Virus record (IMG/VR): IMGVR_UViG_3300028315_000314
Span: 1 to 38,166 of that record
DNA from: a virus
Length of the DNA: 38,166 nt
Strand: one strand, 5' to 3'
The stretch's first letter is position 1; each line of letters starts with the position of its first letter. Made by a program: the position numbers and the translations under genes. Below the pieces are notes generated by a model that saw nothing but the letters and a program-made list of their open reading frames with translations, did no database searches and was not told the DNA's origin. Shown here one piece after another: positions 1 through 38,166 of the stretch.

Positions 1-144
1 ATCGGTGCTGCGTACCGGTCGGCGGCACCGAACCAGGTGACCCAATAGCCCTGACGGTTACCCGCCCCCACCCTGACGACCCGCACCTTCATGTCCTCAT
101 CCTCCTCGTCGATGTCATGCGTCCCGGCCTTTCGGTCGCCGATG
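1..144. repeat. Terminal direct repeat, left copy
   Basis: Bases 1-144 are identical to 38023-38166. The repeat lies inside the endolysin gene and continues its reading frame exactly, so it is best read as the overlap of a circular assembly (unit length 38,022 bp) of a circularly permuted or circularised genome. A true short terminal repeat is less likely, because it would cut the lysin gene at both ends of the virion DNA. Confidence 0.95.
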
Positions 145-707
145 GTGGTGCTGGACGCGATCAGTCCGATGTCTATGGCGCCGGGGTCGCCATGGTCGTT
201 TTCCGGCACCTGCGAGTGCCCGTAGTGCCCGGCACGGCGCAGCCAGGTGAAGGGCGACCTGGTGCCCCCGATGCCCGGACGGGGCGGAGGGCCGGCCGGC
301 CAGGCGTCGGGAACGCCGTGAGACCGGGCGAAGTCCATCAGGGTGCCGAGGCCATGATGTCCGGCCTCGGTGAGGTCCGCCGTCCATGGGTTCCGGGCAT
401 ACCCGATCACCTCGACCTGCAGACAGACCGACCCCTGCCGGTTTGTCTGCACCCCGCCGGGCAGATTCTTCAGACCCCGCCCGGCTACCGAGGCCGGAAT
501 GATCTGCACGATACTCCCGGATGTCGGATTGAAGACGAAGTGCACCTCATTCCCGGCGCGCATCAGTCGGGAAGCGCCGTTGGCCGCGGACAGCGAATAT
601 GGTGCCTCAAAGGTGTGCCACACCATCCGCGGCGGGCCGCCGATCATGATTCCGCCATTGTGCGATGACATCATCATCGGCACACCGGGCATCCATTCTC
701 TAGCCAT
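1..707 (-). CDS. Endolysin, N-acetylmuramoyl-L-alanine amidase (5' part, runs off the left edge)
   Basis: Cell-wall lytic enzyme that should cleave the amide bond between muramic acid and the stem peptide at the end of infection. The ATG at 707 overlaps the holin stop. The frame stays open to base 1 and continues at the right edge (38022 down to 37863), giving 288 residues in total. The amidase_2/PGRP-like fold is suggested by MVWHTFEAP with H31 and by HYGHSQVPENDHGDPGAID, where H164 and H172 or D174 would complete the zinc site. From about residue 195 comes an acidic linker (DIDEEDED) followed by an 83-residue C-terminal domain starting at Met206, presumably wall-binding. There is no signal peptide, which fits a holin-dependent enzyme. 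The family call rests on motifs I recognise, not on a search. Confidence 0.88.
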   Translation of the reverse strand, partial: MAREWMPGVPMMMSSHNGGIMIGGPPRMVWHTFEAPYSLSAANGASRLMRAGNEVHFVFNPTSGSIVQIIPASVAGRGLKNLPGGVQTNRQGSVCLQVEVIGYARNPWTADLTEAGHHGLGTLMDFARSHGVPDAWPAGPPPRPGIGGTRSPFTWLRRAGHYGHSQVPENDHGDPGAIDIGLIASSTTIGDRKAGTHDIDEEDEDMKVRVVRVGAGNRQGYWVTWFGAADRYAAP

Positions 708-954
708 TCGTTCCACCACCACCCATCAGATCCCGTGGCGTGCGCTCGCGGGACCCCCTACCGTATGCCTGCGTCCACTTCGTCACGGCTCCGGCCAGTA
801 CGACCAGAACGGGGCCGATCAGCGCCCACGGCCCGCCGTCCGGCAGGAGTGGAACCATATCCGTCACTACCCATCCGGCCAGCACCGCGGCTACGCCGAC
901 CAGTAGGTCGCGTGCCCAGGTCGGCCACCTGTCAATCACTCCACTCATCGCCAC
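700..954 (-). CDS. Holin (two transmembrane segments)
   Basis: An 84-residue membrane protein next to the lysin; holins set lysis timing by opening the cytoplasmic membrane. Two hydrophobic segments are visible, about residues 15-37 and 42-60, joined by a short loop containing PLLPDGGPW. A charged, glycine-rich tail (GRGSRERTPRDLMGGGG) follows. The stop codon overlaps the lysin ATG by 8 bases, so the two are translationally coupled. Met1 (954) or Met3 (948) could be the start, a possible dual start as in known holin/antiholin pairs, but nothing here proves that. Confidence 0.82.
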   Translation of the reverse strand: MAMSGVIDRWPTWARDLLVGVAAVLAGWVVTDMVPLLPDGGPWALIGPVLVVLAGAVTKWTQAYGRGSRERTPRDLMGGGGTNG

Positions 955-966
955 AGCATGCCACCA

Positions 967-1416
967 TCAGTCAATGAGGTACCAGCCATCAATGCTGATC
1001 TGGTCTCCGTTCGCCGGGGCGACGGGCGCCGCGTTGGTGCAGGGGGATATCGTCGATCCGCCCTGCATCGCGAAGACCGTGCTCGCACCGGCGGAGGTCG
1101 GCATGAGTAGGAGACGGTACCGGGCCGACCCTGAAGTGTCCCGTAACAGCCCGGTGCCGATCGAGTCCTCCAGTCCGAGCGAGCTGCTCATGGCCACCGG
1201 CAACGAAAAAGTGTAATTCCCCGAACCTGCAGTGAAAGAAGCGCCGGGGGTGAATTGCGCATGGAAGAACACGATCTTTCCGGCGGAAAAATACCATCCG
1301 GTAGACGTGTAGTTCGTCGGCGCCGTGGTCGACGCTGACCACACCGGCGAGTATGACGTCGACGTCACGATGACGTCCGTCGTTCGGACCTTATTCCCGG
1401 CCTGGGCCACGCTCAT
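967..1416 (-). CDS. Small tail-tip or virion-associated protein
   Basis: A 149-residue protein between the large tail protein and the holin, overlapping the upstream stop by 4 bases. It is rich in Ser, Thr, Gly and aromatics (TSTGWYFSAGKIVFFHAQ), with no membrane segment, as expected of a beta-rich receptor-binding or tail-fibre head domain. Actinophages often carry such a short beta protein as the last structural gene before lysis. No specific family is recognised; the structural role is inferred from position and composition. Confidence 0.6.
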   Translation of the reverse strand: MSVAQAGNKVRTTDVIVTSTSYSPVWSASTTAPTNYTSTGWYFSAGKIVFFHAQFTPGASFTAGSGNYTFSLPVAMSSSLGLEDSIGTGLLRDTSGSARYRLLLMPTSAGASTVFAMQGGSTISPCTNAAPVAPANGDQISIDGWYLID

Positions 1417-4151
1417 TCAAGCCCCCAATAATTCGGCTGATAGATGTCGATTGCATCCCCGTTGCTGTGCGTGGCGACAACGCCGTTCACTGAGCGCGTG
1501 ACGGTCAGGGTGTAGCTCGGGTGGCTGCCCGAGATTCCCGTCACCGTCATCACCTCGCCATTCACCCTCACCTGGTAGTCCCCGTCATCATGTGCCCACT
1601 CGCAGAAGCTCGGCGCGGTAATGTCGACGCCGGTCTCGGTAGTGTCCAGATCCTCGGCGATGACCGCCCCCTCGCCGGACCACCTCGATCCGGCGTCGCC
1701 CCAGATCCCGACCCGAAATCCCTCGTAGGGCCAGCATCGACAGGAGATTCGGTGTGTGAAATGGTCCACGGCGTGCTGCATGCCGACGACCAGGAATTCG
1801 AGGTCGTCAGCGCCATCGTCCGCCGGGGGGTTGATCACATCGACCCGGTCGCCGATCCGTACGGCCAGCGCGGCCTTCCGATCCGCCGTGGCCGAGAAGG
1901 CCGACCTGGCCAGTTCGATCGGTAGGTCCGCCGTCCGGGGCGCATCCATCGTGCCCAGGTGCAGACGCCATGACAGCTGATCGGCCAAGTGCCGGTCGAA
2001 TTCCAGGGATAGCGTGGCTGTGTCCGGTGAGACACCGGCGCCGTCCGGTGGATCGGCCGTGCCCAGCGGTCCCGAGTCGACAGAATCGCGGACCTTGCTC
2101 CCGCCATCCCGGCTCAGTTCCAGTTGATTGGCAGTCAGCTCGTCATCGTCGATCGGGGCCCAGCCGGACAGGTCGGCCACGGAGTAGTCCAGCGTCAGCC
2201 TCGCCGAGGTCTGCCCGGTCATCGACGACCGGGTTCGATAGGCCAGGGCCCACTCGTCCCGCTCAGCGACCAGGATCCCCCCGTCAGCCACGGCGCATTC
2301 GCGCATCAGGTCACCGACCGACTTGATCAGCTGAGGACCCATGTGCACGGTCTGATACCGGCCACCGTGCAGTCGCAGGATCATGCTCTCCTCACCCGCG
2401 ATGCGTAACAGCCGGATCCCGGCCTGCTCATCGTTCGAGACGGCACCGGTGTAGGCGGCGAGCAGATCGTCGTCCGAAAAGGTCGAGCTGACCACGGACT
2501 GTACGGTGATGTGCCCGACCGCCAGATCAGTCAGGGCCAGATCGGGACCGACGGTCAATACCGAGGCGGAGTCGACCGTGTAGCCGACGAGGGTCCCACT
2601 GACGGCCGACCCGGTCGAATATCCCACGCCGAGGGTGGCGAAGACATAATCGACATCCGACCCGTTCCGTGACAGTGACAATGAAAGCCTAAAATGCGCC
2701 CCGTTTAGATTGAAAGCATAATACCCATCGGTGAGAATGGTCGACCCCGCAGAATCCCGGGCTATCAGTTGCAGGTTCCCACTGGAACTGAGATTGACTT
2801 CCCAGATCATCGCGGTCCCGTCAGTGACCAACTTCAGCAGTCGCTGGGTGGTCACCCCACCGTCCGGAATGTGAACCAGCATCCGGACCTGGATATCACC
2901 GGTACCTGAATAGCTGGGAATGCCGGACACCAGCGCCGACCCGGACGCCAGGGTCAGAATCGGCTCGGAGCAGGTAAAGATCGAATCGCTCGCCGGCGTC
3001 GGCGAGCCGACGATCCTCATCGATGGATGACCGTCGAGGCCACTGGCGACAGAGGTGGCATCCGCAGCGTCCTCACACGGCCAGTAGGCAACCACAGAGG
3101 CCATCGGAGCCACGGCGGAGGTCACCCCGCGGCGGTACGCCGACCCCGCCGGGGTCCTACTTCGCAGGAGCCTGGTACTCAGGTCCGAGCTGGTTGCGGC
3201 GACCGTGACGTCGGTGCCGGAGGTATCCCGCGATCTTGGCCAGGCCCGGATCTCACCGTGCCAGAGGTACTCTCGGTCGGAGATCTCCGCCGTGCCGTTC
3301 TGGGTCCAGGTATTGCCTTGCCCGTCATCGAAGGTCGCAACCCCGGCCGTCTGTGCGGTGAAATCCGGGTCCGCGACCGCACTACCACCGATCCCGTCGT
3401 ACACCGCAGCTTCGTGCACCTGACCGACGAAGCGCCCGCCCGTCGTTCCGTCGCCCACGGCGACCACGGCGGTGCCGTCGTAGATCGAGGCGGTACCGGA
3501 GGTGGTGACCGCGTCACCCAACTGGGTCGTGCTACCACCGACCGAGCCGGCTGTGTAGAAGGTCGTGACGTGATTTCCGCTCCCGTCATTGACATCCATC
3601 GTGACCTTGATAGTCAGGCGTCCGATCTCGATCGGCACAACGGCGGTAGACGTCTCGGCATGCGTGGTGGTGCCATCATCCGACCAGTACCAGGTAATGG
3701 TTCCGTCATCATTCGGGTTTATCGCCCACGACCGGTTCCCGACCGCCGAGGTCCATTTACTGATGATGACCGTGCTGGTCCGCCAGGATTTCAGGGTGAC
3801 ATCCACCCAGACCTCGATGTCTCCAGTGATGGACAGTGCCGCCGAGTCCGGTGTCGAGCTGGTGTTGTTGTCGCCGGCACTACCGCCGAGGATCCGCAGG
3901 TAATTCTCCGCCGCATTCACGGAGCACCGGTGTGGGGTGTTCCGGCCGATGACCCCGTAGTAGGTACCGGACTGATTCCGCGGCGAGTAGTCCCCGGATC
4001 GGTTGTCCAGGGTGAAGACGCAGGAGGAGGTGCTATCCAGGCTCCGGTCCCCCTGCGGACCATGATTGATCGTCGTGGCCCCACGAGCGTCGCCCGTGAC
4101 ATCGACCCACCCGCCGAGGTACAGCTCGTGCTTCAGTCCGGTCACCATCAT
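1413..4151 (-). CDS. Large minor tail protein (tail tip/baseplate) with LamG-like domains
   Basis: A 912-residue protein directly after the tape measure. The N-terminus has the look of tail-tip proteins of actinophages (LKHELYLGGWVDVTGD, then a segment containing FTLDNRSGDYSPRN). Two stretches resemble concanavalin/LamG beta sandwiches: about 80-290, and about 355-560 starting at VAYWPCEDAADATS. Such domains usually bind glycans. Residues about 570-830 look like a baseplate hub. The last 75 residues hold a TETGVDIT...TRSVNG...DIYQP module that reappears in the head-tail connector. With only one other structural gene after it, this protein probably combines distal-tail and tail-associated functions. 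The start overlaps the tape-measure stop by 4 bases. Confidence 0.8.
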   Translation of the reverse strand: MMVTGLKHELYLGGWVDVTGDARGATTINHGPQGDRSLDSTSSCVFTLDNRSGDYSPRNQSGTYYGVIGRNTPHRCSVNAAENYLRILGGSAGDNNTSSTPDSAALSITGDIEVWVDVTLKSWRTSTVIISKWTSAVGNRSWAINPNDDGTITWYWSDDGTTTHAETSTAVVPIEIGRLTIKVTMDVNDGSGNHVTTFYTAGSVGGSTTQLGDAVTTSGTASIYDGTAVVAVGDGTTGGRFVGQVHEAAVYDGIGGSAVADPDFTAQTAGVATFDDGQGNTWTQNGTAEISDREYLWHGEIRAWPRSRDTSGTDVTVAATSSDLSTRLLRSRTPAGSAYRRGVTSAVAPMASVVAYWPCEDAADATSVASGLDGHPSMRIVGSPTPASDSIFTCSEPILTLASGSALVSGIPSYSGTGDIQVRMLVHIPDGGVTTQRLLKLVTDGTAMIWEVNLSSSGNLQLIARDSAGSTILTDGYYAFNLNGAHFRLSLSLSRNGSDVDYVFATLGVGYSTGSAVSGTLVGYTVDSASVLTVGPDLALTDLAVGHITVQSVVSSTFSDDDLLAAYTGAVSNDEQAGIRLLRIAGEESMILRLHGGRYQTVHMGPQLIKSVGDLMRECAVADGGILVAERDEWALAYRTRSSMTGQTSARLTLDYSVADLSGWAPIDDDELTANQLELSRDGGSKVRDSVDSGPLGTADPPDGAGVSPDTATLSLEFDRHLADQLSWRLHLGTMDAPRTADLPIELARSAFSATADRKAALAVRIGDRVDVINPPADDGADDLEFLVVGMQHAVDHFTHRISCRCWPYEGFRVGIWGDAGSRWSGEGAVIAEDLDTTETGVDITAPSFCEWAHDDGDYQVRVNGEVMTVTGISGSHPSYTLTVTRSVNGVVATHSNGDAIDIYQPNYWGLE

Positions 4152-6184
4152 GCCCCCAGCGCCGCGGTGACCCCGCCACGGATCCTGATGTTCTTCCGGA
4201 GCCAGGACATGAACTCATCCCCGGCGGAGCCGCCCACCCACTCGATGACCAGTGCCTGCACCCCACCCCGCCCCCCGGTGGCCGTGGCGAGCATCCGCTC
4301 AGTGTCGGGATTGCTGTGCACGGTGGAGCCGGGGGCCGTCTCGATCAGCTCCCGGCCGTGCTCGCCGACCATGATCAGTCCACTGCGGGGACCACCCCCC
4401 TGCGCCCCGATGATCCCACCGTGGGCGAAGGCCGTGGCGCGGCCGGGCTTCGCATTCAGTACGCGCTCGAAATAGCCCGTACTGACCCGCGTTCCATTGA
4501 CCTTCGAGATCACGTCGACGGACACGGTTCTGCTGTGGATCCCGGCAAGCGCAGCATTGGCCCGGTCGCGGAATTTCTGGAATTCCTTGTCCGCCGCTCT
4601 CAGCTTCGGACCGATTCCGGGGATGAACCCGAAGGCGACGGCGGCAGCATGCAGGATCTGCCCGAGGCCTTGTAGCCAGACGTCCACCATTGCCCGGAAT
4701 ACGGTCCATAGCGGCTTTATCAGTGCGGTGGTGAACTTGATCTGGTACGACAGTGCGGCGATGGCCACGACGACAGCACCGATGACCACCCCGGCGACGG
4801 TGCCGAGGGCGATGCCGAGGGCCTCCAACAGTTCCATCCATGGCACGCCTGAATTCCTGGCTCTGTCGATCGCGTCCTGGAAATTATCCATCGCCACCTG
4901 GATCAGTGGCATTGCCTTGTCTACAATGCTCATGATCGTGCCGTAGTAGCTCTTGGCGTAAGAGATGAGTCCGTCAAGGGCCGCACTAAGCGCGGGAATC
5001 AGGTTATGTGACAGTTCGGAGATGACCGGGCCGGCCTTAGCTCGCACATCGTCCCAGACCGGAGCCAGCTTCTGACCGATCTTCTCGGCCAGGTCCACAG
5101 CGGCGCCTCCCGTGGCTGTGAACCCTGCGCTCATCTTGCGTTTGAAGCGTTCGATCTTCGCACCGGACGTTTCCTGCATCGCCCTGCCCGCGGCGTCGGT
5201 GGCGCCGGCGACCTGCCCGAGAGCCTTGACCGCCTCGCTCGGGTCCAGGGCGTACAGGGCGTCGCCGAGGTCCTCGGCCTTGGTCCCGAAGAGTTGCACG
5301 GCCGCGGCGGAGCGTGCGATCGGATCCTTGATTCCGCGCAGCCGGTCCAGCGTCAGGTCCAGGGCCTTGTTGGCCCTGGGGCCGCCCGCGGCGATGTCCT
5401 CAGCCATTCGCTTACCGGACAGGCCAAGAGCCTTGAAGCCAGCTGCCGTATTCTTCGAGCCGTCGATTGCCCGGATCGAGAATTCCTTGATGGCATCCGC
5501 AACGGTGTCGGCGTCCCGCGCTCCGGCCTTCAGGCCTTGGCTGAGCAGTCCTGTCATCTGCTGCCCGGAGATACCGACCTTCCGGAACTGCGTTCCGTAC
5601 TCCGTCACCGTTTCCAGTAAATCATCGGCCTTGTTGGCCGACGACTGAAAGCCTTTGGTGATGATATCGAATGCCTCATCGGCATTCCCAGCCAGGCCCG
5701 TGCGCAGCAGCTGCCCCACGGCGGCAGTCACGCCGCCGAGGTCCTGGTCGAAGGCCTGCGCGACCGTGAGCGCCTTCTTGCTCAGGCCTTCAAGGCCGCC
5801 CGCGGCACCTTTTCCGAGGTCGCCGATATTCTTCGTAACTCCTTCGATGGCTGCATTGACCTCTTCAAGACTGTCACCGAATCCGGCCGCATAGACATGG
5901 CCGGAGGTCTTGCCCAGCCGCTCGGCATCAAGCCCCGCGGCGCCGAGGCGGGCGGCCAGCCGGGCGTTCAGCTTCTCCCGGTCGAGCGCCGAGGACACCG
6001 CACCGGCCAGGGCCACCCCCGCAGCCAGTCCTGCACCCGCGGCTCCAGCGGCGAGCATCGGGCCCATCGACCTGAAGCGGGCGCCGATGCCCTTGGCGGT
6101 CCGGTCAGCACCGTGCCGCGCGCTCTCGAACCCATGCCGCGTCTCATCCCTGGACTTGACGACGATCTCAATATCGTTGCCCAC
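4148..6184 (-). CDS. Tape measure protein
   Basis: A 678-residue protein, long for this neighbourhood, lying after the tail assembly chaperones as tape measures do. It sets tail length and occupies the tail lumen. It starts MGNDIEIVVKSRDETRHG and is rich in Ala and Gly. It has long helical stretches with TMP-like phrases (KALGLSGKRMAEDIAAGG, AAVQLFGTKAEDLGDALY), hydrophobic segments at about 40-70 and 445-475, and a C-terminal segment containing AFAHGGIIGAQGGGPRSGL that is typical of actinophage tape measures. At roughly 0.15 nm per residue, tail length would be about 100 nm (general rule, not measured). Confidence 0.92.
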   Translation of the reverse strand: MGNDIEIVVKSRDETRHGFESARHGADRTAKGIGARFRSMGPMLAAGAAGAGLAAGVALAGAVSSALDREKLNARLAARLGAAGLDAERLGKTSGHVYAAGFGDSLEEVNAAIEGVTKNIGDLGKGAAGGLEGLSKKALTVAQAFDQDLGGVTAAVGQLLRTGLAGNADEAFDIITKGFQSSANKADDLLETVTEYGTQFRKVGISGQQMTGLLSQGLKAGARDADTVADAIKEFSIRAIDGSKNTAAGFKALGLSGKRMAEDIAAGGPRANKALDLTLDRLRGIKDPIARSAAAVQLFGTKAEDLGDALYALDPSEAVKALGQVAGATDAAGRAMQETSGAKIERFKRKMSAGFTATGGAAVDLAEKIGQKLAPVWDDVRAKAGPVISELSHNLIPALSAALDGLISYAKSYYGTIMSIVDKAMPLIQVAMDNFQDAIDRARNSGVPWMELLEALGIALGTVAGVVIGAVVVAIAALSYQIKFTTALIKPLWTVFRAMVDVWLQGLGQILHAAAVAFGFIPGIGPKLRAADKEFQKFRDRANAALAGIHSRTVSVDVISKVNGTRVSTGYFERVLNAKPGRATAFAHGGIIGAQGGGPRSGLIMVGEHGRELIETAPGSTVHSNPDTERMLATATGGRGGVQALVIEWVGGSAGDEFMSWLRKNIRIRGGVTAALGA

Positions 6185-6204
6185 CCTGGCTCACCTCCCC
6201 CCGC

Positions 6205-6788
6205 CTACCGGTACGGGTCCTGCGCGTCCTCGTCGGGACGACCGCGTTTTCTTATCGCCAGCATTCGCAGCAGCTCGACGTCCTCTGCCAGCAGGGCACC
6301 GGGAAGGACATGGAATTGCTCGCACAATCCGCAGACGAGCTCAGCCCAGATCAGCTCGTCGGGCTTGGAGACGACACCTCCATCGGAATCAACTCCTCCA
6401 GGGACATCCCGCCAGAGGTCGAGCCTGCGTCCAAAGGGTCCGGAACACCGGCCACGGCCGTCATCCACTGCATCACGATCTCAAGGAAGAGATCGAGGTC
6501 GATGGACAGAACCCCGTCCCGCGTACAGGGAACGGGGCTCCCCTCGTCGTCCTCCATGTTCCACTCGATGAGCGCCTCGGCGAACTCCCCGGCCAGTTCG
6601 CCCATCGCCGCCAGTCCGCCGGAGACACCGGGGTCGGCGACATCGTCCTTTCCGCCGGATATCTCGATCAGTGTCTGCAGGCGCAGAAAAGCGCCGATCG
6701 GTACGGAGGTGGCCCGGACCACCAGGCCGGCCAGCTCCGGGTCCTCGAAGGTCAGCCGGTAGACCTTCGGCCTTGGACGGAACCCCAT
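6205..6788 (-). CDS. Tail assembly chaperone, long form made by -1 frameshift
   Basis: Equivalent of the lambda gpG-gpT product: a chaperone that coats the tape measure before tube polymerisation. The short form ends at 6351, while a second frame (-1) is open from about 6468 to 6205 and has no own ribosome-binding site. Slippage at the heptamer C CCT TTG (6438-6432) joins them into a 194-residue protein. The second-frame part contains KPDELIWAELVCGLCEQFH and a charged end, RKRGRPDEDAQDPYR. Position right before the tape measure supports the assignment. The slip site is a pattern call. Confidence 0.75.
6351..6788 (-). CDS. Tail assembly chaperone, short form
   Basis: A 145-residue protein, the unshifted product of the chaperone pair. 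It begins MGFRPRPKVYRLTFEDPELA, the RLTF-x-D-PELAGLVV pattern of actinophage tail assembly chaperones, followed by an acidic helical body. In lambda-like phages this form is made in large excess over the frameshifted form. The N-terminal 118 residues or so are shared with the long form. Confidence 0.82.
   Translation of the reverse strand: MGFRPRPKVYRLTFEDPELAGLVVRATSVPIGAFLRLQTLIEISGGKDDVADPGVSGGLAAMGELAGEFAEALIEWNMEDDEGSPVPCTRDGVLSIDLDLFLEIVMQWMTAVAGVPDPLDAGSTSGGMSLEELIPMEVSSPSPTS
6432..6438 (-). promoter_or_regulatory. Programmed -1 ribosomal frameshift site (CCCTTTG)
   Basis: Read on the minus strand the zero frame is GAC CCT TTG GAC, so the heptamer fits X-XXY-YYZ (C-CCT-TTG). A tRNA slip of one base back re-pairs as CCC TTT and enters the frame that stays open to 6205. 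It lies inside the 6353-6468 overlap of the two frames, as required. No pseudoknot was modelled. Confidence 0.65.
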
Positions 6789-6800
6789 CTCACCGCCCCC

Positions 6801-7208
6801 TTACGCCCAGGTCGGAACGGTGCCGTCGGCGAGGACGCCAGGTGCTGTCCAGGTGAGCTCGCCGGAATTGGACCTGCTCAGCTGATAGTCGGTGTAGAGC
6901 AGCTCCCCTGCAAGGGTGACCCCCGACTGCGTGAGTGTGGTCGTACGATTGACCGACGTCGAGGTGACCGTCTTGAAAACGTCGTGCGATTGATTCGCCG
7001 CGACATTCAGCACCCCGTTCGCAGTGACCGACATGTCCGCCAGCAGGAGCAATCGTTCCATTGCCGACTTGTCGACGCCGGTGATGTCCTGCACGCCCCG
7101 GGGAGTTGAGACTGTGAAGTTCGTGATGTCGTTGATGATGGCCCGCGCGGTTCCCGAGCTGTCATCCACCGACAGCGTCGTCATCGCGAGTCCGGACTGC
7201 TTTGCCAT
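6801..7208 (-). CDS. Small tail/virion structural protein
   Basis: A 135-residue protein starting MAKQSGLAMTTLSVDDSSG, between the chaperones and the 145-residue protein. The body is beta-rich (ITNFTVSTPRGVQDITGVDK, LTQSGVTLAGELLYTDYQLS), with no Cys and no membrane segment. Its start resembles that of the major tail protein at 7666-8424 (MSKESGLG), and similar small proteins occur in the same slot of other actinophage tail operons. A tail-tube-like or tube-decorating role is inferred; the sequence alone does not prove it. Confidence 0.6.
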   Translation of the reverse strand: MAKQSGLAMTTLSVDDSSGTARAIINDITNFTVSTPRGVQDITGVDKSAMERLLLLADMSVTANGVLNVAANQSHDVFKTVTSTSVNRTTTLTQSGVTLAGELLYTDYQLSRSNSGELTWTAPGVLADGTVPTWA

Positions 7209-7231
7209 GGCGCTCCCTTCTCCGTGCAGCC

Positions 7232-7669
7232 TTAGCCGCGATTGAGCGCCTCGACGAGGCGCTCCTGATGCTCACCGAAATCATCGACCCATTGCTGTCC
7301 GGTCAGCAGACGTCGGTAACCAGTGGGGTTACCGCGCCAATCACCGTCCCGGACAATGAAAAGCTCCGGACGCTCCAGTGGAATCCGATGCCTGGCCGCG
7401 GCGAAGCACCGTTGCCCAGGCCCGAATGTGTACCTGTGGAACCCGCCCTGCAACGGCTCGATCCGCATCCACTTCCGGCCGGACGAGCGAATGACACCCT
7501 CGTCTTCAGAATCGGCCAGGACCGTAGTGGTCCAGCCGTGTAGGTACGGCGGACACTCCACCTCGGCACAGGTCGCCTTGCGCCAATGCGTGCGCAGCGG
7601 CCTAGCGAAGTTATACGTCTTGTAGGACTGGACCGGCATTTTTGGCTCGATCCGGAACGGTGTCATCAT
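7232..7669 (-). CDS. Conserved actinophage tail-operon protein, function unknown
   Basis: A 145-residue protein whose ATG at 7669 or 7666 overlaps the stop of the major tail protein (ATGATGA). The open frame extends further upstream to 8038, but that part is out of frame with and inside the tail gene and is not used. It starts MTPFRIEPKMPVQSYKTYNF and contains HWRKATCAEVECPPYLHGW and FGPGQRCFAAARHRIP, so four Cys could bind metal or form bridges. It ends GQQWVDDFGEHQERLVEALN. I recognise this Cys-containing type from tail operons of Streptomyces phages but know no function. Confidence 0.72.
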   Translation of the reverse strand: MMTPFRIEPKMPVQSYKTYNFARPLRTHWRKATCAEVECPPYLHGWTTTVLADSEDEGVIRSSGRKWMRIEPLQGGFHRYTFGPGQRCFAAARHRIPLERPELFIVRDGDWRGNPTGYRRLLTGQQWVDDFGEHQERLVEALNRG

Positions 7670-8424
7670 CCGAAAAGCACCTCCGTGTAATTCCGGACCA
7701 CGGCGACCGCGAAGACCAGGCTGGTAAACCCCCCGGTGGTACTGGTCACCACACGTAGGTACTGCTCCACCGTCAGATCCCGGGCGGTCTGGATCCGCTC
7801 CGTCGTCGGCCCCGAGGTGACCTCGGTGAATACTCCGCCGGTCACCGCAGCCCAGGCGTCGCCCGACCCGTTGTCCGAGGACTCCTCGAAGCTGATCGTC
7901 ACGTCCGTGCCGGCGAAGCTGAACACCTGCAGGTAGGCCTGCAGGCCGAAGTCGGTCTGCGCCCACAGGCCACCAATCCCGGCACCGTTCGTCGCCCCGG
8001 TGTCGGTCCTCTTCCCTGCAGTCATGAGCCAGGCCCATTCGAGGCCATACCCATTCGCCTGAGCCTGGACGCCGAAGGTCAGGCCACCGTCGCCCCCACG
8101 GTTCGGATCATAGTTGATCTGCTTGGAGACCAGGCAGGCCGCTTGATTTCCCTGCGTCGTCCCACGGCAGTACATCAGGTGTACGTCCGTCGTGGGGAGC
8201 GCGGACAGTACGGGATGCGCCTGGCCTGCGGCCGGATTGAAGAATGCGGTGTATTCGATCCTGCCGTCCCGGATCCCGCCGATCCGCTCGTAGCCGGACG
8301 CGTTGATCCCGGTGACATCGAGAGCGGTCGGGCCGCCACCGATCGCGCTGAGCGACCCGATATCTCCGGACAGGTCATACCCGCCGACGTAGAGGTTGTC
8401 GCCGAGGCCGGATTCCTTGCTCAT
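7666..8424 (-). CDS. Major tail (tube) protein
   Basis: A 252-residue protein starting MSKESGLGDNLYVGGYDLSG, a start typical of actinophage major tail subunits. It lies after the tail terminator and neck genes and before the chaperones. The body is beta-rich with segments such as DGRIEYTAFFNPAAGQAHPV and DVTISFEESSDNGSGDAWAA. This subunit would stack as rings around the tape measure. No extra Ig-like C-terminal domain is apparent. Confidence 0.8.
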   Translation of the reverse strand: MSKESGLGDNLYVGGYDLSGDIGSLSAIGGGPTALDVTGINASGYERIGGIRDGRIEYTAFFNPAAGQAHPVLSALPTTDVHLMYCRGTTQGNQAACLVSKQINYDPNRGGDGGLTFGVQAQANGYGLEWAWLMTAGKRTDTGATNGAGIGGLWAQTDFGLQAYLQVFSFAGTDVTISFEESSDNGSGDAWAAVTGGVFTEVTSGPTTERIQTARDLTVEQYLRVVTSTTGGFTSLVFAVAVVRNYTEVLFG

Positions 8425-8433
8425 TTAGACACC

Positions 8434-8901
8434 TCACTCGGCCTGGGTAAAAAGATCATTGACGATGCAAGGAATGCTGACCACGGCGATTCGGTACTTC
8501 TTACCGTCCTGATCCAGGTATCCCATGCGCATATTCAGCCCCGCCCCGTAACCACCCAGCAGGTCAACATCCCGGACGTTGCCGCCGAGGGTGAAATCAC
8601 CACTCACCCGTCCCATGAAATCGATGGCAACCTTGCCCATGACCAGCTCCACGGCGTCGCGCGGCTCCACAAAGGCCGAAGCGTACAACCTCGCCTGCAA
8701 GTCGAGTAGCGCCGAAGTGGAGGCCAGGCCGGAGGACCTGACGGGAGAGAGGCCGTTTAGCCAGAACGAAGCGAAAAGCTGGTCGCCTACCTCCGGCGCA
8801 CTCTTCGGCTCATGCCCGGTCACCGCGGCGAACCACCCGGACGCCTGTGCATGCGAGCGCAGGACGTCCAGGGTCGCGGTCAGGTCAAAAGCCATTACCA
8901 C
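8434..8901 (-). CDS. Tail terminator/completion-like protein
   Basis: A 155-residue protein between the HK97-gp10-like neck protein and the tube protein, the usual slot for the tail terminator that caps the tube at the head. It starts near MAFDLTATLDVLRSHAQASG with a WFAAVTGHEP phrase, and has a middle section (ASTSALLDLQARLYASAF) and a beta C-terminus (GKKYRIAVVSIPCIVND). A start at 8901 (MVMAF) or 8895 is possible; the latter overlaps the upstream stop. Function rests mainly on position. Confidence 0.65.
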   Translation of the reverse strand: MVMAFDLTATLDVLRSHAQASGWFAAVTGHEPKSAPEVGDQLFASFWLNGLSPVRSSGLASTSALLDLQARLYASAFVEPRDAVELVMGKVAIDFMGRVSGDFTLGGNVRDVDLLGGYGAGLNMRMGYLDQDGKKYRIAVVSIPCIVNDLFTQAE

Positions 8902-9290
8902 GCACCTCCGCCCAGCTCGCGCAACAGAATGTTCAGGGAATTCCTGATGATGATTTCTTTCCGGCCATCGACCAGATCATGTGCGCGACGAAAAGCCTGA
9001 TACCCCTTGAATCGGGTGGTCCGATTACGCCGTGAGACACCTTCGAGCCAGGCTCCGTAAATAATCCCCCGGTCATGCACGATGATCTCGTCGTAGTCCA
9101 TCCTCTCCATGGTGATCTGTGTTTCGTAGTACGGGGTCGGGACCTGAATCTTCCGATTCAGCCGGTCCTGCACCTTTTCGATCACCACGGAGCTGATGTC
9201 CGCCGTAGCGGACTCGACGAAGCGCTCGACGATCGCCTGCGCCCGGCCGCCGAGGACCGGGCCACTCGTGCTGATCTCGACACTGATCAT
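8895..9290 (-). CDS. HK97 gp10-like head-tail joining protein
   Basis: A 131-residue neck component. It starts MISVEISTSGPVLGGRAQAI with a long helix (RFVESATADISSVVIEKVQD), then a beta part with IIYGAWLEGVSRRNRTTRFKG and a final helix RKEIIIRNSLNILLRELGG. This order, helix then YG.WLE followed by F.G, is characteristic of HK97-gp10/neck-type proteins. It lies just after the connector protein, as expected. Confidence 0.7.
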   Translation of the reverse strand: MISVEISTSGPVLGGRAQAIVERFVESATADISSVVIEKVQDRLNRKIQVPTPYYETQITMERMDYDEIIVHDRGIIYGAWLEGVSRRNRTTRFKGYQAFRRAHDLVDGRKEIIIRNSLNILLRELGGGAW

Positions 9291-9293
9291 GAG

Positions 9294-10349
9294 TCACACC
9301 ACCCAGGGGCCGCGGGAGCGGTACAGGTCGCTGTCCTCGGCCTTCTTGCGCAGCGCGGCCAGTCCGGCACCGGAAGCATTTCGCTCACCCTCACCGGATC
9401 CCACGGTCCGGGCATAGGCGGAGCGCTCCTGCATCAGAATGTTCTGCGCCTCGGCGAGTGCGAGCGCGCGGACCAACGACGGGTAGGCCTGCCTCAGCAC
9501 CGGACTGGCCGTGTCGTGCGTCGCCGCGGTGCTTCCCAGCGCCCCACGGGTCACATTCAGGGTCCGCGGGGCGTAGATGTCGGTCGCTGTGGTGTGCGTC
9601 GCCAGCACACTGCCGTCCACAGCCCGCTGCACCAGCAGCGTATTTCCCGCGATGTCCAGGATGAGTATCCGCTCAGAGTCGATAGTGATCGTCTCGCCCT
9701 CGGCGAAGGCGGTCCCGTCCCCGACGGACACCGACGAGTCGGACAGTGCCGCGGTCAGGGCGCCGGCAGTATTGACCCCGGAGTCGAGCAGGGACCGCGA
9801 GGTTATGATCATCCTCTCAGAGCCGATGGTGATCAGGTCCCCGGCGTCCAGGTCCGGGCAGGCGCCGACATCGATACCGGTCTCCGTGGCGTCCAGTGCC
9901 TCGGCGGAGGTAGCCGCGATGGTGGTGCGGTCGTCGTAGCCGGTGTCACCGACGATGACGATCGACTCCTGCCAGGTGTCCCCCGCGGTGAAGGACGCGG
10001 TCCCGGACAGCAAAATCTCGATCCGGTCGTACGGCGGTCCCTCGGCCGGTCGCAGAATGTAATCAGTCCCCTCGGTCAATGCCGTCCCGGCGACGGTCAG
10101 GCTGGTGATCGAGACGAGCTCGTACTCCTCCAGCCAGAGCCGGTACGAGGTCCCCTGCCGCCAATCCGGCCAGTCGAACTTGATGGTTCTGGTCTGCGGA
10201 TAGAACGTCCGGTTCAGCAGGTCATCCACGGCCTGCGAGCCGGTCTCTACGGCACGCTCCAGCTGCCGGCGCAGGTAGGCCGTGGTCCGCACATCGGATG
10301 CCGCTCGCAGGTCCCCCACCGACGCGTAGCACGCACGTGTGATCGCCAC
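9294..10349 (-). CDS. Head-tail connector (neck) protein with inserted beta repeats
   Basis: A 351-residue protein; GTG start at 10349 after a strong AGGAGG. N-terminal helices (SVGDLRAASDVRTTAYLRRQ, SQAVDDLLNRTFYPQTRTIK) resemble gp6-type adaptor proteins that bind below the portal, but those are usually 100-200 residues long. The excess lies at about 150-290, with repeated strands (TETGIDVGACPDLDAGDLIT, SERMIITSRS, SERILILDIAG, LLVQRAVDGSVLATHTTATD). The module is shared with the C-terminus of the large tail protein. The C-terminus returns to helices (SLVRALALAEAQNILMQERS). It may both seal the neck and decorate it. Confidence 0.68.
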   Translation of the reverse strand: MAITRACYASVGDLRAASDVRTTAYLRRQLERAVETGSQAVDDLLNRTFYPQTRTIKFDWPDWRQGTSYRLWLEEYELVSITSLTVAGTALTEGTDYILRPAEGPPYDRIEILLSGTASFTAGDTWQESIVIVGDTGYDDRTTIAATSAEALDATETGIDVGACPDLDAGDLITIGSERMIITSRSLLDSGVNTAGALTAALSDSSVSVGDGTAFAEGETITIDSERILILDIAGNTLLVQRAVDGSVLATHTTATDIYAPRTLNVTRGALGSTAATHDTASPVLRQAYPSLVRALALAEAQNILMQERSAYARTVGSGEGERNASGAGLAALRKKAEDSDLYRSRGPWVV

Positions 10350-10391
10350 GGCGCACCTCCTGCTTCCCGGGGGTAGACCTACCCCATGATG

Positions 10392-10535
10392 CTACGCCGG
10401 TCGCCAGCCGTCGTACGGACAGAAGGGCCGGCCGTCCGGCCCGGTGACCAGCGGCTCACCGTCGTTCGGGCAGGCGGACAGGGGTGGTTGTGTCTCCGGC
10501 TTCAAGGCGCTGATCAGCGATTCCCAGCTACCCAT
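10392..10535 (-). CDS. Zinc-ribbon-like small protein between head genes
   Basis: A 47-residue protein not obvious from length alone. The ATG at 10535 shares one base with the TAA of the upstream gene (TAATG). It contains ACPNDGEPL followed by FCPYDGWRP, i.e. C-P-N-D-G...C-P-Y-D-G-W, a pattern I recognise from tiny proteins encoded among actinophage capsid genes. With only two Cys, metal binding would need partner Asp residues or dimerisation. Function unknown. Confidence 0.75.
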   Translation of the reverse strand: MGSWESLISALKPETQPPLSACPNDGEPLVTGPDGRPFCPYDGWRPA

Positions 10536-10891
10536 TATCGCTCCTCCTCCAGGTGGTGTTCGAGGTGGCGACGCAGCCCGGAGCCCAGGCCATTGATCGC
10601 CTCGCGGTTGGACTCCACGGCCCGGGCCACGGCGGACAGCTGGCCCGCATGCCTGGCCGATTCCTCGCGTAGGACCCGCAGATGTTCCTCGATCCGCGTG
10701 GATCCGCGCAGTAACTCCGGCACGGTTCCGTTGGCGACCGGAGCGGAATTCACCGCAGCCATCTCGCTGCTGGCCGCGGCCCTGGCGGCCGCGGCCCTGG
10801 CGGAATTAGCCCGGATCGCAGAGATACCGCCACTGATCGCCGCGGCCAGGGCCGCGCCGACCGCAGCCCAGGGGCTCGGATCCACAGGCAT
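10535..10891 (-). CDS. Small helical protein with N-terminal hydrophobic segment
   Basis: A 118-residue protein. An Ala-rich hydrophobic helix near the N-terminus (WAAVGAALAAAISGGISAI) is followed by an Ala/Arg helix and a long charged helix with coiled-coil look (REESARHAGQLSAVARAVES) ending HHLEEER. It lies between capsid-associated genes and the zinc-ribbon protein, downstream of a hairpin. It may be membrane-anchored; no family is recognised. Confidence 0.6.
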   Translation of the reverse strand: MPVDPSPWAAVGAALAAAISGGISAIRANSARAAAARAAASSEMAAVNSAPVANGTVPELLRGSTRIEEHLRVLREESARHAGQLSAVARAVESNREAINGLGSGLRRHLEHHLEEER

Positions 10892-10913
10892 GACACCTCC
10901 CCCTCTCTGTCGA

Positions 10914-10960
10914 CCCCGGCCCGGGCATGGCGGATGGGGGGCGCCACGCCCGGGCCGGGG
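10914..10960 (-). terminator. Hairpin between capsid-associated and neck genes
   Basis: Perfect 13-bp arms CCCCGGCCCGGGC (10914-10926) and GCCCGGGCCGGGG (10948-10960) around a 21-base loop, immediately after the stop of the 157-residue gene in reading direction. There is no U-tract, as is common in actinobacteria. It may partly terminate late transcription and keep capsid mRNA above neck and tail mRNA. Confidence 0.65.
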
Positions 10961-10966
10961 GGCTCA

Positions 10967-11440
10967 TCAGGTGGTTGCGGCCGTCACCGTGGCGCCGCTG
11001 GTCAGGGCGACCCAGGTGCAGTACCACTGAATCGCACCATCGGCCCCCGCGCCGGTCACCACGGACTCGATCTCACCCGTGGTCGCGACGAATCGCAGCG
11101 GCTCCCCGCACCCCTTGACTAGTGATGGCGTGTTCGTGGTGCCGTCCTGGTCATACTGACCCGCAATCACGGTACCGGCCGTGGTGTCGGTGGTCCCGAG
11201 GTCGGTGGCCGTCGCCACGACCACGGTGTCTCCGGCCGTGGGATCGGCCTGGACATTGACCGTATTGATCCCGGCCATCGTGGTGGTGCACTTTCCCCAC
11301 ATCGCCGTGATCATCACCTCGCCACCGGCCACCGTGAAGATCTGGTGCGTGGCCGCGCCGGAGAGCGTCTGCAGCTGACCGGCGACGTAGGAGCCGAGCA
11401 CGGCATTGCGCAGCAGTCCGGCCTCATTGTAGGTCGTCAT
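10967..11440 (-). CDS. Capsid-associated protein (decoration candidate)
   Basis: A 157-residue beta-rich protein starting MTTYNEAGLLRNAVLGSYVA, the second gene after the major capsid gene. Segments such as EVMITAMWGKCTTTMAGINT and DTVVVATATDLGTTDTTAGT have the alternating pattern of beta-barrel decoration proteins. It has three Cys. A decoration or head-fibre role is inferred from location; no motif decides it. Confidence 0.55.
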   Translation of the reverse strand: MTTYNEAGLLRNAVLGSYVAGQLQTLSGAATHQIFTVAGGEVMITAMWGKCTTTMAGINTVNVQADPTAGDTVVVATATDLGTTDTTAGTVIAGQYDQDGTTNTPSLVKGCGEPLRFVATTGEIESVVTGAGADGAIQWYCTWVALTSGATVTAATT

Positions 11441-11451
11441 GAGCTACCTCC

Positions 11452-11958
11452 TCAGGTCAGCCGCTGCGGCAGGTTGGCCGGGGCGCGCTGCGCATTCAGC
11501 CCGTGCAGGATGTACAAGATGGCGCCCAACTGAGCGTTGCTCCCGACGTCGCCGACGTTGACGGACAGGTGCGTGTACCCATCCGACAGGGCCGCCGCGG
11601 ACACCTCGATGACGATGAGGGTGTCCGTCTCCGCCCAGGTCGCATCCGTGGCCGTGGCCGCGGCGGTCTGGGTGGTCTTGGTCCAGGTCTCGGCACCGTC
11701 GAAAGCCGTGGTGTCGCTCTTGATGTACCAGTGATCGATTTCCACCAGGTTCGCAGAGGTGCCACCGGTGTAGGCGGTGTGCTCCTGAAGGGTGTACGTC
11801 GGGTCATCCCCCGCCGTGCCGATTCCCTTCACGATCACGATCGTGCAGCCCTGCACACCTTCCATGTTGACGCGAATTCCGGTCTGCGCGGTCTGCAGAT
11901 CGACCGCTCCATCCGTGAAGGCTGGAACGATATCGAAAAGTCGTCCGAGTGCTTCCAT
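11452..11958 (-). CDS. Capsid-associated protein
   Basis: A 168-residue protein directly downstream of the major capsid gene, after a hairpin. It starts MEALGRLFDIVPAFTDGAVD and is beta-rich with phrases such as GCTIVIVKGIGTAGDDPTYT and HTAYTGGTSANLVEIDHWYI. Proteins of this style appear downstream of capsid genes in several actinophages. A virion-associated role is likely; its exact function is unknown. Confidence 0.58.
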   Translation of the reverse strand: MEALGRLFDIVPAFTDGAVDLQTAQTGIRVNMEGVQGCTIVIVKGIGTAGDDPTYTLQEHTAYTGGTSANLVEIDHWYIKSDTTAFDGAETWTKTTQTAAATATDATWAETDTLIVIEVSAAALSDGYTHLSVNVGDVGSNAQLGAILYILHGLNAQRAPANLPQRLT

Positions 11959-12009
11959 TGTTCTTCCTCTCCGCCCGGGGTTTCAATGCCGGATCGGTAA
12001 GGGCCTACC

Positions 12010-12047
12010 GGGACGGCGGGAAGCAGGTCTTCGCTTCCCGCCGTCCC
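12010..12047 (-). terminator. Hairpin downstream of the major capsid gene
   Basis: Fifteen-bp perfect arms (12010-12024 and 12033-12047; core GGACGGCGGGAAGC) with an 8-base loop, 15 bases after the capsid stop. No T-run follows on the minus strand. It is likely a partial terminator or mRNA-stabilising hairpin that favours capsid expression. Confidence 0.7.
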
Positions 12048-12061
12048 TCGGCCGCGAGCCG

Positions 12062-13420
12062 TCAGCTCCGGGTCGCGAGGCTGACGCAGTAGGACAAGGT
12101 GTTGCCGCTGTTCTTGGGGGTGATTGCGGACTGCAACCACGGCATCCCGTCGACACGGTTGATGATGCGGTAAGCCGTCTGGTCGTTCTGGAACTTGAAA
12201 TGAGGCGAGCTCATCGCCGACATCACCTGCCGGTCACCGATCAGGTAGAAGCCGAAATCGACGAAGTTGATATCGCCGACCGTCCCCAGCGTGGGGACCT
12301 TCTCGGTGAAGAGCACGGGGCGCCCGAGCAGCGTCCCGTACGGAGCTCCGGCGGCCCCGTTGGCCGGGATGTACACCGGGACGCCACCCGTCCCCACGGC
12401 CATGCTCATGGTCATGAGCTGGGGGAGGGTGTCAATGCTGCACACCCATACGGCCCGCATCAGGGACGAGGGAAGCATGCGACAGTACATGTCGACGATG
12501 TTCTCCCAGACGATCGTCGCGGCCGTCTGGTTCGTCTGCTTGGCTACGGAGATAACCCCGGGTCCCTTGAGTGCCCCGAGGGGCTGGCCCACGCCATTCC
12601 CGACCAGGTAGGCGTAGTCCTCGTAGAAGCCCATCGCCTCGGGGAAGATCTGATCCAGGAAGGCCTGGAAGCTGATCGCCGAGTCCGAGATCAACTCGTT
12701 CGGGACCTCGGTATAGGTGGTCAACTTCTTCGCATCCAGCACGACACGGCCAAAGGACGCCGCGGAGCTGGTAAGAGCGGCCCCCTCCTCGGTCCAGTAC
12801 CCGACCACGCCGCCGTAGACGGACGATGCGTTCGAGGTGGAGTCCACGGCGGGGAAGGGGATGCGCAGCGTCTCCATCGGGATGACTCGGGCTCGCGGCC
12901 GGACAATGGCCGTCTCCAGCGAGACGCGCAGCATCTCGCTGCGCAGCGTCTCGGGGATGAGGAAACCGCCCTCGCTCGGCACGCTGGACCCGAAGGCATT
13001 CCGGATCTTCTGCAAGCGCGTCTGATCGGCCGCCGTCCGGTTGCTGTTGTGCCAGATCAGCCGGAAGAAGTCGGCGGAATTGTCGACCTCACGATCGATG
13101 ACCGCACCCATTGCGTGCGCGTTGTAGATCTTCGTCCCGTCCAGAGTTGCCGCGGGGGCGGGCCTGGTCTCCGGGCGCAGGTCGGGCCGGGCCGCATCAC
13201 CGTTCTCCCTGAGCCAGGAAGCCAGCGTGCGGTCCACCTGCTCACGGACCTGAGTGGCAATTTCCTCATGCTTGTCCATGACAACCCTTGCGTAGGTCGT
13301 CACGAACTCAGAGAGCTTGCCCTGATCAATGACGATCCGCTGCATGAACTTGGGATCGTCAAAGCACGCGTTCAGTTCGTCCGGAGTTGTCGGGATGACG
13401 ATTTCGTCAACCTCAGGCAT
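12062..13420 (-). CDS. Major capsid protein, HK97 fold
   Basis: A 452-residue capsid protein. The first ~130 residues (helical, with IVIDQGKLSEFVTTYARVVM and REQVDRTLASWLRENG) look like a delta/scaffold region normally removed by the prohead protease. The HK97 core follows: GGFLIPETLRSEMLRVSLE (N-arm), then IPFPAVDSTSN, then DAKKLTTYTEVPNELISDSA, the hallmark K-L-x-x-x-x-x-V-P-x-E-L-I-x-D-S of this fold. The second half contains LVGNGVGQPLGALKGPGVI and LLGRPVLFTEKVP (A domain). Its start overlaps the protease stop by 8 bases, and protease, capsid order is classic. Confidence 0.93.
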   Translation of the reverse strand: MPEVDEIVIPTTPDELNACFDDPKFMQRIVIDQGKLSEFVTTYARVVMDKHEEIATQVREQVDRTLASWLRENGDAARPDLRPETRPAPAATLDGTKIYNAHAMGAVIDREVDNSADFFRLIWHNSNRTAADQTRLQKIRNAFGSSVPSEGGFLIPETLRSEMLRVSLETAIVRPRARVIPMETLRIPFPAVDSTSNASSVYGGVVGYWTEEGAALTSSAASFGRVVLDAKKLTTYTEVPNELISDSAISFQAFLDQIFPEAMGFYEDYAYLVGNGVGQPLGALKGPGVISVAKQTNQTAATIVWENIVDMYCRMLPSSLMRAVWVCSIDTLPQLMTMSMAVGTGGVPVYIPANGAAGAPYGTLLGRPVLFTEKVPTLGTVGDINFVDFGFYLIGDRQVMSAMSSPHFKFQNDQTAYRIINRVDGMPWLQSAITPKNSGNTLSYCVSLATRS

Positions 13421-14354
13421 GTAGTGCCTCCCTCAATGCCTTGTCGAAGGCCGACCTGTCGAAGGTCGACCTGCCGCCCTCCTCCTCGCTGTTCGCCGCT
13501 TCCGGCGGCGCCGGTCTGTTGCTCAGCACGTAGCTAAGCCCGGCCTCGAAAACCTCACGGTCAAGACCGGAAAAGCCGTTTCCTCCACGCTCGATCCCCT
13601 CTGTGAGTGCCTTGCGCAGGGCGGAGAAATCGCCAACGGACAATTCTCGGTCATCGACCCCCGCCGGAGGATCATCCTCCGGCGGTACGCTCACCGGCAG
13701 GCGATTTTCTGGCGGGGCCGAGTCGCGCTTCTTCTGTGGGGTAAAGCACTCATCGGCCAGGCCGACGTCCACAGCCTGCTGTCCGGTGTACCAGGTCTCC
13801 GCCCGCATCCGGGTGCGCCAGCTCGCCGCGGAAGACCCGGATGCCTGAGCGTAGATATCCGCGATATCTGCGCTTATCTTGTCGAGGAGGTCACCCATTA
13901 CGTGCATGTCCTCCGCGTTGCCGACGCACAATCCGGACGCATCATGGATCATGACCTTCGACTGCTTCCCGATCATGATGCGATCAGCAGCCTGGATCAG
14001 GAATGATGCGGCAGAGGCGGCGACCCCGTCGATATGAGCTGTCACCTCGGCGGGATGGGCGTAAATGGCCGCCATGATGGCCAGTCCATCAAAGACGTTA
14101 CCGCCGGGGGAATTCACGTGCAGGTCGATCGCCTTCACGTCGAGCCCGTTCAGTTCCCGCACGAACTCGTCGGCGTAAATCCCCCAGCCACCAATCTCAT
14201 CGAAAAGGTAGATGTCCGCCCGGTCCGACGAGGCATTGCCGATCCGGTACCAGGCACCCTCGACCCCGGCTGAGGGGGGTGTGGCGGCACGGCGCGCCGT
14301 CGCAATGGCGGAGTCGTAGCGGTCGCCGATCGACAGCCTGCCCTTGATCCTCAC
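13413..14354 (-). CDS. Prohead protease, ClpP-like (S14 type), with long C-terminal tail
   Basis: I chose the GTG at 14354, preceded by GGAGGGG; the open frame runs on to 14555 but lies over the upstream gene's end and a hairpin. The product is 313 residues. ClpP-like features: NSPGG at 81-85 (oxyanion strand), GVAASAAS at 110-117 with Ser114 as nucleophile, MIHDAS with His137. After about residue 205 comes a low-complexity linker (PPENRLPVSVPPEDDPPAG) and a helical end, possibly a fused scaffold as seen in other protease-scaffold fusions. It should mature the capsid by cutting delta domains. Confidence 0.87.
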   Translation of the reverse strand: MRIKGRLSIGDRYDSAIATARRAATPPSAGVEGAWYRIGNASSDRADIYLFDEIGGWGIYADEFVRELNGLDVKAIDLHVNSPGGNVFDGLAIMAAIYAHPAEVTAHIDGVAASAASFLIQAADRIMIGKQSKVMIHDASGLCVGNAEDMHVMGDLLDKISADIADIYAQASGSSAASWRTRMRAETWYTGQQAVDVGLADECFTPQKKRDSAPPENRLPVSVPPEDDPPAGVDDRELSVGDFSALRKALTEGIERGGNGFSGLDREVFEAGLSYVLSNRPAPPEAANSEEEGGRSTFDRSAFDKALREALHA

Positions 14355-14381
14355 GTCGCCGCCCCTCCAGGTTGACACTGA

Positions 14382-14397
14382 TTGCCACTGACGTACA
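14382..14397 (+). promoter_or_regulatory. Operator-like 16-mer upstream of the protease/capsid genes
   Basis: TTGCCACTGACGTACA fits the shared pattern TGCCA-N4-(T/C)GTACA found in other control regions of this genome (see 19720, 28870, 28947, 34984). It lies in the 91-base gap between the MuF-like gene and the protease gene, beside a hairpin, so it may control a capsid sub-operon. It is the weakest of the five matches. Confidence 0.4.
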
Positions 14398-14405
14398 TTA
14401 GCCGT

Positions 14406-14452
14406 GAGATGAGGCCGGGGCGCGATCCCCGACGATGCCCCGGCCTCATCTC
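14406..14452 (-). terminator. Hairpin at the end of the packaging genes
   Basis: Perfect 16-bp arms, GAGATGAGGCCGGGGC (14406-14421) with its complement at 14437-14452, loop 15 bases. The distal arm includes the stop codon of the MuF-like gene. It probably reduces read-through from terminase/portal into the capsid genes or protects mRNA ends. Confidence 0.72.
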
Positions 14453-15297
14453 CACGGATCCTTTTCGACCCACTTCTTCCAGTCCGATCCTCCACGCCAG
14501 ACGTACACGATCTGACCCCGGCATCGGTCCCTTCCGAGGCAGTGAACGTATCCACGTACAGGGTATGTCCTCAGCCAGGGCTCGCCTATGTCGTCAGAAT
14601 TCCCGAGCCACTTGCCGTGCACGGCCCGACAGTTCTTGCACGTGGCCGTGTCGAGGACCTCACTGCCGTACAGGGCCTGACTTGGGCCGGCGCGCGCCGT
14701 CGACGCCCGGCCTTCCCGCTGCGCCCCGGTGATCGCCCCGCCGATCACATACTCCGACTGTGCGGTGGTCAGCGATTCCAGGTGTGTGCCGACCGCATCC
14801 GCCACCAGGCTCCCGGCCCCGGAAGGCGCGCTACGTCTTCCCCACCAGCGAAGTGCCTCCCTGGTGGCGGACATGATCAGCCCGGCACCGAGGGTCGCCG
14901 CCGACACCTGCGCCGAGGCGGCGAGCAGGGTCCGGTCCGGCCGGCCGACACCGATCTCGACATCCTGATCCGCAGCCTCGGCCGCGGCGTACTCCGCGGC
15001 CCAGGTCGCGGCGGCGACGAGCACCCCCTCGATCTCGGATGCCTGATCGAAGGTCTGTAGTGACAGCTCCTGCAGTCCGACCAGGTTGCCGGCGTCCTCG
15101 ATGGCTGCCACCTGATCGATCAGCGAGGTGATCAGTGGGGCGCTGAGCTCGGGCCAGCGAGAGATGATCCCATCAAGCCTGGACTCGAAGTCGTCCTGCA
15201 GATCGGACATCCCGGGGAGCGCCTCGTCCGGTAACTCACCGGGGATCCCCTCCGGCGGGCTCGGTACTGGAGGGGGGACATAGTCGTCATCAGCCAT
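14446..15297 (-). CDS. MuF-like minor head protein
   Basis: A 283-residue protein starting at ATG 15297, which overlaps the portal stop (ATGGCTGA). The N-terminus is Pro-rich; a helical body follows. The C-terminal ~90 residues carry the MuF-type pattern: VLDTATCKNCRAVHGKWLG, then YPVRGYVHCLGRDRCRGQIV with Cys/His spacing of the head-morphogenesis domain. It sits between portal and protease, the standard MuF slot. These proteins bind the portal and may be ejected with DNA. Confidence 0.8.
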   Translation of the reverse strand: MADDDYVPPPVPSPPEGIPGELPDEALPGMSDLQDDFESRLDGIISRWPELSAPLITSLIDQVAAIEDAGNLVGLQELSLQTFDQASEIEGVLVAAATWAAEYAAAEAADQDVEIGVGRPDRTLLAASAQVSAATLGAGLIMSATREALRWWGRRSAPSGAGSLVADAVGTHLESLTTAQSEYVIGGAITGAQREGRASTARAGPSQALYGSEVLDTATCKNCRAVHGKWLGNSDDIGEPWLRTYPVRGYVHCLGRDRCRGQIVYVWRGGSDWKKWVEKDPWR

Positions 15298-16582
15298 TAT
15301 GCAGTCCACACCCCGGGCACTCCCCGTCCCGGACGGCGATCCGCCCGGACGGCACTCTGTCGACCCCGCTTCCGACTGGGCGGATCACCGTCCGGGGCGG
15401 TCTGGGCAGGCCGGCGACCTCGGCGGCCCAGACCGGGTCACCACCGGCGCCGACCAGCGCGGCCCAGGCCGTCGTCCTACTGCCGCGCTCGGCATTTTCC
15501 GCCTCCTCATCCTCGGGGGATGCGGAATCCACCCGCCAATACACGTCCGGGTCGGATGAGGGGAAGAACATCCTGGTCAGCCGGTCTATGCCACCGACGA
15601 GCCGCTTCATCTGCGGGTTGATGATGTGCCTGCCGACCATGTACTCATCGGCCTGGGCCGTGGCGCGATTCACGTGGCCGGAATCGCCGAGCATCGATGA
15701 TGGCCACCGCCATGCCCGGCGAATGATCTCATGATTTACATCTCTCAGTTCCCTGAACTGCATATCACGCATGGTGAATTTCCTGTCGATCCATTCCCCC
15801 TCTTCGAGAATGGCGACCCGGTGCGCCCTACTGACCCCCGAGTGCTGCTCCTCCCAACGACTACGCAGTCTGCGGAATTCGGCATCGGAGAGCTTGCGCC
15901 CGGTCTTGACGATTCCTCCGGGCTCGGCCGAGTTCAGGAAGAAATTGCGGTTCCACTCGGCTGTATACCGGCTGGCATCGACATCGACGAGAATGGACTG
16001 GACCGGTCCCAGGCCCCGGTAGGGGTCTACGGGATTCGGCCTGCGAATGAAAATTACTTCATCGACATCGAAAGGAATGCGCTGACCACCGGGGGAGAAA
16101 TACACGTATCCGGCAAGGAAGTCTTCTGCCGAGGGGACCGGCTCCATCCGGTCCGGGCGGACCGGCCACAGCTCAAGCGGCATCGGGGAGAGCGGGCTTC
16201 TGGCGATGATCCACCATGCCTCCCCGACCAGGTTGAGATGTTGAAGGGAGATCTCGACGATTTCCTGCCATGAAAAATGCGGGTTGGCACTCAACGCGTC
16301 AAGGAGGACGTGCCGATCCACCTCGACGTGCGGCGCATCCGGGTCCACCCCCGGCCTGGGCTTGCGCATCAGGTGCCAGTCCAGCTGTGCGCCGTCGGTG
16401 GCGATGCCGTCGACGATACTGAAGATTGTCCCGAGGGACCCCATCGACTCCAGTTGCTGGGTCCGGCCACCCCCGCCGAAGAACCCACCGAGGAACTGGA
16501 CGCCCGGGGGGACGTACGGGATCGGTGCCTCCCCGCTCCGCAGGCGCCGCGCAGCCGAGGTCACATCAGAGATCGCGCTCAT
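15290..16582 (-). CDS. Portal protein, HK97 type
   Basis: A 430-residue portal, the dodecameric ring through which DNA is packaged. I chose the ATG at 16582 (MSAISDVTSAARR) because GGGAGGG stands 7 bases upstream; the frame is also open 12 codons further. Portal-typical phrases: SWQEIVEISLQHLNLVGEAW, MPLELWPVRPDRMEPV, DVDEVIFIRRPNPVDPYRGL (the P-x-x-P-Y-x-G-x-G-P signature), ILEEGEW, and QADEYMVGRHIINPQMKRLV. It follows the terminase with one small gene between. The C-terminus has CPGCGLHNG, an unusual Cys pair. Confidence 0.92.
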   Translation of the reverse strand: MSAISDVTSAARRLRSGEAPIPYVPPGVQFLGGFFGGGGRTQQLESMGSLGTIFSIVDGIATDGAQLDWHLMRKPRPGVDPDAPHVEVDRHVLLDALSANPHFSWQEIVEISLQHLNLVGEAWWIIARSPLSPMPLELWPVRPDRMEPVPSAEDFLAGYVYFSPGGQRIPFDVDEVIFIRRPNPVDPYRGLGPVQSILVDVDASRYTAEWNRNFFLNSAEPGGIVKTGRKLSDAEFRRLRSRWEEQHSGVSRAHRVAILEEGEWIDRKFTMRDMQFRELRDVNHEIIRRAWRWPSSMLGDSGHVNRATAQADEYMVGRHIINPQMKRLVGGIDRLTRMFFPSSDPDVYWRVDSASPEDEEAENAERGSRTTAWAALVGAGGDPVWAAEVAGLPRPPRTVIRPVGSGVDRVPSGRIAVRDGECPGCGLHNG

Positions 16583-16940
16583 CCGTCGACCCTCCCCTCT
16601 CGATCCGGTGCTCGACATAGAACATCGCCACGGCGGCGGTCAGCAGCCCAAGCGGGCGAGAGACGTCCCACGCGGCCAGCACCATCAGCGTAATTGCCAG
16701 GGCAAGGGCCGTGGTGGCCGCCACGGTCCGGCGCAGTAGCACGGCCATCCGGCGCCGCTGCACCTGTATCAGGCTGCGCAGTGGTGCGGCTCGACGGACC
16801 GGCCCTGTCAGTAGTCCGGCGGATCGTCGGCGCTGGACCTCGACCAGATCGGCACGTAGCGCCGGATGCAGATCCTGACGCACGTTTTCCAGCCGGTCGA
16901 GCAGACTACTGACCTCGATCGGAAGCTCGGTCACATCCAC
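16566..16940 (-). CDS. Small membrane protein between terminase and portal
   Basis: A 124-residue protein overlapping both neighbours. The N-terminal half is charged and helical (LLDRLENVRQDLHPALRADL). Two hydrophobic segments follow at about 72-90 (AATTALALAITLMVLAAW) and 94-108 (RPLGLLTAAVAMFYV). An insertion of a membrane protein between terminase and portal is unusual. No family is recognised. Confidence 0.6.
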   Translation of the reverse strand: MDVTELPIEVSSLLDRLENVRQDLHPALRADLVEVQRRRSAGLLTGPVRRAAPLRSLIQVQRRRMAVLLRRTVAATTALALAITLMVLAAWDVSRPLGLLTAAVAMFYVEHRIERGGSTDERDL

Positions 16941-18301
16941 CGAACATTCACCCCACCCCTACTCAGCTCCATCACCATGTACCGCGTGGCGTCCATACCG
17001 TCATCCTCGATCTTGCGTGGCTGCTCCCGCGGCCTGCGGCCGGCACCCAGGTCCCAGACGTAGCCCCCGAATTCTTCCGTTGTGCAGGTGGGACGCCTGG
17101 CCTCGACCAGTTCGGGGTCGCGCCGGACCACCGAATCACGCATGAAAAAGATCCGCGGTCTACCGTCATCCTCGACGGCGAGCCTGCCCTGTACGGCCTG
17201 GATTCCGTCGATGACCCGCTTGTCCGCGGCTACCGTGCCGATGCCAATCTCCGACTCTAGGGTGTCGCGCCCCTCGGCGTCGTGATCGGCGACGATCCGG
17301 TCTGGCTGCGGCTCGGTCCACACCCATTCCAGCGGGTCAACGTCGTTTCCGTTCGCGTCGGTCCAGCTCTGTGGGTCGGTGACCTCACGCAGGATATCGC
17401 GGGCCCACTGCTGGACGCGGCGACGGGTCCCGTACAGCTCCCGGTACAGGTACATCCGGCCGTCCCCATCAACGGCCCAGCACTGCAGAACGAAGGGGTG
17501 GACGAAACCGAAATCCACCGACCAGTAACGAGGCCAGTCCTCGGGAATGTCGAAGCGGTCAATCAGGTGGACCGCCGAGTCATACTCCTCGTAGATCGCC
17601 CCCTCGGCGGAGACCCAGAGACCATGCTTGAGCCTGGACTTACGCACGCCCGTCAGCCGCCCCAGCCTGGCCAGGTATGCCGCGCCGCGCTCGGTCTCGC
17701 GCCCCTCGTCATCGACCAGGACCGGATTGTCCGAGTGCCGGGATTCCAGGATGACCAGGTCGCCACGGCTCTCACGCCGCTTGATCCAGTGCTCCGGGGA
17801 GTCGGGGTTCGTATCTCCGAAAAGCTGCTGATAATACAGCTTCCCATTTCTGAGCCGTGAGCTGAGCGCATCCCAGTCCGCCTCGGTCAGCTCGATGAGC
17901 TCCTGAACGTAAATCAGGTCATAATCCGATGACATAATTTTCGTCGGATTATCCATCCCTCCGAGCATGATCCTGGCCCCATTGGGATATCGGTACTGCG
18001 CCGGCTCCTGCTGAGACCCGCCGTAGTAGTCGACGACCCCGGCCTCGATGGCCTGGGCAACGACCTTCTCGCGCCAGGTCACCAACGCCGTGCTCGTCAT
18101 CGAAGCCTGTGTTTTCCGGACGATCAGTCCGCGGACCCCGGGAGTGGCCAGGCAGATCAGGTGCAGCTTCTCTAGGCATGCCATGCTCTTCCCAGTCCCG
18201 GCAGGGCCAGAGAGCAAAATTTCGGGATCCTGCCTGGAGAAAATTTCCAGGCAGGATCCGCGGGGTGAGTACTCGTGGGAGTACTCGGCAGAGATTGTCA
18301 C
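16931..18301 (-). CDS. terL: Terminase large subunit
   Basis: A 456-residue packaging motor with two domains. ATPase: Walker A GPAGTGKS at 32-39, Walker B DLIYVQE at 128-134 with catalytic Glu134. The nuclease is RNase-H-like, with acidic residues at D263 (SVDFGFVHP), D339 (IVADHDAEG) and D437 (DDGMDATRY). The order of motifs is that of Terminase_3/PBSX-type proteins. GTG start at 18301, coupled to a tiny upstream frame. No cos site was identified. Confidence 0.94.
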   Translation of the reverse strand: MTISAEYSHEYSPRGSCLEIFSRQDPEILLSGPAGTGKSMACLEKLHLICLATPGVRGLIVRKTQASMTSTALVTWREKVVAQAIEAGVVDYYGGSQQEPAQYRYPNGARIMLGGMDNPTKIMSSDYDLIYVQELIELTEADWDALSSRLRNGKLYYQQLFGDTNPDSPEHWIKRRESRGDLVILESRHSDNPVLVDDEGRETERGAAYLARLGRLTGVRKSRLKHGLWVSAEGAIYEEYDSAVHLIDRFDIPEDWPRYWSVDFGFVHPFVLQCWAVDGDGRMYLYRELYGTRRRVQQWARDILREVTDPQSWTDANGNDVDPLEWVWTEPQPDRIVADHDAEGRDTLESEIGIGTVAADKRVIDGIQAVQGRLAVEDDGRPRIFFMRDSVVRRDPELVEARRPTCTTEEFGGYVWDLGAGRRPREQPRKIEDDGMDATRYMVMELSRGGVNVRWM

Positions 18302-18354
18302 GGGCCGTCCTCGTGCTCGACCGCGAGCCAGTGGCGCAGCCCCTCCGTGTTCAT
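18298..18354 (-). CDS. Very small ORF coupled to terminase
   Basis: An 18-codon frame (MNTEGLRHWLAVEHEDGP) whose ATG overlaps the stop of the 61-residue gene (ATGA) and whose TGA overlaps the terminase GTG (GTGA). The two 4-base overlaps make a continuous coupled chain, so it may be translated merely to hand ribosomes on to terL. It is too short for a function call. Confidence 0.35.
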   Translation of the reverse strand: MNTEGLRHWLAVEHEDGP

Positions 18355-18536
18355 TGTCCCGTCTCCGCCAAGACAGCGGCCACTAGTCCGGCCGGCGAAG
18401 GTGCCCGCTCCCACACCCCGAACTGCTGCCCGCACTGGCGGGCGACATAGTCCTCGAACCTCGGTCCGGTCACCGTGCACTGGCTGATGTAGCCGGATCT
18501 GTAATTGTGCTCGATTCCCCAGTCCAGTGCCTGCAT
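18351..18536 (-). CDS. Small protein upstream of terL, unknown
   Basis: A 61-residue protein starting MQALDWGIEHNYRSGYISQC, with aromatic and charged residues spread evenly and codon usage like the neighbours. The minus-strand frame fits the tight packing here. It lies where a small terminase subunit often sits but is too short and lacks an HTH. Unknown function. Confidence 0.55.
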   Translation of the reverse strand: MQALDWGIEHNYRSGYISQCTVTGPRFEDYVARQCGQQFGVWERAPSPAGLVAAVLAETGQ

Positions 18537-18546
18537 GTCATCCCGC

Positions 18547-19128
18547 CTAGCCTTCCCCGCCGTCTGTGGGCGAGGGTCGAGGAGGTGAGGTTGGGGGTGG
18601 GATCGGGAGTGGGGCTGAATTCGACGGATCCACCGGATCCGATGGTGACGATGGCGGGCCGGAGTCTGATGGTGACGGTACTGCCGGCCGGGGATGCGTC
18701 CGTTCAGCGACCGGGCGCGCCGCTGTGGTCACCGGATGGGGGGCCGTTGCCGCGCCCCGGCTCTTGGGTAGGGAGGGGGTTCGTCGCGGTGTCACGGTCA
18801 TGGTGGGCCCGGCGATCAGGACGGTGACTGCCGGGTGAGGTTTCGACCCGGTGACGGCCGTCGCGGCCGGCCGGGGCTGTGCCTCGGGCGTCCCGTACTG
18901 AGGATCCGCCGGGACCGATATCACCGGTACGCCAAGAATCACCCCGGTCAGCGCTCCGGCCAATACGGCCATCGCCAGACAAGTGATGACCACCTCGGCG
19001 GACGGTCCACCATGCCCCCGCTGGGGTCTGGGACGGGGACGGATGAATTCGGTTGTTTCTGCCCGGGTAGTTTCGATGCGCTGTGTTGCCCCGATACCGA
19101 GCTGCGCGGTATCGGTCATCCCTTTCAT
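18547..19128 (-). CDS. Single-pass membrane protein with Pro/Ser/Thr-rich tail
   Basis: A 193-residue protein. A short N-terminal charged region is followed by one hydrophobic helix at about 45-68 (EVVITCLAMAVLAGALTGVI), then 120 residues of Pro, Ser, Thr and Ala (PSPSDSGPPSSPSDPVDPSN). The topology suggests an N-in signal anchor with a disordered outside part, as in wall-spanning or spanin-like tethers, though its place before terL is not a lysis site. The start overlaps the upstream stop (ATGA). Confidence 0.6.
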   Translation of the reverse strand: MKGMTDTAQLGIGATQRIETTRAETTEFIRPRPRPQRGHGGPSAEVVITCLAMAVLAGALTGVILGVPVISVPADPQYGTPEAQPRPAATAVTGSKPHPAVTVLIAGPTMTVTPRRTPSLPKSRGAATAPHPVTTAARPVAERTHPRPAVPSPSDSGPPSSPSDPVDPSNSAPLPIPPPTSPPRPSPTDGGEG

Positions 19129-19331
19129 TCCCCATTCACTCCTGTCAGATGCTCCCGAATCATCTTCAACTCTTCGACCACGGCGAGCGTCGCCAGACCG
19201 AGACCGACCTGTGCTGCCACCGCAATCTCACACCACTCGTCAGGACTTTCGGACTTCATGGAGTCCTGCAGTGCCGACAGCAATAACTCTTTCGCCGCTG
19301 CGGCGGGCGGCTGCTTCAACTCCCTACCCAT
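19125..19331 (-). CDS. Small protein of unknown function
   Basis: A 68-residue mostly helical protein starting MGRELKQPPAAAAKELLLSA, with GAGGAGAAGGA just upstream as a strong ribosome-binding site. The C-terminal half (AAQVGLGLATLAVVEELKMI) is amphipathic to hydrophobic. It is translated just before the single-pass membrane protein. No family is recognised. The 86 bases before it (19332-19417) hold no convincing gene. Confidence 0.5.
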   Translation of the reverse strand: MGRELKQPPAAAAKELLLSALQDSMKSESPDEWCEIAVAAQVGLGLATLAVVEELKMIREHLTGVNGE

Positions 19332-19417
19332 TCCTTCTCCTCACGGCCGGCCCCGTTAATAGCCCGGCCAGCTCGCCCCGCGGATTTGCCCACCAGGGGT
19401 TTCCGAGGTGCCGCGGT

Positions 19418-19684
19418 CTACGCGCGTGTCTCACGCCAGCCCTCCACCTCGGTCAGGTCGTAGACCGGGCCTGCGGCCAGCGTCGCTACCGGAGCCGGGA
19501 ACCCGGTACTGGCGACCCAGTACCCGACCGCTCGTCGGCTGACACCGAATCGAGCTGCGATCTCGGCGACTCCGGCGAGGTTCTCCGGGTCCACCAGCCT
19601 GGCCCCGACAAGGCCAGACCAGGCCTGCAGGGCCTGCAAGACCTTCGGACGATCAACGAAATGTTCCGGAACGTACACGCTCAC
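19418..19684 (-). CDS. HTH DNA-binding protein, first gene of the late operon
   Basis: An 88-residue protein. GVAEIAARFGVSRRAVGYWV is a helix-turn-helix of the MerR/AlpA kind, followed by FPAPVATLAAGPVYDLTEVE, a beta-wing phrase typical of short actinobacterial HTH proteins. It could be a late-gene regulator or fill the DNA-recognition role of a small terminase, since it heads the packaging genes. An operator-like 16-mer and a candidate -10 (TAAGCT on the minus strand) lie upstream. Confidence 0.7.
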   Translation of the reverse strand: MSVYVPEHFVDRPKVLQALQAWSGLVGARLVDPENLAGVAEIAARFGVSRRAVGYWVASTGFPAPVATLAAGPVYDLTEVEGWRETRA

Positions 19685-19719
19685 ACCGACCCCCTACTTC
19701 CGACTGGATGAAGCTTAGC

Positions 19720-19735
19720 ATGCCATAGGTGTACA
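19720..19735. promoter_or_regulatory. Operator-like 16-mer at the late promoter
   Basis: ATGCCATAGGTGTACA occurs here and again, base for base, at 34984-34999. Here it lies upstream of the minus-strand late operon, between the HTH gene and the terminator of the preceding operon. On the minus strand TAAGCT (about 19719-19714) is a TAnnnT -10 candidate immediately downstream of the motif; a -35 is not clear. Confidence 0.6.
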
Positions 19736-19774
19736 TGAGGATGATCCCAGCTTCGGCCGGGATCATCCTCATGT
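19733..19774 (-). terminator. Strong terminator with UUCG tetraloop
   Basis: Sixteen-bp perfect outer stem (19733-19748 with 19759-19774; arm core ATGAGGATGATCCC). After one mismatch an inner GC pair stack closes a CTTCGG loop. It ends the minus-strand operon whose last gene stops at 19780, and insulates the late promoter region. Confidence 0.85.
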
Positions 19775-19779
19775 CGGAC

Positions 19780-20139
19780 TCAGGCGATCGTCGCCAGCCC
19801 CTTGCACCCGATGATCCGCCCATTGCCGTCACGGACCTGGTCGAACGGGTACCGCACGTCGGACCGGGTATTGCCGGCCGCGCGCATGCCCATCAGGGTA
19901 GGCATGGACACGATGTAGGTGACGCCCTCCTGTGGCTCCGGGAGACCGGAGACCTCGCCGAGTGCCACCGAGACGGCCGGCATCCCATCAATGCTCCCAT
20001 CGGGACGGACGGTCTCGATGAGTCGGGCGACCGTACCGCTCGGCTCCACCGCGAGAATCATATCCATGTGCTCGCTGAAGCCATTATCGAAAATGGTCAC
20101 CGGGTGCGGGGTCAGGTTGACAAATACGTTCACGGACAC
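19780..20139 (-). CDS. Conserved protein of unknown function
   Basis: A 119-residue protein with a GTG start after GGGAGGAATT. The N-terminus NVFVNLTPHPVTIFDNGFSE matches a small conserved family that opens with NLTPHPV and is found in phages and bacteria; no function is known to me. The body is beta-rich with YIVSMPTLMGMRAAGNTRSD and a closing VRDGNGRIIGCKGLA. Last gene before the terminator. Confidence 0.65.
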   Translation of the reverse strand: MSVNVFVNLTPHPVTIFDNGFSEHMDMILAVEPSGTVARLIETVRPDGSIDGMPAVSVALGEVSGLPEPQEGVTYIVSMPTLMGMRAAGNTRSDVRYPFDQVRDGNGRIIGCKGLATIA

Positions 20140-20179
20140 AATTCCTCCCTGATCTGGCTGCTATTCCTGCGTGCCTCGG

Positions 20180-20196
20180 GCCCGATTCGATCGGGC
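20180..20196 (-). terminator. Short hairpin after the DUF6011 gene
   Basis: GCCCGAT-TCG-ATCGGGC, 7-bp perfect stem and 3-base loop, about 40 bases past the stop at 20238 in reading direction. It is short and lacks a T-tract, so it may only attenuate. Nothing else is seen in 20140-20237 apart from the GGGAGGAATT ribosome site of the next gene. Confidence 0.35.
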
Positions 20197-20237
20197 ACCA
20201 TCGCGGCCGGCCGGGGCTGTCATGCGGGTCGGGCGGG

Positions 20238-20711
20238 TCAGTTCCACTTCGTAGCACAAACCGGACCGATTCCGTCCTCGATCGATTTCTCATCGGTCAG
20301 CTCAGCCCCGCACCGGCAGCAAATTCCGTACAGACGTCCATACTCCTGCGCCTGTGCGAGGGTCATCCTCTCGTCTGCGGACAGCCGGTAAATGGCGCCG
20401 GATTCGTAGACGAAGGTCCCTTCGTCAAGGCGCTTGGCATACAGGCGCCCGGACCCCTGCTTGGCGACCTGAACCTTGTAGACCCGCCCCTCGTGCAAGT
20501 ACATGCCGTCCTCGGTAACCGGGGCGCGACGGGGGCGAGCTGGCCGCGCCAGCTCCGGATCGCGGTCCCATGGGGCGACCGGACCCGCGGGTCCGGTCGC
20601 GGCCGGCACGATGTTGCGACCGGAACACTCCCTGACCTGCGCGACGGTCGCGTGCACCCCCTTGCAATGCGCGCAACGGATGATGTGCGGGCGGCTCGTC
20701 ATTATCATCAT
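20238..20711 (-). CDS. DUF6011-like zinc protein
   Basis: A 157-residue protein if started at the ATG of 20711, which coincides with the predicted transcription start (leaderless); the frame also allows a GTG at 20729. An N-terminal zinc-finger-like part contains CAHCKGVHATVAQVREC. A Pro/Arg linker follows, then a small beta part (LYAKRLDEGTFVYESGAIY). The C-terminus GICCRCGAELTDEKSIEDGI followed by GPVCATKW is the Cys pattern of DUF6011, a zinc domain frequent in actinophage proteins. Function unknown; nucleic-acid binding is a guess from the two Cys clusters. Confidence 0.7.
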   Translation of the reverse strand: MMIMTSRPHIIRCAHCKGVHATVAQVRECSGRNIVPAATGPAGPVAPWDRDPELARPARPRRAPVTEDGMYLHEGRVYKVQVAKQGSGRLYAKRLDEGTFVYESGAIYRLSADERMTLAQAQEYGRLYGICCRCGAELTDEKSIEDGIGPVCATKWN

Positions 20712-20717
20712 GCGTCC

Positions 20718-20747
20718 ATTATGACGCACGATGGCAGTCTATGGCAA
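20718..20747 (-). promoter_or_regulatory. Promoter giving a leaderless transcript of the DUF6011 gene
   Basis: On the minus strand TTGCCA (20747-20742), 18-base spacer, CATAAT (20723-20718). Six bases further lies the ATG at 20711, so transcription would begin at or next to the start codon, and there is no Shine-Dalgarno. The spacer carries ACTGCCAT, related to the operator-like motif. The site overlaps the 3' end of rusA. Confidence 0.6.
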
Positions 20748-20750
20748 GAA

Positions 20751-21248
20751 CTATGTACGGACCGCAGACACGTCGAGCCGCACCCCCTCGACCAGGCCAT
20801 CTCCGTAAGCCCAGAGCTTTTCCAGCTCCCATCCGACGATGAGACTGTCATCGGCGATGACCCCGGCATCCGTCATTGCGTCGCCAATATTCCTGGCCAG
20901 CTTGTCCAGGTCGCCGTAGCGACGACCCACCGGGTATGGGTCCCCCCCCTCAACCCGGCCGGCGAACCAGAACACTGCCCGGGCGGACACCGGCCCGACG
21001 TACGGCAGGTATTTGCGTACCGGACCGTCCTGGCCCTGCTCCTGCCCGAGCGTGAAAGCCAGTTTCTCGGCGATCAGCCGGCGCCACAGACCCGACCCAG
21101 CCACCTGCTCGACCATGTGGCCACGGCCCTGATGGCGCAAGCTGCCCTTGGTCCGCGGACGGCCCGGGGCGAAGAGCCTCATCGGGTACCTGTCCAGCGG
21201 GACCGGGGTCGCCCCCTCGACATAGGTGATCCTCACCCGGGTACTCAT
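20751..21248 (-). CDS. rusA: RusA-family Holliday junction resolvase
   Basis: A 165-residue endonuclease that would resolve four-way junctions made during recombination or replication before packaging. The RusA signature is visible: GDLDKLARNIGDAMTDAG from 112, then VIADDSLIVG, giving conserved acidic residues D113, D115, D123, D133 and Lys116. The N-terminal part (RLFAPGRPRTKGSLRHQGRG) matches the basic start of the family. The start overlaps the previous stop by 4 bases. Confidence 0.88.
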   Translation of the reverse strand: MSTRVRITYVEGATPVPLDRYPMRLFAPGRPRTKGSLRHQGRGHMVEQVAGSGLWRRLIAEKLAFTLGQEQGQDGPVRKYLPYVGPVSARAVFWFAGRVEGGDPYPVGRRYGDLDKLARNIGDAMTDAGVIADDSLIVGWELEKLWAYGDGLVEGVRLDVSAVRT

Positions 21249-21499
21249 CGCATGGCGGCGATTGCGGCAGCCATGTACTGCTGCTCAGTCAGGCCGCGGC
21301 ACTCCTGCGGCCATTCCTCCGCAGCGACGTACTGCTCATCACTCAAGGACTCGAGCCAGATCTCGTGCAGCACCTCAGTGCAGCGCCGCACCTGCCCGTC
21401 CTTTCCGTCCGCCGACCCGCGACTCGACAGGTAAGCCACGAGCGGAATACACAGGAGCATCACGGCAATTCCAATTGCAATGAAATTACGCCTCATCAC
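21245..21499 (-). CDS. Small single-pass membrane or secreted protein
   Basis: An 84-residue protein with an N-terminal signal-like segment (MMRRNFIAIGIAVMLLCIPLV at the very start, hydrophobic 7-25). A charged outer part follows with two Cys (CTEVLHEIWLESLSDEQYVA and ECRGLTEQQYM). It contains two related phrases, LSDEQYVAAEEW and LTEQQYMAAAI, a short internal repeat. Candidate membrane-located early protein, for example superinfection exclusion; that role is speculative. Confidence 0.6.
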   Translation of the reverse strand: MMRRNFIAIGIAVMLLCIPLVAYLSSRGSADGKDGQVRRCTEVLHEIWLESLSDEQYVAAEEWPQECRGLTEQQYMAAAIAAMR

Positions 21500-21689
21500 A
21501 CCTCATTCCCCGTTGAAGAATCGATATGTCCACACCGTGAACAACATGCTTCAGTCTGAAGGTTCTTCCAATCATCAACACCGCACCCGTCGGCGTCGTC
21601 TCCGCCGACCAGGCCCCGGTCGACCAGAGCACCCGTCGATCCAAAAGCCTGGCCAGCTCCAGCCTGGCCAGTTCGGCAACGTCCATCAC
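21486..21689 (-). CDS. Small protein of unknown function
   Basis: A 67-residue protein starting MMDVAELARLELARLLDRRV, with a helical N-terminus and a basic middle (MIGRTFRLKHVVHGVDISIL). It overlaps the membrane-protein gene by 14 bases and the pentapeptide gene by 1. No family is recognised. It could equally be a remnant. Confidence 0.45.
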   Translation of the reverse strand: MMDVAELARLELARLLDRRVLWSTGAWSAETTPTGAVLMIGRTFRLKHVVHGVDISILQRGMRCDEA

Positions 21690-22258
21690 TAGGCCTCCGT
21701 CCGAGCCACGCGCAGGTTGGCCCCGGACAGGTCAGCCCCGGACAGGTCAGCCCTGGACAGGTTGGCCCCAGACAGGTCGGCCCTGGACAGGTCAGCCCCG
21801 GACAGGTCAGCCCTGTACAGGTCAGCCCTGTACAGGTCAGCCCCGGACAGGTCAGCCCCGGACAGGTTGGCCACGCGCAGGTTGGCCCCGGACAGGTCAG
21901 TCCCGGACAGGTCAGTCCCGGACAGGTCGAGCCCGGACAGGTCAGCCCTGGACAGGCTGGCCCCGGACAGGCTGGCCCCGGACAGGTCGGCCTCGGGCAG
22001 GTCGGCCCAGCGCAGGTTGGCCCCGCGCAGGTCAGTCCCGGACAGGTTGGTCCCGGACAGGTTGGCCCCGTACAGGTTGGCCCCGTACAGGTTGGCCCGG
22101 CGCAGATCAGCCCCGGACAGGTTGGCCCCGGACAGGTCAGCCCTGTACAGATTAGCCCCGTGCAGATCGAGCCCGGACAGGTCGGCCCCGGACAGGTCGA
22201 GCCAGGACAGATCGAGCCCGTCCCGCACCATCTCCATCAGTTCTTCACGTGTTGCCAT
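21689..22258 (-). CDS. Pentapeptide-repeat protein 1
   Basis: A 189-residue protein: a short start [20 protein letters not shown], then about 34 tandem pentapeptides of the form A(D/N)LSG, with variants LDLSG, ANLYG and ADLYR, ending ANLRVARTEA. The Leu at the centre of each pentapeptide marks a right-handed quadrilateral beta-helix. Known members (MfpA, Qnr) mimic DNA and bind gyrase; most others are of unknown function. One of three tandem copies, separated from copy 2 by 9 bases and a GGTGG ribosome site. Confidence 0.9.
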   Translation of the reverse strand: MATREELMEMVRDGLDLSWLDLSGADLSGLDLHGANLYRADLSGANLSGADLRRANLYGANLYGANLSGTNLSGTDLRGANLRWADLPEADLSGASLSGASLSRADLSGLDLSGTDLSGTDLSGANLRVANLSGADLSGADLYRADLYRADLSGADLSRADLSGANLSRADLSGADLSGANLRVARTEA

Positions 22259-22292
22259 GTGTCCACCCTAGCACTCTGTGACAAGCTGTGGC
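22256..22292. repeat. 37-bp junction repeat, copy 1
   Basis: Spans the start codon of pentapeptide gene 1 and the last codons of gene 2 (minus strand: QLVTEC, stop, GGTGGACAC, ATG). The same sequence recurs at 23138-23174 and 23932-23968 with one base difference, marking the duplication unit of the array. Confidence 0.9.
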
Positions 22293-23140
22293 GACTGTCG
22301 AGCCCCGGACAGGTCAGCCCCGCGCAGGTCAGCCCCGGACAGGTCGGCCCCGGACAGGTCGGCCCTGTACAGGTTGGCCCCGGACAGGTCGGCCCCGGAC
22401 AGGTCGGCCCCGGACAGGTCGGCCCAGCGCAGGTTGGCCCCGGACAGGTTGACCCTGGATAGGTCGGCCCCGGACAGGTTGACCCTGTGCAGGTTGGCCC
22501 CGGACAGGTTGGCCCCGGACAGGTTGGCCCTGTACAGGTTGGCCCTGTACAGGTTGGCCCCGGACAGGTCGGCCCCGGACAGGTCGGCCCCGGACAGGTC
22601 GGCCCCGGACAGGTCGGCCCCGGACAGGTCGGCCCCGGACAGGTCGGCCCCGGACAGGTCAGCCCTGGACAGGGCTGACCTGTACAGGTCAGCCCTGGAC
22701 AGGTCAGCCCTGTACAGGTCAGCCCTGTACAGGTTGGCCCCGGACAGGTCAGTCCCGGACAGGTCGAGCCCGGACAGGTTGGCCCCGCGCAGGTCAGCCC
22801 TGGACAGGTCGGCCTCGGACAGGTTGGCCCCGGACAGGTCGGCCTCGGGCAGGTCGGCCCAGCGCAGGTTGGCCCCGCGCAGGTTGGACCCGCGCAGGTG
22901 GGCCCCGGACAGGTTGGCCCCGGACAGGTTGGCCCGGCGCAGGTTGGCCCCGGACGGGTCGGCCCCGGACAGGTTGGCCCCGGACAGGTTGGCCCTGTAC
23001 AGGTTGGCCCCGGACAGGTTGGCCCCGGACAGGTTGGCCCCGGACAGGTTGAGCCAGGACAGATCGAGCCCGGACAGGTCGAGCCCGGACAGGTCGAGCC
23101 CGTCCCAAACCATCTCCATCAGCTCTTCACGCGTCGTCAT
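22268..23140 (-). CDS. Pentapeptide-repeat protein 2
   Basis: A 290-residue protein, the longest of the three. Start [19 protein letters not shown], then roughly 52 pentapeptides, mostly ADLSG and ANLSG, including a run of seven identical ADLSG units; the tail is GARQSPQLVTEC. The DNA repeats are nearly perfect at 15 bp, which points to recent expansion by recombination or slippage. The uniform Asp/Asn ladder suggests a long acidic beta-helix rod. Confidence 0.9.
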   Translation of the reverse strand: MTTREELMEMVWDGLDLSGLDLSGLDLSWLNLSGANLSGANLSGANLYRANLSGANLSGADPSGANLRRANLSGANLSGAHLRGSNLRGANLRWADLPEADLSGANLSEADLSRADLRGANLSGLDLSGTDLSGANLYRADLYRADLSRADLYRSALSRADLSGADLSGADLSGADLSGADLSGADLSGADLSGANLYRANLYRANLSGANLSGANLHRVNLSGADLSRVNLSGANLRWADLSGADLSGADLSGANLYRADLSGADLSGADLRGADLSGARQSPQLVTEC

Positions 23141-23174
23141 GTGTCCACCCTAGCACTCTGTGGCAAGCTGTGGC
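23138..23174. repeat. 37-bp junction repeat, copy 2
   Basis: As the copy at 22256-22292 but with G for A at one position, so the upstream tail reads QLATEC. It joins pentapeptide genes 2 and 3. Confidence 0.9.
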
Positions 23175-23934
23175 GACTGTCGAGCCCCGTACAGGTTAGC
23201 CCCGTACAGGTCGAGCCCCGGACAGGTTGGCCCCGGACAGGTTGGCCCCGCGCAGGTCGGCCCCGGACAGGTTGGCCCCGGACAGGTTGGCCCCGCGCAG
23301 GTCGGCCCCGGACAGGTTGGCCCCGGACAGGTTGGCCCCGGACAGGTCAGCCCTGTACAGGTCGAGCCCCGGACAGGTTGGCCCCGGACAGGTCGACCCC
23401 GTACAGGTCAGCCCCATGCAGGTTGACCCCGCGCAGGTCAGTCCTGGACAGGTTGGCCCCGGACAGGTCGGCCTCGGACAGGTTGGCCTCGGACAGGTCG
23501 GCCTCGGACAGGTCGGCCCAGCGCAGGTCAGTCCTGGACAGGTTGGCCTCGGACAGGTCGGCCCCGGACAGGTTGGCCCCGGACAGGTCAGCCCCGCGCA
23601 GGTCGAGCCCGGACAGGTCAGCCCTGCGCAGGTCGAGCCCGGACAGGTCAGCCCTGGACAGGTTGGCCCTGGACAGGTCGGCCCCGGACAGGTCGGCCTC
23701 GGACAGGTCGGCCCGGCGCAGATCAGCCCCGGACAGGTCAGCCCTGTACAGGTTGGCCCTGTACAGGTCAGCCCTGTACAGATTAGCCCCGTGCAGGTCG
23801 AGCCCGGACAGGTCGAGCCCGGACAGGTCGAGCCAGGACAGATCGAGCCCGGACAGGTCGGCCCCGGACAGGTCGAGCCCGGACAGATCGAGCCCGTCCC
23901 GCACCATCTCCATCAGCTCTTCACGTGTTGCCAT
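23150..23934 (-). pseudogene. Pentapeptide-repeat protein 3, interrupted by two frameshifts
   Basis: It starts [20 protein letters not shown], very close to copy 1. The open frame ends at 23347 after 195 residues (SGARPVQG, stop). An extra base in a C-run at 23367-23370, and another at 23216-23219, each turn the usual GAGCCC into GAGCCCC. Removing both restores a 783-base frame of 260 residues ending QSPQLATEC, the same tail as copy 2. Either real decay to a 195-residue form, or sequencing/assembly errors in the repeats. The 195-residue product (23347-23934) would still form a beta-helix. Confidence 0.75.
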
Positions 23935-23968
23935 GTGTCCACCCTAGCACTCTGTGACAAGCTGTGGC
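23932..23968. repeat. 37-bp junction repeat, copy 3
   Basis: Third copy, ahead of pentapeptide gene 3. It still carries the QLVTEC-stop codons although no pentapeptide gene lies upstream, which implies that the duplicated unit included the junction, or that a further copy was lost. Confidence 0.88.
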
Positions 23969-23972
23969 AACA

Positions 23973-24617
23973 TCAAGGAGTATCGTCGGTGGCACAACGC
24001 AGGGCCTCGGCAATGGCCGTCCTCACCGCGGCGCTAGTCCGATCGTCCAGCCCCACGAAAGACAAGGCCGTACCCACGGCTGCAAAAAGGTCGCCGGCCA
24101 GCCTCGCGGCAGCCTCGCGCTGCTGGGCCTCGACCCCCAGCTTGACGCTCAGCTCGATCAGGCGTGCCAACCGGTCCCGCTCCTGATCGTGCAGCCTCAG
24201 CAGTACGGCTGGGCGCGCTTCCTGCACCAGGTCGACCCCCGGCGCAGGGCCAGAGCCCTTCTCGATACGTCTGGTCGTGCCCCAGATGGCCTCGGTTAGT
24301 CCCAGGGCGGAAATCTCCCACCGCAGGTAGTCGATATATCCGGCCGACCAGGCAATCTCCGTGAGCAGCCTCTGAATCGGGTCCACCTCACTGACCTGCT
24401 CGCCACGGAAGATCACTGACCAACTACGCTCAATCTCCGCCCTGGCGAGTCGGCGCTCTGCCGCGCGCTTAACATGGGAGATCGACCCTCCATGAGTCTT
24501 GCAAACGTTTCCACCAGGGATCGCTACAGCTCGGCACCGATCCCCGGTCCGGGATGAATGTGCGGTACAGCGCCGGGAGGGGTCTTTCTCCCATGGCTGC
24601 TGTCTCTTCCCTGTCAC
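23973..24617 (-). CDS. CxxHGG zinc-motif protein, candidate small terminase
   Basis: 214 residues from the GTG at 24617 (AGAGGTGGG upstream, GTGA overlap with the preceding frame); an ATG at 24680 would add 21 residues but lacks a ribosome site. The N-terminal motif [20 protein letters not shown] followed by [11 protein letters not shown] is a C-x-A...C...C-x-x-H-G-G metal site that I know from phage small-terminase and related DNA-binding proteins. The rest is helical ([40 protein letters not shown]), compatible with an oligomerising TerS. Against this, it lies over 5 kb from terL in another operon. Confidence 0.55.
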
Positions 24618-24766
24618 GGGACACCCACCTCTGCAATCTCCTGACAATCCTGCCCTACGGCGTTGCTCCGGGGCCGGCATCGGACAGCCATGTCATAGCA
24701 ACGAATAATGAGCACCAATTTTTCCTGAGTGATGCAAGCGTGCAGGTCAGAGACTAATTTCCCCAT
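24614..24766 (-). CDS. Possible small ORF before the CxxHGG gene
   Basis: A 50-residue frame starting MGKLVSDLHACITQEKLVLI after GGGGGGAAG, ending EVGVP with a GTGA overlap into the next gene. Four Cys are present. The overlap and ribosome site favour it, but base composition here is mixed and the region could instead be leader sequence. The open frame extends upstream to 24994 without coding character. Confidence 0.35.
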   Translation of the reverse strand: MGKLVSDLHACITQEKLVLIIRCYDMAVRCRPRSNAVGQDCQEIAEVGVP

Positions 24767-24996
24767 CTTCCCCCCGTGCCCAAGTATGCGCGCGAGGGAA
24801 AACTTCCCCCACGCTCCACCATCGTCCAACCGTCCCGCGCACCCCCTCCCCTGCGAGGGAGCCACCGAGCCGCCAGACCGCAGCCCCGCCAGGGGCCGCT
24901 GGGCTACTGAACCACGGCGCTGAGCTGCTGGATCACGGCGCTGGTGTCGCCCCCGCGGCCCGTACGGCCGCCCCTCCATTGGTTGAATACTCAAGA

Positions 24997-25036
24997 TAGG
25001 ACGGTAGGACAGTAGGGCGGTAGGACGGTAGGGCGG
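24997..25036. repeat. Five tandem 8-bp iterons
   Basis: TAGGACGG, TAGGACAG, TAGGGCGG, TAGGACGG, TAGGGCGG without spacers. With a period of 8 rather than 10-11 bp, successive sites rotate around the helix. They flank the AT-rich island of the candidate origin. Confidence 0.85.
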
Positions 25037-25125
25037 GACGAAAAAACTTATTTTTGACTATTATCCTCCATAACTCTATGTAATCATTGCAGGTAAGAGA
25101 GAGTATTAATCGGACTCGCAAACGC

Positions 25126-25146
25126 GCGCGAGACTTTTTCTCGCGC
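25126..25146 (-). terminator. Hairpin after the replication gene
   Basis: GCGCGAGA-CTTTT-TCTCGCGC, 8-bp perfect stem, about 60 bases past the stop of the primase gene. Likely a terminator of that gene, or a structural part of the origin region. Confidence 0.5.
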
Positions 25147-25208
25147 TAGACGCTAGGGCATGTCCTACGTCCTACCTCCCGGACGCCTGCTCGTCCTACT
25201 TCCGACGC

Positions 25209-27638
25209 CTACTTGTCCGGCCGCTTCGGACCCGGTTCGATCGTGTTCCCGCTCACGACGACCCAGCCCCGGGCGGCCGCCTCGGCCATGGCCTCGTCGG
25301 CCCAGCCCCGGTCCCTGGAGGCGATCGCCTGTCGCACCCCCGCCTTGCCGCCGACGACGCGCACGCCGCGGTCGTGCACCATTTCGGCCACCCGTCGGGC
25401 CACCCGCTGCATGGCGGCCGTGGCAGCGGCTTGCTCGCTGGCCACTGCCGACCTGGCCGCCACCGTGACCGCCCGGTCGTCCTCGGCTGCTCGCCGGGCC
25501 GCCCGCCGGGCGCTGAATGCGTTCACCAGCCCGTCCCGCACCCCACAGCTGGTCTCCCACAGCACCCGCGTCAGTTCCCAGTCGGCCTCGGTGATCTTGT
25601 CCCGCAGGTCCAGCACGGCCAGCAGGGCGGCCAGCTTGGCCCTGTGCAACGGCCAGTGCCCGTTCAGCCCACTAGGGGCCGCCCCAACCCTCCTAGCTGC
25701 CACACGGGCCGCGCGCAACTGCACCCTGGCCGCATCTGGAAGCTCCAGGTCCCCGGTCGGCAGCATGTGCCCGACGTTGCGTAGCCCCCCGGGCCAGCTT
25801 CCGGCCTCGCCGGCCCCCTCCGCCCCACCGTCGGACACGTCATCGGAGTGCGCCGAGACGAAAAGAAATCGCTGCGGTGTCCCCCCGGCCGCGTCATCGA
25901 ACAACGGCCCGATCGTGCCGGGCTGGAACCCGAGCACCATCCCCAGTGCATATTCCCCGTCCGGGACGATCCGTCTACGCTCTACCGAGGCATTGGCCTG
26001 CCCGAGTGTCTCAGCCTTCCAGGCCTTGCGGATCTCCGAGGCGATGGTCGTCCCGGAGCGCTCCATCATCCGCACCAGGGCCTCGCCCTCATCGGCGAAG
26101 AACAGCGCGTGGTCATACATCTTTTTCCTGACCAGCTTCGTTTTTGCCTCGCCCTTTCTGGGGCCGGAAAGGTAAGTTTCGCCAGTCAATTCCTCGACCA
26201 TCCCGTAAAAAGCCTCGGCCATCCCCTCACCGCTACCCAGCGGTAGTCCGTCGTTGTCCGGCATTCCCGGTAACGGGCCCGGTACCGGCAGCAGCTCCCG
26301 TGCACAGCGCCACGCCTCGGACTTGCCTGCCGAGGAGTCCCCCACCACCACCACGGCGAGATTCAGGCTGGCCCGTCCCAGCCCCGTATCGACCCGTACT
26401 GACGGCCGGATGAACGCGCTCAGCCGGGCCAGCACGCAGCCGAGCACGGCGTCCGGGCTGAGCACCCGGCTCAGCGCCGCGGCCCGGATCACTCCCAGCG
26501 CCGCGCCGGTACCCCAGACCTCTTGTGGAAGGTTGGCCAACCCCGCCGACCCCGTCACGGCCGGCGCCGTACGCTCCCGTGCAGCCCCGGAACGTTTCCG
26601 TCCAGGCCAGAGATCGCCGCCCCCGCCCGGCGGTGGCCCCATAGGCCCGGCTGACGGCTTCGTGGGCCCCTGCGGGCCCGGCTCCGGCCCGTCGCCCGGC
26701 CCGTCATACGCCGAGGTGTCATGCCGGGCCCGCACCTCGGCGATCCGCGCCGCGGTGAGCTGTCCCACGGCGAAGCCGACCACCCGGTCGAACTCGCCAG
26801 CCGCGTCGCGGCGGCGGAGCTCCTGCTCGTCAAACCGGGCCAGGAACTGCGCGCGCAGCTCGCCGAGGACCGGCCGGGCCGGGAAGCGCCCGGCCGCGGC
26901 CTCGCGCACGATCCAGCACGCAGCCCGGACGCAGGCATCATGCCGGCCGGACCCGCCGGTGACCTCGGCGGCGAACATGCTCAGGATCGCCCGCGACGCG
27001 AACGGCCCCGCCTGCGCCGTGGTGCAGTAGTCGAGAAATTGCTCGACCTCACCCTTGCTGGCGATGTCCCGTGCACCGTCGGCATCAGGCAAGGCCTGCG
27101 CCACCTCATCGGGGAGGAAAGGAATCTCCCCGATCCTCACCCACCGGTAACGTCCCCCGGCCTCCCGGTGGCGTGTCGGGGTGACGACGATGACCCCATT
27201 CGCCCCCCTGACCTCCCCCCATCCGCGGCCACCGATCCCGGTTATCCTCCCGGTGGAGTTTCCGAGCCTGTGCCCCGGCGGGACCCGGAAGACGTAATGC
27301 CCCCGGCGGGGGGAGCCATCCTCCCTGGTGCGCTGGAACGGTGCCAGGTCCAGGTGCTCCCACAGCCATTTCGGGACATTTTCGGGGTGGTCAACATCGA
27401 AGATGACCAGTCCGCACGCGCCGGCGTGTAGAAAAATCCCCGTACCGTCCGCACAGCCGGCGAACCAACCGGCAATCACCTCGGCGTTATCACTCGTCCT
27501 GGTCGGCCAGCCCTTCCCCAGGATCGATCCGGGGTTTTTCGATCCGGCGGTCAAGGGGCCGACCATCAGTCCGGCCGCAGCGTAGGCCAGGGCCGCGGAC
27601 AGGACGTCCGCGGTCGTCGCGATTTTCGGGATATTCAC
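25209..27638 (-). CDS. Primase-polymerase/helicase replication protein
   Basis: An 809-residue two-domain protein; GTG start at 27638 after AAGGAA. The N-terminal ~200 residues are a bifunctional primase-polymerase (AEP) domain: IFDVDHPE with D81 and D83 (metal), SPRRGHYVFRVP with H114, and GWGEVRGANGVIVVTPT. After a Gly/Pro-rich linker (about 308-365) comes an ATPase resembling DUF3987 proteins: Walker A GDSSAGKS at 433-440, Walker B ALFFADEGE at 511-519. The C-terminal ~120 residues are Ala/Arg-rich with a final winged-helix-like part. It likely primes and unwinds at the adjacent origin. No polymerase gene is present. Confidence 0.85.
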   Translation of the reverse strand: MNIPKIATTADVLSAALAYAAAGLMVGPLTAGSKNPGSILGKGWPTRTSDNAEVIAGWFAGCADGTGIFLHAGACGLVIFDVDHPENVPKWLWEHLDLAPFQRTREDGSPRRGHYVFRVPPGHRLGNSTGRITGIGGRGWGEVRGANGVIVVTPTRHREAGGRYRWVRIGEIPFLPDEVAQALPDADGARDIASKGEVEQFLDYCTTAQAGPFASRAILSMFAAEVTGGSGRHDACVRAACWIVREAAAGRFPARPVLGELRAQFLARFDEQELRRRDAAGEFDRVVGFAVGQLTAARIAEVRARHDTSAYDGPGDGPEPGPQGPTKPSAGPMGPPPGGGGDLWPGRKRSGAARERTAPAVTGSAGLANLPQEVWGTGAALGVIRAAALSRVLSPDAVLGCVLARLSAFIRPSVRVDTGLGRASLNLAVVVVGDSSAGKSEAWRCARELLPVPGPLPGMPDNDGLPLGSGEGMAEAFYGMVEELTGETYLSGPRKGEAKTKLVRKKMYDHALFFADEGEALVRMMERSGTTIASEIRKAWKAETLGQANASVERRRIVPDGEYALGMVLGFQPGTIGPLFDDAAGGTPQRFLFVSAHSDDVSDGGAEGAGEAGSWPGGLRNVGHMLPTGDLELPDAARVQLRAARVAARRVGAAPSGLNGHWPLHRAKLAALLAVLDLRDKITEADWELTRVLWETSCGVRDGLVNAFSARRAARRAAEDDRAVTVAARSAVASEQAAATAAMQRVARRVAEMVHDRGVRVVGGKAGVRQAIASRDRGWADEAMAEAAARGWVVVSGNTIEPGPKRPDK

Positions 27639-27671
27639 GTTATCGTTTCCTTGTCATTCGACCGCATGCGG

Positions 27672-27719
27672 ACAGGGAGAGCCGCCGCCGGGCCGGAACC
27701 CGGCGGCGGCTCTCCCTGT
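27672..27719 (-). terminator. Very strong hairpin terminator before the replication gene
   Basis: Perfect 21-bp arms (27672-27692, 27699-27719; arm start ACAGGGAGAGCCG) with a CCGGAA loop. A second hairpin, GCCGGG-7-CCCGGC, stands at 27721-27739. It separates the upstream minus operon (stop at 27746) from the primase gene, whose own promoter would have to fit in about 34 bases; read-through control is therefore possible. Confidence 0.85.
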
Positions 27720-27745
27720 TGCCGGGACCGGAACCCGGCGGTGAC

Positions 27746-28045
27746 TCACACCTCCATCCCGCCGAGTCGCTCGTAGACCAATTCCTGCGCCCGGTACAGA
27801 TCTCGCTCCGCCGTCGCCGCGGGGCCATCGGCGGCCGGGACGAGGTAGACCGGGTCGCCGGGCGGGGGCGAGCCGGATATCTCGGTGCCGCCCCGGCCCC
27901 GCAGGCCGACCTCCCCACCCACCCCGGCCCGGACCACCACCCACCAGGTCCACCCCGCCCGCTCCCCACCGAGGAGCACCTCGTCGCCGGGGACGACCCC
28001 GGCCCAGGTCAGCCAGATCCCGCCCCGGCGTGCCGGCCTGCTCAT
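27746..28045 (-). CDS. Small unknown protein of the switch operon
   Basis: 99 residues from the ATG at 28045, which overlaps the previous stop (ATGA); the frame also extends upstream but out of the operon logic. It contains an SH3-like basic/aromatic stretch (GIWLTWAGVVPGDEVLLGGE, RAGWTWWVVVRAGVGGEVGL) and an acidic C-terminus with DLYRAQELVYERLGGMEV. No family is recognised. Confidence 0.58.
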   Translation of the reverse strand: MSRPARRGGIWLTWAGVVPGDEVLLGGERAGWTWWVVVRAGVGGEVGLRGRGGTEISGSPPPGDPVYLVPAADGPAATAERDLYRAQELVYERLGGMEV

Positions 28046-28596
28046 GACCCGATTCCCGCACACGCCTGCCTCAGCCCGGTCCGGACCACCCCGCCCCCCT
28101 CGCCGGGGATCCAGACCTGGGGGGACTCCCACCTTCCCCAGCCTGACCCCGGCTCCCCGATCTCACGCCGCTGCCAGACCGCGACGAAGGCCCGGGAACG
28201 CAGCGCCAGGGACTCCACCCGGACCGCGATGTCCCGGGTCCTGCGCTCCCGGGCCTTTCTGCCCTCCTGCGGCACGGTGCCGGCATCGACGAGCACCGTC
28301 CGGGTGGTCCACCCCCGGGCGTACGTGACCGCCGCGGGGACCCCCGACCTCCAGCACCGATCCAGGGTCGTGCGGGCCCCGGTGCACAGCTCGTCCCGGG
28401 TCGCGACCCGGGACCTGACCTGTGCCGGGGGTAGGACGACCTCCTCGTGTCTGGCCACCACATCCCTGCCACGGATCCGCAGGTCCGGATCCGTGTACAC
28501 CCGTTCGGTGACCGGACGCCTGTCGGGGCACCAGCGCGGCTGATGCCCGTACTCGACGCAGTCGCACTCCCAGCCGCGAATCGTGACCACGGCCAT
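28042..28596 (-). CDS. Unknown protein with N-terminal Cys/His cluster
   Basis: A 184-residue protein starting MAVVTIRGWECDCVEYGHQP then RWCPDRRP: C-x-C...H...C could bind zinc. The middle is Arg-rich (DRCWRSGVPAAVTYARGWTT), and a Gly/Trp stretch (GSGWGRWESPQVWIPGEGGG) follows near the end. Three bases separate it from the HTH gene upstream, so the two are surely co-transcribed. Function unknown. Confidence 0.6.
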   Translation of the reverse strand: MAVVTIRGWECDCVEYGHQPRWCPDRRPVTERVYTDPDLRIRGRDVVARHEEVVLPPAQVRSRVATRDELCTGARTTLDRCWRSGVPAAVTYARGWTTRTVLVDAGTVPQEGRKARERRTRDIAVRVESLALRSRAFVAVWQRREIGEPGSGWGRWESPQVWIPGEGGGVVRTGLRQACAGIGS

Positions 28597-28598
28597 GA

Positions 28599-28859
28599 CT
28601 ACTCCCCCTCCCGGGCCCGGGTCAGATCCAGCAGCTCCCTACGGGACACCCGGACCCAGGCCGTGCCGCGCCGGCCCCGGACCGGCGGCCGCGGGGAGTA
28701 TCGGCTGATCATCCCTTCGGCCAGCCATCGGTCAATCGTCCGAATACCGACATCCAACAACTGAGCAGCCTCCTGCCTGGTCAGCAGGTCGTCTCGCACT
28801 TCACCCACGTCTTCCACGTCTTCCGCACCCCTCACCTTCATCCCGCCTCCTCGACTCAT
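28599..28859 (-). CDS. HTH (MerR/excisionase-like) regulator at the divergent control region
   Basis: 86 residues from the ATG at 28859 (GGAG 7 bases upstream); an ATG at 28841 with AGGAGG 4 bases upstream would give 80. LLTRQEAAQLLDVGIRTIDRWLAEGM is a helix-turn-helix_17 type motif, followed by a basic wing (RPPVRGRRGTAWVRVSRREL). It transcribes away from the plus-strand operon at 28967, with the operator cluster between, the arrangement of a regulatory switch. It could be the protein that binds the TGCCA-N4-TGTACA sites; this is inference. Confidence 0.75.
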   Translation of the reverse strand: MSRGGGMKVRGAEDVEDVGEVRDDLLTRQEAAQLLDVGIRTIDRWLAEGMISRYSPRPPVRGRRGTAWVRVSRRELLDLTRAREGE

Positions 28860-28869
28860 CCCCGATCTC

Positions 28870-28885
28870 CGTACATCCATGGCAG
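28870..28885 (-). promoter_or_regulatory. Operator-like 16-mer in the divergent region, left site
   Basis: On the minus strand CTGCCATGGATGTACG, matching TGCCA-N4-TGTAC. It lies 10 bases upstream of the HTH gene start, where binding would block that gene (autorepression). Confidence 0.5.
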
Positions 28886-28925
28886 TCAATCTATGGCCGG
28901 ACCGCCACGGGGGTACATGTCAATC

Positions 28926-28962
28926 TTGCACCTCCATGACAGTCCATGTACAGTCATGGCAA
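28926..28962 (+). promoter_or_regulatory. Promoter and 26-bp dyad operator of the plus-strand early operon
   Basis: TTGCAC (28926-28931), 17-base spacer, TACAGT (28949-28954), with the first in-frame ATG at 28967. A 26-bp near-palindrome covers 28934-28959: arms CCATGAC and GTCATGG with a partly symmetrical centre, four mismatched positions in all. On the minus strand 28962-28947 reads TTGCCATGACTGTACA, the shared motif. Promoter and operator overlap, as expected for repression. Confidence 0.65.
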
Positions 28963-28966
28963 TGCA

Positions 28967-29362
28967 ATGGGCACAGACAGGGAGAGCTGGAACAGTCACG
29001 TGGGTGAGCTGATCTTCGAAAAAGGCATGAATAGGGGAGGTTTCACACTCGGCGAGAGCGTGGTCTCCGCCGGGGGGACCGGTGGCTGGCAGGGATGGGA
29101 GGTCATGTCGGACGGATCCGTCATGGACAACCACCGCAGCGGGCGGCACACAGAGGCGCACATAGAGATCACGCGCCAGCACGGCTCGGACGATTTCGAG
29201 GCGACCATCACGGTCACGGACAGGGCCGGGCTTCGGGGGCTTTTCCGCGGCCGGGTGCGCGGCAGCGTCCGCGACATCCTCAGCAGGGCTGTGATGGAAC
29301 AGGACGTCGGAGAGGTCCGCGGATGGGGTCCGGGAGTCCATCCGGGGCATCCGCCGGGGTGA
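28967..29362 (+). CDS. Unknown protein, first gene of the plus-strand operon
   Basis: 131 residues from the ATG at 28967, a few bases after the predicted transcription start (almost leaderless). The sequence MGTDRESWNSHVGELIFEKG, then GGWQGWEVMSDGSVMDNHRS, ends in a Gly/Pro-rich HPGHPPG. The core IEITRQHGSDDFEATITVTD looks like a small beta domain. No family is recognised. As the first gene under the strongest operator it may be a takeover or regulatory protein. Confidence 0.55.
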   Translation: MGTDRESWNSHVGELIFEKGMNRGGFTLGESVVSAGGTGGWQGWEVMSDGSVMDNHRSGRHTEAHIEITRQHGSDDFEATITVTDRAGLRGLFRGRVRGSVRDILSRAVMEQDVGEVRGWGPGVHPGHPPG

Positions 29363-29421
29363 GAGTGGCACGTCCGGCGGGACATACGAAGCCGTTGACG
29401 ACGGATGGGGAGGGGAGTGAG

Positions 29422-29457
29422 GTGGAATTCGAGATCAAGGCACCGGACCTTGTCTAG
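29422..29457 (+). pseudogene. Truncated copy of the sliding-clamp gene start
   Basis: GTG-started 11-codon frame MEFEIKAPDLV then TAG. TGGAATTCGAGATCAAG and GGACCTTGTCT are identical to the first codons of the clamp gene at 30475, and about 75 bases in all (29395-29470 against 30449-30521) align with scattered differences. A remnant left or right of an insertion. Confidence 0.75.
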
Positions 29458-29495
29458 TCATTGGCAACAGGAGCACCAGGCGAAAGTGAGGGAAT

Positions 29496-30395
29496 ATGTG
29501 GTCAATGATCCTGATCGTGATTCTGGCGATCGTGACCACCTGGATCTTCTTTTTCAGGTCCAAGGTGGATCCGGAAGGTAAAGAAGATCGCCAGATCCTG
29601 ACAATCTCCGGAGCGCTCAGTGCGGCTGCGCTCAGTGCGACTATCTTCCTGTGCACCTTCACGGTGGTGCAGGGATACGAGGTCGGCGTGCCGGTAACCT
29701 TCGGGAACGTCGGTAGGCCGATGAACTCCGGCGCCCACGTAGTGGCTCCATGGACCAGGGTGGAGACCTACCCCACCCGTCCACTCACGGTTCCGGACGT
29801 GACAATTAAGGCCCGTACCAGCCAGGGTGGCATGTTCACGATCACCATCGGGGCACGGTGGTCCGTCGACCGTGCCGGAGCACGTGAGCTGTACTTCCAG
29901 GCCCGGACCGGGGACGAAGAGGAGATCACCAAAAAGATAGTCGATAAGGCATTGGGGCAGACCACGCAGAACGTGTACTCGCGCCTCGACAACGCCGCGG
30001 CGATCAACGACCGGGCCGGGGTCGAGCACAAGCTGCTCGACGAGCTGTCAAAGCAGCTGAAACAATTCGGCATTACTGCGAACAACATCTTCTTGAGAGA
30101 GGTTGAGCCGGACAAGGCGACGGCGTCAACGATCGCCCAGCTGACGGCACAGCAGCAGGCCACGAAAGTTGCCATCGCGTCCCAGCAGACGGCGACCGAG
30201 CGGGCCAAGGCGCAGCGGATCACCGCCGACGGCCTGCGTGCCGCGGCGGCCGCGACGCCCCCGAACCTGACGCCGCAGCAGGTCCAACTGCTGTGCCTGC
30301 AGGCCTGGGAGCGTCAGGTCTCGGAGGCAACGAGCAGGGGCGTGGTCGTCTACACCGCGCCGTGCTCGCGGGCTCCACAGGCAATCGCCAAGTAG
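29496..30395 (+). CDS. SPFH/band-7 (prohibitin/HflK-like) membrane protein
   Basis: A 299-residue protein, ATG after GAGGGA. There are two hydrophobic segments: 1-20 (MWSMILIVILAIVTTWIFFF) and about 38-58. The SPFH core follows: EVGVPVTFGNVGRPMNSG, APWTRVETYPTRPLTVPD, MFTITIGARWSVDRAG, then the helical DELSKQLKQFGITANNIFL and a coiled-coil Ala/Gln part (TIAQLTAQQQATKVAIASQQ). Family members form large rings on membranes and regulate proteases or microdomains. In phages they are sporadic. It has its own hairpin terminator and lies between copies of a duplicated sequence, so it is a likely moron. Confidence 0.85.
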   Translation: MWSMILIVILAIVTTWIFFFRSKVDPEGKEDRQILTISGALSAAALSATIFLCTFTVVQGYEVGVPVTFGNVGRPMNSGAHVVAPWTRVETYPTRPLTVPDVTIKARTSQGGMFTITIGARWSVDRAGARELYFQARTGDEEEITKKIVDKALGQTTQNVYSRLDNAAAINDRAGVEHKLLDELSKQLKQFGITANNIFLREVEPDKATASTIAQLTAQQQATKVAIASQQTATERAKAQRITADGLRAAAAATPPNLTPQQVQLLCLQAWERQVSEATSRGVVVYTAPCSRAPQAIAK

Positions 30396-30401
30396 CACGA
30401 C

Positions 30402-30439
30402 TACCGGCCTCCGGCGTGGGCACGCGCCGGAGGCCGGTA
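30402..30439 (+). terminator. Terminator of the SPFH gene
   Basis: Perfect 15-bp arms TACCGGCCTCCGGCG (30402-30416) and its complement (30425-30439), loop 8 bases, six bases after the stop codon. It isolates the gene from the clamp gene downstream. Confidence 0.8.
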
Positions 30440-30474
30440 ACCCGGGCCTTCGACGACAGATGGGGTGGAGAGCA

Positions 30475-31185
30475 ATGGAATTCGAGATCAAGACGCAGGA
30501 CCTTGTCTGGCTATTGGCGGCGACAATTCCGCTGGCCTCGACGAATACTTTCCTGACAAATTTCAACTGCGTGATGCTGCGCCGTCAGGGCAACTACCTC
30601 ACGGCCACGGCCAGCGACCGGTACGTGGCCGGTATCGCCCGCCGCCGGGCTGCGGCGGCCGGCCTGCCGGCACCGGAACCGGGCTGGTCCTTTCCGCTCG
30701 GGCTCAAGGATGCCAAGGAACTGCTCAAGCTCGCCCGTGGCAGGAGCGTTGACAAAAGGGCCCTGGTGCCGTTCGTCGATCACAGTGATGGCTGGCTCGA
30801 GATACCCATGTCCGGTAGGGGGTTCCGCGAGTTCGGGCTACTCCCCGGTCAGGACCGTGATGACGTGGGCGGTTTCCCGGCCGTGCACACCCTGCTCGCG
30901 CGCAATATCGGCCAGCTACGACAGGAGCTGTGCGGGGTGAGCGGCATCGACCTTGCCAAGGTCGCCCAATTCGCACCGGCCGCGAAAATGGTCTGGAAAT
31001 CGTGCGGTGAGTACGCGCACTGGTGGCGGACGAACGGTGCGGGTGATTTGAGTCAGTGGGCCGTCAGGATCGGAGATGACTTCATCGGCCTGGTCATGGG
31101 TGTACGCCTACCGCAGGACCGGGCCGAGCTTGACCTCACTCCGGCAGCCACGCGAGCAGAGTGGTCGGACATTTTGTGTCCGTAA
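30475..31185 (+). CDS. DnaN-like sliding clamp
   Basis: A 236-residue protein, ATG at 30475 after GTGGAGAG. LVWLLAATIPLASTNTFLTN and GNYLTATASDRYVAGIARRR match the first domain of beta clamps (the T-A-S/T-D-R-Y phrase is diagnostic). The end, WAVRIGDDFIGLVMGVRLP, matches the clamp C-terminal strand. At 236 residues it is shorter than a three-domain bacterial clamp (~370), as in other actinophage DnaN-like proteins. It may recruit the host polymerase or the phage nuclease and resolvase to DNA. Confidence 0.78.
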   Translation: MEFEIKTQDLVWLLAATIPLASTNTFLTNFNCVMLRRQGNYLTATASDRYVAGIARRRAAAAGLPAPEPGWSFPLGLKDAKELLKLARGRSVDKRALVPFVDHSDGWLEIPMSGRGFREFGLLPGQDRDDVGGFPAVHTLLARNIGQLRQELCGVSGIDLAKVAQFAPAAKMVWKSCGEYAHWWRTNGAGDLSQWAVRIGDDFIGLVMGVRLPQDRAELDLTPAATRAEWSDILCP

Positions 31186-31203
31186 TGGCAAGCCATGTAC
31201 ACT
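31174..31203 (+). promoter_or_regulatory. Promoter upstream of the 93-residue gene and helicase
   Basis: TTGTGT (31174-31179), 18 bases, TACACT (31198-31203). The -10 is identical to that at 34996-35001 and similar to TACAGT at 28949, and all three follow (G/C)(C/G)(A/T)TG or GGTG. Upstream ATGGCAAGCCATGTACA is a rearranged relative of the operator motif. Confidence 0.55.
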
Positions 31204-31236
31204 CGTGACAACCGAACCGAACCGAAGAAAACTGAA

Positions 31237-31518
31237 ATGAGTGAAATGAGAATCAGGGCCGCGGGGATATCCCTCACCGTCGGAGAACTCCGTGAGGCTA
31301 TTGACGGCCTCGCGGATACCGATCAGGTTTTCGCACACGATCGGCTCCTGAGCATCGTCGAGACGAACAGCACCGGGGTCGAGCTCGACCCAGACGTTGC
31401 GGCCCTCGACACCGATGACCTAGAAATGATCATGACATCGGTCAGGCAGATCCGCGAACTCGCACGGAACGGGCAGGTCCGCGAGATCGCCGACAATCTG
31501 ATCGAGGAATTCGGATGA
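31237..31518 (+). CDS. Small acidic protein of unknown function
   Basis: 93 residues from the ATG at 31237, chosen because the earlier ATG (31195) lies in the promoter -10. The sequence includes SLTVGELREAIDGLADTDQV followed by acidic segments (ELDPDVAALDTDDLEMIMTS), and closes IADNLIEEFG. Its stop overlaps the helicase ATG (ATGA), indicating coupling. It might assist the helicase; unproven. Confidence 0.6.
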   Translation: MSEMRIRAAGISLTVGELREAIDGLADTDQVFAHDRLLSIVETNSTGVELDPDVAALDTDDLEMIMTSVRQIRELARNGQVREIADNLIEEFG

Positions 31519-33236
31519 CCGCGACCGGACTCCCCCTGAGGGACTACCAGGTGGAGATCTTGTCCGCCGTTCGCCGGGCGCTGCTCGGCGAACAGCGCGG
31601 CACCGGTAACGGCCCGGTCAACCGGCCGGCCGTGGCCGCGGCCACCGGTGGTGGGAAGACCGTCATGTTCTCCCATCTGCTCGCGGACGGTAAATGGACG
31701 CCGAGCGTCGACCGGCGTAGCCGGCGCCTGGTACTGGTGCACCGCGACGAGCTGGCGCAGCAGGCCAGAAAGACCATCCGGGCTGCCGATCCCGGGCTGG
31801 CCCGCGACGGCGGGATCGGGATCGTCAAGGCAGAGCAGAACGAGGTGGATGCGCACGTCATCATCGCCTCGGTGCAGACGCTGGCCTCTCCCGGCCGCGC
31901 TGAGGCGATCCAGGATGTCGGCATGGTGATCTGCGATGAAGCGCACCATGCCAGTGCCCCGACCTGGCGCGGCGCCCTCGCACAATTCGGGGCCTGGAAC
32001 GGCGTGCCGACGATCGGCTGGTCGGCCACCCTGGCCAGGGCGGACGACCAGCACCTCGGCGATATCTGGCAGGAAGTGGTCGCCCAATGGACGATCATCG
32101 ACGGGATCAAGTCGGGGAACCTGGTTGACGTCCAAGGCCTGCGGATTCAGGTATCCGACCTGGACACCGCGAAAATCCGCCAGTCCCACGGCGACCTGCA
32201 GGCCGGGCAGCTGTCCGAGGCCCTGTGCGACGCCGAGGCCCCGGAGCAGGTCGCCAAGGCCTACGCCGAGCACGGGATGCGCGAGGATGGCACGCCGCGC
32301 CCCGCCGTGGTGTTCGCCCCGTCCGTCGAGACGGCGCAGGCCACGGCGCAGGCACTCACCGCGGCGGGATATCCCGCCGAGCTAGTGTGCGGCGACACCC
32401 CGCTGGACGAGCGTGCCGGCATCTACGAGCGTTTCCGCAGGGGTGAGACGGTGGCCCTGGCGAACGCCATGGTCCTCACGGAGGGCTGGGACGCGCCGTG
32501 GTGCGAGGTCGCCATCATTATGAGGGCGACCAGGTCCGCCCTGCTCTATACCCAGATGATCGGCAGGATTCTCCGCCCGTGGCCGGGGAAGGCCAGCGCC
32601 CTGGTGCTGGACGTCGTCGGAGCCAGCGAGGACAACGAGCTGGCAACCATGGCCGACCTGAGCAGGACGGTCAAGGTCGTCAAGGGGAAGATTGACGAAG
32701 GAATCTCACTCCTCGACGCCTTCACCACCGCAGAGGATCAGCTCTACGGAGTCGAGGACGGCTCTCCGCTCCGCGGCGCGATGCGCGCCGCGGCCCGCCG
32801 TGGCGACACGGACACCGAGGTCCATGCAACCGCTTTCGATCTGCTTTCCAAGTCGAAAGCGCTGTGGATGAGCACCCCGAAAGGGATCATGTTCATCCCG
32901 TCGGGGGAATGGATCCTATTTGCCTGGCCGTCGGGGAACGGGGGTTTCACCCTGGGCCGCATCGCGAATCGGCCGGCGCGCAGCAAGGCGATCAAGATCG
33001 ACGGATACGAGGATCTCCCGCTGGTCTATGCCCTCCAGCACCTGGAAAGACTGGCCCTGGAAAATGACCGGACCCTTTCGAGTAAGAAGGCGTCTTGGCG
33101 TCGGGGTTTCACCCCGGCAACCACAGCGCAGACGAGGTACGCCGGCCAGATCGGAGTCCAGGTGAAACCTGGAATGACCAAGGCCGAACTGTCCGACGCG
33201 ATCAGTGTACGGATTGCTCAGATAGCACTGGACTGA
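31515..33236 (+). CDS. SF2 DEAD/DEAH-type helicase
   Basis: A 573-residue ATP-dependent helicase. Motifs: Q-like LRDYQVEIL at the start, I ATGGGKT (43-49), Ia LVHRDEL, II DEAHHA (from 141), III SAT (170-172), V around LTEGWDAP, VI QMIGRILRPWPGKA (347-). This arrangement is that of the RadD/type III restriction ResIII group. The C-terminal 150 residues lack a known domain. It likely acts in recombination or replication restart with the nuclease and RusA. Confidence 0.9.
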   Translation: MTATGLPLRDYQVEILSAVRRALLGEQRGTGNGPVNRPAVAAATGGGKTVMFSHLLADGKWTPSVDRRSRRLVLVHRDELAQQARKTIRAADPGLARDGGIGIVKAEQNEVDAHVIIASVQTLASPGRAEAIQDVGMVICDEAHHASAPTWRGALAQFGAWNGVPTIGWSATLARADDQHLGDIWQEVVAQWTIIDGIKSGNLVDVQGLRIQVSDLDTAKIRQSHGDLQAGQLSEALCDAEAPEQVAKAYAEHGMREDGTPRPAVVFAPSVETAQATAQALTAAGYPAELVCGDTPLDERAGIYERFRRGETVALANAMVLTEGWDAPWCEVAIIMRATRSALLYTQMIGRILRPWPGKASALVLDVVGASEDNELATMADLSRTVKVVKGKIDEGISLLDAFTTAEDQLYGVEDGSPLRGAMRAAARRGDTDTEVHATAFDLLSKSKALWMSTPKGIMFIPSGEWILFAWPSGNGGFTLGRIANRPARSKAIKIDGYEDLPLVYALQHLERLALENDRTLSSKKASWRRGFTPATTAQTRYAGQIGVQVKPGMTKAELSDAISVRIAQIALD

Positions 33237-33254
33237 ACGGAGTGGGGAAAGAAA

Positions 33255-33365
33255 ATGAAGGTCATCACACCGGACAACGCGACGGCGTGGCCGGGCTCGC
33301 GCAAAGAGACGCACATTCCGCCGGAGAAGTTGGTCAACTACATCGAGGGAGGTCATGGGTCATGA
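33255..33365 (+). CDS. Small protein of unknown function (36 residues)
   Basis: Starts MKVITPDNATAWPGSRKETH after GGGGAAAG and ends NYIEGGHGS; the stop overlaps the start of the following gene. Length and ribosome site suggest a real micro-protein. No family is recognised. Confidence 0.5.
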   Translation: MKVITPDNATAWPGSRKETHIPPEKLVNYIEGGHGS

Positions 33366-33931
33366 TGGCCGGGCACCTTTTGCGAAAGGGGCGTGGAAGT
33401 AAGGAAAGCCGAGCGGTGATCGGGGATGACGGGCCGGCGCCGCGCCGCGGTGGGTACGGCTACTGGTGGCTCGCGGTCGGCCTGACCGTAGCAGGGCTTG
33501 CGCTGGTCATCGGGGCGAGGCAACTGGGGACGGCGTTCGATGGGGCTACCGTCGTGACCTTCGGCGAGAAAGCCGACCTCGGCTACGGAGCTGGCCTGAC
33601 CTGCTCGGCTCCGGTGGAGATGCAGCGCTCGCGCCTCACCTGGGAGCCGCCGGAAACCGGGTACATCGTCAGCACGACCTGCACCATAACCGCCGGGGAC
33701 GACATGATCGACGCGTACATGATGGTCAACACTTTGATCACATCGGATGGCGTCCAGAACGACCAGGTCATTGACCCCGGGCTCAATGGCCCGCGTTTCG
33801 TTCCGGCGCACAGGTCGATCACCTGGGAGATGGCGTATGGGATCAACGATCGACGGGACCTGACATTGATCGTATTCCTCGCGAGCCCTCGCTACGATAC
33901 GGTCACTTTCACGTCGGAAACGGGCTTGTGA
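33362..33931 (+). CDS. Single-pass membrane protein
   Basis: 189 residues, ATG at 33362 with GGAGGT 8 bases upstream. A basic cytoplasmic start (LLRKGRGSKESR) is followed by one hydrophobic helix at about 34-53 (GYWWLAVGLTVAGLALVIGA). The outer beta-rich domain has two Cys (LTCSAPVEMQ and STTCTITAGD) that may form a bridge. Possible envelope-located exclusion protein. Last gene before the 33952 terminator. Confidence 0.6.
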   Translation: MMAGHLLRKGRGSKESRAVIGDDGPAPRRGGYGYWWLAVGLTVAGLALVIGARQLGTAFDGATVVTFGEKADLGYGAGLTCSAPVEMQRSRLTWEPPETGYIVSTTCTITAGDDMIDAYMMVNTLITSDGVQNDQVIDPGLNGPRFVPAHRSITWEMAYGINDRRDLTLIVFLASPRYDTVTFTSETGL

Positions 33932-33951
33932 GCGACTCGACCGCCATTTCA

Positions 33952-33986
33952 CAACAGGCCCCAACCTGACCGGTCGGGGCCTGTTG
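33952..33986 (+). terminator. Terminator after the membrane-protein gene
   Basis: CAACAGGCCCC (33952-33962) pairs with GGGGCCTGTTG (33976-33986), 11 bp, with a palindromic GACCGGTC at the loop. It is followed by the T-containing GCATTCCTT. Part of the right arm is reused as the start of the downstream promoter cassette. Confidence 0.75.
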
Positions 33987-34020
33987 CATTCCTTGAACCG
34001 CATGATGTAAACTGTCTTAC
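33984..34020 (+). promoter_or_regulatory. Leaderless promoter, cassette copy A
   Basis: TTGCAT (33984-33989), 18-base spacer, TAAACT (34008-34013), then the ATG at 34021, eight bases past the -10, so the transcript would start at the codon. A palindromic GTAAACTGTCTTAC (34007-34020) overlaps the -10. The cassette recurs at 34265-34315. Confidence 0.65.
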
Positions 34021-34266
34021 ATGAAGGCAACGAGGACAGCCGCAGAGATCCGGGCAATGACGCGTGCGAAGCGCCGGGGGCCGGTCCGCACCTTTACCAC
34101 CTGGCGTATCACCTATCCGGACGGCGTTTTCGAGATCATCTTGACCGAATACCCGCCGGATGGTTACTGGGATCTGGACGCAGCTTCTTTCATCGGCCTC
34201 GACCGCTGGGAGTCCGGGCAGTGGGTTGACCTCTACAACACCGAGCCGATGGAGATCCTTTACTGA
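34021..34266 (+). CDS. Small protein of unknown function
   Basis: An 81-residue protein, leaderless start. Basic N-terminal helix (ATRTAAEIRAMTRAKRRGPV) followed by a beta part (TYPDGVFEIILTEYPPDGYW) and an acidic end (NTEPMEILY). It lies alone between two copies of a promoter cassette. No family is recognised. Confidence 0.6.
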   Translation: MKATRTAAEIRAMTRAKRRGPVRTFTTWRITYPDGVFEIILTEYPPDGYWDLDAASFIGLDRWESGQWVDLYNTEPMEILY

Positions 34267-34280
34267 CCGGTCGGGGCCAA

Positions 34281-34309
34281 TTGCATTCCATGGCGTAAGG
34301 TGTTTTACT
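34281..34309 (+). promoter_or_regulatory. Leaderless promoter, cassette copy B
   Basis: TTGCAT (34281-34286), 17 bases, TTTACT (34304-34309), ATG at 34316. CTGACCGGTCGGGGCC just upstream also occurs before copy A, and GTAAGGTGTTTTAC (34295-34308) parallels GTAAACTGTCTTAC of copy A. Confidence 0.6.
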
Positions 34310-34315
34310 AGTTGC

Positions 34316-34603
34316 ATGACGACGATGAAGAGCCTCACCCCCGCAGCCCAGGCGGCGATCGAATCCCTGTCCTGGCAGCACCGGGAGGCCGCGCTTGACC
34401 TGCTGGACATCGCACGGGGCCGGCAGGCGACACGCACCTATGGCGCGCAGTTGATCGTCCGCCTCGGTCTCGCCGGACAGGACCCGACCACCGGCAGGCA
34501 CTTCATCACTTCGGCGGGCGCCGCGTACCTACAGGGCGTTTTCGCTCCGGCCCCGAAGCAGCCGGGTGTCGACGAGCTGGTCACCGTAACGGTGTCGCTG
34601 TGA
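34316..34603 (+). CDS. Small helical protein, possibly winged-helix
   Basis: 95 residues from the ATG at 34316; the open frame upstream to 34160 overlaps the previous gene and the promoter and is not used. MTTMKSLTPAAQAAIESLSW and HREAALDLLDIARGRQATRT are helical. TYGAQLIVRLGLAGQDPTTG followed by HFITSAGAAYLQGV looks like the recognition helix plus wing of a small winged-helix protein. Start leaderless. Confidence 0.58.
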   Translation: MTTMKSLTPAAQAAIESLSWQHREAALDLLDIARGRQATRTYGAQLIVRLGLAGQDPTTGRHFITSAGAAYLQGVFAPAPKQPGVDELVTVTVSL

Positions 34604-34848
34604 CGGACCAGGCCGATCCGGACCTTCAACTGGATCGAGCAGCCCTGGCCCTGGCTGCCGGAAGGGAACATCTGCGCAGGGGGCGCGAGTCCGCGATCGA
34701 GATCCTTCCCCGGGCTGTGGAGAAGCACGGAAAAGCCGCCGTGGCAAGAATTCTGGCGATCTCCAGGCCGACACTGGACGCTTGGCTACGGGAAGCAAGA
34801 GAGATCAACGAGCGAGGTGAGCAAATTACGCAAGGTCACTCCGAGTGA
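34600..34848 (+). CDS. HTH-containing small protein
   Basis: 82 residues, GTG start overlapping the previous stop (GTGA). The C-terminal half, HGKAAVARILAISRPTLDAW, is an HTH resembling those of resolvase tails; the N-terminal half is charged. Possibly a local regulator acting on the duplicated promoter cassettes beside it; this is inference. Confidence 0.6.
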   Translation: MTDQADPDLQLDRAALALAAGREHLRRGRESAIEILPRAVEKHGKAAVARILAISRPTLDAWLREAREINERGEQITQGHSE

Positions 34849-34936
34849 CACCTGCATTACAACGCTGGTCAACTTCACCATCATGGCGATGCTCTTCACC
34901 ATCTTCGCAGTCTGGGGAGTGGGGATCATCCGATGA
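34817..34936 (+). CDS. 39-residue single-TM protein
   Basis: GTG start inside the end of the HTH gene. It reads MSKLRKVTPSDTCITTLVNF, then a clear hydrophobic helix (TIMAMLFTIFAVWGVGIIR) ending with one Arg just inside the terminator hairpin. Positive residues before the helix suggest N-in orientation. Typical of phage micro-membrane proteins; function unknown. Confidence 0.55.
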   Translation: MSKLRKVTPSDTCITTLVNFTIMAMLFTIFAVWGVGIIR

Positions 34937-34980
34937 CAGTGGCCCCGGTCCGGTGAGTGTCGGACTGGGGCCACTGTCAT
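34933..34980 (+). terminator. Strong hairpin terminator
   Basis: ATGACAGTGGCCCC (34933-34946) pairs with its complement (34967-34980) over 14 bp; after a G-T pair an inner GTCCG/CGGAC continues to an 8-base loop. It overlaps the stop codon of the 39-residue gene and directly precedes the next promoter. Confidence 0.83.
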
Positions 34981-34983
34981 ACC

Positions 34984-35001
34984 ATGCCATAGGTGTACAC
35001 T
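34984..35001 (+). promoter_or_regulatory. Operator-like 16-mer and -10 of the recombination operon
   Basis: ATGCCATAGGTGTACA (34984-34999) is identical to the site at 19720-19735. It overlaps TACACT (34996-35001), a TAnnnT -10, with a weak -35 (CTGTCA, spacing 16). A GGAG ribosome site precedes the ATG at 35053. Confidence 0.62.
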
Positions 35002-35052
35002 GTCCGGTGATAGAACCGACCGGGCAGAGGCTGGGCGAGATGAGGAGATGGG

Positions 35053-36717
35053 ATGGGGTTCGACATCGGAGATATTTCCGCTCCGGACCGGGGCGCGACC
35101 GACGAGGCCACCGGGATCGGGGTGGACCGGTTCGGGCGGTACCGACTACCGGTGCCACCTACGGATCGTAACGCCGGCGTTACCGCGGCGGGCGGCCCGC
35201 TACGGTCCTACAGCCGGGCGACCACGATCTCCAGTTCGATGGAGTATCGCGGGAATTTGGAGGCGTGGACCCTGCGGGAGACGGTCCACGGCGTCAGCCT
35301 ACGGCCGGACCTGGTACTCAAGGCCCAGGGGAGCGGCGACGACCGTAGGGCTCTGGATGAGGTCGTCGCCGAGGCCCAGGCGGTCTCAGGCATGCACAAG
35401 GGCCGCAATGCGGGCACCGGCATGCACGGAGTCACCACCGAGGTTGACAACTTGCTGACACAGGGCAATGAACGGTCGGCCGAGGTGTGGTCGGCAATTG
35501 AAAGTCTGGCCGACTTGGCCCCAGTCAAGTATCGCGGTGACGTGCTGGCCTACGCGCGGCTGGCCGCCGAGGTCCGGATCCGCCCCCCGACGGACGGTGG
35601 TAAGGCGGACGAGCTAATCGTGGTCCATCCGGATCTCATGATTGCCGGTCGGTTCGACAAGGTCCGGATAATCGATAGCGAGCTGGTCATCGTGGACGCG
35701 AAGACGCAGAAGGATGAGCCCGGAAAGTACGGACAGTTGCCCATCGCGATGCAGCTGGCCATCTATGCACATGCGCCGTGGATCTACGACGACACCAACC
35801 CAGCGGCGCCGTGCTGGCGCCCGGCATACCCGGTCAGCAAGCGTGTGGCTTACGTAATCTGGCTGCCGTCCGGAACGGGCCGTGCCAAGTTGATCAAGGT
35901 CGATATTGCCCGGGCGTGGCTCTGGGTCGAAACCGCGATGAAGGTCCGGGAATCCAGGAACGTGAAGGACCTGTACTTCCCCTTCGCCGAGATCACGGTC
36001 CCGGACCCGGTGAGTGTCGAGGCGCCCTCGACTCCGACTCAGGATCCCGCACCGATGTCACAGCCGGCCTCGGACCCGGTAAGCGTCGAGGCGCCCCCGA
36101 CCCCGACTCAGGATCCCGCACCGACGCCACAGCCGGGACCGGGCGGGATCATCCCGGCGGTCAAGGTTGCCGGATCGGCGAAGCCGAAGGCTGGCGGGCG
36201 CCGGTGCGGCAAGTGCGGGGGGACCGGTCACAACGCCCGTACCTGCTCGGGTGGCCAACAACAGCCCTGCGCGCACACCCATGGATGGAGACGGGATCCC
36301 GAGAGCGAGATGTGGGTATGTGCGGGCTGTGGAGCGCCCGGGGTTGACCCCCGCATGACGATGGGCGGCGATCCCGCAGCGGATATGCCGGCACCGCGCA
36401 GCCCCGGACCTGATGGTGCCGTGCAGGTACTGCGCGAGGCCACCCCGACCCCGACCCCGACCCCGACCCCGGCTCCGGCTACGCCGTGGCAACAGCCCGA
36501 GTCGAGCCCCGATCCCGACGAGATCCCGCCGGAGCGGATCCCGCCGGGCCTTGAGGACCAGCAGTTGCCGGTCCTTAGGGAGATCCTCGGGGCGAAGACG
36601 GCGGACGACCTGACCAAGATTTATGACGCGGCCACGCGATCCGGGCTCTGGAGTGCCGTTCTGATGGAGCCGGCACAGAGCCGGTACCTGGAGTTGACAC
36701 AAGAAATCACCTCTTGA
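35053..36717 (+). CDS. RecB/Cas4-type PD-(D/E)XK nuclease with zinc-knuckle tail
   Basis: A 554-residue protein. The nuclease core at about 55-310 has D202 (IAGRFDKVRII) and the D215-A-K217 of ELVIVDAKTQ, plus the QLAIYAHA helix (from about 234) typical of RecB/Cas4 exonucleases. Residues 318-360 hold a duplicated DPVSVEAPxTPTQDPAP linker. RCGKCGGTGHNARTC at 384-398 is a CX2CX4HX4C knuckle, and a second cluster, CAHTH...WVCAGCGAPG, follows. A (TP)n stretch and a helical end close the protein. Likely processes DNA ends for annealing; the knuckle suggests ssDNA binding. Confidence 0.83.
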   Translation: MGFDIGDISAPDRGATDEATGIGVDRFGRYRLPVPPTDRNAGVTAAGGPLRSYSRATTISSSMEYRGNLEAWTLRETVHGVSLRPDLVLKAQGSGDDRRALDEVVAEAQAVSGMHKGRNAGTGMHGVTTEVDNLLTQGNERSAEVWSAIESLADLAPVKYRGDVLAYARLAAEVRIRPPTDGGKADELIVVHPDLMIAGRFDKVRIIDSELVIVDAKTQKDEPGKYGQLPIAMQLAIYAHAPWIYDDTNPAAPCWRPAYPVSKRVAYVIWLPSGTGRAKLIKVDIARAWLWVETAMKVRESRNVKDLYFPFAEITVPDPVSVEAPSTPTQDPAPMSQPASDPVSVEAPPTPTQDPAPTPQPGPGGIIPAVKVAGSAKPKAGGRRCGKCGGTGHNARTCSGGQQQPCAHTHGWRRDPESEMWVCAGCGAPGVDPRMTMGGDPAADMPAPRSPGPDGAVQVLREATPTPTPTPTPAPATPWQQPESSPDPDEIPPERIPPGLEDQQLPVLREILGAKTADDLTKIYDAATRSGLWSAVLMEPAQSRYLELTQEITS

Positions 36718-36743
36718 CGTCAGTGGCGATCTGCGGCAACCTA

Positions 36744-36800
36744 TTGGAAGTAGCCCCCAACGGGTGACGGAGAAGGCACCCCGTCGGGGGCTACTTCCAA
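36744..36800 (+). terminator. Long hairpin after the nuclease gene
   Basis: Perfect 15-bp arms TTGGAAGTAGCCCCC (36744-36758) with its complement (36786-36800), and a further inner near-complement (ACGGGTG with CACCCCGT, one bulge). Terminator of the nuclease gene or the first stem of a structured RNA. Confidence 0.78.
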
Positions 36801-36804
36801 GACC

Positions 36805-36854
36805 CCGGCGCCCAGCAGCCCATCCGTGCCAGTGTTGTTCTGGCTGGGCGCCGG
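36805..36854 (+). terminator. Second hairpin downstream
   Basis: CCGGCGCCCAGC (36805-36816) pairs with GCTGGGCGCCGG (36843-36854), loop 26 bases. Only four bases separate it from the first hairpin. After it come two direct GAACAGAAT copies (about 36863-36881) and the GAGGAG ribosome site of the next gene; no clear promoter is seen. Confidence 0.6.
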
Positions 36855-36900
36855 TCATCACAGAACAGAATCGAACAGAATGAATGAGAGGAGATAGAGA

Positions 36901-37452
36901 ATGGGATTGTGGGATGAGGAGGTCGCTCCGGCGCGATCCGGGTTCCTCAGGTTCGTCGACTTCTTTCAGGACCCGGACAACATCCGCCCCGGCGAGATCG
37001 GCAGACTCCTGCTGATCTCACCGCTCGTCAGTGGTGAGCGGGAGTCGACCCTGCAGGGGCAGCAGGGCAAGCTGTACCCCTGGGTGGAGTGCGATATCGC
37101 CGTTCTGGACGGGCCGGTTTCTGAAATAATCGAGGAGGTCCCCTTCGTCTATGAGGGATTCCAGTTCTCGGGGGCGACCCTGACCGGCATCCTGATGCCG
37201 AAGCTGAGGACGGGGGGAACCGTCCTGGGACGTGCTTCCGCTCACAAGTCGAAGGGTTTCAACACCTTGGGCTGGGGATTGGAAAAGCCGACTCCGGCCG
37301 ACTTCGAAATGGCCAAGACCTTTCAGCGCACCATGCAGGAGCGTGAGCGGGCCAAAGAGCAGGCGACGATCCGGGCCCAGCAGGCCGATGACCCCCGGTC
37401 AGGTCCGTCCGGCGACGAACAGGCAGCAGCCCTGCCATGGGCACGGCGATGA
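36901..37452 (+). CDS. Putative ssDNA-binding protein next to the nuclease
   Basis: A 183-residue protein starting MGLWDEEVAPARSGFLRFVD. The core contains GEIGRLLLISPLVSGERES, YPWVECDIAVLDGPVSEIIE, YEGFQFSGATLTGILMPKL and VLGRASAHKSKGFNTLGWGL, a beta-rich OB-like pattern. The C-terminus is charged and disordered, ending ALPWARR. I recognise this type as a companion of RecB/Cas4-like nucleases in actinophages, where it is sometimes called an ssDNA-binding protein. The name is tentative. Confidence 0.62.
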   Translation: MGLWDEEVAPARSGFLRFVDFFQDPDNIRPGEIGRLLLISPLVSGERESTLQGQQGKLYPWVECDIAVLDGPVSEIIEEVPFVYEGFQFSGATLTGILMPKLRTGGTVLGRASAHKSKGFNTLGWGLEKPTPADFEMAKTFQRTMQERERAKEQATIRAQQADDPRSGPSGDEQAAALPWARR

Positions 37453-37679
37453 CCATGTGCGAGCTGGTCCGCCCGGTTGCCCGGCACACCATTGCCGGGG
37501 TGGCCAGTCCGATCTATGACCAGCTCGTTGCCGAATATGGTGCTCCAGGTTCGGGAGAGTGCAACATTGCGCCCCCATGCAGGGGCGAGATCATGGAGGA
37601 ATTCAATGTTGACACAGGAGTGGAAGAAATCGAGCCGGTCAAGCGAGGCGAACTTCTGCGTAAAGGTTCGCAGGACTGA
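37449..37679 (+). CDS. Small protein of unknown function
   Basis: 76 residues from the ATG at 37449, which overlaps the previous stop (ATGA). MTMCELVRPVARHTIAGVAS, then SPIYDQLVAEYGAPGSGECN, and an acidic C-terminus (EEFNVDTGVEEIEPVKRGEL). It overlaps the DUF397 gene in another frame by 74 bases, which is unusual and lowers certainty. Confidence 0.5.
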   Translation: MTMCELVRPVARHTIAGVASPIYDQLVAEYGAPGSGECNIAPPCRGEIMEEFNVDTGVEEIEPVKRGELLRKGSQD

Positions 37680-37800
37680 TGCCGGATCTGTCGTCGTCGG
37701 TGACACGAAGACCGACGAGGCCGAGCTGTACTTCAGCCCGGCCGAATGGTTCGCCTTCATCGGCGGGGTGAAGGACGGGGAATTCGACCTCCCCGCCTGA
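37606..37800 (+). CDS. DUF397-domain protein
   Basis: 64 residues from the ATG at 37606 with GGAGG 6 bases upstream. The sequence is a complete DUF397 domain: WKKSSRSSEANFCVKVRRTD, then VVVGDTKTDEAELYFSPAEW and FAFIGGVKDGEFDLP. DUF397 proteins are an actinobacterial family, abundant in Streptomyces, normally encoded beside an XRE-type regulator and linked to development and antibiotic control. Here no XRE gene is adjacent, so it may act on host regulators. The stop lies in the arm of the bidirectional terminator. Confidence 0.88.
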   Translation: MLTQEWKKSSRSSEANFCVKVRRTDAGSVVVGDTKTDEAELYFSPAEWFAFIGGVKDGEFDLPA

Positions 37801-37872
37801 TCCCGGACACACAGCGACCCCCGCCGCTCCGACCCACGGCGGGGGTCGCTGTGTGTCCGGGGTCAGGCGGGG
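37791..37872. terminator. Bidirectional terminator between convergent operons
   Basis: Arms of 36 bp (37791-37826 and 37837-37872) with one T-G pair and a 10-base loop; arm core CGGACACACAGCGACCCCC. The arms include the last codons and stops of both the DUF397 gene (plus) and the lysin gene (minus). It ends both transcripts and prevents collision. Confidence 0.93.
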
Positions 37873-38166
37873 GTCCGTCGCGGGTTCACCCTGACGGCCT
37901 GGTCCGGCTTGATCGGGTCGTGCACGATGGTGAAACCAGCCTCCAACTGTTCGGACGTTGCCTCCCAGGCAACCCCGCCGAGTTCGGTGATCTCATCCAC
38001 GGCTTCCTCGTACGGACCCATGATCGGTGCTGCGTACCGGTCGGCGGCACCGAACCAGGTGACCCAATAGCCCTGACGGTTACCCGCCCCCACCCTGACG
38101 ACCCGCACCTTCATGTCCTCATCCTCCTCGTCGATGTCATGCGTCCCGGCCTTTCGGTCGCCGATG
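37863..38166 (-). CDS. Endolysin, 3' part (open at the right edge)
   Basis: Continuation of the lysin gene from the left edge; the frame is open to 38166. The C-terminal domain from Met206 (MKVRVVRVGAGNRQGYWVTW) is an 83-residue mixed alpha/beta unit with PIMGPYEEAVDEITELGG, ending VNPRRTPA. It is likely wall-binding. The codons of the acidic linker create GAGGAGGATGAGGAC directly before ATG 38114, so an independent product is possible. Confidence 0.85.
   Translation of the reverse strand, partial: IGDRKAGTHDIDEEDEDMKVRVVRVGAGNRQGYWVTWFGAADRYAAPIMGPYEEAVDEITELGGVAWEATSEQLEAGFTIVHDPIKPDQAVRVNPRRTPA
38023..38166. repeat. Terminal direct repeat, right copy
   Basis: Identical to bases 1-144 (see there). 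Coordinates in this copy equal left coordinates plus 38,022. Confidence 0.95.

Follow-up and report, generated by a model that had tools for sequence, protein, structure and literature searches.

In a 38,166-bp virus record, the whole of which is called the window below, we describe a segment (positions 24,997–25,199) that is very probably the replication origin of an actinobacteriophage, forming one module with the adjoining primase-polymerase (prim-pol) gene as its initiator, as judged from sequence comparison. We infer that the segment functions as an origin through binding, melting and priming by the prim-pol protein. The C-terminal winged helix of this protein, acting as oligomers, would bind both of the convergent TAGGAC-type iteron sets, its MCM-like ATPase ring would melt the AT-rich island between the arrays, and its N-terminal prim-pol domain, with or without a host polymerase, would begin synthesizing DNA within the melted island, perhaps from a conserved GCAGGTCAG-like core.

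The left arm of the window carries siphovirus-type head and tail genes (terminase, portal, protease, capsid and tape measure), and replication genes lie to the right (prim-pol, helicase, RusA-like resolvase and exonuclease). The iteron segment lies in noncoding DNA that separates the prim-pol gene from the next same-strand gene at 23,973–24,680, and begins ~10 bp beyond the stop codon of the prim-pol, that is, 3′ of the gene, in agreement with an earlier sequence-only reading which had placed it beside the prim-pol (Table 1). The Prim-Pol domain belongs to PF09250, and an AlphaFold2 model built with 48 sequences (mean pLDDT 84) consists of a prim-pol domain, an ATPase and a C-terminal winged helix, the last being modelled confidently as the helix-helix-helix-hairpin typical of this fold. 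The best Foldseek matches were MCM helicases (E 1.9e-6), a partial match with a query TM-score of only ~0.25, and sequence search gave no solved-structure relative. The winged helix can be aligned throughout the prim-pol relatives described below.

Elsewhere in the window, three pentapeptide-repeat ORFs (Pfam E down to 5.6e-99) lie side by side at 21,689–23,934 on the minus strand, encoded by ~144 copies of a 15-bp repeat, which for a 38-kb phage is an unusually long array. Among the pentapeptide proteins of phages and bacteria, some are DNA mimics and gyrase binders. The rightward replication operon opens with a gene at 29,496–30,395 for a Band 7/SPFH domain protein (Pfam 2.1e-24; PHROG "lipoprotein").

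Table 1. Features of the proposed origin module and of its prim-pol gene in the window.
Feature	Position	Strand	Remarks
Second core copy TGCAGGTCAGAGA	24741..24753	+	Outside the arrays, in the weaker AT-rich stretch 250 bp away
Left iteron array	24997..25036	+	Five head-to-tail 8-bp repeats, consensus TAGGACGG, oriented to the island
AT-rich island	25037..25112	.	Predicted DNA-unwinding element
Core motif TGCAGGTAAGAGA	25088..25100	+	Window version of GC[AT]GGTCAG; proposed priming start site
GC-rich flank, AAACGCGCGCGAGA...TCTCGCGC	25115..25146	.	8-bp inverted repeat 25126-25133/25139-25146
Degenerate inverted site GCCCTA	25154..25159	-	
Two adjoining inverted iterons GTCCTAC GTCCTAC	25162..25175	-	Starts at 25162 and 25169
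Third inverted iteron GTCCTAC	25193..25199	-	10 bp from the prim-pol stop codon
Prim-pol gene (proposed initiator)	25209..27638	-	809 aa
Winged-helix coding part	25233..25421	-	aa 740-802; proposed iteron reader
Prim-pol protein domains			Prim-Pol aa 16-177; DUF3987-type/MCM-like ATPase ~aa 370-600; C-terminal winged helix

The array, island and inverted sites of the window are far beyond chance. The left array reads TAGGACGG TAGGACAG TAGGGCGG TAGGACGG TAGGGCGG, five units with zero spacer that match the 8-bp consensus at 37 of 40 letters, compared with a tandem score of 30 for the best other array in the genome (pentapeptide-repeat genes excluded) and maxima of 28–31 in 40 Markov-simulated 38-kb genomes. 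The sequence-only reading had called these five direct repeats correctly, as it had the inverted GTCCTAC sites, to which a degenerate fourth can be added. TAGGRC occurs nine times within 230 bp and at most twice in any other 230-bp window of the genome, and its sites are convergent with a perfect split, five forward on the left and four reverse on the right; the Poisson P of this clustering is ~6e-17, for a motif picked after the region had been seen. Whether AT content is taken over 50, 80, 100 or 200 bp, the genome-wide maximum falls in this region, with 74% AT at 25,038–25,087 versus 64% for the runner-up 50-bp window. The earlier wording "only AT-rich island" is therefore fair in that the island is the strongest of the genome, although a weaker AT-rich stretch is found near 24,684–24,770.

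By an exact 7-mer score, 24 of 220 control windows equal or exceed the window's own segment, because the pentapeptide-repeat array dominates the score and the left array is degenerate; since this score failed to rank the segment first, the degenerate motif and the tandem score were used for the window. The segment can also be folded into a large stem-loop whose stem is formed by the iterons (ssDNA fold z -3.8), a pairing that arises because the iterons are inverted. Searches for Rfam families and tRNAs found none, and a promoter or terminator reading of the segment was rejected, the matches being at chance level. GC skew, which had been suggested as a check, was rejected as an origin marker for the window: the cumulative minimum lies at 28.9 kb, where gene orientation flips, and not at 25.1 kb, so that the measure is confounded by gene orientation.

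A DNA-level search with the 3.7-kb region against the phage collection gave no match, and single-sequence scans with the prim-pol recovered the window alone from viral contigs and nothing from genomes. Using tblastn with the prim-pol, we found the annotated circular 59-kb Nonomuraea plasmid III, which carries phage genes, as well as Gordonia phage Jojo24. The plasmid prim-pol is 39% identical across the ATPase and C-terminus, and just past its stop codon the same plan is written in other letters (ATGTGGAC...GTCCACAT); the same plan is seen just past the prim-pol stop in Jojo24 (CCTGGAA...TTCCAGG). The GC-skew minimum of the Nonomuraea plasmid lies 2.9 kb from the module. An alignment of these three proteins then retrieved 53 viral loci, the window included, and 22 loci from Actinomycetota genomes; the resulting 75 loci contain a few near-duplicates, and their sampling is biased because the relatives were collected through ATPase motifs.

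The layout recurs behind the prim-pol in dozens of actinobacterial phages and prophages, where the usual plan within the 200–300 bp directly 3′ of the gene is a forward iteron array, an AT-rich core and an inverted array. At 45 of the 75 loci, the 420 bp at the prim-pol 3′ end hold the strictly best direct/inverted 7-mer cluster of their own locus (~110–620 windows each), and at 41 of 73 loci the locus-wide AT-richest 80 bp falls 0–250 bp past the stop codon, with ~1.5 expected. Many relatives also possess CGCGAG elements resembling the GC-rich flank of the window. That the same layout trails the same gene so widely argues strongly for the origin that the sequence-only reading had suspected. 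Its remark that spacer-free 8-bp iterons are uncommon does not hold for this family, in which a start-to-start spacing of 8–11 bp is usual.

About one fifth of the loci have no clear array at the expected place (e.g., L010, Catdawg and Tsukamurella plasmid 8). Many apparent exceptions have their arrays within a lengthened 3′ end of the coding region, as in L041–L044, L076 and L077, or past a short downstream stretch, as in L007, where they are found a few hundred bp further on. In L041, L043 and L044 the arrays lie within the last ~400 bp of the prim-pol gene, and there, as in L076 and L077, the iterons are translated, so the putative origin of these five appears to overlap the initiator gene; the translated iterons of L041 and L042 give repeated PEVHPVP peptides. 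Catdawg and Tsukamurella plasmid 8 show no iteron layout at the prim-pol 3′ end, and prim-pol homologues without the pattern also occur in Larva, where the helicase is in a separate gene, and in L010. Eight records were added later, four of which rank first (Gordonia phages BetterKatz and TinyDot, prophiGD12-2 and Dulem virus 32) and one, TPA4, ties first in the 7-mer cluster ranking. Corynebacterium phage CL31 (L083) ranks only sixth, with arrays visible by eye.

The letters of the iterons vary widely. Thirty-five different iteron 7-mers were counted at 48 loci, and the iterons of relatives include GTGGACA, GGGGGGACA, GTACAC, GGTGGCG, TGGGGAT, ACTCCGGG, GGTTGGAC, GTCGGAC and GTAGGCC, while GTAGGAC, the iteron of the window, is also used by L034 and L052. 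Iteron similarity correlates with winged-helix identity when ATPase identity is controlled (partial rank correlation 0.22, permutation P 0.001, 48 loci) and not with ATPase identity when the winged helix is controlled (r 0.01), a modest Mantel correlation from which shared ancestry is only partly removed. Winged-helix identity is higher in same-iteron pairs in every ATPase-identity bin. As a counter-case, the window and L052 both use GTAGGAC, yet their winged helices are only 9% identical. These comparisons support, without proving, that the iteron sequence follows the C-terminal winged helix and not the ATPase, and together with the predicted fold they favour the earlier suggestion that the prim-pol itself could bind the repeats.

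Given these observations, three other explanations of the repeats can be weighed. They might be operators or stoperators of a phage repressor, or autoregulatory sites of the prim-pol operon, with replication starting elsewhere; repressors typically use short repeated sites, initiators often autoregulate and one promoter-like match lies nearby at 24,681–24,709. We consider this quite unlikely, however, because the sites lie 3′ of the gene rather than at a promoter, with promoter and terminator matches no better than chance, because the layout stays with the prim-pol 3′ end despite differing neighbours among elements, and because the iterons track the prim-pol winged helix; an operator would also leave the AT island between convergent arrays unexplained. 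Still less probable is that the segment serves partition or packaging (as parS or pac/cos) and is here by coincidence. Direct-repeat centromeres do adjoin repA in some mycobacteriophages (PMC7157519), and the module is flanked by replication genes and head genes both in the window and in Nonomuraea plasmid III, but no parAB was recognised among the scanned ORFs, the terminase is ~7 kb away, the neighbours in Jojo24 are not packaging genes, and neither function accounts for the AT island or the tie to the prim-pol winged helix. The least credible is a host DnaA-dependent origin with the prim-pol merely as polymerase, an idea drawn from the DnaA box of the sequence-only reading and from relatives such as L003 that have TTGTCCACA-like iterons, since no box with one mismatch or fewer occurs in 24,500–25,400 and the iteron letters differ among relatives too widely for the site of a host protein. 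The "partial DnaA box" itself, TTATCCTCC, was rejected as uninformative, having two mismatches to the forms searched (TTWTNCACA, TTGTCCACA and TTRTCCACA, as 9-mers), which is at chance level.

The replication origin that we favour has a further element, a GC[AT]GGTCAG-like core in the island, represented in the window by GCAGGTAAGAG at 25,089; the second copy reads GCAGGTCAGAG from 24,742. The strict form was found in the islands of 15 of 66 loci versus 1.7 expected, and looser forms in about twice as many. In CL31, three GCAGGTCA-type cores alternate with ACGTGTGGTA iterons just past the prim-pol stop at 4395; the CL31 genome paper does not mention an origin. As the prim-pol of NrS-1 begins synthesis at a specific template motif (PMC8718748), a priming role for the core is a reasonable guess by analogy. 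A bolder picture, possible but on the doubtful side, is that the actinobacterial prim-pol elements are single-protein replicons with two codes, fast-changing iterons read by the winged helix, which would give each element a private origin, and a slow-changing GCAGGTCAG core serving as the template start signal of the prim-pol, so that origin choice, melting and priming would be carried out by one polypeptide on ~200 bp.

This kind of origin is known, and our literature searches, which covered open papers only, found no published description of the variant in the prim-pol family or of its family-wide scope, nor any account of where these actinobacteriophages begin replication. The two-sided iteron origin has been published as confined to PICIs, with which the prim-pol family conflicts as a counter-example at the sequence level. 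For dozens of elements, among them phages of Gordonia terrae 3612 and Corynebacterium glutamicum, both harmless as laboratory hosts, the results also yield a specific origin prediction; the ~35 iteron alphabets make up a natural series for studying the evolution of private initiator-origin codes, and a practical use may lie in compatible replicons for actinobacterial vectors.

Among known systems, classical iteron/DnaA theta plasmid origins have DnaA boxes beside their iterons, from which the window differs as described above. NrS-1 resembles it in using a prim-pol as phage polymerase that starts de novo at a specific template sequence (PMC8718748), although the signal known for NrS-1 is TTTGGTTA or GTG in the template, whereas the GCAGGTCAG core is only proposed as such a signal. 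The origin of the archaeal plasmid pRN1 lies 3′ of the orf904 prim-pol gene and is required, and ORF904, like the window protein, joins a prim-pol, a helicase and a winged helix; the ATPase is however MCM-like in the window and SF3 in pRN1, where the authors saw neither iterons nor an AT-rich origin and propose a stem-loop of 100 nt (PMC4234260). In the RepA/ori module of Vibrio PLE, which resembles the module proposed for the window family, the DNA-binding domain of the initiator covaries with the iterons, as shown by swaps, and rep and ori are exchangeable as a unit (PMC8263062); it differs in having a RepA_N initiator without primase or helicase and semi-palindromic iterons of ~30 bp.

In the SaPI Rep and SCCmec Cch2 proteins the iterons are read by a C-terminal domain (PMC7581432), as is proposed for the window protein. 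Cch2 is a self-loading helicase and uses this domain to bind direct repeats that lie downstream of the cch2 gene (PMC7581432), but it is a D5-type helicase without a fused prim-pol, with only three AAGTG iterons, in a staphylococcal cassette. In SaPIs and PICIs the origin follows rep immediately on its 3′ side, and an AT-rich region always lies between two sets of short iterons (PMC6092414); the window segment and most of its relatives are arranged likewise directly 3′ of the prim-pol gene, the window having five and four TAGGRC sites around its island. Their iterons are likewise element-specific, and the PICI primase and helicase initiator are sometimes fused (PMC6092414). PICI Rep proteins are, on the other hand, of the D5_N/Primase_Cterm or DUF927 type, in contrast to the PF09250 Prim-Pol, DUF3987/MCM-like ATPase and winged helix of the window, and the GC[AT]GGTCAG core is a feature of the actinobacterial prim-pol family that sets it apart from SaPIs and PICIs. 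PICIs are satellites of other bacteria, whereas the prim-pol family comprises phages, prophages and plasmids of Actinomycetota, and the window is a siphovirus-like genome with its own terminase, portal, capsid and tape measure genes and so is not a PICI. The comparison nevertheless stands that the candidate origin of the window would work like a PICI origin.
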